Assembly (NCBI RefSeq): GCF_017301335.1
Contig: NZ_CP071247.1
Span: 124,001 to 188,000, forward strand
Reading direction: 5' to 3'
From: Marinobacter salinisoli
GTDB lineage: Bacteria; Pseudomonadota; Gammaproteobacteria; Pseudomonadales; Oleiphilaceae
DNA: 64,000 nucleotides
A program made the position numbers and the translations under genes. Every line of letters begins with the position of its first letter. Within the stretch, counting starts at the first letter, position 1. Under the pieces are notes generated by a model. The model was given only the letters and a program-made list of their open reading frames with translations, had not been told where the DNA came from and searched no databases. Shown piece after piece: positions 1-64,000 of the stretch.

Positions 1-739
1 TCAACCATGGAAAAGTCTGGCGCCCCATTAACACCACTGAAAAAAACACACTGGCAACAAGACCTACCGTACTACCTCTCGCAGAAGATAATATAAGAAC
101 CCACCACCAGAGACCGCCCGCTATAAGCACACAGAGGCGCCATAGCCCCGAGCGTTTCAAAGGACCAACAAACACGGCCAAGGGTAGAACAGGAAGCGCC
201 CAGGAGGCGATATGACTCCAGTAACGGATATTGTTAAAGCCCCAAGGCAGGTAATCGATTACTCTGAATTCACCTTCCTGCATTTTGCCCGCATAGATGA
301 TTAAAGCCACATAACCATACAACAGACACCCAACAACCAAGGGGTAAAGGAAGCTCTCTGCCAGGGACTGAACATTCGTCATCCCTGCACCTCCAAGCCA
401 GGCCGCCAAGAGAATCGGAAGAATAAAAAAACCGCCAAACATAACCGGTTCAACCCAGCCATGAAGCGCTCCGCCACTCGTCCCGGAAATGCTCATTGCG
501 GCCAACAAAAGGCAGCAAAACCCCAGGGCATTTCTATAGCCATTTAACGACTGGAAATTACAAATTAGACGAGGAAGCAGAACTAGAGTGAGACCGGCTA
601 ATATGCCTACTAAGAGGAAGCGCTGAATGGCATATAAATCAAAGTCCGAAGAAAAGAACCCTCCAAACAATACCAGGACCACCACGCTGGTCGCCAAAAT
701 CCCGAATGATGCTGGGTAGATCCAGTAGTTTATCTGCAC
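1..739 (-). CDS. O-antigen ligase / Wzy-like membrane protein, partial (3' end off the window)
   Basis: I translated the minus strand by hand. The frame is open for 246 codons from a GTG at 739 to the window edge, with an in-frame stop upstream near 778. An alternative TTG lies at 763, and neither start has a clear ribosome binding site. The product is highly hydrophobic with several membrane segments. It carries a segment ending SSARGSTVG after a Trp-rich helix, which resembles the RG motif of O-antigen ligase/polymerase (Wzy_C) proteins. Such proteins transfer glycans from lipid carriers on the periplasmic face of the inner membrane. It lies just downstream of tadD on the same strand, so a role in pilin or surface glycosylation is possible but only inferred from context. 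The C-terminal part cannot be seen. Confidence 0.6.
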   Translation of the reverse strand, partial: MQINYWIYPASFGILATSVVVLVLFGGFFSSDFDLYAIQRFLLVGILAGLTLVLLPRLICNFQSLNGYRNALGFCCLLLAAMSISGTSGGALHGWVEPVMFGGFFILPILLAAWLGGAGMTNVQSLAESFLYPLVVGCLLYGYVALIIYAGKMQEGEFRVIDYLPWGFNNIRYWSHIASWALPVLPLAVFVGPLKRSGLWRLCVLIAGGLWWWVLILSSARGSTVGLVASVFFSVVLMGRQTFPWL

Positions 740-818
740 GCTAGTACCACAACAGCTAAACAAAAAATGTTTGCGTTACGCTCAACCAAATTGCCAAAGT
801 CAAAGCGAGCACTTTCGA

Positions 819-1361
819 TTAGTTGCCGTCGTCCCAACCTTGTTGTGCATAACGCAGATTATCTTGGGCGAGACCAAAATAAGTGGGAGAGCTATCTATC
901 GCTCGCTGGAGGTACCACTTTGCGACATCAGTCTGCCCCTGGAGCAAGGCAAAATAACCTATATCGTTCATCGCATCAGGGGTGTCGGCCACCCTCCTCA
1001 ATGTCCGCTCGGCCTGCTGATGCTTACCAAGGCGGGCATAAAGTAACGCCAGATTTGACCATGCCCGCTTGAACTCTGGCTTCGCACGCACAGACCGCTG
1101 GAAGTAATGCTCAGCCAATATCAGGTCACCCTCCAAATAATGCGAATACCCCATATTGTTTAGTGTTTTGGCATCATCACGATTGACAACAAGGACCAAA
1201 CTATAATGATCACGCGCCTCGCCATATCTTTCCCAGAGGTCAAAAATGATACCCAGTGCGCTGTAGCATGCCAGTGGTGAGTGCTCATCCAGAGCTAAGA
1301 ACGGACCATCCTGCTCTGCGCCCCTGATTCTAACCTTCTGATTGTCTGCATGTGGTACCAC
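819..1361 (-). CDS. tadD: TadD-like TPR protein, C-terminal part (split by frameshift)
   Basis: This frame encodes tetratricopeptide repeats (for example around TLNNMGYSHYLEGDLILAEH and AWSNLALLYARLGKHQQAE), as in the C-terminal half of Tad assembly protein TadD. A GTG at 1361 could serve as a start. However, the frame stays open upstream to about 1483 and joins the preceding tadD N-terminal frame at a G9 homopolymer. One extra base in the tract would make a single protein of about 378 residues. I therefore read this as the 3' portion of one tadD gene rather than an independent gene. TadD proteins are outer-membrane-associated lipoproteins needed for Tad pilus assembly, probably as secretin pilotins or scaffolds. 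Confidence 0.75.
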   Translation of the reverse strand: MVPHADNQKVRIRGAEQDGPFLALDEHSPLACYSALGIIFDLWERYGEARDHYSLVLVVNRDDAKTLNNMGYSHYLEGDLILAEHYFQRSVRAKPEFKRAWSNLALLYARLGKHQQAERTLRRVADTPDAMNDIGYFALLQGQTDVAKWYLQRAIDSSPTYFGLAQDNLRYAQQGWDDGN

Positions 1362-1441
1362 CGCCGGCTCAGCAGAATCTGCGTCACTGGTCTCAGCCGC
1401 ATTGTACTGTCTCAGCCCCGCACCGCCTTTTTCAAGGCGAT

Positions 1442-1954
1442 TTAAACTGGAACGATATGCAGGTGTTTTTTTTGACCCCCCCCCTCAGGGGAGTTTTTCT
1501 CGTTTGCCGGAAACAGCTTGGCAGCCAAACGTTCCTGATCCTGTTCACGAATCGCTTCGAGGTCTGAAAATGCTCTGTGGACCTGACCTTTTCGCAACCG
1601 AAGCAGAGCTTTACCCATACGTGCAGGGGTATATTCGGGCTGAAGCTCCAAAGCATCAGAGTAGGCTTGCTCGGCCTCCCGGAAGGACTCCTTTTGCTCC
1701 TGAATAAAGCCAACCCGATACAACACTTCTGCACTTTCAGGAGCCTGGGCCAGTACCTTGATGTAGTGTTTCAGTGCCAGGTTGTAATTTCCTGTCTCAT
1801 AAGCCGTGTCGGCCCGCAAGCGCAGTTGTTCGGTATCTTCTGGCTCACTGAGATTGCCAACCGTTTTCCCTGTGCTCGCGCAGCCCGCCAATAAAAGCTG
1901 AGCAGACATCACCGCGACCGCAACACTCCGAAAAATTTGCGCCTTGAACTTCAT
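1442..1954 (-). CDS. tadD: TadD-like lipoprotein, N-terminal part (split by frameshift)
   Basis: The product begins with a lipoprotein signal peptide (LLLAGCAS lipobox, Cys about residue 25). TPR repeats follow (for example AEVLYRVGFIQEQKESFREA), matching the start of TadD, the Tad pilus assembly lipoprotein. After residue about 158 the frame enters a run of G then A and ends 12 codons later with a non-TPR tail (HLHIVPV). The TPR pattern resumes in another frame downstream. The gene is last of the recognisable tad genes and lies 41 bases after tadC. It may be a real frameshift, a phase-variable locus or a sequencing error in the homopolymer. As written, the product would keep its lipid anchor and first repeats but lose about half the protein. 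Confidence 0.8.
   Translation of the reverse strand: MKFKAQIFRSVAVAVMSAQLLLAGCASTGKTVGNLSEPEDTEQLRLRADTAYETGNYNLALKHYIKVLAQAPESAEVLYRVGFIQEQKESFREAEQAYSDALELQPEYTPARMGKALLRLRKGQVHRAFSDLEAIREQDQERLAAKLFPANEKNSPEGGGQKKHLHIVPV
1466..1484 (-). repeat. Homopolymer block G9-A8 in tadD (candidate slippage site)
   Basis: On the coding (minus) strand this block reads nine G, TC, then eight A. With nine G the upstream tadD frame runs to a stop at 1442. With ten G, or nine A, the frame continues as GGG TCA AAA AAA ACA and joins the downstream TPR frame without a stop. Long G tracts inside surface-structure genes are typical of slipped-strand phase variation. A run of eight A can also cause transcriptional slippage. 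The tract is equally a common place for assembly errors. Confidence 0.8.
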
Positions 1955-1995
1955 TGGCCTGAACTCCTACGACTTTTTGTTTGATAAAGAGCAGC

Positions 1996-2964
1996 TTAGA
2001 ACGCCTTATCCCACACTTGCGCGACCTTCAGGATTGAGGGCCCGACCGCAACAATGAAAAATGATGGCCAGATACAGAAAATGGTGGGGAAAATCATTTT
2101 TACGCCCAGTTTTGCAGCCTTCTCCTCTGCCGCCTGCTGGCGCTTATCCCTGAGCTCTTCCGCGTAGATTTTTAGTGTCTCCGCGATTCCCGTACCCAAG
2201 CGAATACTCTGGGTAATGGCTCCGTTCAAGCCGCGGATGTCCTCCAGCCCTGTGCGTTCGGAAAATTCCGCCAGAGACCTTTCGACACTAATACCTCCAC
2301 GAACCTTTTTGCAGACCAGGTCAAGCTCATGGGCAAGTTCGAAATGACTCAGCTTTATTTCACTGGCCACCCGCTGCAACGCTCCCATCAGCGTCAATCC
2401 GGACTCACAGCAAACCACAAGGAGATCCAGCGCGTCAGGAAACCCTCTGCGCATCAGGCTCTTTCGATTCGAAGCAATTCGATCAAGAACCAAGCTTGGA
2501 AGCAGAAAGGCAATACCGAGGAACCCAGCAACAGCATACATCGTGACGGCTTTTGACAGGTCAGGAAACGCCCGCAAAAAGACGTACACAGCCATCAGGC
2601 TGAACAACGTTAAAACGATTCTCACCCCGTTGTAGATGGCCAGCGCCGAATCATTATGGAAGCCAGCCTGGATCAGGGTACGCTTGACCTCATCACCACC
2701 GATCGAAAACGACCCGAGAAACGTTTTCTTGTGATTAAACGTGAGGCTGCCCTCAAGCCGTCCCTTCAGCTCTTGCTGGTATGACTCACCCTGACTCACC
2801 AGAGCGCCAACCCGCTTACTTCGCGAAGAATAAACACCCGAGACAAAATATTGAACCGCAATGGCAAGACTGAGCCCGGCAACACCCGCGATCAGATAAA
2901 TGCCGAACGCAGAATAGGTTTCGTTCTGAGTAAAGTCATTGATTAAGCCAACTAGAAAATCCAT
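1996..2964 (-). CDS. tadC: Tad pilus inner-membrane platform protein TadC
   Basis: This 322-residue protein has a type II secretion F domain in its C-terminal half (around residues 165-300). It has hydrophobic segments near residues 20-40 and 110-155, and a C-terminal one around FPTIFCIWPSFFIVAVG. The length and the DALDLLVVCCESGLTLMGAL motif match TadC/GspF-like platform proteins. TadC pairs with TadB in the inner membrane beneath the secretin and couples the TadA ATPase to Flp pilin polymerisation. It starts three bases after the tadB stop, which indicates translational coupling. Together with tadB and tadA it forms the core motor of the locus. Confidence 0.93.
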   Translation of the reverse strand: MDFLVGLINDFTQNETYSAFGIYLIAGVAGLSLAIAVQYFVSGVYSSRSKRVGALVSQGESYQQELKGRLEGSLTFNHKKTFLGSFSIGGDEVKRTLIQAGFHNDSALAIYNGVRIVLTLFSLMAVYVFLRAFPDLSKAVTMYAVAGFLGIAFLLPSLVLDRIASNRKSLMRRGFPDALDLLVVCCESGLTLMGALQRVASEIKLSHFELAHELDLVCKKVRGGISVERSLAEFSERTGLEDIRGLNGAITQSIRLGTGIAETLKIYAEELRDKRQQAAEEKAAKLGVKMIFPTIFCIWPSFFIVAVGPSILKVAQVWDKAF

Positions 2965-2967
2965 AGG

Positions 2968-3942
2968 TCATACATCCAAGCGAATCAATCTACCCAGCCA
3001 GAACACACCGGCCGCCATTCCCAGAAACCCGTAAAGCAAAAGCTCTCTTCCCTGCTCCGTGCCGGTGAGTTCCTGCGCATAGTCAGGGCTGGTCAAGTAA
3101 AGAAATGCAAACAGTGCGATGGGCATCAGAACCAGAACCCAGGCGGACATCCGCCCCTCTGCTGAGAGGGTTTTGACTTTCCGCTTGAAGGCAAACCGCT
3201 GGCGAATGATTTTAGACAGGTTTTTAACATTCTCAGCCAGATTTCCGCCGGTCTCCTTTTGAACGATCACCGCGCTGCTGAAGGCCATTGCGGATACTGT
3301 CGGCACTCGCTCAACAAAAAACAGCAAAGCGGCCTTGACGCTTTTCCGGTAATTTATATCATTGAAAATCTTATAGAACTCTTCAGCAATAGGCCCCTCA
3401 AGTTCCTCATAAGTCATTTTTATCGCATCTGGAAAGGCATGACCTGCCTGCAGACTTCGCCCGATAATTCCGAGTGCCTCGGGAAACTGTTCTTCAATTT
3501 TGTCTATGCGCTTGGCAAAGCGCTTGTTAAGGCTGGTGTAAAAGGCAGCGGGAATTACAACGAACGCAATCGCGGCAAGCCCAATCGAGTTCTTCCAGAC
3601 AAAAACACCCGCAGCCGCGAAAGCTGCCAACAGTAGGGCCTTGGCAATGTATCGATAGCCCAAATCGTCCGAGCCGGACTGTTCCAGGCGCAGGGTGATA
3701 TTTGCGATAAAGGGGAGCGCTTCCAGCTGACGTCCCCAGGTACTGGCCTTTTCCAGCCTATTCTTTCGAAATACCGATATTTCTGCCTCTTTTCCGCCAC
3801 GCTCCTCGCGAATGGCCTCAAGGCGCTCTTTGATGTATCGAGTGTCACCACGCTGGGGACGATAAACCGGCAGCATCAGTGCCTGTGACAGCAGAATGAC
3901 GGCCACGAACACACTAAGCAGAATCATCAAATCCACAGACAT
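2968..3942 (-). CDS. tadB: Tad pilus inner-membrane platform protein TadB
   Basis: This 324-residue protein starts with a membrane segment, followed by a basic cytoplasmic stretch (RYIKERLEAIREERGGKE). Two membrane segments near residues 105-140 precede the type II secretion F domain (EEQFPEALGIIGRSLQAGHA, about 150-280) and C-terminal hydrophobic helices. This is the TadB half of the TadB/TadC platform. It lies 14 bases downstream of the tadA ATPase gene and just upstream of tadC, the usual order in Tad loci. Identity is firm from the family pattern and context. Confidence 0.93.
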   Translation of the reverse strand: MSVDLMILLSVFVAVILLSQALMLPVYRPQRGDTRYIKERLEAIREERGGKEAEISVFRKNRLEKASTWGRQLEALPFIANITLRLEQSGSDDLGYRYIAKALLLAAFAAAGVFVWKNSIGLAAIAFVVIPAAFYTSLNKRFAKRIDKIEEQFPEALGIIGRSLQAGHAFPDAIKMTYEELEGPIAEEFYKIFNDINYRKSVKAALLFFVERVPTVSAMAFSSAVIVQKETGGNLAENVKNLSKIIRQRFAFKRKVKTLSAEGRMSAWVLVLMPIALFAFLYLTSPDYAQELTGTEQGRELLLYGFLGMAAGVFWLGRLIRLDV

Positions 3943-3956
3943 TTTGTGGGCCTCCC

Positions 3957-5282
3957 TTAAAAGCCGAAGTCCATTTTCGACTCGAACATACCAATGGGGA
4001 TTTCGACACCACAGCTCGAAAGCTTTTCATGAAAATGCGGAATCACACCAGTGGCGCCATACTCCCCCAACACATTGCCCTGCTCATCCCTGCCCTTTCT
4101 CTTAAAAGCGAAGATTTCCGAAAGCGTAATAACCTCTCCCTCCATGCCACATATTTCTGAAATGCTGACAACGCGCCTTCGACCGTCTTCGTGCCGCTGC
4201 AGCTGGACCACCAGGTCAATCGCCGAAGCAATTTGAGTACGAATATTTTTCACCGGGATATCCATACCCGTCATACACACCATATTCTCAAGTCGGCTGA
4301 GTGCATCGCGGGGGGTGTTGGCATGCAACGTGGTAAGGGAACCTTCATGACCGGTATTCATGGCGGTGAGCATGTCGAGCGCTTCCGCACCCCGAACTTC
4401 CCCAACAACCACCCGGTTCGGGCGCATCCGCAAACAGTTTTTTACCAGATCCCTGGCATTGATTTCCCCTCTACCTTCAATATTCGGTGGACGGGTTTCA
4501 AGGCGAACCACATGGGGCTGCTGAAGCTGCAATTCGGCAGAGTCTTCTACCGTAATTATTCGCTCATCAGAGGGAATGTAGCCAGACAGGATATTAAGAA
4601 GCGTGGTCTTCCCGCTGCCGGTGCCACCGGAAACCAGAACATTCAACTTCCCAACCACAGCCGCATGAAGTAACTGGCCCATCGCATCAGACATGGAGCC
4701 TCTTTCAATCAATTGCTCCGCTTTCAGTTTGTCTACGGTAAACCGGCGAATGGATAGCGCAGGCCCGTCTAAGGCCAGAGGACCAATAATTGCGTTGACC
4801 CGGGACCCATCCTTCAAGCGGGCATCCACCATGGGGCTGGATTCATCGACACGCCGCCCGACGCTGGACACGATTTTGTCGATAATGCCGAGTAAATGCT
4901 GATTATCATTGAACCGGAGCGGGAGCCGCTGAAGTCGGCCAAATCGCTCGACGTACACATTGTCGAAGCCGTTGACCAGAATATCTGAAATGCTATCGTC
5001 CGCCAGCAAAGCCTCCAGAGGGCCAAGCCCAAGCAACTCGTCATTGATTTGCTTGATGATTTTCTCACGGGCAACACGATTAACCGGACGGGGATCGGCA
5101 TCCAGTAACTGGTGACATGTCTTGGTGATCTGGTCCCTGGCACTGGACTCTTCCACATCGGATAATCGGGAAACATCCAACAAAGGCATGAGTTTTTCGA
5201 ATAATTCGAGCTTGACCGCCTGCTCCTGATCGGTAAGCACGTGTCTTGCATAGTCACTACCGGCATTTTCCATTGTTCCCAT
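3957..5282 (-). CDS. tadA: Tad pilus assembly ATPase TadA/CpaF
   Basis: This 441-residue secretion ATPase of the CpaF/VirB11 family has a Walker A motif ([12 protein letters not shown]) near residue 225. It also has an Asp box region ([10 protein letters not shown]) and the downstream segment [19 protein letters not shown]. The N-terminal domain contains [18 protein letters not shown], characteristic of CpaF. It powers Flp pilus extension, and perhaps retraction, at the inner membrane through TadB/TadC. The ATG at 5282 is preceded by a strong AGGAGGG box, so this start is preferred over the ATG three codons later. It lies between tadZ and tadB. Confidence 0.95.
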
Positions 5283-5353
5283 CAGACTCCCTCCTGCAAA
5301 TACTTCCCTGTCCCGTTTTCCAACTCAGATCGCGCGTTAAGTAACGGAAAGGC

Positions 5354-6601
5354 TCAACCGAACCACCGACGCCAAAAAGATTTTTGGGGCTGCTGGTCTT
5401 TCCCGAACTGTGCCTGCTGGGCGATTTCCTTAATTTGCTTGGTAATCCGCTTGTTGGGGGCAATCACAGACAGGGTTTTCCCTTGCTCCATAGCCAGACT
5501 GGCCAGTTTGTAGTCATTCCGTACCGTTACGATCTGATCCGTCCCGAGCGCCTTCTCGATCTCCTCCAACTTCAGACTGTTGGGATTCTTGAGGTATCGG
5601 TTCACGACGACCTGCATTCGCTCTTTCGGAATGTCCAGCTCACGCACTGCGTAGCGAATCAGATTGGCAGCGTCTCGCAGACAAACCACGTTGTCCTGCA
5701 CGACGATGAAAATATTATCCGCCTGCTGCAGGACAGGTAGTGACCAGTGCTCTGCCCCGCGGGAGAGATCAAAGACAACGGACTCAAAGGAAGTACGCAA
5801 TTTGAAAAGTAAGGTTGGAAGCTGAGAGAAGTCGAAATGATTCGGCCGCAGCATCCCAAACGGCGCTGCTGGCAGGAGCGTAATACCGGAAAACTTGCTC
5901 ATCAGCCCTTTGATTGCCGAATCATCCAGTGAGGAGGCCTCGCGTAGGGCATCCTGAAAATGATACTCGGGAGTTCCTTTAAGCATTGCTGACTGACTGG
6001 CATTCAGGTGGTCGCCGTCTGCCAGCGCCGCCTTACCACCGGTCATCAGGGATAACTGGTCTGCCAGCGACATGCTTAAAAAGCTCGCCCCCGAGCCGCC
6101 CTTGGCATTAATGACCACATTCAGCGGCGCCAGCTTCACTTCCGTCACGAGATGGTCAGCAATGCTGTAAATGGCCTGAATCAGGTCATCCAGATCTTCC
6201 GGCTTGCCTGATACGAAATCGATTACGCCCGCTCGCAACGCGCTTCGGGTGAGCTCCGGTGTGACATTATTGCCGATCACAATACAGTTCTTTACCTGTG
6301 GTGCCAGCTCTTGCACAAGGTGCAAGGCATGAGCCGAATCGTCAGGCATATGCAGAAGAACTGTCTGATGATCTTGAAGCTGTGCCGGATTCAGGTGTTT
6401 AAATCCAGCATGGGTCACGGTGAGGTTTGGAATCGACTCAAGCTCTCCGGCCTTCTCCCGCGCTGCTTCCGGCTGTATTGCAATAACAAGGACAGAAACG
6501 GGGAGTGCCAGAGGAACCCGGGTTTTGATTTCACTAGTTGCCTGACTTTGCAGAGGCTGTACGATCAGGTCATTCACTGTTCTCTCCTTGTAACTGCTCA
6601 T
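5354..6601 (-). CDS. tadZ: Tad pilus localisation protein TadZ/CpaE
   Basis: This 415-residue protein has an N-terminal receiver-like domain (about 30-145), then a MinD/ParA-type ATPase domain and a final Trp-rich tail (FWRRWFG). The nucleotide-binding loop reads KGGSGASF. The first lysine is present, but the usual Walker A lysine before Ser/Thr is replaced by alanine. Atypical loops are known in TadZ/CpaE proteins, which place the pilus machine at the pole or at discrete sites. The receiver-like domain is probably not a phospho-acceptor, judging from the lack of a clear acidic pocket. The ATG overlaps the stop of the upstream pseudopilin gene (ATGA), so the two are translationally coupled. 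Confidence 0.9.
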   Translation of the reverse strand: MSSYKERTVNDLIVQPLQSQATSEIKTRVPLALPVSVLVIAIQPEAAREKAGELESIPNLTVTHAGFKHLNPAQLQDHQTVLLHMPDDSAHALHLVQELAPQVKNCIVIGNNVTPELTRSALRAGVIDFVSGKPEDLDDLIQAIYSIADHLVTEVKLAPLNVVINAKGGSGASFLSMSLADQLSLMTGGKAALADGDHLNASQSAMLKGTPEYHFQDALREASSLDDSAIKGLMSKFSGITLLPAAPFGMLRPNHFDFSQLPTLLFKLRTSFESVVFDLSRGAEHWSLPVLQQADNIFIVVQDNVVCLRDAANLIRYAVRELDIPKERMQVVVNRYLKNPNSLKLEEIEKALGTDQIVTVRNDYKLASLAMEQGKTLSVIAPNKRITKQIKEIAQQAQFGKDQQPQKSFWRRWFG

Positions 6602-7077
6602 TCACACACCGTTGTGCCAAATCGGGTCGCACCGAGGCTCTCTCTTGGCAGTGTTGTGGTAAAACTTGGAGCATTCAGGTTGATAAAAAAACCCGGAATA
6701 ATCAGTTGATGCTGGTAGTTCTCAACACTCGCAGAGACAAGATCAATCTGCATTGCCGTGTTCGCAACTGCCCCATTCTCTGCAAGGTAGCGTATATTCA
6801 GGTTGTTCAGGGTGAGGTCAGTCACGAGCTCATCCATGCCATCAAGTGCAAGTGTTTTCAGACCATCAGGCGCCTCGGGCACAGCTTCCAGATCAGGCAG
6901 ACAGACCACCGCCAAACGCGCCGCTCGCCGGGAAATTTCTTCCAGAGTGTTATAGGTAAACATTAAGCGCCCCGTCTCAAATGCTGCGAAGATCATCAAA
7001 AAAACGACCGACGCCACGATCGCAAACTCGACCGCGTACACTCCGCACTGCTTTTTGAGGGCCTTGTTTTTTTTCAT
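6598..7077 (-). CDS. tadF: TadE/TadF-like minor pseudopilin
   Basis: The product (about 159 residues) has a short basic N-terminus and then a single hydrophobic helix beginning GVYAVEFAIVASVVFLMIF. The Glu sits five residues into the mature region, as in TadE-like pseudopilins processed by TadV. The preferred start is the ATG at 7077, which overlaps the stop of the preceding tadE gene. An earlier start at 7113 would lie inside that gene. TadE and TadF are minor pilins required for Flp fibre assembly. Choosing tadF rather than a second tadE is based on order only. Confidence 0.82.
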   Translation of the reverse strand: MKKNKALKKQCGVYAVEFAIVASVVFLMIFAAFETGRLMFTYNTLEEISRRAARLAVVCLPDLEAVPEAPDGLKTLALDGMDELVTDLTLNNLNIRYLAENGAVANTAMQIDLVSASVENYQHQLIIPGFFINLNAPSFTTTLPRESLGATRFGTTVCE

Positions 7078-7550
7078 AGCACCCTCATGGCGATGTTGAC
7101 ATCCATATTCCATGACAAGGATATCGGGTTACCGTAGAAGGCCGGTATTGAATTTCCGAAGATAGGCGTCCAATCATAATTGACCTGCACGGTAACTTGC
7201 TCTGAGACTGGATCCACGCCAATTTGAACATCGTTCTCATTCAGTCCAGGTAAAATTGACTCGGCACCATCAGCTGGCTGGGCAGTCGAACCATAAACAA
7301 TCAATCGAGTGGCGGCAGATCGAACCGCATCGGTCACAACCACATCCCCAAGACTGCCCGGTCGCGCCACATTAATGAGGTATCGAGACGCGTTACGTGC
7401 GGCACCGTACAACTCATGATACTGATAGAACGCCCGCCCCAACTCCGCAAAGGCAAAGAACAGCAAGAACAGCAACGGCAAAACCAGAGTCGCTTCGATC
7501 GCGGCCAAACCACGTTGACGCCTCATGGAATGTTGAATAGTCGCCGTCAT
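7074..7550 (-). CDS. tadE: TadE-like minor pseudopilin
   Basis: The 158-residue product has the TadE signature RGLAAIEATLVLPLLFLLFF: a basic N-terminus, cleavage before or near the Ala/Leu-rich helix, and Glu at about +5. A periplasmic domain follows. It overlaps tadG upstream (start within the tadG stop) and the next pseudopilin downstream, so the three are probably co-translated. TadE pseudopilins are processed by the TadV peptidase and are needed for pilus biogenesis. Residues LGRAFYQYHELYGAARNASRY are typical of the TadE domain. Confidence 0.9.
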   Translation of the reverse strand: MTATIQHSMRRQRGLAAIEATLVLPLLFLLFFAFAELGRAFYQYHELYGAARNASRYLINVARPGSLGDVVVTDAVRSAATRLIVYGSTAQPADGAESILPGLNENDVQIGVDPVSEQVTVQVNYDWTPIFGNSIPAFYGNPISLSWNMDVNIAMRVL

Positions 7551-8878
7551 GAGTCATTACTTCCCGGGTCACGATACAAAACGATCGTATAGGGCCCATT
7601 CTGATCAACCGCATCAACGACTGCCGGGCCAGTGCCACTGCAATCCTCAATAAACTCTCCAATCACAAAAGCTTCATTTCCTTTCTGGATGACCTCCTGC
7701 ATCAGGAAAAAACAGGCCATACCTTCGAACGCAAGGTTGTTCTGTCCGTTAGCTTCGCCATCACACTGCCCAACCAGTATCGTAAATTCCCGCCGAGCAC
7801 TATTTCCGTCCTCCCTCCACGATTGCGCCGGATTATGGGGACAGGAATATCCCTCTCCACTTAGACTACTCGAATAGGCATCTGCGTAATCCGCATAGCG
7901 GTACAGGGAAGGAGAATTGGTGTTATCAACGAGCGCACCACTCTCCTCGTAGACCACTTGTCCATCGACAACATCAAGCGGTGCGCCCACACACACATCT
8001 TTGTCCGGTGGATGATCCGTCGGATTAACGGTGCCATTGGCATAGCGACCCAGACGGGTATTCATACCCGTTGCAACGGGGCCCACAGTATTTCCCGGCT
8101 CGGTTTCAATATCTTCGTTGACCGTTCCCGGTCCGAAACAGGTTTCCGCCCCTACTGCCGCGCCCGCCATGGCATTTCGGATATCCGCCCCGCCAGTTAA
8201 GCCCGGAAGCCTGGCCAGCTGAAAATTCCCATCCCCGATTGCACTATCTGTGTTGCTGCTGATCTTCATCTGCATAATGGTGTTATTGGGATATCCGGAA
8301 GGGGTACTGGGGTCCCCTCCCTGGCACACCACCATCGGCAAAAGGTTATTGGAGCAGCTGAGCAGGGGCGTACTGGGACCGGCCACTGCGGAAGCGCGAA
8401 CGGGAAGCTCATTAAAACCCGCAATACCTGCGAGAAAGGCAGGTTGCCCAATATTTCGCAAACGCACCCGGACATAGTCAGCCGCCAGGTCGCCGGTTGA
8501 AATGAAAGGGTCTGGCTGGAGGGAAAACTCCACCGTGAGTTGATCAGTAACATCGGGCCCATCAAACGTCGCCCCAGCCAGATCAATCTCATCTCTTAAC
8601 GCCTCGTAGTCGTCGGAGGCGAGTACGTTAGTCAACATCGTCACGACTTCCCGACGTACCGCAGCGTGATCGGCTCCCAGGTCACGCTCCTTCGCCGCAT
8701 GGAGCGCCGTCGCATCAACGGCATTCTGTAGCCGAGCCTTGTTAAGAAATAAATACCCACCGTCCAGCGTCAGCGCACCTACAGCTAAAATCGCCGCCAG
8801 AGAAACCGTCACCAGAATAGCAACGGCACCACGCTGTCTTTTGGTGTCAGGATAACGATGGCATTGTTCGACGATCAT
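7547..8878 (-). CDS. tadG: Tad pilus assembly protein TadG
   Basis: This 443-residue protein has an N-terminal TadG/Tad domain: QRGAVAILVTVSLAAILAVG followed by LDGGYLFLNKARLQNAVDA. The rest is extracytoplasmic and has roughly nine cysteines (for example LLSCSNN, ETCFGPG, DKDVCVG, YSCPHNP, DCSGTG), which could form disulfides. I do not see a von Willebrand A MIDAS motif. TadG proteins anchor in the inner membrane and reach into the periplasm, where they are thought to stabilise the pilus. It overlaps tadE by four bases. Confidence 0.85.
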   Translation of the reverse strand: MIVEQCHRYPDTKRQRGAVAILVTVSLAAILAVGALTLDGGYLFLNKARLQNAVDATALHAAKERDLGADHAAVRREVVTMLTNVLASDDYEALRDEIDLAGATFDGPDVTDQLTVEFSLQPDPFISTGDLAADYVRVRLRNIGQPAFLAGIAGFNELPVRASAVAGPSTPLLSCSNNLLPMVVCQGGDPSTPSGYPNNTIMQMKISSNTDSAIGDGNFQLARLPGLTGGADIRNAMAGAAVGAETCFGPGTVNEDIETEPGNTVGPVATGMNTRLGRYANGTVNPTDHPPDKDVCVGAPLDVVDGQVVYEESGALVDNTNSPSLYRYADYADAYSSSLSGEGYSCPHNPAQSWREDGNSARREFTILVGQCDGEANGQNNLAFEGMACFFLMQEVIQKGNEAFVIGEFIEDCSGTGPAVVDAVDQNGPYTIVLYRDPGSNDS

Positions 8879-8932
8879 CCTTTCTCCCTTTCCCTGGAGT
8901 AGAGACCCTAATACGGCGTGATCGGACGCTTT

Positions 8933-9199
8933 CTAGTCTTCACCAATCGCCAGCGTTTTCCCACGAGCAGATGCTGGCGGATACGTGGATTTTTCATAGT
9001 TCGTTATGACTCGGGAGGTGACGTTTCCGTTCAACGTGTGAACTTTTCCCGCATTCCGGTACTCCGCTCCGGGGTCCAGAATTTGGCGCTGCTTCACCTC
9101 AGCAATCGTGCCCCCCAGTTCAACTCTCTCCAGAACATTGTTACTGCTGCAGGCGGTTAGAAAGACAGCGATACAAGACAACAAAATAGGCTTGTTCAT
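8933..9199 (-). CDS. Small lipoprotein of the Tad locus
   Basis: This 88-residue protein has a clear lipobox (VFLTACSS, Cys about residue 17) after a short signal peptide. The remainder is soluble and charged, with no domain that I recognise. It lies between the secretin gene rcpA and tadG on the same strand. That is the place where other Tad loci carry rcpB or cpaD, which encode small outer-membrane accessory proteins. A secretin-associated role is therefore plausible, but sequence alone does not show it. The start has an AGGAGG-type box upstream. Confidence 0.7.
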   Translation of the reverse strand: MNKPILLSCIAVFLTACSSNNVLERVELGGTIAEVKQRQILDPGAEYRNAGKVHTLNGNVTSRVITNYEKSTYPPASARGKTLAIGED

Positions 9200-9221
9200 T
9201 TAAGTTCCTCCTGAGCGCAGA

Positions 9222-10685
9222 TTACAGCGCATGTCCGTATTTATTGCCTGTACCAGCCATTTCAGCCGCTCGCATGCCGGGTTGCACCGCCGAGGATGAT
9301 GCCCCACCAGTGCTACGCTGCCCCGAATCTCCCTCAGTTTCGCGTTTAAACATTCGGCCGAGCAGATAAAACTCCAGATCAGTGGGCGGCACAAAGCCAT
9401 CCGTCGGCAACTGCAAGCCTTCGCGGGTAATCGGCTGGGCCAGTCGAGGAGTAACAAGAATAACCAGCTCGGTTTCCCCATTCAGGTATTCCTCACTGCG
9501 GAACAACTGTCCAAGAATGGGCACATCGCCCAATCCAGGTAATTGATTAACAGACTCACGAACGCGATTGCTGAGCAAGCCGGCAATAGCAATAGTCTGC
9601 CCGTCAGCAAGCTCAACCGTAGTCCGAGCGCTTCGCTTCACAATTGACGGAGTAATAATGGTTGCAGTTGTACCCGTGGGCGCGATCCCTACCGCATTCG
9701 CATTACTCAGCTCACTGACCAGCACATCGAGGTTCAGATTAATATTTCCATCCCCAAGAATTGTGGGAACGAATGACACACCAACACCGAATTCCTTGTA
9801 AGAAATCTTTATTCCGTCATCATCCGGCACCGGCACGGGGAACTCGCCACCGGACAAAAAGTCAGCCTGTTGACCACTCAAGGCTGTAATGTTGGGCTCG
9901 GCCAGAACGCGAGCAAGCCCCTGTTCCTTGGCTGCATCGATAGCAAAATCGTAGAGAAAACTGTTGGTCACGTATGAGCCGAAGATTCCGAATTCACTAA
10001 TCAGGCCATCCCCACCAATAAGCCCTCCCAGGAAGTTGCCGTCCTGGCCGACCAAGGAAAAGTCACTGTTGAGCCTGTGGGCAAGCTCCCGCTGAACCTC
10101 AGCCACGGTGACTTCCAGCATCACCTGCTGGCCACCGCCTACAGACATCATATTGAGAACTTCGCTGTTAGCGTCTTCTCCACCGGCTGCGAGTGCATAA
10201 CCATCAGCAAGGCGCTTTGCTGCTTCCATTCGCTCCGGGCTGGATACCTGACCTGACAGAACCAGATGCCCCTGGGAACTGAGCACACTGATGTTTTCGT
10301 CCGGCAGGAAGCGATAAAGTTTGTCTTTCAGTCCATTCAGATCGTGGGTGACTTCTATATCGATAGAATCAACCAGGCGATCGTTTTTATCCCAAACCAG
10401 GATGTTAGTGCTTCCCAATCTCTTTCCCACAACGTAAAGCTCAGAGCGTTCGGTCACCAGAATGTCTGCGATATCCGGATTACCCACAGACACACGGGCA
10501 GGTGTACTTTGAATCGGAATGGTTCGGGACTTGTAGATGGGAATAAGGTTGACCGATACTCCCAGGCCTGACCCACCCCCGGCCCAGACGGCGGCGCAGA
10601 GCAGGTTTGCAACCATAACCATCACAGCCGCCTGAAATAATCGAGCAGGCTGATTCTTTGCACTTCTCCACAATGACTTATCCAT
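9222..10685 (-). CDS. rcpA: Tad outer-membrane secretin RcpA/CpaC
   Basis: This 487-residue secretin has a signal-like N-terminus (residues 1-36) and a pilus-associated N-terminal domain with GNPDIADILVTERSELYVVG. A BON-like segment follows (LSGQVSSPERMEAAKRLADG). The C-terminal secretin domain contains VPILGQLFRSEEYLNGETEL and VILVTPRLAQP. It forms the outer-membrane ring through which Flp pili leave the cell. It is preceded by rcpC (CpaB) and followed by a small lipoprotein gene. Length and domain order match CpaC/RcpA. Confidence 0.94.
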   Translation of the reverse strand: MDKSLWRSAKNQPARLFQAAVMVMVANLLCAAVWAGGGSGLGVSVNLIPIYKSRTIPIQSTPARVSVGNPDIADILVTERSELYVVGKRLGSTNILVWDKNDRLVDSIDIEVTHDLNGLKDKLYRFLPDENISVLSSQGHLVLSGQVSSPERMEAAKRLADGYALAAGGEDANSEVLNMMSVGGGQQVMLEVTVAEVQRELAHRLNSDFSLVGQDGNFLGGLIGGDGLISEFGIFGSYVTNSFLYDFAIDAAKEQGLARVLAEPNITALSGQQADFLSGGEFPVPVPDDDGIKISYKEFGVGVSFVPTILGDGNINLNLDVLVSELSNANAVGIAPTGTTATIITPSIVKRSARTTVELADGQTIAIAGLLSNRVRESVNQLPGLGDVPILGQLFRSEEYLNGETELVILVTPRLAQPITREGLQLPTDGFVPPTDLEFYLLGRMFKRETEGDSGQRSTGGASSSAVQPGMRAAEMAGTGNKYGHAL

Positions 10686-10717
10686 AGCTACTTCTTCCTA
10701 AAGTTTGGTGCACATCC

Positions 10718-11500
10718 TCAGTCCACAGTGACGGTTTGCATCGAAACACCACGAATCACTTCAATCTTTCGTTTCTCGTAACTGGGCGCCAGCCGGCGAG
10801 GCTCCACAGCCGCAACCACAGGTTCCGGTTTTGCCTCAGCCAACTCTACCGCGCTCTTGTCGTTGGGATTCCGCAGAGCGAGCTGAATACTGCCCCGACT
10901 TCTGGCGTTCATCAGCACCTCGGCCTGTTCCAGGGAAACTTCCAGAGTGACAGCCCTCACCAAAATTGGCTTGTTGGCATCGGTTCCGGTCACCTGATCG
11001 ACGGCTAGCACCTTTAGATTACTGAGAACGACATCCGTAGATGCGTTCTCACGGGAGCTCCGAGTCATCAACACATCGACCCGATTACCCGGAAGAAGAA
11101 AACCGGCAACCCCCACAACATCGTCAACCCGGATGGTGACCGCACGCATGTTGGATTCGATCAGACTGGCCAGAACACTTCCTTCCCCCTTTTCCGCCAA
11201 CTTTTCGGGGCGAACGAAATCCCCTTCCAGCATCGGGTGCCTGGCCACTTTACCCACAACCGCCTCCATGCTCTGACTCACATTCTTCGGCGCCATAGAC
11301 CGGGGAAAGCTGCGTACAGAGAGATGCTTCTGCTCCAGAACCGTTCCCGCCGACACAGACACAGACATGGCAATGGCCTGCACTTCATCCACTTTGACGT
11401 CTTTCGGCCGATTATTATCAAGCCAGTTCTTGGCCATGAATACGGCTATGCCCGCAAACAGCACCGACAATACGGTGAAGCCTAGTGATCGAGAATTCAT
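10718..11500 (-). CDS. rcpC: Tad pilus assembly protein RcpC/CpaB
   Basis: This 260-residue protein has an N-terminal membrane anchor (FTVLSVLFAGIAVFMAKNWL). A SAF-like domain (SAGTVLEQKHLSVRSFPRSM, about 50-110) and the RcpC/CpaB core (RVDDVVGVAGFLLPGNRVDV) follow. CpaB/RcpC is a periplasmic partner of the secretin and is thought to bind peptidoglycan or gate the channel. It is four bases from overlapping the upstream AAA ATPase gene and lies 32 bases before rcpA. Identity is well supported by domain order and context. Confidence 0.92.
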   Translation of the reverse strand: MNSRSLGFTVLSVLFAGIAVFMAKNWLDNNRPKDVKVDEVQAIAMSVSVSAGTVLEQKHLSVRSFPRSMAPKNVSQSMEAVVGKVARHPMLEGDFVRPEKLAEKGEGSVLASLIESNMRAVTIRVDDVVGVAGFLLPGNRVDVLMTRSSRENASTDVVLSNLKVLAVDQVTGTDANKPILVRAVTLEVSLEQAEVLMNARSRGSIQLALRNPNDKSAVELAEAKPEPVVAAVEPRRLAPSYEKRKIEVIRGVSMQTVTVD

Positions 11501-12870
11501 AATGATCCGCCCTCCTCATTGAATGTGGCCACAGCAGCTGGAAACGGACAGCGACTGGCTTCCACGAAATAGATATTCCAGGCTCGCTCGAGCAGCTCTG
11601 GTTCGATAATGCTGGATAGTCCGTTAAACCGAATTTGATCTGACACGATGGAAAGCAGGTCCCGAGGATGAGACGGAAGCATGTCTAACTGATTCGTGGG
11701 GTAACACTGCTGAACCAACCACCGGCCAAGATGATGTTTGTCATTGAGGCCCATAACACGGCATTGCTGCTGCCAGATTGCAACAAACGCTTCATCATCT
11801 ATTGCCTTGAATTCAATCTTGTAACCCAGGCGCCGAAGGAAGGCGGGATCAAAGATGTCCTGGGGACTGAGGTTGGTGGAAAACAAGAGGTTCTGCTCGA
11901 AGGGCACTTCAAAATGCGCCCCACTGGGTAACGACAGAAAATCACGAGCCTCTTCTAAAGGCACAATCCACCGATTAAACACCTCCTTGGCACTGATTTT
12001 CTGTCGGCCAAGATCGTCAATCAAAAGCACGCCGTTATTGGCCAGAAGGCCAATGGGCGCCTTGTGAAGCCTTGCTTTTGGGTCATGACTGATGTCGAGC
12101 ATAGAGAGCTCAAGCTCCCCACCCACGACCACCAGGGGGCGATGGCAGCGATACCAACGGGGATCACTGACTTGCGCAAAAAGATCGTCGTCTCGAAAAG
12201 TGCTATCAATTCTCTGGTGTATCTGAGGATCAAAAATCTGCACGATTTCCCCACCCATCTCTACGGCATGGGGAATCATAACCTCGTCACCGAAGAGACG
12301 ATTCAGCTGGCGACAGATAAAGCTCTTTCCCGTGCCAGCGGCACCATAGATCAACACCGCGCGCCGGGAATTTATGGCAGGACCGATCTGATCAATTAAA
12401 TCGGGCTGCACCACCGTGGTATCAAAGACTTCCAGCAGGCGTTGACGGCCGACAGCCTGACGCCGACTGGATTGCTGGATACAAATGCGACGGTATTCCT
12501 CGAGAGGAACAGGCGCCTTGCCAACATATCCGCTCAGCTCAAGGGCCTGACGCGCCTGTTGCCGGCCCGCAGCACTGAGCGCCACCCGCATTTGACCCTG
12601 CTCGCTGTTACGATTTTCAACCAGGCTGTTGGCTTTGGCCTCTGCGACCAGCTCCGCAATTACGTTGCCGCTGAGCCCCATCAACTCGGCCAGCAATTTG
12701 ATGGAGGCCACTTCGCGCTTTAACAGGTGCTTGAGCAAAAGGCCCCGAAGCAACGGGCCGGGCAGACCGGTTTCGAAAACACTATGAGGCGTAGGAAGGG
12801 ACACCGCAGGCGGGGCGCCAACTGGCTCAGTAACCTTCGATTCTTCTAGCTGAATTGACTTCAACGGCAA
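11497..12870 (-). CDS. AAA ATPase with N-terminal winged-helix-like region, Tad-locus associated
   Basis: This 457-residue protein has an N-terminal helical region that reads like a DNA-binding winged helix (KREVASIKLLAELMGLSGNV, about 45-115). A single AAA+ domain follows, with Walker A GAAGTGKSF near residue 180, Walker B GVLLIDDLGRQ near 285 and arginine-rich sensor segments. It is not one of the classical Tad proteins, yet it overlaps rcpC by four bases and so is surely co-expressed with the pilus genes. It could be a remodelling ATPase for the assembly machine or a regulator. I do not recognise a named gene. The start is TTG, at 12870 or two codons later at 12864, where an AAGGAG box is better spaced. 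Confidence 0.75.
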   Translation of the reverse strand: MPLKSIQLEESKVTEPVGAPPAVSLPTPHSVFETGLPGPLLRGLLLKHLLKREVASIKLLAELMGLSGNVIAELVAEAKANSLVENRNSEQGQMRVALSAAGRQQARQALELSGYVGKAPVPLEEYRRICIQQSSRRQAVGRQRLLEVFDTTVVQPDLIDQIGPAINSRRAVLIYGAAGTGKSFICRQLNRLFGDEVMIPHAVEMGGEIVQIFDPQIHQRIDSTFRDDDLFAQVSDPRWYRCHRPLVVVGGELELSMLDISHDPKARLHKAPIGLLANNGVLLIDDLGRQKISAKEVFNRWIVPLEEARDFLSLPSGAHFEVPFEQNLLFSTNLSPQDIFDPAFLRRLGYKIEFKAIDDEAFVAIWQQQCRVMGLNDKHHLGRWLVQQCYPTNQLDMLPSHPRDLLSIVSDQIRFNGLSSIIEPELLERAWNIYFVEASRCPFPAAVATFNEEGGSL

Positions 12871-12961
12871 GCTCCTTCCAGTTGGAGCAATAAAACCTAG
12901 TCAAAAATACACACCATTAATTTGGAGCAAACTTCTGACTTCCCTTGTGCATCGGGCCTGC

Positions 12962-13471
12962 TTACCCGATCTGTAATGCATAAAACAGCCATCCTAGGGC
13001 CAGCGCCGGCGCGTAGGGCACCCTCACGCCTGCGATTTCAGAACTCTCGGGCGCAATGTAGGTGCGAAAAGCCACCATCATCCTGTAACGTTTGAGAGTG
13101 ACCAACAGGGGCTGCCACCCCATTCGAAGAGTTGCGATCAAAGGCGAGGTAACAGCCCCGAAAGCAATCCCGAGCGCGGAAATCATCAGTGCCTGGACAG
13201 GATCGTAAAAACTGCACACAGCCATCATCAACTTAACATCGCCCCCGCCTACCCACCTGAAGCGGAAAAGTGTGCCAAATATAAACAAAGCACAGAGTGA
13301 GCCCCCCAGACCGCTTAGCATTCCAGAAATACCCGACGAGTAACTCTGGAATACCAAACCCATCAAAAGACCTACAACAGACAGAGCATTCGGAATTTTT
13401 TCCCGAAAAATATCGCTCGTCACAGCGAGCAAAAAAATCACCAAAACTACCTTGAAAGAAATTGAATCCAC
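12962..13471 (-). CDS. tadV: Prepilin peptidase TadV/CpaA (A24 family)
   Basis: This polytopic membrane protein of about 169 residues carries the two aspartates of A24 prepilin peptidases, in TSDIFREKIPN and in GGGDVKLMMA. It would cleave the Flp pilin and the TadE/F pseudopilins at the inner membrane. It lacks the methylase domain of PilD, as expected for TadV. I prefer the GTG start at 13471 because a GGGAGG box sits five bases upstream. A TTG at 13483 would place that box inside the gene. It lies between flp and the AAA ATPase gene. Confidence 0.9.
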   Translation of the reverse strand: MDSISFKVVLVIFLLAVTSDIFREKIPNALSVVGLLMGLVFQSYSSGISGMLSGLGGSLCALFIFGTLFRFRWVGGGDVKLMMAVCSFYDPVQALMISALGIAFGAVTSPLIATLRMGWQPLLVTLKRYRMMVAFRTYIAPESSEIAGVRVPYAPALALGWLFYALQIG

Positions 13472-13485
13472 GCCGCCTCCCAACT

Positions 13486-13517
13486 AAAAACGTCCAGCCC
13501 CGGAATTCCTGGGCTGG
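13486..13517 (-). terminator. Stem-loop with T tract between flp and tadV
   Basis: On the minus strand the sequence CCAGCCC (13517-13511), a ten-base loop and GGGCTGG (13500-13494) form a 7-bp GC-rich stem. ACG and five T follow. It lies just after the flp stop. It probably acts as a partial terminator that lets flp be made in excess over the assembly genes. Confidence 0.6.
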
Positions 13518-13532
13518 AGTTTCGCCAAAGAC

Positions 13533-13697
13533 TTAGCTTACAGCGTCAGCAAGCGTGTTGATTCTAGCCGTCGCATTGGTTCCTAGGAGTTGGAAGGCAC
13601 CGACCATGCCACCGACAACCAAACCACCAGCGATCGCGTACTCAACCGCACTCAAGCCGTCCTCGTCCTTCCACAGAGCCTTCAGAAATTCTTTCAT
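13533..13697 (-). CDS. flp: Flp-type pilin (54 residues)
   Basis: I translated this short frame by hand; it encodes 54 residues starting MKEFLKALWKDEDG. The segment LSAVEYAIAGGLVVGG follows the glycine at position 14. This gives the Flp signature of processing after Gly, Glu at mature position 5 and Tyr at position 6. The C-terminal part is a hydrophobic helix ending with a small polar tail. It is the major structural pilin of the Tad system, cleaved by TadV and polymerised by TadA/B/C. It is the first gene of the tad block, with a candidate CRP/Vfr site 148 bases upstream and a terminator-like hairpin immediately downstream. Confidence 0.95.
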   Translation of the reverse strand: MKEFLKALWKDEDGLSAVEYAIAGGLVVGGMVGAFQLLGTNATARINTLADAVS

Positions 13698-13844
13698 TTT
13701 TTGGTCCCTCAAAATTTAAGCTAGATACTAAATGCTCGAATTCAGGCTCGAGCCACATCCCTGAGTACCACTGACGCCAAACGCCAACCTCAATTTAAAC
13801 CTAGGGCATGTATCTTTTTGTTACAATCTAAAACAAACCCAAAT

Positions 13845-13860
13845 TGTGACACAGATCACA
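13845..13860. promoter_or_regulatory. CRP/Vfr-type binding site upstream of flp
   Basis: TGTGACACAGATCACA matches the symmetrical CRP consensus TGTGA-N6-TCACA at all ten conserved positions. It lies between flp (start 13697) and the end of the L,D-transpeptidase gene (13867). It is therefore well placed to activate the tad operon. No confident sigma-70 core promoter was recognised downstream of it. Confidence 0.65.
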
Positions 13861-13866
13861 ATCCAC

Positions 13867-15276
13867 CTAAGATGCTTTCCCGTATATGTCGTTTGCCACC
13901 AGCACGCTTCCCGAGGTGTCTACCCAAACTGGCATATACACAAAATGGACGGAAACATCGCTTTCAAGGGCCTCGTGCCAATCAGGGCGTTTTTGAAAGG
14001 AAAGCCCCCGGTATCTCCCAGGTTTTTTAAATATCGCATCGACTAGGGACCCAGCATCGGCCACCCTGACACACCCATGGCTGAGTGCCCGCCGGGATTC
14101 ACCAAAAAGTTGCTTCTGCGGCGTATCGTGTAAGTAAATGGCCTGAGTCTGTTGCAGATTGAAACGAACCCTTCCCAAGGGGTTGTTGTTACCGGGTATC
14201 TGTCTGAGCACGTAACGGCCAAGGATCCGGGTATCTTCATGCTGCCAGAAGTCTTCCCAGCCCAGAGGCGAAGTAACGTTACTGGCGTCCCGCGGAAACA
14301 GTTCGAACCCGCGCTTCTTGAGAGCAAAAGGGTCTTTTTGCAGTAAGGGCAACAACTCTGTCTTCAGTATGCTGACCGGTGGGGTCCAACTGGGATTGAA
14401 AGTCACGCTTCCGAAACGGCTGTTGAGCCTTGGTGTCGGGCTGTCGGGCTTCCCGACGATGACGGGCATAACCAACTCAACCCGCCCCGCCTCGATAAAT
14501 AGCAACTCGAAATGCGGAATGTTCACCAACACAGTTCGATCAGGCATACGTTTTGGCAACTGCAGCCACTGTCTGAGACTGTAACGCATGGCTGGGAGCG
14601 GATTACCTCTGAATTTCAGGTGGCGAAGGGTGTGCTCATCCAGGTGACCGCTGACGTCGAGATTGTGCTGTCTCTGGTAATCTTTCAAGAGAAGCACCAG
14701 GGACGGATCCCAGACCGTTCGCTCTTGCATTCCCGGTGGCAAGGCATGGTCGAGAATATTTGCCAAGTAGGTTCGAAAGACCGCCACCTCTGGGTGTGAC
14801 TGCCCGAGGCTTAACCCGGTCAGCAATCCGAACTCCGGCAGTGGCACTGTCTGACGGCGCATCTCGGCGGAGATCGCCTTCCGAAGGCGAGAAAAACCGG
14901 CGTATTCCGGTGTGAGTTCGTTAACCAGTTCGGGTAGGCGATGCTGCTTTATCGCCCTGGACAATATCTCGCCTGGCGACGGCCCATTTCGTTCGGACCG
15001 CAATTCGGCCCTCAGCGCCAACACCTTTTTGGTCGCTGCGTTTATTTCTTCTTCCGATGGCGTTTCGATGTCAGCGGAAAGAAATCCCCAATCTTGCAGC
15101 AAGGATACCCACTCCGGGGTCAGGTCGGTGAGTTCGGGGGAAAGCCATCCATACTGGTGAATAAAGGTGGAACTGGACTGATCCGGCAACTGTATGGCGC
15201 TGGCCTTTGCCGCAAAGAGCAACACTGCCAACAGCAGCCCTGCCGTGTTTCCGAATCTACCCATTATAGCTTCCAT
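13867..15276 (-). CDS. L,D-transpeptidase family protein (YcbB-like)
   Basis: This 469-residue secreted protein has a signal peptide (GLLLAVLLFAAKASA). A helical scaffold region (about 30-200) and a peptidoglycan-binding-like segment (LVLLLKDYQRQHNLDVSGHL) follow. The C-terminal YkuD catalytic domain contains YLHDTPQKQLFG and the active-site motif RRALSHGCVRV, where the Cys is the nucleophile. Such enzymes make 3-3 cross-links in peptidoglycan or attach lipoproteins to it. The start is the ATG at 15276, or the ATG at 15264. It ends 170 bases upstream of flp on the same strand. A read-through contribution to the tad block cannot be excluded, but it may simply be a neighbour. Confidence 0.9.
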   Translation of the reverse strand: MEAIMGRFGNTAGLLLAVLLFAAKASAIQLPDQSSSTFIHQYGWLSPELTDLTPEWVSLLQDWGFLSADIETPSEEEINAATKKVLALRAELRSERNGPSPGEILSRAIKQHRLPELVNELTPEYAGFSRLRKAISAEMRRQTVPLPEFGLLTGLSLGQSHPEVAVFRTYLANILDHALPPGMQERTVWDPSLVLLLKDYQRQHNLDVSGHLDEHTLRHLKFRGNPLPAMRYSLRQWLQLPKRMPDRTVLVNIPHFELLFIEAGRVELVMPVIVGKPDSPTPRLNSRFGSVTFNPSWTPPVSILKTELLPLLQKDPFALKKRGFELFPRDASNVTSPLGWEDFWQHEDTRILGRYVLRQIPGNNNPLGRVRFNLQQTQAIYLHDTPQKQLFGESRRALSHGCVRVADAGSLVDAIFKKPGRYRGLSFQKRPDWHEALESDVSVHFVYMPVWVDTSGSVLVANDIYGKAS

Positions 15277-15475
15277 CCCTGGCGCTCAAGTGCCCGCTTA
15301 ACAGGCCTCATTTGCTATCAGGTTAGTCAGAAAAACTGTCAGCGTTGACGATCAACCTCTCAAATTTTGTTTCTCTCCTCGGTACACCACGGGTCAAGCC
15401 CCTGCTGATATGCGTATACGCCGGTTCTCTGGCCAGAACCGGGTTCGCCCTTCAGGCTTCAGAAGGCCTGAACGC

Positions 15476-15503
15476 AATAACCCCCGGAAAGCCGGGGGTT
15501 ATT
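15476..15503. terminator. Bidirectional intrinsic terminator after dctA
   Basis: A perfect 12-bp stem (AATAACCCCCGG and its complement) with an AAAG loop lies 46 bases past the symporter stop codon. It can terminate the aspA-dctA transcript on the minus strand. The rest of 15277-15548 shows no gene. Confidence 0.8.
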
Positions 15504-15548
15504 GGTGGGCATGGCCCTGTCTGGCAGGGCCTGTGTCAGGCGTTCAAC

Positions 15549-16829
15549 TTAAGCCAGAACTTCTGTGGATTCCGCCGCGGTCTTGTTATACACCGCTTCG
15601 TCCAGCTCGTTCTCGCTCTTGCCAACCAGTACCGACACCATCATGTCGCCACACACGTTAACGGTTGTCCGCGCCATGTCCAGGATACGGTCGATACCGG
15701 CAACAATGGCCAGGCCTTCCATGGGCAGGCCGACAGTGGTCAGAACCAGTGACAGCATGATCAGGCCCGCGCCCGGAACACCGGCAGTACCAACAGACGC
15801 CAGAGTGGATGTGGCGATGATCAGCAGGTAGTCGGAGAAGGCCAGATCAACCCCGAACGCCTGGGCGATAAACAGTGCACACACGCCCTGGTACAGCGCC
15901 GTGCCATCCATGTTGATGGTCGCACCCAGCGGCAGAACGAAGCTCGAAATCCCCTTGGACACGCCCAGATCCTCACGGGCCGCCTTGATGGTGGCCGGCA
16001 GTGTGCCGGAGCTGCTGGTGGTGGTAAACGCGACCGCTGCCGGATTGACCAGGCCTTTCAGGTACTGAATCGGGTTCAGGCGGCCAACGGTGCTGATCAG
16101 CATCGAGTAAACCAAAACCACGAGCACCAGCGCACCGAGGTAAACCGCGCCAACCACTTTGATCAGCGGCATCAGAATGTCCATGCCGTACTTGCCGGCC
16201 ACCCAGGCCATCAGGCCGAACACACCGTAGGGTGCCAGCTTCATAACCAGCTCGGTCAGCTTGTACATGCCTTCGGCGAGGCTCTCGAACACCTGGATGG
16301 CAGGCTCAGCCTTCTCACCCACGAGGTTCAGGGAAATACCCAGGCCCAGCGCAAACACGATGATCTGCAGAATGTTGCCGGCAGCCAGTGCGTCCACCGG
16401 ATTCTTCGGAATCATGTTCAGCAGAGTCTGGATAAGTGACGGTGCCTCTTTGGCGGCAGGCGCGACAGCATCCACCGCCATATTAACCCCGGCACCCGGC
16501 GCCACGATGGCACCCAGACCCAGGCCAATACTGATGGCTACCGCTGTGGTTCCAAGGTACAGGGCGACGGATTTGAGCCCAATCCGGCCCATCTTGCGGG
16601 TGTCTTTCATGGAGGTGACACCGACGATCAGGGAGCAGAACACCAGCGGCACAATCAGCATTTTGATGGCGTTGATGAACAGGGTTCCGATGGGCTTCAG
16701 AATTTCCGCGTCCGGGCCCATGACGGCGCCGACAATACAGCCCAGAACCATCCCGATCAGGATTTTTTTCCAGAGCGCCATGTCGCTCCAGAAGCCAGCG
16801 CTTGCCTGTGTATGCATGGTCTGTTCCAT
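15549..16829 (-). CDS. Dicarboxylate/amino-acid:cation symporter (DAACS, GltP/DctA type)
   Basis: This 426-residue polytopic protein is of the SLC1-like DAACS family. Family signatures are visible: the serine-rich loop AFTTTSSSGTLP (about residue 270), the NMDGTALYQ motif (about 308) and TAGVPGAG (about 350). It imports acidic amino acids or C4-dicarboxylates with protons or sodium across the inner membrane. It lies 72 bases downstream of aspA on the same strand, which suggests aspartate, glutamate or fumarate/succinate as substrate. It is probably co-transcribed from the sigma-54 promoter upstream of aspA. The start may be ATG 16829 or the Met five residues in. A strong terminator follows the gene. 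Confidence 0.88.
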   Translation of the reverse strand: MEQTMHTQASAGFWSDMALWKKILIGMVLGCIVGAVMGPDAEILKPIGTLFINAIKMLIVPLVFCSLIVGVTSMKDTRKMGRIGLKSVALYLGTTAVAISIGLGLGAIVAPGAGVNMAVDAVAPAAKEAPSLIQTLLNMIPKNPVDALAAGNILQIIVFALGLGISLNLVGEKAEPAIQVFESLAEGMYKLTELVMKLAPYGVFGLMAWVAGKYGMDILMPLIKVVGAVYLGALVLVVLVYSMLISTVGRLNPIQYLKGLVNPAAVAFTTTSSSGTLPATIKAAREDLGVSKGISSFVLPLGATINMDGTALYQGVCALFIAQAFGVDLAFSDYLLIIATSTLASVGTAGVPGAGLIMLSLVLTTVGLPMEGLAIVAGIDRILDMARTTVNVCGDMMVSVLVGKSENELDEAVYNKTAAESTEVLA

Positions 16830-16901
16830 TACAATTACCTTTATTACTTATGAAAAAAACAGTGCCCGTTGCCGGGTACAGAAATTCAGGTTTGAAAAGT
16901 C

Positions 16902-18335
16902 TTAACGGCGCCGACGCTGAGGGCGGATCATGTAAGCCGGACTCAACACTTCCGCCAGATCCTCCTCGCTCATCAGCCCTTCCTCTCTCACCAGTTCGAT
17001 AACACCGCGCCCGGTTTCCAGCGCCGCCTTGGCGATTCGGGTTGTGTTTTCGTACCCGATGTAGGGGTTAACTGCGGTGATGATTCCGATGCTCTGATCC
17101 ACCAGTTCCTGACAGCGCTCAACATTCGCGGTGATTCCCCGCACGCATCGGTTTTTGAGCATATCCATGGCCTGAGTCAGCATTCGGATCGACTCAAGCA
17201 CGTTGTAAGCGATCAGCGGCTCCATGGCGTTGAGCTGAAGCTGGCCTGCCTCGGCGGCCATGGTCACGGCCAGGTCGTTGCCAATCACCTGGTAAGCCAC
17301 CTGGTTTACCGCCTCCGGAATCACCGGATTAATCTTGCCCGGCATGATCGAGCTGCCCGGCTGCTGCGCCGGCAGATTGATTTCGTTCAGGCCGCAACGG
17401 GGCCCCATGCTCAGCAGGCGAAGGTCGTTGGATATTTTCGAGAGCTTCACCGCCAGGCGTTTGAGCATGCCGGAGAACAAGACAAAGGCGCCCATGTCCG
17501 AGCTGGCTTCCACCAGGTCAGAGGCGCGCTTGAACTCGAAGCCGCTGAGTTCGGACAGGTAGTTCACCGCCAGCCGGGCGTATTCCGGGTCGGTATTGAT
17601 GCCGGTGCCAATGGCGGTACCGCCGAGATTGACCTCTTTGAGCAGTTCGGTCAGGCCGGCGATCCGGTCGATGTCTTCGGTCAGAGTGCTGGCAAACGAC
17701 TGGAACTCCTGTCCCAGCGTCATCGGCACAGCGTCCTGCAACTGGGTCCGGCCCATCTTGATGATGTCGGCAAACTCCACGCCCTTGGCCGCGAAGGCAT
17801 CGCGCAGTGAAGCCAGGGCCTTGACCAGATCGGCGTGCTTGAGAATCACCGACAACCGGACGGCGGTGGGATAGACGTCGTTGGTGGACTGAGACATGTT
17901 GACGTCGTTGTTCGGGTGCAGGTGCTGGTAGGCGCCCTTGCTGTGCCCCAGCATCTCAAGGCCAACGTTCGCAATTACCTCGTTGGCATTCATGTTGGTG
18001 GACGTACCGGCGCCCCCCTGAATCATGTCGACCACGAATTGGTCGTGATGCTGTCCATCCAAAAGTTTGCGCACAGCACCTTCAATGGCGGCAGCCCGGG
18101 CGTTATCCAAAAAACCCAGTTCATTGTTCGCCCTCGCGCAGGCGAGCTTGACCAGAGCCAGCGCATTCACCAACTGAGGAAAATGGCTCAGGGGAATCCC
18201 ACTGAGATCAAAGTTCTTGCAGGCTCGCTGGGTCTGAATGCCGTAGTAGGCATCGGCCGGCACCCAGTCTTCTCCCAACAGATCTTTCTCGAGCCGGCTG
18301 TCCAGCTGCTGATGCAATGTGGCTACGGTCGCCAT
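16902..18335 (-). CDS. aspA: Aspartate ammonia-lyase
   Basis: The protein (about 477 residues) belongs to the fumarase/aspartase superfamily. It has the signature GSSIMPGKINPVIPE near residue 320 and aspartase-type segments VVDMIQGGAGTSTNMN and NDVNMSQSTNDVYPT. It converts L-aspartate to fumarate and ammonia in the cytoplasm. I place the start at the ATG at 18335. This gives the usual aspartase length, has a GAGG box nine bases upstream and lies 57 bases after a predicted sigma-54 start site. An upstream GTG at 18419 would lie before that promoter. The C-terminus ends in an unusual RPQRRRR tail. It likely forms an operon with the downstream symporter. Confidence 0.93.
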   Translation of the reverse strand: MATVATLHQQLDSRLEKDLLGEDWVPADAYYGIQTQRACKNFDLSGIPLSHFPQLVNALALVKLACARANNELGFLDNARAAAIEGAVRKLLDGQHHDQFVVDMIQGGAGTSTNMNANEVIANVGLEMLGHSKGAYQHLHPNNDVNMSQSTNDVYPTAVRLSVILKHADLVKALASLRDAFAAKGVEFADIIKMGRTQLQDAVPMTLGQEFQSFASTLTEDIDRIAGLTELLKEVNLGGTAIGTGINTDPEYARLAVNYLSELSGFEFKRASDLVEASSDMGAFVLFSGMLKRLAVKLSKISNDLRLLSMGPRCGLNEINLPAQQPGSSIMPGKINPVIPEAVNQVAYQVIGNDLAVTMAAEAGQLQLNAMEPLIAYNVLESIRMLTQAMDMLKNRCVRGITANVERCQELVDQSIGIITAVNPYIGYENTTRIAKAALETGRGVIELVREEGLMSEEDLAEVLSPAYMIRPQRRRR

Positions 18336-18402
18336 GTATTTCATCCTCAAGGTTTCAGGTCCGGCCCGATGTGCAGTCGAGACCGGAAGTGGCGGATGAA
18401 TT

Positions 18403-18418
18403 TGCAAGCGAGATGCCA
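18403..18418 (-). promoter_or_regulatory. Sigma-54 (RpoN) promoter of aspA-dctA
   Basis: The minus strand reads TGGCATCTCGCTTGCA. This matches the -24 TGGCA and -12 TTGCA elements with the exact spacing of the RpoN consensus. Transcription would begin near 18392, giving a 57-base leader before the aspA ATG at 18335. The neighbouring gene at 18710-20146 encodes a sigma-54-dependent activator, which supports the call. Confidence 0.8.
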
Positions 18419-18498
18419 ACTCCTTAAAAACACCCCAACCATCTGTTTTAACTGATTTATTCAGTAAAGGCCAAGGCGACCACAGGCATCATCAGGGG

Positions 18499-18612
18499 TA
18501 TAACCAAAGGAATGAGACACAGGGAAGACTTCATGAAAAACACAAAAAGAAGCGTAAAATCATGCTCCTACGCAACCACCATGCACTTGGTTATAACCCT
18601 GCTTTGGTTATA
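18499..18612. promoter_or_regulatory. Three TTGGTTATA motifs, candidate upstream activator sites for aspA
   Basis: TTGGTTATA occurs at 18587-18595 and 18604-18612, 17 bases apart, and in inverted form (TATAACCAA) at 18499-18507. The left and right copies extend to an 11-base inverted repeat, CTTTGGTTATA. They lie roughly 110, 200 and 217 bases upstream of the predicted sigma-54 start. That is the usual distance for enhancer sites of NtrC/DctD-type activators. The gap 18420-18709 holds nothing else recognisable. Confidence 0.5.
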
Positions 18613-18709
18613 GGGGTTTCCCGCTACGGCACAGGGCGCAGGTACTGGCAGGTAGTGGAAGAGTGGAACAGGCAGAAAGCGTGATTGTGCGGGGTTGAGC
18701 GCGGCAGGG

Positions 18710-20146
18710 TTACGACGAGCCGTCCCCTGCCTTTTTTTTCAGTCTCTTGCTCAGGGCGGGCTGGGAAATACCGAGCAGGCTGGAGGCAATCGACTGATTG
18801 CCCTGGGATCTCCGCATGGCTTCATCCACCAGCATATCGGCGGCTTCCTGCAGGGTGGGGAGCGGCCGGTCAGGACTGAACACGGGCGCGCTGGGTTCAC
18901 GGGTTAGCTCCCCGCCGAGGGACTTCTGATCGAGGGCGCGCCGAAAACTGTCCATCGACAGTACGCCGGCCCGGTGCTGACTCATGGCGTCATAGGCCAG
19001 TGCCCGCAGTTCCCGGACATTACCCGGGAAACGGTAGTTGGCCAGCAGTACCGCCAGCTCTTTCGGCACCGTGGGCTTGCTTTTGTCCAACTCCGCACCG
19101 GCTTCGGCGAGGAAGTGATCCAGTAACAGCGGGATGTCGCCCTGTCTCCGACGCAGCGGCGGGATCTCAACCTGGTGGATTCTCAGGCGGTAATAGAGGT
19201 CTTTGCGGAACTCGCCGGATACCTGTTTCTGTTCCAGGTCATGATGGGTGGCAACGACAACGCGGGCACGGCTGCGCTTGGGCTTGTCACTGCCCAAGGG
19301 GTAATACTCTCCCTCCTGCAGCAACCTGAGCAGCTTGACCTGGGAGGCCAGGCTCAGATCGCCGATCTCATCCAGAAACAGGGTGCCATCGCCGGCCTGC
19401 TCCACCATGCCCTCACGGGCCTGGTCGGCTCCGGTAAACGCACCGCGGCTATGGCCAAACAGGGTGTCTGCAAACACATTGTCATCCAGCCCGGCCACGT
19501 TGACACACACCAGTTTGCCGGGCCGGTTACTGAGGGCATGAAGGGCACCCGCGATCAGCTCCTTACCCACGCCGCTCTCGCCGGACACCAGCACCGGCTG
19601 GCCGCTGGGCGCTACCGACTCCAGATACTGGAAGACCGAACGCATGCCCTTGTCCTGGGTAATAATGCGGGCAAAGACGTCGGGCCGTTCAAGGGTATCG
19701 GTCAGGAACTTGCGGCGCATTGCCTGATTTTCCAGGCGCATTTCCTGCATTGCCACCGCTCGGCGCACCCCTTCAATCAGGCGGTCTTCTTCGGTGGTCT
19801 TCACAAAGTAATCGAACGCACCCAGGCGGATACACCGCACGGCGGTTTCCACCTGGTTCAGACCGCTGATGATAATCACGCCAACATCAGGGTGTTCTTC
19901 GGTGATCTGCTGCAACAGCTCTTCCCCAGACAGGTGCGGCATGGTCAGGTCAAGCAACACCAATCCGATCGGCTCGCGGGCGATGATGCCCAGTGCTTCG
20001 CGGCTGTCTTCGCACCGATACAGATGGTTGTAACCCGCACGCCGCTCCAGGGCCATACTGAGGCTGCGCAGGAAAGGTGCTTCGTCATCCACCATAAGGA
20101 TGCCGAATCCGGGATTGCGGGTGGCCACCATACTGGAAGCGCTCAT
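18710..20146 (-). CDS. Sigma-54-dependent response regulator (DctD/NtrC type)
   Basis: This 478-residue protein has three domains. A receiver domain (about 15-130) has the phospho-acceptor Asp in VLLDLTMPHLSG. The AAA+ sigma-54 activation domain (about 155-385) has Walker A GESGVGKE and the sigma-54 contact loop GAFTGAD. A C-terminal Fis-type helix-turn-helix (QSIASSLLGISQPALSKRLK) follows. It should activate RpoN promoters when phosphorylated. Its gene overlaps the sensor kinase gene by four bases, so they form a two-component pair. The best target in the window is the RpoN promoter of aspA-dctA directly downstream. The closest named relatives are DctD/AauR-type regulators, but I do not assign a symbol. 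Confidence 0.92.
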   Translation of the reverse strand: MSASSMVATRNPGFGILMVDDEAPFLRSLSMALERRAGYNHLYRCEDSREALGIIAREPIGLVLLDLTMPHLSGEELLQQITEEHPDVGVIIISGLNQVETAVRCIRLGAFDYFVKTTEEDRLIEGVRRAVAMQEMRLENQAMRRKFLTDTLERPDVFARIITQDKGMRSVFQYLESVAPSGQPVLVSGESGVGKELIAGALHALSNRPGKLVCVNVAGLDDNVFADTLFGHSRGAFTGADQAREGMVEQAGDGTLFLDEIGDLSLASQVKLLRLLQEGEYYPLGSDKPKRSRARVVVATHHDLEQKQVSGEFRKDLYYRLRIHQVEIPPLRRRQGDIPLLLDHFLAEAGAELDKSKPTVPKELAVLLANYRFPGNVRELRALAYDAMSQHRAGVLSMDSFRRALDQKSLGGELTREPSAPVFSPDRPLPTLQEAADMLVDEAMRRSQGNQSIASSLLGISQPALSKRLKKKAGDGSS

Positions 20147-21813
20147 GGGGTTACCGGTAGCGACATAATGACACGGGTTCCTTTGCCCAGTTCCGATTCA
20201 TAAACCAACTGACCACCATGGTCTTCCAGGATGTTCGCCGATATCGACAGCCCCAATCCGGTCCCGCCCTGATCCCGTTTGGTGGTATAGAAGGGGTCGA
20301 AAATAGCGCACAGGTTGTCCGGATCAATCCCTTTCCCCTGATCGACGACTTCCAGGCGGAGTTCCCGCGTCTTGGGCAGGAAGCGGGTGATAACGGTAAT
20401 TTCCTGTTCCGGTGACTCCAGCGCCTGGCAGGCATTGACGATCAGGTTTACCACCACCTGTTCGATCCGCTGTGTGTTACCGCGCACCGCGGGCAACCCA
20501 TCCCCGTAATCCACCCGAAAATGCTCCGTCGACCGACGAATGGTGTTGTCCAGCAGGCGAACTGCAGTGGCAACCACCTCGTTAAGATCGACCGATTCGT
20601 CCAGGCTCGCGGTTCCCTGGCGGGCAAAGTCCCTCAAGTCATCGACAATTCTTCGAATACGCTGGGTCCCCGCCAACATATCATCCAGCATCAGGGGGAT
20701 TTCCTCCCGCATCCGGCTGTACGCCAGCCCGCCTATGGAGAAGTCCCCGTGAGCCTGGTAATGCTGTTCCAGAATCTCATCCACGTCATCAAACGTTTCT
20801 TTCAACACCGGCAGATTCAGCAGCAAGAGACTGCAGGGATTGTTGATCTCGTGCGCCACCCCGGACACCAGCACCCCCAGCGATGTCATCTTGTCAGCCT
20901 GAATCAACCGTTGCTGCTGCAACTCCAGTTCGGCAGCGCGGCGCGCCACCTCCCTCTTCAACATCCGGTTCCAGACAATGCTGCCTCCCAGAACCAGCAT
21001 GAGCAGGGCCGACAGCACACCAGCGGCAAGGCCAATCCTTTTCCAGTCTGGCCCCGGCTGTTCAAGCGGCCCCAGCCACTCATCATAGATCGCCTGCTGT
21101 CGGCCGGTGTTTTCAAGAATCGCCAGCCCTTCACTGAACTGGGCCAGCAGTGCTCGCTCCCCTTTCGGAACCGCGTAACCGTATTCCAGCGCACCGAAGG
21201 GTTTGCCCGCCGCATACAGGTTAGAGAGTTCGAGTTCACGCTCCAGGTACAGCCCGGGGAGATTGGCTACCAGAGCATAATCGTGCTGACCTGAGGCGAG
21301 CAAACGCAGGGCGTCGGCATGGGTTTCGACCGACACAGCCCGGGCCTCCGGCACATTCTGCGCGAGGTAATCCTGCATAACGCCGCCAGCCTGCACAATC
21401 ACCGACTTACCCGCCAGCTCAGACAGGTCCGTTATCCGGTCATCGCCCTTGCGGGCAAAGACTGACTGCGTAATCACCGCGTGCGGGGGAGAGAAGTCGT
21501 ACTGCTCCATCCGAGTGTCCGAGCGCCCGATACCTTGCAGGACATCGATGTCACCGGCCTCCAAGCGCCGGCGCATTTCTTCCCAGGGGCCAAGGCGTAT
21601 TTCCACCTCAATCCCCATGACTTCAGCGATGGCCCGGGTCAGCTCGGTGTTGTAGCCATCCGGCTGGCCCTGGTCGTTGATGAATTCGTACGGGGGATAA
21701 TTATGGTCGCCCCCAACCACAATCGTTCTGCTGCCGGAGGATTGCTGGGCCTGGCTGGCACTGGCCAGAACCAGCAACAGCAGGCCCAACAGGTGGCCGG
21801 CGGAGGCTTTCAC
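20143..21813 (-). CDS. Sensor histidine kinase with periplasmic solute-binding sensor domain
   Basis: This 556-residue membrane kinase starts with a signal-like segment. A type 3 solute-binding domain follows (SBP_bac_3, about 30-245, beginning VVGGDHNYPPYEF), then one membrane helix (about 258-282). A DHp domain with the phosphorylated His in GVAHEINNP comes next, and then an HATPase domain (NACQAL, DQGKGI, GGTGLGLSI). The sensor resembles amino-acid-binding proteins, so the kinase probably detects an amino acid or related acid in the periplasm directly. It is translationally coupled to the response regulator and to an upstream crotonase gene. The local genes suggest aspartate, glutamate or a dicarboxylate as ligand. 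This is inference. Confidence 0.9.
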   Translation of the reverse strand: MKASAGHLLGLLLLVLASASQAQQSSGSRTIVVGGDHNYPPYEFINDQGQPDGYNTELTRAIAEVMGIEVEIRLGPWEEMRRRLEAGDIDVLQGIGRSDTRMEQYDFSPPHAVITQSVFARKGDDRITDLSELAGKSVIVQAGGVMQDYLAQNVPEARAVSVETHADALRLLASGQHDYALVANLPGLYLERELELSNLYAAGKPFGALEYGYAVPKGERALLAQFSEGLAILENTGRQQAIYDEWLGPLEQPGPDWKRIGLAAGVLSALLMLVLGGSIVWNRMLKREVARRAAELELQQQRLIQADKMTSLGVLVSGVAHEINNPCSLLLLNLPVLKETFDDVDEILEQHYQAHGDFSIGGLAYSRMREEIPLMLDDMLAGTQRIRRIVDDLRDFARQGTASLDESVDLNEVVATAVRLLDNTIRRSTEHFRVDYGDGLPAVRGNTQRIEQVVVNLIVNACQALESPEQEITVITRFLPKTRELRLEVVDQGKGIDPDNLCAIFDPFYTTKRDQGGTGLGLSISANILEDHGGQLVYESELGKGTRVIMSLPVTP

Positions 21814-22613
21814 TTGCGCCCCATCGCCACAAGCATGCGTTCCACCGCCTCCAGATGCTCGGGCTCGTTATGACTCATCCCCTGGAAACAGGCACACACG
21901 TCCAGAAAATCTTTCAGCTCCATGCGCTGCGCCATGGTCATCAAACGCTTGGTGAGGCGGGTGGCCTTCGGTGGCTGCCGGGCGATCTGGCTTGCCAGCC
22001 TGAGCGCCTCGGGCAGCAAATCCTCGGCCGGAACTACCTCCATGACGATGCCCAGCTGTTTGGCTTCTGCAGCCTGCACGATACGGCCGCTGAAGGTCAG
22101 CTCGGCAGCCCGCTGATAGCCAATCAAACGCTGAAGGAACCAGGCGCCGCCATCACCCGGGATAATGCCGAGGTTGAGGAAGGTCTCGCCGAACGCCGCG
22201 CTGTCAGAAGCGATGCGGATATCGGCCATATTCGCCAGATCAAAACCTGCCCCGATGGCCGGGCCATTGACTGCAGCAATAACCGGCACCTCTACGGCTT
22301 GCATGGCCAGAGGAATACGTTGTATGCCTTTGCGATAGCGCTCGGCACACTCCGCTACATCGCCCGCGAAGTCACCGCCCCGTTCCGCCATATCGCGAAT
22401 GTTGCCTCCGGCGCTGAACGCAGACCCCGCCCCGGTGATCACCAGCACCGAAACATCCTCGCAACCGTTCACCCATTCGGCAACGTCAACCAGATCATCG
22501 ATCAGGTGGGTCCCGGTCAGGGCATTACGCACATCGTGACGATCCAGAGTCAGCAGCGCCACGCGCTCGTTCAGAGTGAGCTGCGCGTCGGTCAGCTGAG
22601 GCAACTTGGTCAT
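21810..22613 (-). CDS. Enoyl-CoA hydratase/isomerase (crotonase) family protein
   Basis: This 267-residue protein has the crotonase fold. The oxyanion-hole segments AFSAGGNIRDMA and NGPAIGAGFDLANMADI are visible, as is FLNLGIIPGDGGAWFL. Aligned by eye with rat enoyl-CoA hydratase, the position of catalytic Glu164 is Glu (RAAELTFSGR). The position of Glu144 is Phe, in ETFLNLG. It may therefore not be a classical hydratase and could be an isomerase or another CoA-thioester enzyme. Its stop overlaps the kinase start by four bases, an unusual partner for a two-component system. A GGGAG box precedes the ATG. Confidence 0.85.
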   Translation of the reverse strand: MTKLPQLTDAQLTLNERVALLTLDRHDVRNALTGTHLIDDLVDVAEWVNGCEDVSVLVITGAGSAFSAGGNIRDMAERGGDFAGDVAECAERYRKGIQRIPLAMQAVEVPVIAAVNGPAIGAGFDLANMADIRIASDSAAFGETFLNLGIIPGDGGAWFLQRLIGYQRAAELTFSGRIVQAAEAKQLGIVMEVVPAEDLLPEALRLASQIARQPPKATRLTKRLMTMAQRMELKDFLDVCACFQGMSHNEPEHLEAVERMLVAMGRK

Positions 22614-22715
22614 GGTTCAGGCTCCCTTTTGCAGATGTTGGAACTCGAGGCCTACGCCAGGCTTTCCAATGCGAAATGTCATGATGGTAACAGAGCCGTG
22701 GGCCGGATTCCGTCG

Positions 22716-23165
22716 CTAGCGCAGCATGCATTCTCGGCTGATGTTCTGGCTCAGCTCCCGGCGCTGGCGCCTCAGTGTGTTGCCCTTCTTGCTTGAGTAG
22801 CCGGCCCGGAGCTGGGACTGGATTCGGGCCAGGCGCGTTCGGTAGCCGTCGCACCTGCGCTGACGCTCGCCGCGGTGGTCGGCGAACTCCGGACTGCCGG
22901 CCGGGGTCGACCTTGACGGTGCCGCCAGCAGCTCCCGCACCTGTTCCCGGATGCCGCTGACGCGCCGTTGCTGGCCGAGATTGTCAGACATCGATACCGT
23001 CGAGGGCCGACGTATCCTGACCTGTTGATGCGATGCCTGTTCGGGCGGCCGGTCAGAAAAATGCGCCACACCCTCGCTGTCTTTCCATGTGTATACCTCC
23101 CCGTGAGCCTGCGCGCAGCAAACGCCGACAAGCACGAGGGGCGCCAGAATCCTTGGCATAACCAT
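22716..23165 (-). CDS. DUF4124 domain-containing periplasmic protein
   Basis: The 149-residue product has a signal peptide (ILAPLVLVGVCCAQAHG). It is followed immediately by the DUF4124 signature VYTWKDSEGVAHFSDRPP (about residues 23-42). The rest is very Arg/Gln-rich, with two cysteines near the C-terminal half (RRCDGYR, RECMLR). Proteins of this family are common in Gammaproteobacteria and have no established biochemical role. The gene stands alone, 102 bases before the crotonase gene and divergent from the metalloprotease gene. The start may be ATG 23165 or the Met two codons later. Confidence 0.85.
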   Translation of the reverse strand: MVMPRILAPLVLVGVCCAQAHGEVYTWKDSEGVAHFSDRPPEQASHQQVRIRRPSTVSMSDNLGQQRRVSGIREQVRELLAAPSRSTPAGSPEFADHRGERQRRCDGYRTRLARIQSQLRAGYSSKKGNTLRRQRRELSQNISRECMLR

Positions 23166-23281
23166 CCACTCCCTGTGGGTTCATTCAGTGCCACGGCAGT
23201 ATAACGGACCCAGACAGCAACGCGGAGATGCCCCGTTGTATTTGAGCCATTGAATATTTAGGACTACCTTTTAAGAGTTAA

Positions 23282-23304
23282 TTGGCATTGTGCCAAGGAT
23301 CACA
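23282..23304. promoter_or_regulatory. Palindrome and CRP-like site upstream of the metalloprotease gene
   Basis: TTGGCATTGTGCCAA (23282-23296) is a perfect 6-3-6 palindrome. It overlaps TGTGC-N6-TCACA (23289-23304), which matches the CRP consensus at nine of ten positions. Both lie about 100 bases before the ATG at 23401, in the 235-base divergent region. No other element was recognised there. Confidence 0.4.
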
Positions 23305-23400
23305 CCGTGGCCTGTTCAGCGGGACGTTGAATGCCCGGCCATACGGGCTACATCGAGTGGCGGTAGGTTTCAGTAGTCAAACGAAAGATAGGGACAGTCG

Positions 23401-24549
23401 ATGAACGAAAAAATATGGAGTGTGAGTGGTGCGTTATTGGTTTCCGTTGCCTTGTCAGCCTGTGGAGGCGGCGGCGGCGGAGGCTCCGGCAGTGGTGGTG
23501 GCGGCACTGGTGGAAGCGGAGGATCAGGTACCCCGGAACTGGTGGACGGGGAGCTGAGATTCGAGAATGAAACCGACAACTTCAAGAACTACCAGAACCC
23601 CGATGCGGATGCCCGCCAGGATGCCTGCGATCGCAGCGATTATTACCTTGAATCGGACAATTTCATGGTTTACGTCGACACAGGCCAGACGTACTCGAAA
23701 GACGATTTGAGAACAGCCGCGACCAAAGCCCAGAACGCGATGGATGCCATCCTGCCCCGGTTTGGCATGACCTGGTCGGATTTCTACGCCATGAAGCGGA
23801 TCATCAGTTTCAGTGACATTGACCAGTTCGCGATTGAAGCCAGTCAGCTTGGCTTGCCCACCAGTGAACTTGCCCAGTATTTCCCGGGCATTCCCGATGG
23901 GACCGAAACGGAGCAGCAAGCGTTTATTTACAACGCACTGGTCGACGAGGAAACGCCCGCTAACGTTCGCACCACAATAGACACGTTCATTGCAGACAAT
24001 TCCAGTGAAACGTCGCCCCTGACGGCGATCACACCGATTCACGATAAGATCCAGATCTGCGCGACGACCAGCGACCGGATCGCGAGATCCTCCACCAGTG
24101 GCCTCAAGATTGCGCCGTCCTACTCCGACGAGAACTACCGGCACGAATCAACACACCTGATCATTAACCAGGTCTCGAAGTTCCCTGCATTCTGGGCCTT
24201 AGAAGGCCAGACCCACCTGATTCTGGAGGGCGGGCCTGCCTCCGTAGAGGATGTAGCCAGTATCCGTAACAGCATCATCGGTACCGATGAGTCCGAACCC
24301 GGCCGAGAAAATATCAACCGATTCAAAGAGGCTTACCTGGCGCTTTCCGCACGAACCAATAACGATATTGGCAAGGTGATGGATTGGCACCGGGATTCCA
24401 TGAAAATCAAGGCCGAGTGGTTAACGACTAATGACGGAACCAGCATTATCATCAGTGACGACGAGCGAATAGCAGGGGTAAAGGAAGCTTTCGGCATCGT
24501 GATGGGATTCGGCTACGACGAGTTCTTCGATGACCTGAGCAACCCGTAA
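23401..24549 (+). CDS. Putative lipoprotein zinc metalloprotease (HESTH motif)
   Basis: This 382-residue protein begins with a lipoprotein signal (VSVALSACGGG, lipobox Cys about residue 21). A Gly/Ser linker of about 25 residues follows. The folded region contains YRHESTHLIINQ, an HExxH zinc motif with His 248, Glu 249 and His 252. After it comes FWALEGQTHLILEGG, where Glu 268 or Glu 276 could be the third zinc ligand, as in gluzincins. I do not recognise a named family. The Gly-rich linker would hold the domain off the outer membrane. The gene is single, with a CRP-like site upstream and a strong terminator downstream. Confidence 0.65.
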   Translation: MNEKIWSVSGALLVSVALSACGGGGGGGSGSGGGGTGGSGGSGTPELVDGELRFENETDNFKNYQNPDADARQDACDRSDYYLESDNFMVYVDTGQTYSKDDLRTAATKAQNAMDAILPRFGMTWSDFYAMKRIISFSDIDQFAIEASQLGLPTSELAQYFPGIPDGTETEQQAFIYNALVDEETPANVRTTIDTFIADNSSETSPLTAITPIHDKIQICATTSDRIARSSTSGLKIAPSYSDENYRHESTHLIINQVSKFPAFWALEGQTHLILEGGPASVEDVASIRNSIIGTDESEPGRENINRFKEAYLALSARTNNDIGKVMDWHRDSMKIKAEWLTTNDGTSIIISDDERIAGVKEAFGIVMGFGYDEFFDDLSNP

Positions 24550-24562
24550 GCTGCAGGAAAAG

Positions 24563-24594
24563 AAAAAGGCCGGTGGTTTACCTCCGGCCTTTTT
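24563..24594. terminator. Bidirectional intrinsic terminator
   Basis: An 11-bp stem (AAAAAGGCCGG with CCGGCCTTTTT, loop of ten bases) lies 14 bases after the metalloprotease stop. It serves that gene on the plus strand. It may also end the glc operon coming from the right on the minus strand. Confidence 0.85.
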
Positions 24595-24671
24595 AGTTGC
24601 GAGTCTGCGTTAGCGTTCGGTTAACCAATCCCTTGTCAAACTCGCCTGATCCGATAAACCTCAGACCGACA

Positions 24672-25880
24672 TCACTGATCCAGCAGTTCTATCCAATGCT
24701 GAACCGGCACCTTGGCCTTGGTTTCCAGATGCATCTGGCAGCCAACGTTGGCGGTGACGATGCGATCCGGATTGTCCACGGTCAGGGCTTCCAGTTTGTT
24801 GCTCAGTAATTGCTGACTCATTTCGGGCTGAAGTACCGAGTAGGTTCCGGCCGATCCGCAGCACAGGTGTTTGTCTTTGGTCTGGGCCAGATCAACGCCG
24901 GCCTTGGCCAGCACCTGCTCTACCACACCGTTCTGCTTCATGGCGTGCTGCAAGGTGCACGGGCAGTGGAACGCCACCTTGCCCGGGCTCTGGCGGATCT
25001 TGAGTTTGTCCAGATCCTGCTGCAGCAGGAACGCGCCGATATCGGTGCACAGCTCACTGACTTTCCTGGCCTTGTCTTTGTAGGCCGGATCATCTTTGAG
25101 CAGGTGGCCGTAATCCTGAACCATGGCACCGCAGCCAGAGGCAGTCATGATGATGGCCTCGGCCCCGGCTTCGATGGCTGGCCACCAGGCATCAATGTTC
25201 TGGCGCATGCGCGCCAGGCCCAGCTCGTGCTCGGACAGATGGTAATTCACCGCCCCGCAACAACCGGCCTCCGGCGCCTCCACCATGGTGATACCAAGCT
25301 TGTCGAGCACCCTTGCCGCCGCTGCGTTGGTGTTGGGCGTGGCAGCGGGTTGGGCGCAGCCAGCCAGCGCCAGCACCTTGCGGTCATGACTGGCCGCCGG
25401 CCAGGGACTGGCCTCTTTTTTGGGGGGCACTTTGGTGCGCAGTTTGCTCGGCAGAACCGGACTGAAGAACTGCCCGAGCCTGAGCAGGACCCCAAACAGT
25501 TTCGGGTTCGGAATAACCCGGCCCAGGGCCCAGCGCATCCACTTGTCCCCGGCCGAACGCGGCAGCTCCTTTTCCATCAGGCCGCGGCTGATATCCACCA
25601 GCCGGCCATACTGAACCCCTGACGGACAGGTGGTTTCACAGCTTCGACAGGTCAGGCAGCGGTCCAGGTGCTCCCGGGTTTTCTCGGTGACCTCCTGCCC
25701 TTCCAGGAACATCTTCATGAGGTAGATTCGACCCCGGGGGCCATCACGCTCGTCGTTCAGCTCCTGATACGTCGGGCAGGTCGCGGTGCAGAATCCGCAG
25801 TGCACACAGGCGCGCAGGATGGACTCAGCCTCCTGTCCTTCGGGAGTATTGGCGAATTGTTGAACGAGATTAGTTTGCAT
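24672..25880 (-). CDS. glcF: Glycolate oxidase iron-sulfur subunit GlcF
   Basis: This 402-residue protein has two 4Fe-4S motifs in its first 100 residues (CVHCGFCTATCP and CLTCRSCETTCP). Two CCG domains follow, with GCCGAVNYH and LCCGSAGTYS. This is the pattern and length of GlcF, the electron-transfer subunit that passes electrons from the GlcD flavin to the membrane quinone pool. It lies 13 bases after glcE in the order glcD, glcE, glcF. The set oxidises glycolate, and often D-lactate, to the 2-keto acid. Confidence 0.96.
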   Translation of the reverse strand: MQTNLVQQFANTPEGQEAESILRACVHCGFCTATCPTYQELNDERDGPRGRIYLMKMFLEGQEVTEKTREHLDRCLTCRSCETTCPSGVQYGRLVDISRGLMEKELPRSAGDKWMRWALGRVIPNPKLFGVLLRLGQFFSPVLPSKLRTKVPPKKEASPWPAASHDRKVLALAGCAQPAATPNTNAAAARVLDKLGITMVEAPEAGCCGAVNYHLSEHELGLARMRQNIDAWWPAIEAGAEAIIMTASGCGAMVQDYGHLLKDDPAYKDKARKVSELCTDIGAFLLQQDLDKLKIRQSPGKVAFHCPCTLQHAMKQNGVVEQVLAKAGVDLAQTKDKHLCCGSAGTYSVLQPEMSQQLLSNKLEALTVDNPDRIVTANVGCQMHLETKAKVPVQHWIELLDQ

Positions 25881-25893
25881 CTTACTCCTGCTC

Positions 25894-26961
25894 TTACAGC
25901 CAGCTATATAGACGTCCGGGATTGAAGATATTGTCCGGATCGAACGCGTTTTTTACCCGGCGCTGAATGCCCTTCAGGGCCTCCGGCTGGTGGTGCATCA
26001 CCTCACCGGAACGGTCACCGCCCCGGAACAGGCTCACCTGTCCGCCGGCCGCGCGCGCCAGGGGCTCAAGATCTCCCTGTTCGGCCTGCCCACGATACCA
26101 GCGCTGGGCACCGGCCCAATCCAGCAACCATGGCCCGTCCAGTTTCGGATTGGCGGCCGTTGAACCGACCGAGAAACGCCAGAGGGGCTGGTCATCGCCC
26201 GCGAAGAAGTCATGCCGCAGATCCTGAATCTGCTGCCACAGGGCATCGCCCTGCTCCAGAACCTCGCCAGACCACTTTTCAGCGGTGGCCTCTACGGCCG
26301 AACGGGCGCCAGACAGGCGCAGGTACACTTTGCCGTCCACCCAGCAAGCACCGGTGATCGGTTTGGGTTCTGCCGAGCGCCGATTCATGTATTCAACGGC
26401 CTCATCGATGTCCATGTCCTGAACGAGGGTCATGGCGGCGGCAGGTTTGGGCATCACCTTCAGGCTGATTTCAGTCATCACGCCCAGGGTGCCCATGGCG
26501 CCGGCCTGAAGCCGGGAAACATCGTAACCGGCCACGTTTTTCATCACCTGGCCACCGAAACGCAGGTGCTCGCCTTTGCCGTTAAGCAACCTGACTCCCA
26601 GCACCTGGTCACGCACCGAACCGGCCCAGGGTCGCGCCGGACCCGAAAGGTTCGTGGCGAAGGTGCCGCCGATGGTGGACGCCTCACCCAGATGGGGAGG
26701 CTCGAAATGGAGCGCCTGCCCTTCCTCGGCCAGAGCGGCTTCAATCTCCCGCAGGGTGGTGCCGGCCCGCACGGTCAGTACCAGCTCCACGGGATGGTAC
26801 TCGACGATGCCGGTGTGCTCGCCCACGTTGAGCGTTCCTGCATCCGGGTCGGACTCGCGTCCCATAAAGGCCTTGGTATGGCCACCGACGATGTTGAGCT
26901 TTTGCCCGCTGTCCCGGGCCTTGAGAACCTGTTCTTGCAACTGTTTGGAAATATCAGCCAT
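25894..26961 (-). CDS. glcE: Glycolate oxidase FAD-binding subunit GlcE
   Basis: The 355-residue protein has an FAD-binding type 4 domain in the N-terminal half: VVGGHTKAFMGRES, then EASTIGGTFATNLSGPARPW and NVAGYDVSRLQAGAMGTLGV. A short C-terminal region ends FDPDNIFNPGRLYSWL. It is shorter than GlcD, as GlcE always is, and is required for active glycolate oxidase. It overlaps the end of glcD by eight bases, which implies translational coupling. Confidence 0.96.
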   Translation of the reverse strand: MADISKQLQEQVLKARDSGQKLNIVGGHTKAFMGRESDPDAGTLNVGEHTGIVEYHPVELVLTVRAGTTLREIEAALAEEGQALHFEPPHLGEASTIGGTFATNLSGPARPWAGSVRDQVLGVRLLNGKGEHLRFGGQVMKNVAGYDVSRLQAGAMGTLGVMTEISLKVMPKPAAAMTLVQDMDIDEAVEYMNRRSAEPKPITGACWVDGKVYLRLSGARSAVEATAEKWSGEVLEQGDALWQQIQDLRHDFFAGDDQPLWRFSVGSTAANPKLDGPWLLDWAGAQRWYRGQAEQGDLEPLARAAGGQVSLFRGGDRSGEVMHHQPEALKGIQRRVKNAFDPDNIFNPGRLYSWL

Positions 26962-28426
26962 GGGCGGCTTCCGTTTGTTCGTGCTTGTGTTGTTTGTGTT
27001 CGAGAGACCGGTATTCCTGGCAGAACCTGAGGGCAGGCACGCCCTTACCCGGGTTCAGAATACCGGCGGGGTCGAAGGCAGCTTTTACGTCATGGAACTG
27101 CTGCAGTTCCTCGTCGTTGAACTGAACGGCCATCTGGCGGATTTTCTCCACACCAACACCGTGTTCACCGGTAATGCAACCGCCCACTTCCACACAGAGA
27201 TTCAGGATGCTGCTGCCAAACGCCTCGGTACGTTCGAATTCGCCGGGCACGTTGGCATCGAACAGAATCAGCGGGTGCAGGTTGCCGTCACCGGCATGGA
27301 AAACATTGGCAACCCGGAGCCCGAACTCCTCGGACATTTCTTCCATCTTGGTCAGCACATTGGCCAGTTCACGGCGCGGTATGGTGCCATCCATGCAGTA
27401 GTAGTCAGGTGATATCCGGCCGACCGCGGGGAAGGCGGACTTACGCCCTTTCCAGAGCAGCGCCCGCTCCTCTTCGCTTTGGGAGGTGCGCACCGAGGTT
27501 GCACCGAACTTGCGAAACACCTCTTCGGCCTCGGCGATGTGCTCATCCACCTCTTCTTCGGTGCCATCCACTTCGCACAGCAACAGCGCCTTTGCCTCGC
27601 GCGGGTACCCGGCCTTGGCAAAATCATCAGCAGCAACAATGGCATGCCCGTCCATCATCTCCAGACCACCGGGAATGATGCCGTGGGAAATCACGCCGCC
27701 TACCGCGTCGCCGCCGTTCTGCACGCTGTCGAAACCGGCCATCACCACCCGGGCCACCTCCGGTTTCGGCAGCAGTTTGACCTTCACTTCGGTGACCACG
27801 CCCAGCAAGCCTTCGGAGCCGGTCACCAGCGCCAGCAAGTCCATCCCACAGGCATCCAGGCCATCACTGCCAAGGGTGACGATGTCGCCCTCAGCGGTCA
27901 CCATCTCAACGCTCAGCAGGTTGTGCACGGTCAGCCCATATTTCAGGCAGTGCACGCCACCGGAGTTCTCTGCCACATTGCCACCAATGGTGCAGGCAAT
28001 CTGGGACGAAGGATCGGGGCCGTAATACAACCCGAACTGGGCGGCTTCTTCACTGATGGCAAGGTTACGCACGCCCGGCTGAAGCCGTGCGGTTCGGGCC
28101 AGTGGGTCGATTTCCATGATGCGGTTGAACTTCGCCAGCGACAGCACCACCCCCTCTTTGTGGGGCATGGCTCCGGCGCTGAGACCAGTGCCGGCACCGC
28201 GGGCCACCACTGGCACCTGGTGTTCGTTACAAATGCGCATCACCCGCTGCACCTGCTCCACCGTTTCCGGCAGCACCACCAGCAACGGCATCTCGCAGTA
28301 CATCGACATGCCATCACATTCGTAGGGCTTCTTGGTTTCTTCATCGGTGATGACGTAGCGCGGGTCAATAAACGACCGGAACTGCTCCGCCAGCTCGGAT
28401 TTGCTGACTGTCGGCTTGGTAGTCAT
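26954..28426 (-). CDS. glcD: Glycolate oxidase catalytic subunit GlcD
   Basis: This flavoprotein of about 490 residues has an FAD-binding PCMH domain (PVVARGAGTGLSAGAMPH, GGNVAENSGGVHCLKYGL). The C-terminal oxidase domain contains NVFHAGDGNLHPLI and TGEHGVGVEKIRQMA. It oxidises glycolate to glyoxylate with GlcE and GlcF. I set the start at the ATG at 28426 (MTTKPTVSK). An upstream GTG at 28474 has no homologous leader and no good ribosome binding site. The gene follows glcG and the TRAP genes on the same strand. Confidence 0.96.
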   Translation of the reverse strand: MTTKPTVSKSELAEQFRSFIDPRYVITDEETKKPYECDGMSMYCEMPLLVVLPETVEQVQRVMRICNEHQVPVVARGAGTGLSAGAMPHKEGVVLSLAKFNRIMEIDPLARTARLQPGVRNLAISEEAAQFGLYYGPDPSSQIACTIGGNVAENSGGVHCLKYGLTVHNLLSVEMVTAEGDIVTLGSDGLDACGMDLLALVTGSEGLLGVVTEVKVKLLPKPEVARVVMAGFDSVQNGGDAVGGVISHGIIPGGLEMMDGHAIVAADDFAKAGYPREAKALLLCEVDGTEEEVDEHIAEAEEVFRKFGATSVRTSQSEEERALLWKGRKSAFPAVGRISPDYYCMDGTIPRRELANVLTKMEEMSEEFGLRVANVFHAGDGNLHPLILFDANVPGEFERTEAFGSSILNLCVEVGGCITGEHGVGVEKIRQMAVQFNDEELQQFHDVKAAFDPAGILNPGKGVPALRFCQEYRSLEHKQHKHEQTEAAHG

Positions 28427-28519
28427 AACACTCTCGGGGATTGTGTTGCGTTGAATAATGCCGGGGGACGTCACCGGGGCGCCCGGGCGTCAGCCACGGG
28501 CACCCCGGTATGACAGGCA

Positions 28520-28945
28520 TCAGGCGCGTTTGGTTTCAAAGTGGTCAATGCCGGCCTGGGCACAGTCCATGTCCTGCTGGGGCGTACCCGAGCTGATGCC
28601 GATGCCGCCAACCACTTCGCCACCAACGGCCACCGGTAGTCCACCGCCGACCGAACTGATGCGGCCGCCCACTTCGGTATGAATCCCGAACGCAAGACTG
28701 CCCGGCACATTGACCTTGTTGTAGTCGTGCGTCGCTTTTCTGGCCGCAGCGGCGGTGAATGCCTTGTCCTGGGCGATGGTAATGCTGGTCACCTTGCCGC
28801 CGTCCATCCGCTCGAAAGCGATCAGGTTGCCGGACTCGTCGACCACCGCAATACACATGGGCACGCCAATTTCCCTGGCCTTGTTAGCTGCGCCCTCAAT
28901 CAGGATCCGGGCGTCGTCCAGATCCAACCGTTTAACCGTCAACAT
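28520..28945 (-). CDS. glcG: GlcG/HbpS family protein
   Basis: The product (about 141 residues) is a single GlcG/HbpS domain with CIAVVDESGNLIAFERMDG and GGGLPVAVGGEVVGGIG. This small protein is regularly found in glycolate operons, and the related HbpS binds haem. Its exact role is unknown. The start is taken at the ATG at 28945, nine bases after AGGAG. A TTG two codons upstream is too close to that box. It sits between the TRAP large permease and glcD. Confidence 0.93.
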   Translation of the reverse strand: MLTVKRLDLDDARILIEGAANKAREIGVPMCIAVVDESGNLIAFERMDGGKVTSITIAQDKAFTAAAARKATHDYNKVNVPGSLAFGIHTEVGGRISSVGGGLPVAVGGEVVGGIGISSGTPQQDMDCAQAGIDHFETKRA

Positions 28946-28967
28946 AGTCAAATACTCCTCTTAAAAA

Positions 28968-30503
28968 TCAGCCATAAACCTGATTGGGCAGCCAGGTCAC
29001 GATGCCCGGAATCAGGATGCACATAAACAACCCGAAGGCCTGGATCGCCAGGAACACCAGGGAAGATTTGAAGATTGTACCCATGGAAATTTCCGGCGGA
29101 CACACACCACGGATATAAAACAGCGCGTAACCAAATGGTGGACTAAGGAACGACATCTGCATATTCACCAAATAGAGCACACCGAACCAGAGCACCACAT
29201 CCTCTCCGCTCACCGGCGGGAAACCCAGCAGCCCGGGGAATTCCAGGGCTTCGACAATCGGTATAAAGATAGGGACGGCCAGCAGCAGAATGCCAACCCA
29301 GTCCAGGAACATGCCCAGAATCACCAGCAGCACCATCAGCAGGAACAGGATGCCGTAGGCCGAAAGGCCGGTGCCAAGAATGGCGTCGGTGACAAACTGC
29401 TGCCCACCCTGAAGGATGTAAAAGCCGACGAACACCGAGGCACCGAACATGATCCACAGCACCATCGCCGACGCCTTGGCGGTGGTCACCGAGGCCTCAC
29501 GCAGACCACTGATGGAGAACTTGCCGTGCATCAGCGCCACCACGATAGCCCCGAATGAGCCGATACCCGCAGCCTCCACCGGTGTCGCAATGCCGCCGAA
29601 CAGTAGCCCGAGCACCAGGCCCACCAGAATCAGGGGGGCAATCAACCCGCGCAGCAGTATCAGTTTCTCCCGCAGGGAAATACGCTCTTCCACCGGCACC
29701 GGCGGCCCCAGCTTCGGATTGAGCCAGCTGCGCACCAACACATAGGTGATGTACAAACCAGACAACAACAGGCCTGGCAACACCGAGCCCAGGTAGAGTT
29801 CGCCCACCGATTGCTGGGCAACGACCGCGTACAGGATGGCAAGAATGGACGGCGGAATCAGAATGCCCAGGGTGCCCCCGGCCATGATCGAGCCCAGCGC
29901 GATCTTGTGGTCATACCCGCGCTTGAGCATCGCCGGCAGGGCAATAATCCCCATGGTGACAACCGCGGCACCGATAACCCCTACCATGGCGGCCAGGATG
30001 GTCGACGCCAGAATGGTTGCCGTGGCAAGGCCACCGCTCAGGCCACCCATCCACTTGTAGACCACGCTGAACATTTCCTCGATCAGGCCGGCCCGCTCCA
30101 GCATGGCGGCCATGAAGATGAACAGCGGAATAGCCGCCAGATCGGAGTTGGTCATCATTGGGAAGATCCGGCTGGGCACGATGTTCAGCATCAGCGAATC
30201 GCCCACCAGATAAATGAACATGACCCCGAGACCACCGGTCACGAAGGCCAGCGGCAACCCCATCATCAGGGCCACCGCCAGCGAGCCGAACATCAGGTAG
30301 GTCAACGGACCGATTTCAACGCCCGACAGGCTGCCCGCCAGCTTGAACAGGAATTTCTCGTCACTGAACGGGTCGTAGAAAAGAATGTTGATCAGTTCCA
30401 CACAGAGCACAAACGCCATCGCCGCTGTGCCCAGAATCATTAGCCAGGTACCCAGCTTCCCCCAGAGGTTGCTGCCCGGCGCGGTTGCGAGTTCACTGCT
30501 CAT
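28968..30503 (-). CDS. dctM: TRAP transporter large permease (DctM)
   Basis: This 511-residue polytopic membrane protein of the DctM family shows motifs MMGLPLAFVTGGLGVMF and GAAVVTMGIIALPAMLKRGY. It is longer than many DctM proteins, with an additional N-terminal membrane segment before the core. It carries out sodium-driven uptake across the inner membrane with its DctQ partner, whose gene overlaps by four bases. The operon context with glycolate oxidase suggests a 2-hydroxy or 2-keto acid substrate. Confidence 0.93.
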   Translation of the reverse strand: MSSELATAPGSNLWGKLGTWLMILGTAAMAFVLCVELINILFYDPFSDEKFLFKLAGSLSGVEIGPLTYLMFGSLAVALMMGLPLAFVTGGLGVMFIYLVGDSLMLNIVPSRIFPMMTNSDLAAIPLFIFMAAMLERAGLIEEMFSVVYKWMGGLSGGLATATILASTILAAMVGVIGAAVVTMGIIALPAMLKRGYDHKIALGSIMAGGTLGILIPPSILAILYAVVAQQSVGELYLGSVLPGLLLSGLYITYVLVRSWLNPKLGPPVPVEERISLREKLILLRGLIAPLILVGLVLGLLFGGIATPVEAAGIGSFGAIVVALMHGKFSISGLREASVTTAKASAMVLWIMFGASVFVGFYILQGGQQFVTDAILGTGLSAYGILFLLMVLLVILGMFLDWVGILLLAVPIFIPIVEALEFPGLLGFPPVSGEDVVLWFGVLYLVNMQMSFLSPPFGYALFYIRGVCPPEISMGTIFKSSLVFLAIQAFGLFMCILIPGIVTWLPNQVYG

Positions 30504-31204
30504 GCGTTGCGCTCCTGGCCCAGTCGGTTGAAAAGAACAATGTCCTTGATCAGCTTGGAAATTCCCGCCAGCAACAGCAGCAGAGAGCCAAGCACCATCA
30601 TGCCCTTAACCGGCCAGTACTGTATGCCCCAGGTCTCCACCGTGGTTTCGTTCATGGAGTAGGAGTTCTGGAAGAAGGTCCAGGAAGTAATCAGAAGGAT
30701 CATGGCGAACATGAAGAAGAACAGCGAGGTAAAGATATCCATGCCGACCCGGCCGCGCACCGGCAGCAGGTTGTAAAGCACATCCACCCGAACATGGGCA
30801 CCGTGCAACAGAGCAAAGCCACCTGCCAGCAGGTATTGCATACCCAGCAACAGGAAGCTGGCCTCATGCACCCAGATGGTCGGCATGTTGAACAGATACC
30901 GCATGACCACTTCGAAGAAGTAAAACACCACCGCGTTGATGGTCCAGAAAGACACAAAGACACCGGATTTCTCGCAAATCCAGTCAACCGCCCTGGTAAA
31001 CCAGTTACCTTCGAAGTGAAGCGACAACAGAGGATCCTCTTCCTCTGCCTGAATTTCCGCTGGTGTCTTGTCCGGCACGCTTTCCGCGCCGCCATGACCG
31101 CTACTCCACTTGTCCCAGGCCATCATGATCAGAGGCATCACCGCCAGCCAGCCCCAATACAACCAGTGCGGCAACACAAATCCGAAGCCTTCAAGATTTG
31201 ACAT
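30500..31204 (-). CDS. dctQ: TRAP transporter small permease (DctQ)
   Basis: The 234-residue protein has two hydrophobic segments at the N-terminus and a DctQ core with four membrane helices. The core contains FFEVVMRYLFNMPTIWVHEA, a typical DctQ stretch, followed by GAHVRVDVLYNLLPVRGR. It is larger than the usual 160-180 residues because of the N-terminal extension. It supports the large permease and docks the binding protein. It overlaps dctM by four bases and lies 99 bases after the binding-protein gene. Confidence 0.92.
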   Translation of the reverse strand: MSNLEGFGFVLPHWLYWGWLAVMPLIMMAWDKWSSGHGGAESVPDKTPAEIQAEEEDPLLSLHFEGNWFTRAVDWICEKSGVFVSFWTINAVVFYFFEVVMRYLFNMPTIWVHEASFLLLGMQYLLAGGFALLHGAHVRVDVLYNLLPVRGRVGMDIFTSLFFFMFAMILLITSWTFFQNSYSMNETTVETWGIQYWPVKGMMVLGSLLLLLAGISKLIKDIVLFNRLGQERNA

Positions 31205-31230
31205 GTTGTTGCTACCTCAGCCACAAAAGA

Positions 31231-31276
31231 GGGAAGGTGGGCTGCGTCCTTCCGGAGCAGCGCCGCTCCTTCCCTA
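31231..31276 (-). other. Stem-loop between dctP and dctQ
   Basis: AGGGAAGG at 31231-31238 pairs with CCTTCCCT at 31269-31276, and GGAGC/GCTCC forms an inner stem. The structure lacks a T tract. It may be an mRNA-stabilising or attenuating element that favours the binding protein over the permeases. This is inference from position. Confidence 0.35.
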
Positions 31277-31302
31277 TCGATTATTGTTATTGATCCGAAG
31301 GG

Positions 31303-32439
31303 TTATTTACCCTCCACACCCTCTAGATCAGACTCGTCGATATAACCGACGGTGTCGTTCATCATGTATTCCAGCTGCATGTCGAAAATCGCGCGGGCAT
31401 CATCGTCTTTGTTTGCCCAGCGATACCAAACCGGAATGGCAGCACGACGGAACTCCTCCAGATCTTCCTGGCTCAGGCGGCTGACGGTATCGCCGGCTTC
31501 CTTGAACTTCTCCATCGCCTCAATGTTGCGCTTCTGGATGGTCAGGTAATGCTTCTGGGAGTAGTTGCGCACTTCGTCTTCCACCAGCTGCTGGAGTTTC
31601 GGATCCAGTGCTTTCCACGCCCGCAGGTTGACGGTCAGGTCCATCAGGTCCACGGGCTGGTAAATGGACATCACGCCGGGAGGCCCGAACAGAATGTAAT
31701 CGGTCACCTGGGAAAAACCGAGTTCCCAGTTCACCGCCGGTCCGACGTAGTCGGCCGCATCAATGGTGCCTTTTTCCAGCGCCGGGAAGATGTCGGAACC
31801 CGGCAGGCTCACCGTGGACACACCGAATTGCTGGAACACCTCGGCCACCATGCCGCCGGGCACACGGATCTTCATGCCCTTGAGGTCAGCGAGGCTGCTA
31901 ACCGGCTGCTTGGAGTGAATAATGTTGGCGTCGTGCTGAATCGGGCCAACGTAGAAGAGCCCGAACTTTTCGTAAATTTCGCGGGTTTTTTCCAGCATCC
32001 CCATGGAGTAGAACATGGTGTCCCACTGGTGGGGCTGGTCCGGGCCGGCCGGATAAGAAGACAGGAAGACCGTGGCCGGAATTTTACCCGACCAGTACAG
32101 GGTGAACGGGTTCATACCCTGCAACACACCATTGCGCACCGCATCGAACAAGGCGTTGTTGTCTGCCGCCACGGCCTTGGCCGGGAACGGCTTGAAAATC
32201 AGTTCACCACCGGACTTTTCCTCAATGCTCTGACACCATTCCTCAAACAGCTCATAGCCTACGGTGCCTGCATCCCAGACGGACTGAATTTTCCAGGTGG
32301 TCGCCGCCTGTGCCTGCCCACTGCCCAGCAGCATGGCGCCCGCCATGGACAGTCCGAGGGCCGCGGTTTTCAAAAAGCTTCGGCGAGGCGGTGCCTCCGC
32401 CTGGTCACGCGTGGTCCACGTTACTTGGTTGGGTTTCAT
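31303..32439 (-). CDS. dctP: TRAP transporter substrate-binding protein (DctP family), Tat-exported
   Basis: This protein of about 378 residues has a twin-arginine signal (PPRRSFLKTAALGLSMAGAM), so it is probably exported folded. The mature part is a DctP-family periplasmic binding protein with MKIRVPGGMVAEVFQQFGVS and the conserved binding segment EKGTIDAADYVGP. The family resembles binding proteins for keto acids or lactate (TakP-type), which fits the glycolate oxidase genes downstream. The start is taken at the ATG at 32439, eight bases after GGAG. It is the first gene of the TRAP-glc operon. Confidence 0.9.
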   Translation of the reverse strand: MKPNQVTWTTRDQAEAPPRRSFLKTAALGLSMAGAMLLGSGQAQAATTWKIQSVWDAGTVGYELFEEWCQSIEEKSGGELIFKPFPAKAVAADNNALFDAVRNGVLQGMNPFTLYWSGKIPATVFLSSYPAGPDQPHQWDTMFYSMGMLEKTREIYEKFGLFYVGPIQHDANIIHSKQPVSSLADLKGMKIRVPGGMVAEVFQQFGVSTVSLPGSDIFPALEKGTIDAADYVGPAVNWELGFSQVTDYILFGPPGVMSIYQPVDLMDLTVNLRAWKALDPKLQQLVEDEVRNYSQKHYLTIQKRNIEAMEKFKEAGDTVSRLSQEDLEEFRRAAIPVWYRWANKDDDARAIFDMQLEYMMNDTVGYIDESDLEGVEGK

Positions 32440-32562
32440 TGCCACATCTCCGTTAGCGTTGTTTTTATCTCTGTCGGATCAACGCCGGCGCGATGCATTG
32501 CAACTGCCGACATTAGAAAGATATTCGTCATCAATCGGGTTTTCGTCCAGTCCGCCGGGCAC

Positions 32563-32573
32563 TGGTCAGACCA
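32563..32573. promoter_or_regulatory. GntR/FadR-type operator, TRAP-glc side
   Basis: TGGTCAGACCA is a palindrome matching the TGGT-N3-ACCA pattern used by FadR-family regulators such as LldR, GlcC and PdhR. It lies about 124 bases before dctP. An identical copy at 32680 lies near the divergent regulator gene. Confidence 0.7.
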
Positions 32574-32678
32574 CTTTTTCGACGCCCGAAAATGGACGAT
32601 TTCCCTGAAATCAGCCATAGTTACAGCGCTCTGGCCCGGATATAAAACAACAAAACCGGCTGACCGATGATCGAATTA

Positions 32679-32691
32679 CTGGTCAGACCAG
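32679..32691. promoter_or_regulatory. GntR/FadR-type operator, regulator side
   Basis: CTGGTCAGACCAG is a perfect palindrome 21 bases before the regulator ATG at 32713. It would give autoregulation. Its centre is 117 bases from that of the other copy, about 11 helical turns, which would suit looping between two bound dimers. Confidence 0.7.
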
Positions 32692-32712
32692 CACGCAACA
32701 ACGGGATTTGTC

Positions 32713-33471
32713 ATGGCTATTTCCCAGGAAATTTCTTACCGACTCGAACGGCTCATCCTTGATGGCGGACTCGCCCCGGGGCAAAAAATCCCATCGGAGC
32801 GCCAACTCTCCATGCGATTGGGTGTGTCACGCTCGGTGATTCGTGAAGCCCTGCACGAACTGCAGGGGCGCGGCGTGATTGAAACCCGGCATGGCAAAGG
32901 TTCCTTTGTGGCCAGCATGGTGCCCGAACCGGAGGAACTCGATAACCAGAGCCCGCTGATGCACCTGTATGAAGGCCACCCCCGTACCCTGTACGACCTG
33001 CTGGAAGTGAGGGAACAACTGGAGGGTCAGGCCGCCTTCCTGGCCGCCCAACGCGCCACCCGACTGGATAAGCACCGGATCACCAAGGCCTTTCAGGCGC
33101 TTGAAGCGACCGACCCTCTGAGCAACGCCCGGCCAGACCACAACTTTCACCTGGCCATTGTCGAGGCGTCCCACAACCCGGTGCTGGTGCACGTGCTCAG
33201 CGGCCTGAAGAACATGATGCTGATGACGGTTCAGGCGTCGGTCGCCAACCTTAATCCGCGGCAGGAGATGCGCGGGCAGATCGCCCGTCAGCACAAGCAA
33301 CTCTATAATGCGATTCTGGCCGGGAAAGCCAACGCGGCCCAGAAAGCAGCCGTTGCTCATGTACGTTTTGTGAGCAATGCTATGAAAAAGTTGGAAATGG
33401 AAGGACGCGAAGTGATCCGAATACCCATTCCGAAAATCAGTCCGGATCAGCAACACTTGACAAGCCTCTGA
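32713..33471 (+). CDS. FadR/GntR-family transcriptional regulator (FCD domain)
   Basis: This 252-residue regulator has an N-terminal GntR winged helix (KIPSERQLSMRLGVSRSVIR and LQGRGVIETRHGKGSFV). A C-terminal FCD ligand-binding domain has metal-site histidines in DHNFHLAIVEASHNPV. The family includes GlcC, LldR and PdhR, which sense small organic acids. It is divergent from the TRAP-glc operon, with two identical operators between them. It most likely controls glycolate or lactate uptake and oxidation. I do not assign glcC or lldR without a ligand. Confidence 0.9.
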   Translation: MAISQEISYRLERLILDGGLAPGQKIPSERQLSMRLGVSRSVIREALHELQGRGVIETRHGKGSFVASMVPEPEELDNQSPLMHLYEGHPRTLYDLLEVREQLEGQAAFLAAQRATRLDKHRITKAFQALEATDPLSNARPDHNFHLAIVEASHNPVLVHVLSGLKNMMLMTVQASVANLNPRQEMRGQIARQHKQLYNAILAGKANAAQKAAVAHVRFVSNAMKKLEMEGREVIRIPIPKISPDQQHLTSL

Positions 33472-33563
33472 GCCAATTGTGGCGCGGGATTGGCCGGAAT
33501 GACGAAGCCTGTAGGGACGGGCCCTGCAGCGGGGTTCTGAAACAAAACCCTGCACAACAGGTC

Positions 33564-33592
33564 TTGATTTCTATTAACTCAGTCCGTAAAAC
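33564..33592 (+). promoter_or_regulatory. Candidate sigma-70 promoter for the amino-acid ABC operon
   Basis: TTGATT and TAAAAC are separated by 17 bases, ending 35 bases before the ATP-binding gene at 33627. A CAGGAG box precedes that ATG. No regulator site was identified. Confidence 0.45.
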
Positions 33593-33626
33593 ATGCGGCT
33601 TTTACTGACAGCTTCAGGAGCTACCC

Positions 33627-34397
33627 ATGGCGGACCAAGCGCCTTTGATCTGCAGGGATATTTATAAAACCTTCGACAAACTTGAAGTTTTGAAGGGCGT
33701 TTCCCTCGAAACCCGCAAAGGAGACGTTGTCTCCCTGATTGGAAGTTCGGGTTCCGGAAAAAGTACTTTCCTGCGGTGCATCAACCTACTTGAAACACCC
33801 ACCTCCGGCGACATTATCGTGCACGGTGACCCAATCCGGTTCACCGAGAACCGTCGCGGAGAGCGTATCCCCGCGGACAACCGGCAGGTGGAACAAATTC
33901 GCTCGAAACTGTCCATGGTGTTCCAGAGCTTCAATCTCTGGTCTCACATGACAGTCCTGGAGAACATCATTGAAGCACCGATTAACGTGCTCAAGGTTCC
34001 CAAGAAAGAGGCGATCGAACGCGCAGAGGCCTACCTCCAGAAGGTAGGCATCTATGAGCGTAAGGACTACTACCCCGCCCAGATGTCCGGCGGTCAGCAG
34101 CAGCGTGCAGCCATTGCCCGTGCTCTCGCAATGGAGCCCGAAGTAATGCTGTTCGACGAGCCGACATCCGCCCTGGACCCTGAGCTGGTTGGTGAAGTCC
34201 TGAAGGTCATGCAGAGCCTGGCCGAGGAAGGCCGGACCATGATCGTGGTGACCCACGAAATGGCTTTTGCAAGGGATGTGTCAACGCAGGTCCTATATTT
34301 GCATCAAGGCGTGATCGAGGAACAAGGCACCCCTGACAAGGTGTTTGATAACCCGGATTCCGAACGAATGAAGCAGTTCCTTGCTCCCAAGTTCTGA
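33627..34397 (+). CDS. aotP: Basic amino-acid ABC transporter ATP-binding protein (HisP/AotP type)
   Basis: The 256-residue ATPase has Walker [10 protein letters not shown], the ABC signature MSGGQQQR and Walker [14 protein letters not shown]. The segment around [14 protein letters not shown] is typical of the HisP/AotP group rather than GlnQ. It powers uptake of arginine, ornithine, lysine or histidine. It is the first gene of a four-gene plus-strand transporter operon with the binding protein and two permeases, followed by astE. The order differs from the P. aeruginosa aotJQMP cluster. Confidence 0.92.
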
Positions 34398-34484
34398 GTC
34401 ACGGTGCTATCTTGATCTCGAGCTTCAGTGCGAAGTTTTCATAAGAAATAAGCCGAAAAGGCAGACCACTAGGAGAAGTGACAC

Positions 34485-35240
34485 ATGAAAAAACTGTTTG
34501 TTGCAGCGAGCTGTGCCCTGGCCATGGCGGCCGGTTCGGTTCAGGCCAAAGACTGGAAGGAAGTCCGCATCGCATTCGACGTGCCTTACGCACCGTTCGA
34601 ATACAAAGATGAAAACGGCGAACTGACCGGCTTCGAAGTCGAACTGGCGGAAGCCATGTGCGAAGAGATGAAAGCCGACTGCGAATTCGTTATCCAGGCT
34701 TGGGACGGCATGATTCCGGGACTGCTGGCGCGTAAGTTCGACGCCATCATGTCTTCCATGTCCATCACTCCCGAGCGTGCTGAGCGCGTTCTGTTCTCCG
34801 AGCCGTACTACAACACTCCGGGTGGCTGGTTCGGCCGCACCGACTTCGACACCGACGTAACCGACATGGATGCCATGAAGGGTAAGACCGTTGGCGTTCA
34901 GCGCGGCACCACCATGGACACCTTCGTTACTGAAGAAATGGGTGGCGTGGTCACCATCAAGCGTTACACCACCGCTGACGACATGGTTCTGGACCTCGAA
35001 GGTGAGCGTCTGGACGTGGTCTTCGTTGACTACCCGGTTGGTGAGCAGACCATCCTGAGCAAGGACGGTTTCAAGGAAGTTGGCGAGCCGGTCAAGCTGG
35101 GTGAAGGCGTGGGCGTTGCTATGCGTCAGCGCGACAAAGACCTGGCCGGCAAAGTAAACGCCGCCCTGAAGAAGCTGAAGAACGATGGCACCTACGACAC
35201 CATCATGAACAAATACTTCAGTTACGATATCAAGATGTAA
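34485..35240 (+). CDS. aotJ: Basic amino-acid ABC transporter substrate-binding protein (AotJ/ArgT type)
   Basis: This 251-residue periplasmic binding protein has a signal peptide (LFVAASCALAMAAGSVQA, cleavage near residue 22). The SBP_bac_3 domain contains FDVPYAPFEYKDENGELTGF and MSSMSITPERAERV. It is of the HisJ/ArgT/AotJ type for cationic amino acids. It has an AGGAG box before the ATG. A strong hairpin directly downstream is expected to stabilise its mRNA relative to the permease genes. Confidence 0.92.
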   Translation: MKKLFVAASCALAMAAGSVQAKDWKEVRIAFDVPYAPFEYKDENGELTGFEVELAEAMCEEMKADCEFVIQAWDGMIPGLLARKFDAIMSSMSITPERAERVLFSEPYYNTPGGWFGRTDFDTDVTDMDAMKGKTVGVQRGTTMDTFVTEEMGGVVTIKRYTTADDMVLDLEGERLDVVFVDYPVGEQTILSKDGFKEVGEPVKLGEGVGVAMRQRDKDLAGKVNAALKKLKNDGTYDTIMNKYFSYDIKM

Positions 35241-35245
35241 ACCTC

Positions 35246-35269
35246 CAGGGGTGGCTTAGGCCACCCCTG
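35246..35269 (+). terminator. Stem-loop between the binding protein and permease genes
   Basis: CAGGGGTGGC, loop TTAG, GCCACCCCTG forms a perfect 10-bp stem five bases after the aotJ stop. It lacks a T tract. It is more likely a partial terminator or mRNA stabiliser giving high binding-protein levels than a full terminator. Confidence 0.65.
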
Positions 35270-35286
35270 ACCTACCGGACTATTCC

Positions 35287-35991
35287 ATGCTCGATCTGAA
35301 AGGCTATGGCCCGGCTCTATTAGAAGGGGCCATTGTTACCGTTGAACTGGCCTTCCTCTCCCTTGCCCTGGCGTTATTCATTGGCTTGATAGGTGCGTCC
35401 TCCAAGCTCTCTGGTAACCCGGTCGCGAGAGGCGTTGCAACGGCGTACACAACCCTTATCCGTGGTGTTCCCGACCTCGTCATGATGCTGCTGTTCTATT
35501 ACGGCGGTCAGGTGGCGGTGAACAACCTGTCGGATTTCCTCTGGGACGCCTACGAGATTGATTTCTTTTTCCAGTTCAATCCGTTTATTTCCGGCGTTGT
35601 CACCATTGGCCTGATCTTTGGCGCCTACATGACCGAGACCTTCCGCGGTGCTTTCCTGGCGGTCGACAAGGGCCAGATTGAAGCGGCCAAGGCGTACGGA
35701 TTTAGCCGCTGGCACACCTTCCGGCGGATCATGTTCCCGCAGATGCTGCGCCACGCCCTCCCCGGCCTGGGCAACAACTGGCAGGTACTGCTGAAAACCA
35801 CGGCACTGGTATCGATTATTGGCCTGACCGACATGGTTCGGGTTGCCGAGGAAGCGGCCAAGGCCGAGCGCATGCCGTTCCACTTTTTCATTCCTGTGGC
35901 GGCCGTATACCTGCTGCTGACAGCCGGCTCTGAGCTGTTCATCAAGTGGCTCGACAAGCGCGCGAATGCCGGCGTGGTTAAAGGGGGATAA
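35287..35991 (+). CDS. aotQ: Basic amino-acid ABC transporter permease (HisQ/AotQ type)
   Basis: This 234-residue membrane protein has about five helices and the amino-acid permease EAA motif (EAAKAYGFSRWHTFRRIMFP, about residues 135-155). It forms the channel with the HisM-type partner, whose gene starts three bases after its stop. Length and motif are those of HisQ. The substrate, probably arginine or ornithine, is inferred from the binding protein and the nearby astE gene. Confidence 0.92.
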   Translation: MLDLKGYGPALLEGAIVTVELAFLSLALALFIGLIGASSKLSGNPVARGVATAYTTLIRGVPDLVMMLLFYYGGQVAVNNLSDFLWDAYEIDFFFQFNPFISGVVTIGLIFGAYMTETFRGAFLAVDKGQIEAAKAYGFSRWHTFRRIMFPQMLRHALPGLGNNWQVLLKTTALVSIIGLTDMVRVAEEAAKAERMPFHFFIPVAAVYLLLTAGSELFIKWLDKRANAGVVKGG

Positions 35992-35994
35992 GAC

Positions 35995-36720
35995 GTGCCT
36001 GAATTTATTGCCGAGTGGCTGAATCAAAACGAAATTTTCACGGCCATGACCATGATGGAATACTGGAATGGTCTGGTCAGTACTGTACAGTTGGTGTTCC
36101 TGTCCCTGCTGATTGGTCTGGTGATGGCCGTCCCGCTGGCCATCATGCGCACCAGCAAGAACCCGATGGTTTCCGGCCCGGTCTGGCTCTATACCTACAT
36201 CTTCCGTGGGACACCGCTGCTGATCCAGCTGTACATCATCTACTACGGTATTGCGCAGATCCCGGGCATTCAGGAAACCTTCTGGTGGGACATCTTCAAG
36301 GAGCCGTTCTACCCGGCCTTGCTGGCCTTCACCCTGAATACCGCCGCGTACACCACTGAGATCATTCGCGGTGCCATCAACGCCACCCCCAATGGCGAAA
36401 TCGAAGCCGCCAAGGCCTACGGCATGAGCTGGTTCATGCGCATGCGCCGAATCATTCTGCCAAGCGCAGCCCGGCGGGCTGTTCAGGCCTATTCCAACGA
36501 GGTCATCTTCATGCTGCACTCCAGTGCGATTGCCAGCGTGGTGACCATTGTCGACCTGACCGGTGCGGCGCGGAACATTTACTCCCGCTTCTACGCCCCG
36601 TTCGACGCCTTTATCTGTGTGGCGCTGATTTACATGGTGCTCACCTTCATGCTGGTCTTTGCCTTCCGCAAGCTGGAGAACCACCTCCTCCGGCACCAGC
36701 GGCCCGTAGGAGGCTCCTGA
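35995..36720 (+). CDS. aotM: Basic amino-acid ABC transporter permease (HisM/AotM type)
   Basis: The 241-residue membrane protein starts with GTG and has the permease EAA motif EAAKAYGMSWFMRMRRIILP (about 140-160). The IFRGTPLLIQLYIIYYGIAQ stretch is typical of HisM proteins. It pairs with the HisQ-type permease. A GC-rich inverted repeat without a T tract lies 24 bases downstream. This may reduce read-through into astE. Confidence 0.92.
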   Translation: MPEFIAEWLNQNEIFTAMTMMEYWNGLVSTVQLVFLSLLIGLVMAVPLAIMRTSKNPMVSGPVWLYTYIFRGTPLLIQLYIIYYGIAQIPGIQETFWWDIFKEPFYPALLAFTLNTAAYTTEIIRGAINATPNGEIEAAKAYGMSWFMRMRRIILPSAARRAVQAYSNEVIFMLHSSAIASVVTIVDLTGAARNIYSRFYAPFDAFICVALIYMVLTFMLVFAFRKLENHLLRHQRPVGGS

Positions 36721-36743
36721 GGGAGCCCCCAATCGGGTGTATT

Positions 36744-36772
36744 CCCGGGCAGGCAGGGTGTTGCCGCCCGGG
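36744..36772 (+). terminator. Weak GC-rich hairpin between aotM and astE
   Basis: CCCGGGC pairs with GCCCGGG, with an inner GGCA/TGCC pair and one bulged A. No T run follows. It is a possible attenuator in the 160-base gap. Nothing else was recognised in that gap. Confidence 0.35.
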
Positions 36773-36880
36773 ACAACTCTTCCTTTTACGGGTGCCAGCA
36801 CCCGACTCCCGACGCACTTCGTATTGAACCCTCAGGCAAGCAACACCCTGCTATCCTTTCGATCATGACGGGGATGCAAC

Positions 36881-37921
36881 ATGACGATTGATCACACCCT
36901 TTTTGACGCCGCTTCCGACTGGCTCGAACATACCCTCGAGCATGCTGCGAAAGACGTCTCGGAAACCCACACGCAACTGGCCGACGGCACCCGGATTACC
37001 CGCAAGGCCCTGGGCGTGCTGGAAGTCACTCCACCCGCGGACCGGCCAAATCCCAATGCCGAAACCCTGATCATTTCCGCAGGCGTGCACGGCAACGAAA
37101 CCGCACCGATTGAAGTGCTGAACGGGCTGGTCAACGAATTGCTGAACGGGGAATGGCACGCGGCCTGCCCGATGCTGCTGATTCTGGGCAACCCGGCGGC
37201 GATGATCAAAGGCGACCGGTTCGTGGACGCCAACATGAACCGGCTGTTCCACGGCGCCCACCGCAAGGCGGAATATCAGGGCCTGCCCGAGGCTGTCCGG
37301 GCGCAGCAACTGGAAGAATTCTGCCGCGACTTCGCCGGTCGCTACACCGGCGCCCTGAATCACTACGATTTGCACACAGCGATACGTCCGTCCCAGCGTG
37401 AAAAGTTCGCGCTGTACCCGTTTGTAGAGGGGCGACAGGTGCCTGCCGATCAGTGTGATTTTCTGCTGGAAGCGGATGTCGAAACCCTGCTGCTGCAGCA
37501 CAAGGAAGGCACGACGTTCTCGTCTTTCTCCTCATCGGAGCTGGGCGCGGAAAGCTTTACCATTGAGCTGGGCAAGGTCAGACCCTTCGGCCAGAACGAT
37601 CTGAGCCGGTTCACCGGAATCCGGGACGCCCTGCGCCGGCGCTTCCGGGGCCACCCTGCCCCGGCCCAAGCCTCGGACCGGATCACGGTGTTCAAGGTGG
37701 TTTACGAGATTCTCAATACCGGCGACAGCTTTGAGTTCCATATCCCCGACGACGTGGCCAACTTCACCGCATATGGCACCGGAGAGGTCATCTGGGAGGA
37801 CAAAGACACCCGCTACACCGTGGGCGACATTCCCGAATCGATTGTGTTTCCGAACCGCCAGGTGCCGGTCGGGCAACGGGTCGGTCTGCTGATCAGGCCC
37901 CTGCAGCGCGACGAGGCCTGA
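36881..37921 (+). CDS. astE: Succinylglutamate desuccinylase
   Basis: The 346-residue protein is an M14-like zinc amidohydrolase. It has the zinc motif SAGVHGNETAPIEV (His and Glu ligands), the third ligand region NHYDLHTAIRPS and a catalytic Glu in FTIELGKVRPFG. These match AstE, the last enzyme of the arginine succinyltransferase pathway, which releases glutamate from N-succinylglutamate. The aspartoacylase family is an alternative, but the length fits AstE. The other ast genes are not in the window. Its position behind an arginine-type transporter supports a role in arginine catabolism. Confidence 0.88.
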   Translation: MTIDHTLFDAASDWLEHTLEHAAKDVSETHTQLADGTRITRKALGVLEVTPPADRPNPNAETLIISAGVHGNETAPIEVLNGLVNELLNGEWHAACPMLLILGNPAAMIKGDRFVDANMNRLFHGAHRKAEYQGLPEAVRAQQLEEFCRDFAGRYTGALNHYDLHTAIRPSQREKFALYPFVEGRQVPADQCDFLLEADVETLLLQHKEGTTFSSFSSSELGAESFTIELGKVRPFGQNDLSRFTGIRDALRRRFRGHPAPAQASDRITVFKVVYEILNTGDSFEFHIPDDVANFTAYGTGEVIWEDKDTRYTVGDIPESIVFPNRQVPVGQRVGLLIRPLQRDEA

Positions 37922-37933
37922 TCAGTCTCCGGC

Positions 37934-40900
37934 TCAGGCCGGGGCGTTCACCGGCTCGGCAACGCCGGCGCGAATGACCTTGCTGCAAATCGCAGGGACC
38001 ATCAGCAGGGTCAGAACCGTGGACGCCAACAGGCCGGAAATAATCGCCCAGGCCATGGGCGGCCAGAGCGTGGAGCTGGAAAACGCCAGCGGCAAGAGCC
38101 CCGCTACCGTGGTCGCGGTGGTCAGCAGAATGGGCCGGGTACGCTGCTCAACCGCCAGACGCACCGCGTTGCTGATGTCCTCACCGGCTTTCAGCTGTCG
38201 GTCCATGACATCCAGCAGCACGATGGCGTTGTTCACCACGATACCCACCAGCGCAATCACCCCCAGCATCGACTGGAAGCCGAAAGGCGAACCCGACAGC
38301 ACCAGCCCGGGGATGATACCCACGGCGGCCAGTGGCACCGTCAGCAGAATGATTCCGACCCGGCGGAACGAGTTGAACTGCAGCAGCAGGAAGAACAGCA
38401 GCAACAGCACACCGATCGGCGCCGCAGTCAGCAGCGCCAGATTGGCATCCCCCGACCCTTCGGCATCACCGCCCATCTCGATTCGGGCACCCTCCGGCAA
38501 CGGGTTGGCTTCCAACTCACGATACAACCCGTCCAGAACCTGACTGAAGCTGTAACCGGTCAGCAGGTTGGACGTGACGGTATTGGTGCGCACCCCGTTG
38601 CGCAGGTACCGGGCGGCGGGCTCCCACCGGGTTTCCACCGAAGCAATGGCGGACAGCGGCACCGCATCGCCGCGGTCATTGTAGATGTTCACAGACAGCA
38701 AGCGGGACAGTGACAGCGCCGTGCCCTCCCGGGAGCGCAGCACCAGCGGAATCGGGTCGGCCTCTTGCCGGTAGCGCTCAGCGACCACACCAAAACTCTG
38801 GCCGTACAGGCTCTGGGCCACATCCGCCCGGGTCAGGCCGTAGCGGGCCGCCGAGGCATCATCCACGTTGATGGCGATACTGGGCACCCCCAGATCCAGA
38901 TCGTGCCGGACATCCACGGTGCCGCGCACGTCCCGCAGGATCGAGAACACCTGTTCCACCGCCTGAGTCCGAAGCGCATCGTCCGGATGGTAAACCCGCA
39001 CCGCCACCGGCGCCGCCCTGGGCGGCCCCTGACCGAGAATGCCCACGGTCACATCCAGCTCCGGCATCTGCTCTTTCACATGCGCCCGCACCCAGCGAAC
39101 CATGTCGGTGGTGTCTTCCAGCGCCGGGGTGCGAATAACCAGGCGCGCCCGATTCGGTGCCTGGGGCGCGCGCTGCAGGTTGTAGTAAAACGCCGGCCCG
39201 GCGTACCCGACAAACCGGTGCACCTCCAGCGCATCGGGCCGGGTGCGGACGGCCCGTTCCAGATCCGCCGCCACCTCGGCCGTGCGCGCCTGATCCGTGC
39301 CTTCCGGCAGGTACATTTCAACAATTACTCGGGGGCGGTCGGCGTTGGGGAAAAACTGCTTCGCCATAAACGGCGTCATGGCAAGGCTGAGGGCCACCAG
39401 CAAGGTACCGCCAGCGATCAGCCGGCCGGGGTAGCGGGACACCAGGCGACCCAGGGCGCCGGCAAGCCCGATCAGCCGGTCCGGGCGGGTATGGCCGCGG
39501 GGTTTCAGGAACCGCGCCGCCAGCAGCGGGACCACCGAAATCGCCAGCAGGTAACTGACGGACAGGGTGAGCATGATCATCACCGGAATGCCCCGGGTGA
39601 AGTCAGCCGTTCCGCCCTTGGACAGCAGCAGCGGCGCAAACGCCGCCAGGGTGGTGCCGGTAGACGCCCCGAGCGGGCCCGCCAGCTCCGAAATCGCACT
39701 GCGCATCGCATCAAGGCGAGCCAGGCCGGCTTCCAGGTGGCCCTGAATGTTTTCGATGATGACAATGGCGTTGTCGATCAGAATGCCCAGGGATATGACC
39801 ATGCCGATCACCGCAATCTGGTGTAACACCCCACCGCCCAGGTCATACAGGCCGACACTGATCATCGCCACCATGGGAAGAATGGAGGCCACCAGCAACC
39901 CCATGCGAATGCCCATGCCGGTGAAAACCACCGCCACGATAATCAGGACCGAAAACAGCAGGCTCCAGGCGAGGTTCACCAGGCGATCCTCCACCTTGTC
40001 CGGCTGGAAAAACATTTCGCGAATGTCGTAGGGTTGAAACTCCGGCCGGATCAGGTCAAGCCGCTCCCGAATCCGTTTGCCAAACCGGATGGCATCGGTG
40101 CTGCCCTCTTCCATGATGATGCTGACCAGCACCACCCGCTCGCCGTCGTACCAGGTTTCCGGCTGTCGGGGTTCGGCCGGTCCCCGCCAGACTTCGGCGG
40201 CGGCCGCCAGGGGCACCTGCGAGCCGTCCGGCAGCTCAATTGGCGTGGCGCGGATCGCATCAATGTCGGCAAATTCGCTGTTTGGCAGCACCGAGAGCCG
40301 GCGCCCGTCCACCACCACGAAGCCGCCGGGAATGGTCTGATTCCGGCGCGCCAGGGTTTCCATCACCCGCGACGGAGCAATCCCCAGCCGATACAGGGCG
40401 GCATCGTCCAGCGCCAGGGTAATCTGTTCGTCGGCATCGCCTTCCAGTTCGATTCTGGAAACACCCTCAACATCCAGCAGGTTCTGCTTCACGCGCTCGG
40501 CCACGTCCGACAACGCCGTAACCGAAGACGCGCCGCTGACCGCCAGAACAATGGCGGGAATATCAATCAAGCGGTCGTCCAGACGCATGGCACCGACGTC
40601 ATCCGGAATGTCCTGCCGTGCACGCTCCATCGCCTGGCGCACCCGGTCCCAGGCCGAGTCGGTGTCGTAGATGTCGTCATGCAGATTAATGCGCATCAGA
40701 GCCACCCCGGTACGGGCGGTTCCGGAGGCGAAGTCCACCTCTTCCACCTGACGCAATTCATCGGCCAGGGGCGCCAGCACAAGGCGTTCAACCGCATCGG
40801 CACTGGCACCAGGGTAATTGACGTAAACCATACCGGCCCGGTAGGGAAAGGACGGGTCTTCCTGCCGGGGCATGGTGACGTAAGCGGCAATCCCCAGCAG

Positions 40901-40960
40901 GCAGAGCATGGTGACCACCATACCCAGCAGGCGCTGGCACCCCATCAGATAACGAATCAT
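37934..40960 (-). CDS. RND-family efflux permease
   Basis: The 1008-residue protein has the AcrB-type layout: an N-terminal helix, a large periplasmic loop, six helices, a second loop and six more helices. The TM4 proton-relay motif reads LIDNAIVIIEN. The second of the two usual aspartates is Asn, a variant seen in some RND groups. It exports hydrophobic compounds using the proton gradient together with the adaptor encoded immediately upstream. The ATG overlaps the adaptor stop by one base. No outer-membrane channel gene is adjacent, so it must use one encoded elsewhere. Confidence 0.93.
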   Translation of the reverse strand: MIRYLMGCQRLLGMVVTMLCLLGIAAYVTMPRQEDPSFPYRAGMVYVNYPGASADAVERLVLAPLADELRQVEEVDFASGTARTGVALMRINLHDDIYDTDSAWDRVRQAMERARQDIPDDVGAMRLDDRLIDIPAIVLAVSGASSVTALSDVAERVKQNLLDVEGVSRIELEGDADEQITLALDDAALYRLGIAPSRVMETLARRNQTIPGGFVVVDGRRLSVLPNSEFADIDAIRATPIELPDGSQVPLAAAAEVWRGPAEPRQPETWYDGERVVLVSIIMEEGSTDAIRFGKRIRERLDLIRPEFQPYDIREMFFQPDKVEDRLVNLAWSLLFSVLIIVAVVFTGMGIRMGLLVASILPMVAMISVGLYDLGGGVLHQIAVIGMVISLGILIDNAIVIIENIQGHLEAGLARLDAMRSAISELAGPLGASTGTTLAAFAPLLLSKGGTADFTRGIPVMIMLTLSVSYLLAISVVPLLAARFLKPRGHTRPDRLIGLAGALGRLVSRYPGRLIAGGTLLVALSLAMTPFMAKQFFPNADRPRVIVEMYLPEGTDQARTAEVAADLERAVRTRPDALEVHRFVGYAGPAFYYNLQRAPQAPNRARLVIRTPALEDTTDMVRWVRAHVKEQMPELDVTVGILGQGPPRAAPVAVRVYHPDDALRTQAVEQVFSILRDVRGTVDVRHDLDLGVPSIAINVDDASAARYGLTRADVAQSLYGQSFGVVAERYRQEADPIPLVLRSREGTALSLSRLLSVNIYNDRGDAVPLSAIASVETRWEPAARYLRNGVRTNTVTSNLLTGYSFSQVLDGLYRELEANPLPEGARIEMGGDAEGSGDANLALLTAAPIGVLLLLFFLLLQFNSFRRVGIILLTVPLAAVGIIPGLVLSGSPFGFQSMLGVIALVGIVVNNAIVLLDVMDRQLKAGEDISNAVRLAVEQRTRPILLTTATTVAGLLPLAFSSSTLWPPMAWAIISGLLASTVLTLLMVPAICSKVIRAGVAEPVNAPA

Positions 40961-42039
40961 CAGCGCACCTCCACCCGGTCCCCATCGGTCAGACGGGTCA
41001 TCCCGGCGAACACCACCTGATCGCCAGGTTGCAGGTGGTCAGAACGCACGACCGCCCGCTCACCGATAATCCGGTCCACGGTCACCGGCACCCGATCGGC
41101 CTGAGCGTCCCGGACCCGGAACACCCCCATACCATCAGCCGTGCGCATCACCGACACCAGCGGCACGGTCATCGCCGAGGCGCGTGTCGGGGTAATGCCA
41201 ACCTCGACCGGCTCACCCGGCTCCAGCGTGTTGACCGGCAGACTCACCAGCACGGGGTGCAGCTCGCCACGAATCGCCCCGGCCTGGGCGATTTCCACCA
41301 CCGAACCTGTCTGCACCGGCCGGCTGCGATCCTGAACCGACCAGACCGACAGCGCCTGGCCAAGCTCTACATGGCCCAGCAGATAGGCCGGCACACGAAC
41401 CTCCACTTCCCGGCCCTCCGGCGAGGACAGGCGCATGACCGGCTGGCCGGCAGCGACAAATTCGTCCGGTTCCACCAGCAGCGCCTCGACCCGGCCCGCA
41501 AACGGTGCGCGCAAGGTGCTCTCGTCCAACAGCTGGGTTGCCTCGGCCAGTGCCGCCCGGGCCGTTGCCACGCTGGCTTTCAAGCCATCGCGCCGGGCGG
41601 CGAGCTGTTCCAGACTCTGCTCCGACACCACCCCGCGCTCATGCAAGCGGTTTGAACGCAGCCACTCCCGTTGCGCCTGCTCGTATTGGGTGTTCAGTTC
41701 CGCCAGCCTGGCCCTGGCCGAATCCCGCGCCGGTGCCAGCGCCGGGTTGTAGACACGGGCCAGTACATCGCCAGCAGCAACTAGCTGCCCCAACTCGACC
41801 GAGCGCTCACTGAGTCGGCCACTGACCTGAAAGGTCAGCGTTGCCCGCTGGGTGGCGCGGACAATGCCGGAAAACCGGAGCGGCAACCCGACGGACTCCC
41901 CACCGGTGACGTCGGCAACCCGGACACTGACCGGGTCAGGGGCGGCATCGGAACTCACATCGCCGGCTTTGCAGCCGGCAACAATCAAGGCAAAAGCAAT
42001 CACAACTGCGGTGGCGGGAAAACTGGCGTGCGGCTTCAT
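40960..42039 (-). CDS. RND efflux periplasmic adaptor (membrane fusion protein)
   Basis: This 359-residue lipoprotein has a lipobox-like signal (AFALIVAGCKAGD). A barrel-sandwich domain (TLTFQVSGRLSERSVELGQL), an alpha-helical hairpin (about 100-170) and a second lipoyl half (ESTLRAPFAGRVEALLVEPD) follow. A beta-barrel completes the protein. It links the RND permease to an outer-membrane channel. It is the first gene of the pump operon, divergent from the tetR gene, with palindromic operator-like sequences between them. Confidence 0.93.
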   Translation of the reverse strand: MKPHASFPATAVVIAFALIVAGCKAGDVSSDAAPDPVSVRVADVTGGESVGLPLRFSGIVRATQRATLTFQVSGRLSERSVELGQLVAAGDVLARVYNPALAPARDSARARLAELNTQYEQAQREWLRSNRLHERGVVSEQSLEQLAARRDGLKASVATARAALAEATQLLDESTLRAPFAGRVEALLVEPDEFVAAGQPVMRLSSPEGREVEVRVPAYLLGHVELGQALSVWSVQDRSRPVQTGSVVEIAQAGAIRGELHPVLVSLPVNTLEPGEPVEVGITPTRASAMTVPLVSVMRTADGMGVFRVRDAQADRVPVTVDRIIGERAVVRSDHLQPGDQVVFAGMTRLTDGDRVEVR

Positions 42040-42110
42040 GGCTGGTCCTTTCGTCCATGCTCTGTCTGGTTACGGATGCCCGCTCCATCAGACATCCGGT
42101 ACATTAATTC

Positions 42111-42156
42111 GACATAATGTCACTTGTTGACACTTTGTCAATGATCAGGTTTTAAT
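42111..42156 (+). promoter_or_regulatory. tetR promoter with two overlapping operator palindromes
   Basis: TTGACACTTTGTCAA (42127-42141) is a perfect palindrome whose first half is a consensus -35 element. TTTAAT at 42151-42156 is a good -10 with an 18-base spacer. A second near-perfect palindrome, GACATAATGTC, lies at 42111-42121 on the pump side. They fit TetR repression of both directions. Confidence 0.65.
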
Positions 42157-42200
42157 CGTTTCAACTAAAATTCTGAAGGTCGAGCCAACCGGACACGCCC

Positions 42201-42836
42201 ATGAGCAATTCTCTGCAAACCCGACGCGAGCGCGAAAAACAGGCGCGCCACGATGCCATCCTGGACGCAGCCGAGCAGGTGTTTTCCGATAAGGGGTACG
42301 ACCGAGCATCGATGGACGACATTGCCCGCACAGCCAACCTCAGCCGGGCTCTGCTGTACGTTTACTTCAAGGACAAGGCAGCAATACAAAGGGGCATCAT
42401 GCTCAGGGCCGGACACAGCCTGTTCCGGCGTTTTGAACAGGCACGCCAGACCGCCGATAACGGCCTGGCGCAGATTCGGGCGATTGGGGAATCCTACTAT
42501 CGCTTTTATCAGGAGCAGCCGGATTACTTCTCGGCGCTGACCAAGGCCTCGACCGCTATGGCAGAGGCAGACGAACGCCAGACCGAGGAAATGCTGTGCT
42601 CCAAGTCAGACCTGATGGCACTGATGGCGGGGGCAATTGAACTGGGACTTGAGGACGGCACCGTGAACCGGGACCGGATCACCGACCCCATCCAGACCGC
42701 CCTCTACCTGCGCGGCGCCCTGCACGGGGTCATCCTGCTTTGCCAGTCGGAAGTGGGTGAAGGCAATCCGGCCTTTCCGGCCGAACAGCTGATCCGCCAC
42801 ACCATGGATATGCTGACGTCGTCCATTTCCGCCTGA
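42201..42836 (+). CDS. TetR-family transcriptional regulator
   Basis: The 211-residue protein has an N-terminal TetR helix-turn-helix (ILDAAEQVFSDKGYDRASMD and ARTANLSRALLYVYFKDKAA, about 19-65). A ligand-binding C-terminal domain follows. It is divergent from the adaptor/permease operon and almost certainly represses it. The inducing compound cannot be predicted. It converges with the puuR gene, which starts beyond its 3' end on the other strand, and no terminator hairpin is evident between them. Confidence 0.92.
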   Translation: MSNSLQTRREREKQARHDAILDAAEQVFSDKGYDRASMDDIARTANLSRALLYVYFKDKAAIQRGIMLRAGHSLFRRFEQARQTADNGLAQIRAIGESYYRFYQEQPDYFSALTKASTAMAEADERQTEEMLCSKSDLMALMAGAIELGLEDGTVNRDRITDPIQTALYLRGALHGVILLCQSEVGEGNPAFPAEQLIRHTMDMLTSSISA

Positions 42837-42875
42837 GCGACCGACAACGTGTCGCCAGCCCTTGGGTAAGGCAGC

Positions 42876-43430
42876 TCAGAGTTTTGGTGGTGTCAGTGCG
42901 GACACCAGCACGCAGGTTTCATCAAACGGGTTGCGGAAACGATGCGGGCGCGTGGTGTCAAAGTAGTAACCATCGCCGGGCTCCAGCACGTAATCCACGC
43001 CGTCGATGGTCAGTTCCAGCTTTCCGTGGATGATCAGTCCGGCTTCTTCGCCTTCGTGTTCAAAAAACTCACGCCCGGTATCGGAACCCGGCGGATAGCG
43101 CTCTTCCATGAATGCCATTTTCCGGTTCGGGAAACTGTTTCCCACCACCTTCCAGAGAATGCCGGCTTCGGCATCGATTGCCTGCATTTCATCGCTTCGA
43201 TACACCACCGGCGTCGATGGGTGCTCGGCTTCCTCGGTCATAAAGAAATCGAGCAGCGATATGGGAATGCCCGACAATATTTTTTTCAGCGAGCCCACAC
43301 TCGGTGAGACCTTGTTCTTTTCGATCATGGAGATCATCGAGTTGGTGACACCAGATCGTTTGGCCAGCTCTCGCTGCGAAAGCCCGGCAGCTTGGCGCAC
43401 TGCGCGTAGCTGGCTACCTACATCATCCAA
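42876..43430 (-). CDS. puuR: PuuR-type regulator (XRE helix-turn-helix plus cupin)
   Basis: This 184-residue protein has an N-terminal XRE helix-turn-helix (LRAVRQAAGLSQRELAKRSG, about 7-60). The C-terminal cupin domain contains EHEGEEAGLIIHGKLELTID and LEPGDGYYFDTTRPHRFRNP. This is the architecture and length of PuuR, the repressor of putrescine utilisation in E. coli. It is divergent from a PuuB-type oxidase gene. PuuR-like boxes lie in that intergenic region and again upstream of the second ligase gene. Confidence 0.9.
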   Translation of the reverse strand: MDDVGSQLRAVRQAAGLSQRELAKRSGVTNSMISMIEKNKVSPSVGSLKKILSGIPISLLDFFMTEEAEHPSTPVVYRSDEMQAIDAEAGILWKVVGNSFPNRKMAFMEERYPPGSDTGREFFEHEGEEAGLIIHGKLELTIDGVDYVLEPGDGYYFDTTRPHRFRNPFDETCVLVSALTPPKL

Positions 43431-43492
43431 GGGCCTGCTCCTTTCCCGTTCTTGAAGTGAAAGTTAATCTTTTGGCGCGATTTCAATTGACC

Positions 43493-43505
43493 AAAATCGT
43501 GAACA
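43493..43505. promoter_or_regulatory. PuuR-like box near puuR
   Basis: AAAATCGTGAACA resembles the E. coli PuuR recognition sequence AAAATATAATGAACA with a two-base gap. It lies 63 bases before the puuR start. It could mediate autoregulation. Confidence 0.4.
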
Positions 43506-43562
43506 CACGTCAATAATAATTAACAATTATACCTTGTTATCCCCTATAGCTTTGTTAAGCTC

Positions 43563-43574
43563 GTTCAAAATATT
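43563..43574. promoter_or_regulatory. PuuR-like box upstream of puuB
   Basis: The reverse complement of this site and its flanks reads TTAATATTTTGAACG. It matches 10 of 15 positions of the E. coli PuuR sequence, including TGAAC. It lies 33 bases before the oxidase start codon. Confidence 0.45.
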
Positions 43575-43607
43575 AACCGCTGATTATAGTAAATAAACGG
43601 TCTAGAA

Positions 43608-44906
43608 ATGATGCTGAACCCCAAAACCCATCGCCCTACCTACCCTGACTCCTACTACGCCGCCACGAAAAACCTGAACCTCAACCTGTCCGGATTGACC
43701 GGGGACATTGAGACAGAAATCTGTGTGATCGGCGGCGGGTTCAGCGGTGTCAATGCGGCCCTGGAGCTGTCCGAGCGCGGTCACAAGGTTGTCCTGCTGG
43801 AAGCCTATCAGATTGGCTGGGGCGCGACCGGGCGCAACGGCGGACAGGTGATCCGGGGTATCGGCGAAGACGTCGACAAGTTCGAAAACGAGATCGGACA
43901 GTCCGGCGTCGAGTCCATCAAGAAGATGGGGCTGGAAGCCGTCGACATCGTTCGCGAGCGCGTCAAACGCTACAACATCGAGTGCGATCTGGTCATGGGC
44001 TATTGCGATGTGGCCCACAAGCCGCGTCAGCTAAAAGCCCTGGAAGAGGACAAGGCCTGGCTCGAGAGCATGGGCTATGACCACGAAGTGCGCATGGTAG
44101 CCGCCGACGAGATGCACACCATCGTCGGCTCCGATAACTACATTGGTGGATTGGTGGACATGGGCAGCGGCCACCTGCACCCGCTGAACCTGGTGCTCGG
44201 CGAAGCGAAGGCGGCGATCGACTGCGGTGCTCAATTATTTGAACAGTCCGCCGTCACCGATATTGAGTACGGCCCCACCGTCCACGTCAAAACCGCCAAT
44301 GGTTCGGTTCGCTGCGACAAACTGATTATCTGCGGCAACGCCCACGTCGCCGGCCTGAACCCCAAGCTTGAAGGCAAGGTTCTGCCCGCCGGCAGCTACG
44401 TGATTGCGACCGAGTCATTACCCGAGGATCTGGCCCGCAAACTGCTGCCGCAGAACATGGGCGTCTGCGACCAGCGGGTCGCGCTGGACTATTACCGCCT
44501 CAGTGCCGACAACCGCCTGATCTTCGGCGGCCTGTGCAACTATTCCGGCCGCGATCCGGCGTCCATTGTTGGCGCTCTGAAACCGAACATGGACAAGGTA
44601 TTTCCGTACCTGAAAGACATCAAGGTCGACTACCAGTGGGGGGGCATGATCGGCATCGGGGCCAACCGTATGCCGCAGATCGGCCGCCTGATGGAAAACG
44701 TCTACTTTGCCCAGGCCTATTCCGGCCACGGCATCAACGCCACGCACATGGCAGCGCGGGTGATTGCCGAGCACATTGAGGGTGAGTCTGACCGGATGCT
44801 GACGTTTGAACGCATCCACCACATGCGCTTCCCCGGAGGCCGACGATTCCGCTCACCGCTGCTGGCTGTGGGAATGCTGTATCACCGGGCGAAGGACCTG
44901 GTCTGA
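43608..44906 (+). CDS. puuB: Gamma-glutamylputrescine oxidase (PuuB-type FAD amine oxidase)
   Basis: This 432-residue flavoprotein of the DAO family has the FAD-binding motif VIGGGFSGVNAALELSERGH, the conserved WGATGRNGGQVIRGI stretch and the C-terminal YSGHGINATHMAARVIAEH. This set is characteristic of PuuB/YcjA-like oxidases. It would oxidise gamma-glutamylputrescine to the aldehyde with release of ammonia and hydrogen peroxide. The gene is divergent from puuR. The start is either of two adjacent ATG codons (43608 or 43611), with no strong ribosome binding site. Confidence 0.88.
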   Translation: MMLNPKTHRPTYPDSYYAATKNLNLNLSGLTGDIETEICVIGGGFSGVNAALELSERGHKVVLLEAYQIGWGATGRNGGQVIRGIGEDVDKFENEIGQSGVESIKKMGLEAVDIVRERVKRYNIECDLVMGYCDVAHKPRQLKALEEDKAWLESMGYDHEVRMVAADEMHTIVGSDNYIGGLVDMGSGHLHPLNLVLGEAKAAIDCGAQLFEQSAVTDIEYGPTVHVKTANGSVRCDKLIICGNAHVAGLNPKLEGKVLPAGSYVIATESLPEDLARKLLPQNMGVCDQRVALDYYRLSADNRLIFGGLCNYSGRDPASIVGALKPNMDKVFPYLKDIKVDYQWGGMIGIGANRMPQIGRLMENVYFAQAYSGHGINATHMAARVIAEHIEGESDRMLTFERIHHMRFPGGRRFRSPLLAVGMLYHRAKDLV

Positions 44907-44933
44907 CACCAATCAACTACCGGGGCCAACGGG

Positions 44934-45200
44934 TTATCGAAGCTGGCTGTCCTTACTGCCTCTGCGATTGATACCGCCGGCGCGAGAATCCTGCTTTTCC
45001 TGTTCCGACTGACAGCCAATGCACAGCCGGACACCGGGAATCGCCTTGCGCCGGGCCTCTGGAATCGGGGCGTCGCACTCATCGCAGTTCGCGGCGCTCT
45101 CGCCTCCGGCCAGCTGGCTGCGAGCGCGCTCAATCTCGTCTGCAACGCTGGCATCAATCTGCTCCTGAACCGCACCATCCCGTGACCATCCACCTGCCAT
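44934..45200 (-). CDS. ybiI: DksA/TraR-type zinc-finger protein YbiI
   Basis: The 88-residue product matches the E. coli YbiI pattern closely. It has a start MAGGWSRDGAV, a zinc finger with CDEC and CIGC, the middle APIPEARRKAIPGVRLC and the C-terminal NRRGSKDSQLR. Related DksA proteins act on RNA polymerase, but YbiI itself has no clear function. The ATG at 45200 is preferred to a TTG five codons upstream because of the match to the YbiI N-terminus. It lies between puuB and a divergent thioredoxin-like gene. Confidence 0.9.
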   Translation of the reverse strand: MAGGWSRDGAVQEQIDASVADEIERARSQLAGGESAANCDECDAPIPEARRKAIPGVRLCIGCQSEQEKQDSRAGGINRRGSKDSQLR

Positions 45201-45298
45201 AGCCCCACCCCACAATCTGGATAACTGAATCCATTACACGGTAGCATCCGAGTGCGGACACCCCAAGACAGATGGCCGATGCCCCATGAGGAGACACT

Positions 45299-45622
45299 AT
45301 GTCGTACACCAGCCAATATACCCCCGAAACGCTGAGCCGTGAGGAGCTGAACCAGAGCGCAGGGCCCATGGTGATCGAATTCGGCACCAACTGGTGCGGC
45401 ATCTGCCGGGGCGCTCAGGCGGCCATCAAGACGGCAATGGACAACCACCCGGACATTCCGCACGTGAAGGTTGAAGATGGCAAAGGCCGCCGATTGGGGC
45501 GCACGTTTGGCGTGAAGAACTGGCCGTCTCTGATATTTTTGAAAAACGGTGAAGAAATGGCGCGGGTCGTGCGCCCGGAAACAAGCCGCGACATCGACGC
45601 TGCCCTGCAAAAAATCCGATAG
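45299..45622 (+). CDS. Thioredoxin-family protein (WCGIC active site)
   Basis: The 107-residue protein is a single thioredoxin domain with the active site NWCGICRGAQ (CxxC is Cys-Gly-Ile-Cys). The cis-proline strand NWPSLIFLKNGEEMARVVRP follows. It has no signal peptide, so it is cytoplasmic. The CGIC motif differs from the CGPC of TrxA and suggests a specialised reductase. It is preceded by an AGGAG box and lies alone between divergent ybiI and a convergent GNAT gene. Confidence 0.88.
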   Translation: MSYTSQYTPETLSREELNQSAGPMVIEFGTNWCGICRGAQAAIKTAMDNHPDIPHVKVEDGKGRRLGRTFGVKNWPSLIFLKNGEEMARVVRPETSRDIDAALQKIR

Positions 45623-45682
45623 GGCCGGTGGCCATTACGGGCCTGCGGAGGACACACCAGAAACGCCCGCAGCAAGGTTGTG

Positions 45683-46189
45683 TTAGGCCCCGGCTGCGAA
45701 TGCCTCATGGTAGGAAACCGTGCCGACGGGGCATTGTCCGCAGAGTTTCAAGGCCAGAAAGTATTGTGCCGGGGCTCCGGGGAATACAAGACCTGGAACC
45801 CGGGCGAAGCCGAATTTTCCGTAATAGCCTGGATCGCCCAACAACACACACCCGCTCACGCCAGCCTGCTGCAACTCATCGAGTGTTTCCCGCATCAGCA
45901 AGGTGCCGACGCCCTGACATTGGCACTCGGGCAACACTGACATAGGCCCCAGCCCATACCAGCCTTGAGCGCCATCAGAAATCTGCACCGGTGAAACGGC
46001 GACGTGGCCAACCACCATTCCAGCGCTTTCCGCCACAAGGGAGAGTGACAAGGCATCCGCCTGCCGCAGTGCACTCACAATGCCCGCCTCGTTGTTGTAC
46101 CCGTAAGGCGATGCCGCGAACGCGGCCTCAGTTACCGCCCGTATCTTCCCGGCATCTCCCGCGTTTTCTGGCCTGATCGTTACGTTCAT
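45683..46189 (-). CDS. GNAT-family N-acetyltransferase (YhbS-like)
   Basis: This 168-residue protein has a GNAT fold with the acetyl-CoA-binding segment LSVLPECQCQGVGTLLMRET. The YhbS-like feature GVSGCVLLGDPGYYGKFGFA follows. The N-terminal IRPENAGDAGKIRAVTEAAF is usual for this group. The substrate is unknown. The gene is single and ends near the thioredoxin gene, which runs toward it. Confidence 0.88.
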   Translation of the reverse strand: MNVTIRPENAGDAGKIRAVTEAAFAASPYGYNNEAGIVSALRQADALSLSLVAESAGMVVGHVAVSPVQISDGAQGWYGLGPMSVLPECQCQGVGTLLMRETLDELQQAGVSGCVLLGDPGYYGKFGFARVPGLVFPGAPAQYFLALKLCGQCPVGTVSYHEAFAAGA

Positions 46190-46352
46190 GCGCGGATTTT
46201 CATTAACAGCGCTGGCGGTAAGAGCCAGCGGAGTGGGGAAAGTCCAATCATAGGTCAGGAGTGTCCACTAAAGAGGTGCAAGATCAGCGCCCTGATAAGG
46301 GCGTCCGATAGAGGGCCGTCGGCCCGGAACCACCTTCATGGCCTTTTTATAT

Positions 46353-46625
46353 TTACGATTTATCGAATAGCCACGGTATACAAATGAAGAAAATGAAATA
46401 GCCGCTACCGACTAAAAGGCCAAGACCTATAGCTATACCCAAAAGCCCTAGGGTGAAAAGGCCCACAATATAACCGATAAAAAACCCTACCAAACCACCG
46501 AGCAGATGCAAAAAGTTGAAAGACCCATCAGGCACAGCGTTGTAGCCTAGGTATGCGAAAATTATCGCAGCAATAGCCGCACACATTGCATTAGCGGGAT
46601 TTTCAGCCAATTCGTCAATAATCAA
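46353..46625 (-). CDS. Hypothetical small membrane protein
   Basis: This 90-residue frame begins with TTG at 46625, with AAGGGA upstream. It encodes a very hydrophobic protein with about three glycine-rich helices (for example FFIGYIVGLFTLGLLGIAIG) and an ending PWLFDKS. No family is recognised. Base composition is more AT-rich than the neighbouring genes, which hints at acquired DNA. The preceding stretch 46190-46340 contains small inverted repeats (GCTGGC/GCCAGC and GGGCC/GGCCC) but no gene. Confidence 0.5.
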   Translation of the reverse strand: MIIDELAENPANAMCAAIAAIIFAYLGYNAVPDGSFNFLHLLGGLVGFFIGYIVGLFTLGLLGIAIGLGLLVGSGYFIFFICIPWLFDKS

Positions 46626-46712
46626 AACAAGGTCCCTTTCTCTTAAAAAATATAACGCATAAAGCAGCGGTGCATTTATACGTCCGCTCCCTTTACTTGT
46701 CAGCCGTGTTGA

Positions 46713-46916
46713 TTAACTTTCCATTGATGACAGTATTTTCACGGGCATGGCCACATAGCGCTTAGCGCCTTGATCTATCCCATGGCTATCTGCCCAATTG
46801 CCATCCCAAATTTCTACCATTTTTAGCGGGTCGTTATACTCACATGGAAATTTCAGGAAATTATATATTTCTACAACAGATTGAATAGCAAGACCCAAAG
46901 AATCAGGCCCTTGCAC
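46713..46916 (-). CDS. Hypothetical short ORF in AT-rich patch
   Basis: A 67-residue frame starts at GTG 46916, and the frame stays open upstream to about 46970. The product (VEIWDGNWADSHGIDQGAKR region) shows no domain that I recognise. It may be the remnant of a larger gene. It shares the AT-rich composition of the neighbouring membrane ORF. Coding status is uncertain. The remaining 46920-47170 shows nothing convincing: an overlapping 79-codon frame there has Cys/Trp-rich, non-protein-like composition. Confidence 0.3.
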   Translation of the reverse strand: MQGPDSLGLAIQSVVEIYNFLKFPCEYNDPLKMVEIWDGNWADSHGIDQGAKRYVAMPVKILSSMES

Positions 46917-47175
46917 GCGCTGCCGCGGGATATACGCAGATTGTCGTTTTCGCGCGCGCTCATGGTGCGCTCATCCCGAACTCCCTTGCCAGCACTATTC
47001 CATAACTTTCATAGACTTGTAAGCCCTGAAGCGTCCAGTTAACGAAGTTTTGCGACAGTTGTCGTTGATCTCCGGGAGGTGACCCTGCCCAACGACAGGC
47101 CCGGAGCCCGGCCCACTCTATGATGGGAATCACGCGCATTGGCCGCAGGCCGAAATACCCGCAGCAAAAACGACA

Positions 47176-47207
47176 AAAGCCCCATGTGCGATGCATCACG
47201 GGGCTTT
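47176..47207 (-). terminator. Intrinsic terminator after speB
   Basis: On the minus strand AAAGCCCC at 47207-47200 pairs with GGGGCTTT at 47183-47176, followed by TTGTCG and T-rich sequence. It lies 50 bases past the agmatinase stop and would end the pot-spe operon. Confidence 0.7.
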
Positions 47208-47256
47208 CGGTCAGTCACCTGCTTGCACAGGCTGCACTACCTGTTTCTGCGGCGGC

Positions 47257-48228
47257 CTAGCTGAACTCCGGATCTTTGCCTGCCGCCAGCAGACAAACCA
47301 GGTTGGTGGCCACTGTCGCGCCAGCCAGGGCCGTCACTTCAGCGTGATCGTACGGCGGTGCAACCTCCACCACATCACAGCCGATCAGGTTCAGCCCTTG
47401 CAGCCCCTTCAGCAGTTTGATCGCCGTGAGCGTGTCAAAACCACCGCACACCGGCGTGCCGGTGCCAGGAGCACAGGAAGGGTCAAGGAAGTCGATGTCG
47501 AAGGTCAGGTAGGCCGGCCGGTCGCCGACGATCGCCCGGACTTTCTCCACCGCTGCATCAATGCCGTTTTCATGCAGCCACATGGCATCAAACACGTTAA
47601 ACCCGGGGTTGCGTTCATTCACGGTACGCATGCCGATTTGAACCGAATCCTCGGGTGACACCAGGCCTTGCTTCGCAGCGTGATAGAACATGGTGCCGTG
47701 ATCGATCCGCCCTTCTTCATCGGCCCAGGTATCACAGTGGGCATCGAAGTGGATCAGCGAAATCGGCCCGTGTTTGTCAGCCAGCGCCCGGATGATCGGG
47801 TAGGTCACGAAATGATCGCCACCGATGCTCAGCGGAATCACGCCAGCATCCAGAATCGGCTGATACCACGCCATGACTTCCTCAACGATGCGCTCGGGCC
47901 GGCCGGGGTCGAACACGCAGTCACCGTAGTCGACCACGTTGAGCGTGCGGAAGGGGTCCTTGCGCCAGGGCCAGGGGCGTGCCCAGGCCAGCTGCGTGGA
48001 GGCCGTGCGCACGGCGCGCGGCCCGAACCGTGCGCCGGGTCGGTTGGAGGTGGCAAGGTCGTAGGGAACACCGACGACGGCAACATCGACGCCGGTGAGA
48101 TCCCGGGTGTACAGCCGGCGCATAAAGCTGGTTGCGCCGGCGTACATGGCTTCTATTGCGGTTCCGTAGTTGCTCTGGCGCGTGAACGCCAGATCTCCGT
48201 TTGCGTATTGGTCAAAAGAGTCAGACAT
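47257..48228 (-). CDS. speB: Agmatinase / ureohydrolase family protein
   Basis: The 323-residue protein belongs to the arginase/agmatinase family. Its manganese-binding motifs are GGDHFVTYP, HFDAHCDTWADE and DIDFLDPSCAPGTGTP. It hydrolyses a guanidino compound to urea and an amine: agmatine to putrescine, or guanidinobutyrate to GABA. It is the last gene of the puuD-puuA-potFGHI unit on the same strand. Placement in a putrescine cluster favours agmatinase, but guanidinobutyrase (GbuA) cannot be excluded from sequence alone. Confidence 0.88.
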   Translation of the reverse strand: MSDSFDQYANGDLAFTRQSNYGTAIEAMYAGATSFMRRLYTRDLTGVDVAVVGVPYDLATSNRPGARFGPRAVRTASTQLAWARPWPWRKDPFRTLNVVDYGDCVFDPGRPERIVEEVMAWYQPILDAGVIPLSIGGDHFVTYPIIRALADKHGPISLIHFDAHCDTWADEEGRIDHGTMFYHAAKQGLVSPEDSVQIGMRTVNERNPGFNVFDAMWLHENGIDAAVEKVRAIVGDRPAYLTFDIDFLDPSCAPGTGTPVCGGFDTLTAIKLLKGLQGLNLIGCDVVEVAPPYDHAEVTALAGATVATNLVCLLAAGKDPEFS

Positions 48229-48263
48229 TGCATTACCCTGACTGATTGCCCCGTCAATTGAAA

Positions 48264-49088
48264 TCAGGACGCGGCTAACTGAGTACTGACCCGATCATTC
48301 ATCCGTTTGGTGAAGTACCAACTTGCGATGGCCACGATCGAGACAGCCGCAATAATCAATGTGGCCAACGCATTGATTTTCGGTGTCACACCCAGGCGGA
48401 CCGAACTGAAGACTTCGATCGGCAAGGTGGTGGCGCCCGGCCCGGTCACGAAGCTCGCGATCACCACATCGTCCAGCGACAGCGTGAACGACAGCAGCCA
48501 GGCTGAAATAATGGCGGGCGAAATGATCGGCAGGGTTACCGAGAAAAAGGTGCCGATCTGTCCGGCGCCAAGATCAAGAGACGCTTCTTCCAGTGAGCGG
48601 TCCATTTCACGCAGGCGTGAACTGATCACCACCGTGGAGTACGCGAGACAGAACGTGGTGTGCGCAATCCAAACGGTCAGCATGCCGCGGTTGGCGGGCC
48701 AGCCGATCATCTGCCCCATCGCCACGAACAGCAGCAACATGGACAGACCGATGATGACATCGGGCATCACCAGCGGTGCGGTGATCATGCCCGAAAACAG
48801 CGTCCGGCCCTTGAAATTGCGGTGCCGCACCATGATCAGCGACCCCAGCACAGCAAGCACCACCGCGGCCGAGGCCGACAGGAAGGCGATCTGCAGTGAT
48901 CGCCAGACGGCGGTCATGATCTGCTGATCCTGGAACAGTTCGACGTACCACTTCCCGGAGAAGCCAGCCCACACGGTAACCAGGCGGCTTTCGTTGAAGG
49001 AATACACCACAAGGATCAGCATCGGCACATACAGAAACGCGATACCGACCCAGAACATCAAGCGGGAAAAACTGAAGCGCTGTGCCAT
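48264..49088 (-). CDS. potI: Putrescine ABC transporter permease PotI
   Basis: This 274-residue membrane protein has about six helices and the EAA loop EEASLDLGAGQIGTFFSVTL. The N-terminal FSFSRLMFWVGIAFLYVPML and the region SFTLSLDDVVIASFVTGPGA are typical of PotI/PotC. It forms the inner-membrane channel with PotH, whose gene overlaps by one base. The four pot genes form one unit with puuA and puuD. Confidence 0.93.
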   Translation of the reverse strand: MAQRFSFSRLMFWVGIAFLYVPMLILVVYSFNESRLVTVWAGFSGKWYVELFQDQQIMTAVWRSLQIAFLSASAAVVLAVLGSLIMVRHRNFKGRTLFSGMITAPLVMPDVIIGLSMLLLFVAMGQMIGWPANRGMLTVWIAHTTFCLAYSTVVISSRLREMDRSLEEASLDLGAGQIGTFFSVTLPIISPAIISAWLLSFTLSLDDVVIASFVTGPGATTLPIEVFSSVRLGVTPKINALATLIIAAVSIVAIASWYFTKRMNDRVSTQLAAS

Positions 49089-49993
49089 TACAAGCCTCCC
49101 TCTTTGTTCTGAATACGGTGGAACAGCCCGATCGGAACCAGCAGGATCAACACCATGATCAACGCTAGTGCAGACGCGACAGGCCAGTCACGATTGTTGA
49201 AGAACTCCTGCCACAACACCTTACCGATCATGATGGTTTCGGTGCCGCCCAGCAGCTCAGGAATCACGTACTCACCAACCACCGGGATGAAGACCAGCAT
49301 CGAGCCGGCAATCACACCGTTCATCGACAACGGCAAGGTGATGGTGAAAAAGCGTTTGATGTGGCCAGCACCCAGATCGGCGGCTGCTTCCAGCAGGCTG
49401 TTATCGTGCTTCACCAGGTTGGCGTACAGGGGCAGCACCATAAACGGCAGGTAGGAATACACCACGCCGATGTACACGGCGAAGTTGGTGTTCAGCATCT
49501 GGATCGGTTCGTTGATCACGCCCAGCCACATCAGCGCGCTGTTGATGAGGCCGTTGTTCTTCAGCAAGCCCATCCAGGCGTAGACCCGGATCAGGAACGA
49601 CGTCCAGCTCGGCAGCAGCACCAGCAACAGCAATACCGTCTGCTTGTCCCTGGGCGCCTTGGCGATGGCATAGGCCATCGGATAGCCGATCAGCAGGCAG
49701 TACACCGTGGACCAGAACGCCATCTTGATGGAATTCCAGTACGCCTGGATGTACAGCGGATCGTCCAGCAGCCACTGGAAGTTATACAGGCTGACCCGGA
49801 TGTTCAGTACGCCATCAAGCCATTCGAACAAGGCGGTGTATGGCGGAATCGCCAGCGCACCTTCAGCGACGGAAATCTTGGCAACGAACAGAAAGGGCAG
49901 CAGAAAGAAGACGCCGAGCCACAGGAATGGCGCGGCCATCAGGGTATACCGGCCCTGGGGCAGGAATTTCTTAAGCATCGGATACGTATTCAT
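49088..49993 (-). CDS. potH: Putrescine ABC transporter permease PotH
   Basis: The 301-residue protein has six membrane helices and the EAA loop EAAADLGAGHIKRFFTITLP. It contains the family segment LLVLLPSWTSFLIRVYAWMG and the C-terminal GKVLWQEFFNNRDWPVASAL, typical of PotH/PotB. Its start overlaps the end of potG by four bases and its stop overlaps potI. It imports putrescine or related polyamines together with PotI. Confidence 0.93.
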   Translation of the reverse strand: MNTYPMLKKFLPQGRYTLMAAPFLWLGVFFLLPFLFVAKISVAEGALAIPPYTALFEWLDGVLNIRVSLYNFQWLLDDPLYIQAYWNSIKMAFWSTVYCLLIGYPMAYAIAKAPRDKQTVLLLLVLLPSWTSFLIRVYAWMGLLKNNGLINSALMWLGVINEPIQMLNTNFAVYIGVVYSYLPFMVLPLYANLVKHDNSLLEAAADLGAGHIKRFFTITLPLSMNGVIAGSMLVFIPVVGEYVIPELLGGTETIMIGKVLWQEFFNNRDWPVASALALIMVLILLVPIGLFHRIQNKEGGL

Positions 49994-51120
49994 GAGCGCA
50001 TAACCATGCCAGCGTCATCCTGCCAGTGAACCCAGACCTCCTGTTCCCAATCCGGACGTTCAGCGCGACGTTCGGTATTGGCGAGGAAGCAGTGAACAAT
50101 TTTTCCAGTTGGCAGTTTGACGTAATAAACCGTGTGACCACCCAGGTAGGCGATATCGTCAACAACACCGCGAGTCACATTCTGTTGCTTGTCCGGACGA
50201 TCCAGGCTGATGAACGTCTTTTCCGGACGCAGTGCGAACAACATGTTCTTGTCGTCAACACCAGAAGACACGCCACGGCCCACGAAGATGTCGTTCTCGA
50301 CATCCGGCGAACGCAGGACCATGTAATTTTCCTGGTCGTCGACAATCTCCGATTCGAACACGTTCACCGTGCCGATGAATTCCGCCACCATGCGGTTCAT
50401 CGGGCTCTCGTAGATATCCACCGGTGAACCGACCTGCTGAATCTCCCCTTCATCCATGATGGCAATGCGATCGGCCATGGTCATGGCTTCTTCCTGATCG
50501 TGGGTAACCATCACACAGGTCACGCCGACCCGTTCAATGATGTCGACCACCTCAAGCTGCATTTCTGTGCGCAGCTTTTTGTCGAGTGCGCCCATGGGCT
50601 CGTCGAGCAGGAGCAACTTCGGGTGTTTGGCCAGCGAGCGAACCAGGGCAACACGCTGACGCTGACCGCCAGAGAGCTGATGGGGCTTTCGGCGGGCATA
50701 TTTTTCCATATGCACCAGCTTCAGCATGCTCTGCACACGGTCATGAATCTCGTCTTTGCCCAAGCCATCCTGCTTCAGGCCGTAGGCAATGTTCTTTTCC
50801 ACGGACATGTGCGGAAACAGCGCATAGGACTGGAACATCATGTTGAACGGACGTTCATTGGGAGGCAGATGCGCAATGTCGTTGCCGTGCAACTGAATGG
50901 AACCGGACGACGGCAGTTCAAAACCGGCCAGCATTCTGAGTAGCGTGGATTTACCGGAACCAGACGCCCCCAGCAAAGCAAAAATCTCGCCCTGGCGAAT
51001 GTCCAGATTGATGTCATCAACCGCAAGCACGCTGTCGTAGTATTTGTTGAGGTTGCGGATGCTCAGCAGAATTTCGTCTTGCTTACGGCTGTCTTTTCTC
51101 GCAAGTTCATCAGCAGTCAT
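49990..51120 (-). CDS. potG: Putrescine ABC transporter ATP-binding protein PotG
   Basis: This 376-residue ATPase has Walker A GASGSGKSTLLR (about residue 50), the signature LSGGQRQRV and Walker B LLLLDEPMGALD. A C-terminal TOBE-like regulatory domain (about 290-370) is also present. Length and domain order match PotG/PotA. It overlaps potH by four bases and lies 66 bases after potF. It energises polyamine uptake through PotH/PotI. Confidence 0.94.
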   Translation of the reverse strand: MTADELARKDSRKQDEILLSIRNLNKYYDSVLAVDDINLDIRQGEIFALLGASGSGKSTLLRMLAGFELPSSGSIQLHGNDIAHLPPNERPFNMMFQSYALFPHMSVEKNIAYGLKQDGLGKDEIHDRVQSMLKLVHMEKYARRKPHQLSGGQRQRVALVRSLAKHPKLLLLDEPMGALDKKLRTEMQLEVVDIIERVGVTCVMVTHDQEEAMTMADRIAIMDEGEIQQVGSPVDIYESPMNRMVAEFIGTVNVFESEIVDDQENYMVLRSPDVENDIFVGRGVSSGVDDKNMLFALRPEKTFISLDRPDKQQNVTRGVVDDIAYLGGHTVYYVKLPTGKIVHCFLANTERRAERPDWEQEVWVHWQDDAGMVMRS

Positions 51121-51185
51121 AAAAAGGATCTTTTCAAAAAAACACCAGAGGGACAGCCGGGCACAGGCGTGCCCGGCACAGATGC

Positions 51186-52274
51186 TTAGTCAGACTTGAC
51201 CGAGGTCCAGGTACGCGTCATGTAACGATTGATTTTCTCTGGCAGAACCTCAAACGTGAACAACTTGGTACCCTCGACCGGGTAGATACCGGGATGCTCC
51301 AGGATTTCCGGGTCGATGAACTCATTGGCTGCAACGTTAGGGGATCCGTACCAAACATAGTTGGTAATGTCGGCGCCGATCTGTGCGTCCAGAACGAAGT
51401 TGATGAACTCGTGGGCCTCGTCGACATTCTTGGAGTCTTTTGGAATCGCCATCATGTCAGACCACATCGCCGTGCCTTCTTTCGGGATGTAGTAAGCCAC
51501 TTCGACGCCGTTTTCGGCTTCTTCTGCACGGGCCGCGGCCTGGAAGACGTCACCGCTGTAACCAATGGCCAGACAGATGTCGCCGTTGGCCAGATCAGAG
51601 ATGTAGCGAGAGCTGTGGAAGTAAGTGATGCTCGGCTTGATGCTCTTCATCAGCTCGGCGGCCTTGTCGTAGTCGGCACGATCCTTGGAGTTGGGATCCA
51701 GCCCCAGGTAGGACAGGGCCAGAGGCAGCACTTCTGCCGGCGAGTCGAGCACCGCGATGCCACAGTCGGCCAGCTTGGATGCGTATTCCGGGTTGAAGAT
51801 CAGGTCCCAGCTCTCGGTGGGCGCGTCTTCGCCCAGGGCTTCTTCAACCTTGGCAACGTTGTAGCCAATACCGGTGGTACCCCACTGGTAAGGAACACCG
51901 TATTGGTTGCCTTTGTCGTAGTTTTCCAGGTTGCCCAGCAGGTTATTATCCAGGTTGTCCCAGTTCGGGATCTTGGACTTATCCAGTTTCTGGTAGGCAC
52001 CGGCCATGACGTGGCGCGCCAGATAATCGGATGTCGGTACCACTACGTCGTAGCCAGACTGACCAGACAGAAGTTTGGCCTCCAGAACTTCGTTGGAGTC
52101 GAAGACGTCGTAGGTGACTTTGATGCCGGTCTTGGCTTCAAATTTTTCAATCGTGTCTTCAGCGATGTAGTCGGACCAGTTGTAGACGCGAACGACGCGG
52201 TCGTCGGCCATGCTGGCTGAAGCGACCGTGCTTGCGACAGCTAACCCGAGAAGGGACTTCGTTACTGCTTTCAT
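51186..52274 (-). CDS. potF: Putrescine-binding periplasmic protein PotF
   Basis: The 362-residue protein has a signal peptide (LLGLAVASTVASASMA). The polyamine-binding fold contains [39 protein letters not shown] and [16 protein letters not shown]. The PotF family binds putrescine with conserved Trp and Asp residues, and the WSDY motif near the N-terminus is present. It shares high similarity with a second binding protein at 57617-58717, so the locus has two. It belongs to the potFGHI operon. Confidence 0.93.
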   Translation of the reverse strand: MKAVTKSLLGLAVASTVASASMADDRVVRVYNWSDYIAEDTIEKFEAKTGIKVTYDVFDSNEVLEAKLLSGQSGYDVVVPTSDYLARHVMAGAYQKLDKSKIPNWDNLDNNLLGNLENYDKGNQYGVPYQWGTTGIGYNVAKVEEALGEDAPTESWDLIFNPEYASKLADCGIAVLDSPAEVLPLALSYLGLDPNSKDRADYDKAAELMKSIKPSITYFHSSRYISDLANGDICLAIGYSGDVFQAAARAEEAENGVEVAYYIPKEGTAMWSDMMAIPKDSKNVDEAHEFINFVLDAQIGADITNYVWYGSPNVAANEFIDPEILEHPGIYPVEGTKLFTFEVLPEKINRYMTRTWTSVKSD

Positions 52275-52399
52275 TGTGCCTCTACCTTTATTGATTTTTT
52301 ACTTTCCGGATACTGGTGAGCTTGTTTTTTTACCAGTCGTTAGTTCGGCGCAACAGCTTGAGCCGATCTAAATCCTGCCTGCCCGCTTCCGGGCACGCA

Positions 52400-53749
52400 T
52401 CAGACAGTCGAGAGCAGGTACTGACGCTCCCAGGAACTGATCACTTTCTTGAACCCTTCGTACTCCGCCCAGCGGGTGGCGACGAAACCATCGACGAAGG
52501 CATTGCCGAGAATCTCGCGGATTTCTTCGCAATTGCTCATGTTCTCCAGCGCCGCTTCAAGGTTCCACGGCATGGTGTCGTCGGCTTCATTGCCCATGCG
52601 GCCGGTCGCCGGTGTTCTGGGCTTCACCTCGTTGATCATGCCCAGGTAGCCACACAGCAGGTTGGCAGCCAGCGCAAGATACGGGTTCACATCGGAGCCC
52701 GGCAGGCGGTTTTCGACACGACGTGCGGCCGGCGGTGCATCCGGCACGCGCAGGCCAACGGTGCGGTTTTCTTCGGCCCACTCGATGTTTACCGGTGAGT
52801 TGCCATCGGCACCGGGCAGGTAACGGCGATAGCTGTTCACGTTCGGTGCCAGCATGGGCATCACGTTCGGAATGTACGCCTGGAGACCACCGATGTAATG
52901 GTGGAACAGCGTGGAAGCGGTGCCGTCTTTGTTGGAGAACAGGCTCTTGCCGGTTTTGGCATCGACCAGTGACTGGTGGATATGCATGGAGCTGCCCGGC
53001 TCACCGGACACCGGCTTGGCCATGAAGGTGGCGTTCATCTTGTGTTTCAGCGCGGCTTCGCGCACCAGACGCTTGAAAATGAACACCTGATCCGCCAGCT
53101 TCAGTGCATCGCCGTGGCGGAAGTTGAACTCCAGCTGCGCGGCACCCTCTTCGTGAATCAGGGTATCAATGTCCAGGCCCATCTCTTCGGCCCAGGCATA
53201 GATGTCTTCAACAATCGGGTCAAACTCGTTGGCGGCATCGATGCTGAAACTCTGGCGACCGCTTTCCTGGCGACCACTGCGGCCGTACGGCGGCTCCAGA
53301 GGGATGTCCGGATCGGTACTGCGCTTGGTCAGGTAGAACTCGACTTCCGGCGCCACGATGGGCTGCCAACCCTGATCTGCATAGAATGCGAGCACTTTTT
53401 TCAGCACGGCCCGCGGCGACAACTCCATCAGGTTACCCATGGAATCGTGGCAATCATGGATGATCTGCGCAGACGGCTCAGCGGCCCAGGGGATGGTGTA
53501 GGGGACGCCGTCCGGGCGCAGGATCATGTCAATGTCGCGCGGGTCGAGCAGCCGGTAGAAGACTTCGTCGTCGGGATAATCGCCCGTCGCGGTCTGCAGC
53601 AGAATGCTCTCGGGCAGACGAATGCCACCCTCAGCCAGGAACTTGTCCGTCGGCATGATCTTGCCGCGGGCGATTCCGGTCTGATCCGAGGTGATACATT
53701 CGATCTCAGTGATCTTGTGTTCGGTTAACCACTTCTTCAGTTCTTCCAT
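52400..53749 (-). CDS. puuA: Glutamine-synthetase-like gamma-glutamylpolyamine ligase (PuuA type)
   Basis: The protein (about 449 residues) belongs to the glutamine synthetase family. It has VAPEVEFYLTKRSTDPDIPL, GAAQLEFNFRHGDALKLADQ and the catalytic region MNATFMAKPVSGEPGSSMHI. The ending region NRLPGSDVNPYLALAANL is typical. It lacks the GlnA-type adenylylation segment. PuuA ligates glutamate to putrescine using ATP. I place the start at the ATG at 53749; an earlier start at 53848 would add a non-homologous leader. It lies six bases from puuD. Confidence 0.9.
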   Translation of the reverse strand: MEELKKWLTEHKITEIECITSDQTGIARGKIMPTDKFLAEGGIRLPESILLQTATGDYPDDEVFYRLLDPRDIDMILRPDGVPYTIPWAAEPSAQIIHDCHDSMGNLMELSPRAVLKKVLAFYADQGWQPIVAPEVEFYLTKRSTDPDIPLEPPYGRSGRQESGRQSFSIDAANEFDPIVEDIYAWAEEMGLDIDTLIHEEGAAQLEFNFRHGDALKLADQVFIFKRLVREAALKHKMNATFMAKPVSGEPGSSMHIHQSLVDAKTGKSLFSNKDGTASTLFHHYIGGLQAYIPNVMPMLAPNVNSYRRYLPGADGNSPVNIEWAEENRTVGLRVPDAPPAARRVENRLPGSDVNPYLALAANLLCGYLGMINEVKPRTPATGRMGNEADDTMPWNLEAALENMSNCEEIREILGNAFVDGFVATRWAEYEGFKKVISSWERQYLLSTV

Positions 53750-53754
53750 ACCTA

Positions 53755-54510
53755 TTACTTTGACTGTCGCGCACGACACGCATCGCCAAAGGCCTCGAAA
53801 ATAAGTTTTTGTTCTCGGTTTTCCATGACTTCCCATTCCGGATGCCACTGCACGGCCAGGCCAAAAGACAGGGCGTCGATGGAAAGCGCCTCGATGAGTC
53901 CGTCTGGTGCATTCGCTTCAACGGACAGACCAGACCCCAGGCGGTTAATACCCTGGGAGTGGAGCGAGTTCACGTTCATGGACGGGCGGTCAACGATGCC
54001 CTCCAGAAGGCCACCGGACACCAGGTCGACCCGATGCGCGGGGGCGTACTGCTCGGCAAGCGCAACCGTTTTGTCTTCCCGGTGATCGCTGAATCCGGCA
54101 ACGTCCTGCACCGCCTGATGCAACGATCCTCCCAGCGCGACGTTAATGTCCTGGAACCCCCGGCAAACGCCAAACAGGGGCAGATCGGATGCGATCACCG
54201 CATCGATCAGCGCTTTCGCTAACGCGTCACGACGGGCATCGTACCGATACGGCAGGTCGATTCGGGACTCGCCATACAGGTCGGGATCGGCCATGGAATA
54301 GGCGCCGGTCAGGAAGATGCCATCCAGGCGGCTAAGATAATCAGTTACCTGAACATCGGGCAACAAGGACGGCAGGATGATTGGTACCACACCTGACGCC
54401 TGCGCCAGAGCAGTGACATATTTGTCGCCCGCGGTGTGAAACACATGCGGATCAATCGTCTGGGTATCGCTTATCACCCCAACCAGCGGTTTTCGATTTA
54501 AATTCATCAT
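53755..54510 (-). CDS. puuD: Gamma-glutamyl-GABA hydrolase PuuD (class I amidotransferase-like)
   Basis: This cysteine hydrolase of about 251 residues has the nucleophile in PLFGVCRGFQDINVALGGSL and the His-Glu pair in AVQWHPEWEVM. It is the C26-type family that includes PuuD. It releases GABA and glutamate from gamma-glutamyl-GABA, the last hydrolytic step of the Puu pathway. Possible starts are ATG 54510, ATG 54507 or GTG 54522; none has a clear box. It is divergent from a second ligase gene, with two PuuR-like boxes between them. Confidence 0.9.
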   Translation of the reverse strand: MMNLNRKPLVGVISDTQTIDPHVFHTAGDKYVTALAQASGVVPIILPSLLPDVQVTDYLSRLDGIFLTGAYSMADPDLYGESRIDLPYRYDARRDALAKALIDAVIASDLPLFGVCRGFQDINVALGGSLHQAVQDVAGFSDHREDKTVALAEQYAPAHRVDLVSGGLLEGIVDRPSMNVNSLHSQGINRLGSGLSVEANAPDGLIEALSIDALSFGLAVQWHPEWEVMENREQKLIFEAFGDACRARQSK

Positions 54511-54605
54511 TCTAGGTTGCACTCAAATCTTGAACACCCTCAGCATACACAACCATAAATTATTTTAAACACCAATTTCGTCATTTTCTTGCAAAAAGCT
54601 TTACA

Positions 54606-54616
54606 TGTTCAAAATA
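54606..54616. promoter_or_regulatory. PuuR-like box in the puuD-ligase divergent region
   Basis: Read on the minus strand with flanks this is TCAGTATTTTGAACA, matching 10 of 15 positions of the E. coli PuuR sequence. It lies about 96 bases before puuD. Confidence 0.45.
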
Positions 54617-54724
54617 CTGATTTCGACTGCCCCATTCTTGGGCACGACACCCCCATTTTGTGCATTATATTGACCTTTTTAGCGAGGGTTTTGTTTGAAC
54701 TCACTCAGAAATACAGTTAACTTA

Positions 54725-54737
54725 TGTTCAATATATA
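54725..54737. promoter_or_regulatory. PuuR-like box upstream of the second ligase gene
   Basis: Read on the minus strand with flanks this is TCTATATATTGAACA, matching 11 of 15 positions of the E. coli PuuR sequence. It lies 59 bases before the ATG at 54796. Confidence 0.5.
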
Positions 54738-54795
54738 GATCACCCATAACGCACGCATGCGCAGCCAGTCTGCAGAACAACACGGGCCGAACTCT

Positions 54796-56154
54796 ATGAC
54801 TGAGAACGAAGTCTCCGCTTTTCTGAAGCGCTATCCGAAGGTCACCACCATAGAACTGCTGATCAGTGACTTGAACGGTGTTCTGCGTGGAAAGCGAATT
54901 GAACGCAATCTACTGGAAAAGGTTGTCACTCAGGGCTTTTATCTGCCGGGTTCTGTGATGTCGCTGGACGCCACGGGAACCACGGTGGAATCGGCGGGAC
55001 TGGGCGTGGACGTGGGTGATCGCGACCAGAGATGCCGACTGATTCCGGAGACGTTGGCCATTGTGCCCTGGATTGAGGACGGCAGCCGGGCGCAGGCGCT
55101 GTGCACCATGGTCGATGACAACGACGAACCCTTTTTCAGCGACCCACGCCAGATTCTCTGTAACGCCCTTGAGCGCTTTAACAAACTGAACTATCAGGTG
55201 GGCTTCGCCGCCGAGCTGGAATTCTACCTGGTGGATATGGATCGCGATGCCCAAGGCGGGCTGCGTCCGCCAGCATCCTCGACCACCGGCCGCCGTATGG
55301 GCTCCTGCCAGGTCTACTCCATTGACGACCTGAATGAATACGACGCCTTTATTCAGGATGTGCTCCAGGCCGCCCGGGCGCAGAACATACCCGCAGACAC
55401 GGTGATTGCAGAGTACGCACCCGGCCAGTTTGAGGTGAACCTGCACCATTCGGACAACATCGTGCGGTCGGTTGACCATGCCATTCTGCTGAAGCGGGTT
55501 ATCCGCCACGTTGCCCGAAAGCACGGAATGGAAGCCACCTTCATGGCGAAACCCTATATTGAAGAGTCGGGAAATGGCCTGCACATGCACCTGAGCCTGA
55601 TGCAGGATGGCAAGAACGTGCTGGCGGCAGACAACCCGGTCGATAATCCCATCATGCGCAATATGGTTGCCGGTCTGCTCAGCATGGCGGACAGCACCCA
55701 GGCGTTTATGGCCCCGAACATCAACAGTTACCGTCGCCTGGCGCCGGGCGCCTTTGCGCCGACCGCCAAGAACTGGGGCTACGATAACCGCACGGTCGCC
55801 TTGCGCATTCCCTCCGGCTCCAAAGCCGCTACCCGGATCGAACACCGCATGGCCGGTGCCGATGCCAACCCTTACCTGGTGGCAACGGCGGTGATCGCCG
55901 GCGTCACCGAAGGCATCCAGCACCGCATGGAACCGTCCGCCCCGGTAACCGGCAATGCCTACGACCAGGAACATCCGCATGTGGCCGACAATCTTCGTGA
56001 TGCCCTGCGCAACATGAAAAAAGACGTGCGCGTGGCGGACTGGTTCGGTGAATCCTTCGTGAAGGTTTACCAGGCCTGCAAATGGCACGACCTGCACCTG
56101 TTTGAACAACAGATTACCCAGCTGGAGTACGACCTGCTCCTGGGTTATGCCTGA
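54796..56154 (+). CDS. Second glutamine-synthetase-like gamma-glutamylpolyamine ligase
   Basis: This ligase of the glutamine synthetase family (about 452 residues) is a paralogue of the gene at 52400-53749. It starts MTENEVSAFLKRYPKVTTIE and has GFAAELEFYLVDMDRDA, GQFEVNLHHSDNIVRSVDHA and MEATFMAKPYIEESGNGLHM. It lacks an obvious adenylylation site. It probably glutamylates a different amine, such as spermidine, ethanolamine-like or diamine substrates. The start at 54796 is preferred; an ATG at 54757 would add 13 residues. Its stop overlaps the start of the following FAD oxidase gene, so the two act together. Confidence 0.85.
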   Translation: MTENEVSAFLKRYPKVTTIELLISDLNGVLRGKRIERNLLEKVVTQGFYLPGSVMSLDATGTTVESAGLGVDVGDRDQRCRLIPETLAIVPWIEDGSRAQALCTMVDDNDEPFFSDPRQILCNALERFNKLNYQVGFAAELEFYLVDMDRDAQGGLRPPASSTTGRRMGSCQVYSIDDLNEYDAFIQDVLQAARAQNIPADTVIAEYAPGQFEVNLHHSDNIVRSVDHAILLKRVIRHVARKHGMEATFMAKPYIEESGNGLHMHLSLMQDGKNVLAADNPVDNPIMRNMVAGLLSMADSTQAFMAPNINSYRRLAPGAFAPTAKNWGYDNRTVALRIPSGSKAATRIEHRMAGADANPYLVATAVIAGVTEGIQHRMEPSAPVTGNAYDQEHPHVADNLRDALRNMKKDVRVADWFGESFVKVYQACKWHDLHLFEQQITQLEYDLLLGYA

Positions 56155-57553
56155 TTCAAGCGCACTGACCCAAGCCGTTCTCTGGTGGCAGGGGCTGCCG
56201 GAACCTGAACCTGCCGCCCCCTGCCCCGAACTGCAGCCAGTGGATGTCGCCATTGTCGGTGCCGGCTTCACTGGTCTGTGGACCGCCTATTTTCTCAAGC
56301 AACTGCGCCCGGCCTGGCGCATCGCCATCTTCGAACAGCACCATGTTGGCTACGGCGCCTCTGGGCGCAACGGTGGCTGGCTCATCGGTGGCATCGCCGG
56401 CCAGGAAGACTGGCTCGGCAGCTTACCCGCCAGCGAGCGCGAGCAAAGTCAGCAATTGCTGTATGGCATCGTCGAGCGCGTTCGGGCCATTTGCGAACGG
56501 CACCGGATCGATTGTGATTTCAGTCATGCGGGGGTGCTGTACGCCGCAGCACGGTATCCCGAACAGATCCATGCCGCACGGTCGTGGCTGCACGGGATCC
56601 GCAGCAGCGGCCAACCGGAATCGGCCTTTCACTGGCTCTCGAAACCCGACACAGAAAGCCTTCTGAACCTGCCGGATGTTTATGGCGGGCTGTACTCACC
56701 CCACTGCGCAACCATCAACCCGATCAAGCTCTGCCTCGGCCTGGCCCACACACTCAAAGGCATGGGCGTTCAGATTGTTGAACGTGCACGGGTTGACGAA
56801 GTCACCAGCCGCAGACTCACCATCAACGCCCAACCGGTGCAATGTGGCCACATTGTGTTGGCGAGCGAAGCCTTCCCCGCCACCTGGCAACCACTGTCCA
56901 GAAAGCGGTTGCCGGTTTATTCCAACGTGATTGCCACACGAGCCCTGTCGGAACACGAATGGCAACAGACCGTGAACAAGCCCGGGCTGGCGTTCAGCGA
57001 CTTGTGCCGGAGCATTACCTATGGGCAGCGCAGTCAGGGCGGCCACATGGTGTTCGGCGCCCGCGGCGGCTATCAGTTTGGCGCAAGGGCACGCTTTGAA
57101 TTCACCCCGGACGACCCGGCTTTCCGGGCACCAGCCACCTTTCTCCGGCGCTTGTTCCCCAGCCTGACCGAACAGGACATCCAATACCGCTGGGCAGGCT
57201 CACTGGCCATGAGCCGCGGCTTTCGGCCGTTTGCCGGGTTCGATAAAGACAGCTGCATTGCCTATGCGGGCGGCTACGGCGGCGAGGGTGTCGGTGCCTC
57301 GCACCTGTTTGGTCAGACACTGGCCGAGCTGATCACTGAATCCGGCAGCATCTACACCCAGCAGCCGTGGGTGATCCGCGGCAGCCCCAGCCAATTGAAA
57401 AACTGGGAAGCCGAACCTGTGCCGTGGCTGGGTTATCACATGCTGGGCAAACTGTTCGCCCTGGAAGACTGGCTGTGCCACGAAAAGAAACTGCCGTGGC
57501 TGCACAAGCCATTGAACAGCCTGAGTCGTCTGGCCGGCGGGCTGATCACTTAA
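56147..57553 (+). CDS. FAD-dependent amine oxidoreductase (DAO family)
   Basis: The product (about 468 residues) is a DAO-family flavoprotein with the FAD motif VAIVGAGFTGLWTAYFLKQL and GYGASGRNGGWLIGGIAGQE. The C-terminal YAGGYGGEGVGASHLFGQTL is also present. It is similar in type to PuuB. The start is the ATG at 56147, which overlaps the ligase stop (ATGCCTGA). It likely oxidises the gamma-glutamyl amine made by that ligase. It is longer than the other two PuuB-like proteins and has a C-terminal extension of about 60 residues. Confidence 0.86.
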   Translation: MPDSSALTQAVLWWQGLPEPEPAAPCPELQPVDVAIVGAGFTGLWTAYFLKQLRPAWRIAIFEQHHVGYGASGRNGGWLIGGIAGQEDWLGSLPASEREQSQQLLYGIVERVRAICERHRIDCDFSHAGVLYAAARYPEQIHAARSWLHGIRSSGQPESAFHWLSKPDTESLLNLPDVYGGLYSPHCATINPIKLCLGLAHTLKGMGVQIVERARVDEVTSRRLTINAQPVQCGHIVLASEAFPATWQPLSRKRLPVYSNVIATRALSEHEWQQTVNKPGLAFSDLCRSITYGQRSQGGHMVFGARGGYQFGARARFEFTPDDPAFRAPATFLRRLFPSLTEQDIQYRWAGSLAMSRGFRPFAGFDKDSCIAYAGGYGGEGVGASHLFGQTLAELITESGSIYTQQPWVIRGSPSQLKNWEAEPVPWLGYHMLGKLFALEDWLCHEKKLPWLHKPLNSLSRLAGGLIT

Positions 57554-57563
57554 GCAGGCAAAA

Positions 57564-57597
57564 AAAAAGCCGGTAACACATGTGTTACCGGCTTTTT
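57564..57597. terminator. Bidirectional terminator palindrome
   Basis: A perfect 34-base palindrome, with AAAAAGCC and GGCTTTTT at its ends and ACACATGTGT at its centre. It lies between the convergent oxidase gene and the binding-protein gene. It can terminate both strands. Confidence 0.9.
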
Positions 57598-57616
57598 CGT
57601 CAGCACTCAAACCCGA

Positions 57617-58717
57617 TTAGTTACCAGATTTGATGGTCTGCCAGGAGCGCGTCACGATGCGATCGATTTTGCGCGGCAGCACTTTAAAGGTGTACAGCTT
57701 GGCCTCGACCTCAGGAGTCGGGTAGATGCTTGGATCACCCGTCACTTCTTCATCGATCAACGGCGTTGATGCGCTGTTGCCATTGGCATACCAAACGTAG
57801 TTGGATACGCCGGCAATTACCTCGGCATCCATCAGGTAGTTAATCAGCTGATGAGCTTCGTCGACGTTGCTGGCATCCGCCGGAATGGTCAGCATGTCGA
57901 ACCACATGCCCGCACCTTCTTTCGGAATGGTGTACGCCACTTCCACGCCGTTACCCGCTTCTTCGGCACGCGTGGCGGCCTGAAGAATGTCACCGCTCCA
58001 GCCGACGGCCACACAGATGTCACCATTGGCCAGATCGCCAATAAAGCGGGAGCTGTGGAAGTAAGTCACGTGCTGTGCCAGTTCGCTCAGCAGTGCCTCG
58101 GACTGCTCATAGTCTTTCGGGTTTTCGGAATTCGGATCCAGCCCCAGGTAGTGCAGCGCTGCGGGAATCACCTCGGCCGGTGCGTCCAGAAACGCAACGC
58201 CACAGTCGCTGAGCTTGGCGAGGTTCTCTGGCTTGAACACCAGATCCCAGGAGTCCGTCGGGGCATCCTCACCCAAAACTTCCGCCACCTTTTGGGGGTT
58301 ATAACCAATGCCCGTGGTGCCCCACAGATAGGGCACTGAGTACTGGTTGCCCGGATCAATGGTTTCAATCACTTTCATGATCACCGGGTTCAGGTTATCC
58401 CAGTTGGTGAGCTTGCTCTTATCCAGCTTCTGGTACGCGCCTGCAGTAATCTGCTTGCCCATGAACGATGCCGAAGGCACCACCACATCGTAACCGGACG
58501 ATCCGGCCAGCAGCTTCGCTTCCAGCACTTCGTTGCTGTCAAACACATCGTATTTGACGGTAACGCCGGTGCTTTCGGTAAACCCAGGCAGGGTTTCCTC
58601 GGCGATGTAGTCTGACCAGTTGTAAAAATTAACGTTACCTGCGGCCATTGCATTGCCAGCCATGCTTACGCCGAGCAGTGAGGTGGTAGCCAGTACGGTG
58701 AGTTTCTCTTTCAACAT
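57617..58717 (-). CDS. Second putrescine/polyamine-binding periplasmic protein (PotF type)
   Basis: This 366-residue binding protein has a signal peptide ([17 protein letters not shown]). The same signatures as PotF are visible: [36 protein letters not shown] and [18 protein letters not shown]. It is a paralogue of the gene at 51186-52274. No permease or ATPase genes are adjacent, so it may use PotGHI or feed a sensory function. A different polyamine, such as spermidine, is a reasonable guess. Confidence 0.9.
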
Positions 58718-58833
58718 GCTTTTACGTTCCTTTTTCTAATAATTTATAGATCGTTGCTGTTGGCGAGTACGTCCATGCTTTTCTCATTCTTTATATACAC
58801 GATGGCCTCCATGCCACCGCCCGGGTTCCACGC

Positions 58834-58862
58834 AAAAAAAATCAGGGCATAAGCCCTGATTT
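58834..58862 (-). terminator. Intrinsic terminator after the GNAT gene
   Basis: On the minus strand AAATCAGGGC, loop TTAT and GCCCTGATTT form a 10-bp stem. The stem runs into a continuous T tract of about eight bases. It overlaps the stop codon of the acetyltransferase gene. Confidence 0.85.
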
Positions 58863-59349
58863 AGAGTGTCATTACCATTTGAACGGCACGGTTTCCGTAG
58901 CCTTTTTCCGGCGCCACAGGGGCCGTGATTTCAAACCCCCTGTGCTGCCAATAATCCTGCGAGTCGTTCACGGCTACCAGAGCAAGGGTTGTGAGGTTCT
59001 CACGTCGAACCTGTTCGATCAGTTCCTGCCAAAGCAACCTTGAAAGCCTCCTTCCCCGGGCGCTCGGTGCGAGCGCCATGTCATGGATATACATAACATT
59101 ACCGCCAATGGCTGGCAATGGCTGGTCAAGCGCTGGCACATCCGTTGCACTCGGCCAGCGATGGGCGAGCAGATACCCCGCCACCTGGTCATCACCATCG
59201 GTGACCACCCAGCAGGTATCCGGGGAACGCTGCTGTTTCTGCTGCAACACCGCAATCTCTTCATGCAGGTCGTCGGGGTAGGCCTGCCGTTGAATAGCAT
59301 CAATAGCAGGCCAGTCTGAGCCTTGAATCGGGCGCACTGCGACAGTCAC
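58861..59349 (-). CDS. GNAT-family N-acetyltransferase
   Basis: The product (about 162-167 residues) has the GNAT signature MALAPSARGRRLSRLLWQEL (acetyl-CoA loop) and a C-terminal DSQDYWQHRGFEIT strand. The gene follows directly the FAD oxidase gene at 59365 and probably shares its transcript. GTG 59349 is preferred because a GGGGGAG box is well placed; GTG 59364 is an alternative. Acetylation of a polyamine is an attractive role in this cluster but is only inferred. Confidence 0.82.
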   Translation of the reverse strand: MTVAVRPIQGSDWPAIDAIQRQAYPDDLHEEIAVLQQKQQRSPDTCWVVTDGDDQVAGYLLAHRWPSATDVPALDQPLPAIGGNVMYIHDMALAPSARGRRLSRLLWQELIEQVRRENLTTLALVAVNDSQDYWQHRGFEITAPVAPEKGYGNRAVQMVMTL

Positions 59350-59364
59350 CACCGGCTCCCCCAC

Positions 59365-60651
59365 CTAAACGCCAAGTTTGTCGCGCAGCCCGTAATACAG
59401 CGCGCCTATCGCGGTGTATGGGGCCCGGAGCAAACGCCCGCCTGGGAACGGAAAGTGTTTCAGCTGCCCGAAGGCATCGAACCGTTCGGCCTGCCCTTTC
59501 AGCGCTTCTGCCACCAGACGACCGGCGAGATGCGTGGTGGTCACACCGTGTCCGGAGTACCCCTGAGCGTAGAAAATCTTCGGTGTCAGACGGCCAAACT
59601 GCGGCAAACGGCTCATGGTCAGCAGGAAGTCACCGCCCCAGGCAAAATCAAACTTCACGCCTTTGAGCTGCGGGAAGGTCTTTTCCAGATGCCCCCGGAT
59701 AAACCGCTCAATGGACGCAGGGTCGCCACCGCCATAGGTAACGCCGCCACCGTACAGCAGTCGGTTGTCACCGGTAACGCGATAGTAGTCGAGCTTGTAG
59801 TTACAGTCCTCGACACAATGTCCGCCCGGGATCAGCGACTTCGCCACGGACTCGTCGAGCACTTCGGTGGTGACAATCTGGGTGCCACAGGGCATGGCCT
59901 TGGCGTCGAGTTCCGGCACAAGCCCGCCCATATAGGCGTTGCCGGCCAGCAAAACGTAATCCGCAGTCACCTGCCCCGAGGCCGTCTTGACCACAGGGCG
60001 CTCACTGCGAATCAGGTCAACCACCCTGGAATCCTCGAAAACCTGGCCACCGAGGTTTTCGAACGCCGCCACTTCACCCAGCAGCAGGTTCAGCGGGTGG
60101 ATGTGCCCACCGTTATGGTCGAGCAGGCCGCCGACGTATGCATCACTGGCGATGTGCTTGCGGATACCGTCGGCATCCAACAGTTCCAGGTTGCTGTGCC
60201 CGAAACGCTCCCAGAGCTGCTGCTGTTCGGTCAGCTCATGCATCTGGCGCTTGTTGAACGCCGCGAAAATGCCACCGGGTTTGTAATCGCACTGAATATC
60301 GTATTTCTCAATGCGTTCGCGGATGATGTTGGCGCCTTCAAAGGCCATATCACCCAGCGCCTTGCCCAGCTCGCTTCCGTAGTTGTTTTCGATAACGTCG
60401 ATGTCACGGCTGTAGCTGTTCACCAGCTGACCGCCATTGCGGCCGCTGGCGCCAAAGCCGATACGTGCCGCTTCCAGAACGACCACTTTGAAACCGGCTT
60501 CGGCCAGATGCAAAGCCGATGAAATGCCGGTAAAGCCGGCGCCGACAATACAGACATCGGCTTCGATGGCGTCAGTCAGTGCCGCGCGATCGGTCTTGTC
60601 GTTACGGGTAGCGGCGTAATAAGAGCCTGTGTGTTCCGTGCGCTGCGCCAT
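59365..60651 (-). CDS. FAD-dependent amine oxidoreductase (PuuB-like)
   Basis: The 428-residue flavoprotein has the FAD motif VCIVGAGFTGISSALHLAEA, IGFGASGRNGGQLVNSYSRD and the C-terminal YSGHGVTTTHLAGRLVAEA. It closely resembles PuuB and is the third such oxidase in the window. It lies between a cupin gene six bases upstream and an acetyltransferase gene downstream, all on the minus strand. Its substrate may be a gamma-glutamylated amine or a free amine. A puuB assignment would be arbitrary. Confidence 0.87.
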   Translation of the reverse strand: MAQRTEHTGSYYAATRNDKTDRAALTDAIEADVCIVGAGFTGISSALHLAEAGFKVVVLEAARIGFGASGRNGGQLVNSYSRDIDVIENNYGSELGKALGDMAFEGANIIRERIEKYDIQCDYKPGGIFAAFNKRQMHELTEQQQLWERFGHSNLELLDADGIRKHIASDAYVGGLLDHNGGHIHPLNLLLGEVAAFENLGGQVFEDSRVVDLIRSERPVVKTASGQVTADYVLLAGNAYMGGLVPELDAKAMPCGTQIVTTEVLDESVAKSLIPGGHCVEDCNYKLDYYRVTGDNRLLYGGGVTYGGGDPASIERFIRGHLEKTFPQLKGVKFDFAWGGDFLLTMSRLPQFGRLTPKIFYAQGYSGHGVTTTHLAGRLVAEALKGQAERFDAFGQLKHFPFPGGRLLRAPYTAIGALYYGLRDKLGV

Positions 60652-60657
60652 CGTCGG

Positions 60658-61017
60658 TCAGGCCTCGTAAATGACGTAAATCTTCTTGCAGTAAGACGGC
60701 ACTGACCAGGTGCCCTCGAAGCCGGCGGGGATGACAAACTGGTCTCCCGCCTTGACGGTTTTCTGATTGCCGTCTTTATCGGATATGACCGACTCACCTT
60801 CCAGAATCAGACAGAATTCGTCTTCGCTGTAGCTGATGGTCCACTCGCCGGCTTGTGAATCCCAGGTTCCCACATGGAACTTTTCATCCCGCGACGAGAA
60901 GCCATTCCAGACATTCTGCTCAGGCTTGCCCGAAAGAATTTTGGCGGCGTCCGGCAGGTAATTTTCAGCGGTGATACCGGTGGTTGTGACATCGAAGATG
61001 GAAGTGATTTGACTCAT
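60658..61017 (-). CDS. Small cupin-domain protein (BauB-like)
   Basis: This 119-residue protein is a single cupin of the DUF861-type. It has TISYSEDEFCLILEGESVIS, a conserved metal-site region and GDQFVIPAGFEGTWSVPSYC. P. aeruginosa carries a small gene (bauB) in its beta-alanine operon between a transaminase and a dehydrogenase gene. This gene sits next to a similar transaminase and dehydrogenase pair. The start is taken at the ATG at 61017, six bases after AGGA. It probably has its own promoter because a terminator follows the dehydrogenase gene. Confidence 0.8.
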   Translation of the reverse strand: MSQITSIFDVTTTGITAENYLPDAAKILSGKPEQNVWNGFSSRDEKFHVGTWDSQAGEWTISYSEDEFCLILEGESVISDKDGNQKTVKAGDQFVIPAGFEGTWSVPSYCKKIYVIYEA

Positions 61018-61065
61018 AACCAATCCTGTTGCTCAAGGTTAACGACGGGCCTGATAGGGAAATGC

Positions 61066-61102
61066 AAAAAGGTCATCCACGATCCATTCGAGGATGACCT
61101 TT
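61066..61102 (-). terminator. Intrinsic terminator after the dehydrogenase gene
   Basis: On the minus strand AAAGGTCATCC (61102-61092), a 13-base loop and GGATGACCTTT (61078-61068) form an 11-bp stem. It is followed by TTTGCATT. It lies directly after the semialdehyde dehydrogenase stop and separates it from the cupin-oxidase genes. Confidence 0.75.
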
Positions 61103-61108
61103 CGGTCT

Positions 61109-62599
<1,491 letters not shown>

Positions 62600-62666
62600 A
62601 ACTCTCCTGATGGCCGGACAACGCCGGTTCCTGACTCTTTTTTACTGGTTAATTCAATACGGGTGC

Positions 62667-63983
62667 TCAATACAGCGCTTTGATACCGTTGCGCAGGGCG
62701 GTAATGGCTTCATCGATGTGTTCTTTCTCGACGATCAGCGGTGGCGACATGGCGAGGATATCCATGGTGTAACGGACCATCACATTGCCTTTCCAGAAGC
62801 AGTGTTCGAACACGTCGTAGCCGCGCTGGCCGGGCTTATCGCCGGAATGGAATTCGATCCCGCCGACCAGACCGTAATTGCGAATGTCTTTGACAACATC
62901 AAACTCTTTCAGGCTGTGCAGCTGTTCCTGCCAGTACTCACCCAGTTCATAGGCTTTGTTGAACAGGTTTTCCTTCTCATAAATGTCGAGGGTGGCCAGC
63001 GCCGCTGCGCAAGCGACCGGATGCGCGGAATAGGTGTAGCCATGGAACAGTTCAATGGCTTCTTCCGGGCCGGTCATGAACGCATCGTGAATCTCGTTAC
63101 TGACAAACACCGCGCCCATGGGAATCGCACCGTTGGTGAGACCCTTGGCAGAGGTAATCAGGTCCGGCGTGATGTCGAAATGATTGGACGCAAACGCACC
63201 GCCGATGCGGCCGTAACCGGTGATCACTTCATCAAAGATCAGCAGGATGCCGTGCTTGCGGGTGATATCCCGCAGGCGCTGCAGGTAGCCCTTCGGGGGA
63301 ACCCACACACCGCCGGAACCGGCAATCGGTTCAACAATAACGGCCGCGATGGTTTCAGCGCCGTGCAGGGCAATGATACCTTCCAGCTCATCGGCCAGGT
63401 TGGCACCTACCTCGGGCTGGCCTTTGGTAAATTCGGTGCCCGGAGTCCAGGCATGCTTCAGGTGATCGACACCGTTCAGCAGCGATCCGAATGCGCGGCG
63501 GTTGTTCACCAGGCCGCCCACGGAAATACCGCCGAAGCCGGTACCGTGATAACCCTTTTCCCGGCCAATGAGGCGGGTACGGCCTGCATCACCTTTCACC
63601 CGATGGTAAGCCAGCGCGATTTTCAGCGCGGTATCGACGGACTCTGAACCGGAGTTACAAAAGAAGACATGGTCCATACCGGCCGGTGACAATTTGGTCA
63701 GCCGCTCGGCCAGCTCGAAGGCCATCGGGTGGCAAAGCTGGAACGTCGGTGCAAAGTCCAGATTCTGGATCTGGCGACTGACGGCTTCCGAGATCTGCGT
63801 CCGGCCATGGCCGGCATTCACACACCAGAGACCTGCGGTGCTGTCGAGCACGGAACGGCCATCCGGCGTTTTGTAGTACATGCCTTCGGCGGACTCAAAC
63901 ATCCGGGGATTGGCTTTGAATTGGCGATTTGCCGTAAACGGCATCCAGAACGAGTCCATGGAGGGGGCTGACATCATGCTCAT
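62667..63983 (-). CDS. bauA: Omega-amino acid:pyruvate transaminase (beta-alanine:pyruvate type)
   Basis: This class III PLP aminotransferase (about 438 residues) has FFCNSGSESVDTALKIALAY, the conserved IFDEVITGYGRIGGAFAS and the PLP lysine in SAKGLTNGAIPMG. The N-terminal segment DSFWMPFTANRQFKANPRMF is typical of beta-alanine:pyruvate aminotransferases. It would convert beta-alanine and pyruvate to malonate semialdehyde and alanine, feeding the dehydrogenase next door. Putrescine:pyruvate transaminases of the SpuC type are the main alternative. The ATG at 63983 is preferred, with AAGG eight bases upstream. The promoter is beyond the window. Confidence 0.87.
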   Translation of the reverse strand: MSMMSAPSMDSFWMPFTANRQFKANPRMFESAEGMYYKTPDGRSVLDSTAGLWCVNAGHGRTQISEAVSRQIQNLDFAPTFQLCHPMAFELAERLTKLSPAGMDHVFFCNSGSESVDTALKIALAYHRVKGDAGRTRLIGREKGYHGTGFGGISVGGLVNNRRAFGSLLNGVDHLKHAWTPGTEFTKGQPEVGANLADELEGIIALHGAETIAAVIVEPIAGSGGVWVPPKGYLQRLRDITRKHGILLIFDEVITGYGRIGGAFASNHFDITPDLITSAKGLTNGAIPMGAVFVSNEIHDAFMTGPEEAIELFHGYTYSAHPVACAAALATLDIYEKENLFNKAYELGEYWQEQLHSLKEFDVVKDIRNYGLVGGIEFHSGDKPGQRGYDVFEHCFWKGNVMVRYTMDILAMSPPLIVEKEHIDEAITALRNGIKALY

Positions 63984-64000
63984 CTCTTGCACCTTCTGTG

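Follow-up and report, generated by a model that had tools for sequence, protein, structure and literature searches.

We identified a break in the reading frame of tadD, the last gene of a tad pilus cluster, at a run of nine Gs followed by TC and eight As on the minus strand (positions 1484-1466) of the 64,000-base window analysed here, where direct reading of the sequence bears out the break that an earlier note had placed. We read the break, with a probability of roughly 0.45, as a recent and reversible one-base loss of frame at a slip-prone run in the sequenced cell line, predicted to leave the pilus OFF, and regard it as a chance event at a mutable site, not as a switch maintained by selection. 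A read error ranks next among the explanations that we weighed, followed by a dedicated phase-variation switch and, last, by recoding. The host is a complete Marinobacter chromosome in a single contig of 3,716,531 bases, of which the window comprises bases 124001-188000.

The upstream half of tadD (1442..1954, minus strand) runs from an ATG at 1954 to a TAA at 1442 and encodes 170 residues, including a signal peptide, a lipobox cysteine (Cys25), three N-terminal TPRs, and an out-of-frame tail. The downstream half (819..1484, minus strand) extends from the tract to a TAA, 221 codons stop to stop, and contains the C-terminal TPRs without any internal stop codon. It lies in the -1 frame relative to the upstream half, a TGA abutting the G run just precedes its opening, and its first GTG is at 1361. 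Both halves matched TPR families in profile searches. The two frames part at the G9 run (1476..1484, minus strand), while the neighbouring A8 run (1466..1473, minus strand) is read in the upstream frame as CAA AAA AAA and contains an A_AAA_AAA heptamer. A second copy of tadD was rejected, as the other match in the chromosome is a 279-residue frame at 23% identity, which we take to be a PilF-type protein. We likewise set aside the idea that the linker around the tract contains a mobile or repeated element, since no further copy of the 171-base stretch occurs in this genome or in that of the closest relative, and its remaining matches are 14-27 bases long with E values of 0.085 or weaker. The gene has one feature of a simple-sequence contingency locus, a coding G/C run of at least nine whose length sets the frame, if the poly-G cut-off of nine is adopted from work on Neisseria (PMC5953494).

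In the closest relative, Marinobacter sp. F4216, tadD is one open frame of 378 residues, equal to the full-length protein of about 378 residues that had been deduced from the split sequence in the earlier note. The tadD DNA of the two genomes is about 96-97% identical, and within the tract they are set apart by a single A/G substitution and a gap of one base. The F4216 tract has ten purines with an interrupted G6 core, one base longer than the nine Gs in the window, and A8 is common to both. The shortest path from an F4216-like sequence would be the loss of the A between the two G stretches plus one substitution, and a path from a G10 ancestor would take one step more; the linker has no outgroup, and either form may be the ancestral one. 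Between the two genomes, dN is 0.017 and dS 0.150 in the upstream half (ratio 0.11), compared with 0.013 and 0.053 in the downstream half (ratio 0.25, no stops). The higher downstream ratio is not significant (20 and 12 changed codons, Fisher p 0.44). There is no clear decay of tadD, which shows only that the break is recent.

Among 124 Marinobacter genomes, the window's own included, only F4216 carries a close tadD. We read 22 loci from relatives, consisting of the F4216 gene twice (L002 and L007) and 20 other Marinobacter tadD-like loci (L008-L026 and L032). None of these 20 more distant loci has a stop inside the match, and 18 of them have an RcpA match within about 10 kb among the matches listed, L008 and L026 having none nearby on their contig in the same set. 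The 19 other Marinobacter tadD frames that were read for run length contain no G/C run longer than six, L025 having been left out of this count because an overlapping frame on the opposite strand had been picked. The comparison of tract length among relatives, proposed earlier as a check on phase variation, thus shows that the long run is not kept, the F4216 tract being an interrupted G6 and the 19 others reaching at most six. Outside the count are one further likely tadD in another genome and the unread loci L027-L031 and L033-L035, which come from genomes with a best secretin match no better than 4.4e-32; L027 and L031 have a TGA inside the match. Protein searches for further alleles returned only the F4216 protein and distant homologs, and a search with the upstream-half protein matched only itself.

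The predicted structure of F4216 TadD (whole-model mean pLDDT 78.2) comprises two confident TPR blocks, at about residues 41-147 and 228-371, on either side of a linker (residues 154-216, corresponding to window DNA 1308..1495, minus strand) that has pLDDT below 50 and is predicted to be disordered. Across eight aligned TadD-like proteins the lipobox Cys25 is invariant, and 80 residues separate the helices that flank the tract in this TadD compared with 0-34 in the seven distant homologs. Several features place the protein in the TadD pilotin family, namely a lipoprotein signal with its cysteine, TPR repeats, a PilF/PilW-like TPR fold, and a gene located in a tad cluster together with a secretin. 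The type IV pilotins PilW and PilF align over both TPR blocks in structure comparison, and the split would therefore cut the TPR groove. As described in PMC10499894, the TadD pilotin of Pseudomonas aeruginosa is similarly a TPR lipoprotein whose gene adjoins that of the RcpA secretin in the tad cluster, whereas the TadD of the window is longer, with about 60 residues predicted to form a disordered linker that separates the two TPR blocks, and is split. By analogy with that protein, the TadD described here would bind RcpA and be needed for secretin assembly. P. aeruginosa TadD was absent among the Foldseek and VIA-align matches listed, an absence that excludes nothing.

The tad cluster occupies the minus strand between about 13.7 and 0.8 kb. 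It opens with a frame that we take to be a Flp-type pilin (13533..13712), open in both the window and F4216, and continues with a prepilin peptidase (12962..13483, PF01478), a 457-residue frame (11497-12870) with only a weak AAA ATPase domain match below the curated cut-off, RcpC/CpaB (10718..11500, TIGR03177, over the cut-off), and an RcpA-like secretin that is the presumed partner of TadD (9222..10685). Three pseudopilin-like open frames follow (6598..8878), presumably TadF, TadE, and TadG-like, and then a frame with a profile match that we take to be TadZ/CpaE-like (5354..6601), the TadA/CpaF ATPase (3957..5282, top NCBIfam match TIGR03819, under its cut-off), a frame presumed from its position to be TadB (2968..3942, no NCBIfam match), and TadC (1996..2964, T2SSF domain, named by position), all on the minus strand. 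Beyond tadD is a membrane protein frame (2-763, minus strand) that is kept in F4216 as a frame of 501 residues and is presumably an O-antigen ligase or polymerase-like gene. Every other tad gene has an open frame in the window, and 11 of the 12 other tad-locus frames align to F4216 without gaps or stops. The exception, at 6598-7113, meets a stop in the F4216 alignment; because this stop precedes a shared Met-Lys-Lys start, the long start of the frame is probably wrong.

The tad island (window 1-15500 and about 1 kb further leftward) is mostly 94-99.6% identical to F4216 in 500-base steps, with dips to 86-93%, compared with about 77-89% in its flanks, and its GC content is 0.52 against 0.58 for the sampled genome. 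The island looks like a block swapped recently between the two species. Within it, identity falls to 86-93% across the pseudopilin-like frames (6501-7500, minus strand) and to 90% in the stretch containing the pilin gene (13501-14000, minus strand), in both cases below nearly all neighbouring stretches.

The next most probable account, though a somewhat unlikely one, is a sequencing or assembly error, under which tadD would be whole in the strain itself and one base would have been missed when the run was called. C9/G9 runs are classic sites at which read errors cluster, and an error confined to the run would fit a locus in which every other tad frame is open. We surveyed frame breaks by comparing 328 kb of the chromosome with 356 kb of F4216, in which 213 of 324 F4216 frames had a homolog at 65% identity or above. 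Split candidates numbered four of 213 in this genome and six of 222 in the reverse comparison. The break in tadD is the sole one at a homopolymer among the 213 genes compared, and its G9 is the sole G9 in the 328 kb sampled, a coincidence that a read error and a slippage hotspot predict alike. Of the three other split candidates, two lack a run of at least five within 40 bases, and the third is a 66%-identity match among overlapping frames with a C6 about 22 bases away. There is accordingly no surplus of frame breaks, and their rarity rules out a broadly error-ridden assembly; four G8 tracts are moreover called in frame inside recognisable genes, and with so few breaks the assembly looks good. 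Also against an error, the G tracts of at least eight in this genome (18 in total, 12 G8 and 6 G9, none longer) are spread much as in F4216 (15 G8, 4 G9, and 1 G10).

Long G runs are not in themselves favoured in this genome. The window has one G9 compared with a mean of 1.33 in 100 shuffles, which is no excess over composition, and runs of at least nine G or C number six in the genome against about 67 expected by a dinucleotide estimate. Four of the five other G9 tracts lie between long open frames (one of them between Mur ligase and flavoprotein genes), and the fifth lies near the ends of two frames without assigned identity. What is unusual about the G9 of tadD is its position, not its occurrence.

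The earlier note had interpreted the tract as a possible site of slipped-strand phase variation. Part of that proposal stands, in that the assembly does contain the split, F4216 has the gene whole, the downstream half has no stop, and G9 reaches the Neisseria cut-off; what we do not find is any sign of an evolved switch. In its strict form, a selected contingency locus whose G run slips both ways and switches the Tad pilus, we consider phase variation unlikely, and less probable than a read error. In its favour, a run of nine reaches the poly-G cut-off used for Neisseria phasomes, where pilC tracts span G9-20 (PMC5953494), and two sortase-pilus genes of Bifidobacterium breve are each broken at an intragenic G tract, where slippage joins the parts (PMC9187656). 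The tract is moreover situated within a linker predicted to tolerate change, ahead of a downstream half that has remained stop-free. Against it, F4216 has only an interrupted G6, no G/C run exceeds six in the 19 other Marinobacter tadD frames that we read, and the genome shows no enrichment of G9 runs; the lack of a long run in relatives and a G9 frequency no higher than composition predicts argue against a kept contingency locus, in a comparison that comprises two alleles only. Loss of an A is also a simpler account of the gap than slippage. A mutator background was rejected, as MutS, the gene examined, is an intact open frame of 930 codons, which is a further point against a dedicated switch. 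A G14 tract in non-mutator Neisseria changes at a rate of 9.3 x 10^-9, as cited in PMC5953494, and a G9 may therefore slip rarely.

The closest parallels differ from tadD in several respects. In the pilus clusters bbr_0113 and bbr_1889 of B. breve, as in tadD, genes are split at an intragenic G tract whose length decides whether one protein results (PMC9187656). There, however, mixed tract lengths were measured and the tracts recur across several species of the genus, whereas the Marinobacter gene has one assembled length, a relative with G6, and a product that is a Tad pilotin in a Gram-negative organism. Neisseria pilC shares with tadD a coding G tract of at least nine in a pilus biogenesis gene, but 145 of 205 pilC sequences were counted as phase variable in PMC5953494, while the tadD tract is found in one genome only.

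Recoding, in which a ribosomal -1 slip on A_AAA_AAA or a transcriptional slip on A8 would yield some full-length TadD and hence a working pilus, perhaps with two forms of the protein, appears to us distinctly improbable. The upstream frame does read CAA AAA AAA, the downstream frame lies in the direction of a -1 slip, A8 is unchanged in F4216, and RNA hairpins are predicted on either side of it. The first is an eight-pair hairpin formed by ACTCCCCT and the G run (1475..1494, minus strand), and the second is a stem-loop past A8 (1409..1453, minus strand) that is predicted in F4216 too. The downstream stem, however, begins about 12 bases (outer) or 24 bases (inner) past A8, a spacing beyond that usual after a slip site, and the fold z-score of the window is only -1.97, compared with -3.69 for F4216, two values that are not strictly comparable because the folded stretches are shifted by about 14 bases. 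The linker DNA is rich in inverted repeats, and in F4216 only one of 200 shuffles folds as well; Rfam returned no matches in 16 kb. Transcriptional slippage on A8, raised in the earlier note as an alternative source of full-length protein, emerges as a weak candidate that could operate at a low level, since E. coli RNA polymerase showed no detectable slippage on runs of fewer than eight As (PMC6260861), and transcription is not prone to slip on G/C runs (PMC5574713). In E. coli, A_AAA_AAG is a stronger heptamer than A_AAA_AAA (PMC5009743). By these sources, the A8 and the heptamer are present but borderline, and the predicted hairpins are oddly placed. A precedent in favour is tssM1 of Citrobacter rodentium, also a secretion-apparatus gene with a frame change beside an A run and an open downstream half, in which transcriptional frameshifting of about 20-25% gives two forms (PMC4256274). 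That gene has an A11 with measured slippage, whereas the A8 of tadD is at the detection limit and is known from sequence alone.

Least probable of all is that the linker constitutes a frame-setting cassette, in which two hairpins and the conserved A8 slip site would give both a full-length pilotin and a short lipid-anchored TadD in both species, the G run would set the default (long in F4216, short here), and pilus output would be tuned by DNA slippage and recoding together.

Under the preferred reading of a recent one-base frame loss, the change at G9 would split tadD and leave the sequenced line without a working TadD pilotin. The 170-residue product would keep the lipid anchor and three TPRs while losing the remainder of the TPR groove; with this lost, assembly of the RcpA secretin would fail, leaving the cell without Tad pili, the OFF state. 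That the short product would be inactive is suggested by analogy with TadD of P. aeruginosa, as described in PMC10499894. As the G9 run would be slip-prone, a growing culture may produce ON revertants at an elevated rate, and the predicted disordered linker would tolerate such changes in the tract.

Among the matches listed from the open-access literature, we found no paper that describes a coding homopolymer as a switch of the Tad pilus in Marinobacter. Should the break instead prove to be a read error, the tadD gene call in this genome would need to be flagged. If the frame change is true, the Tad piliation of a marine bacterium would hinge on a single-base change in a mutable run, in a pilus type that serves elsewhere in attachment and biofilm formation, and a pilotin would join the pilus genes that carry slippage-prone coding runs.
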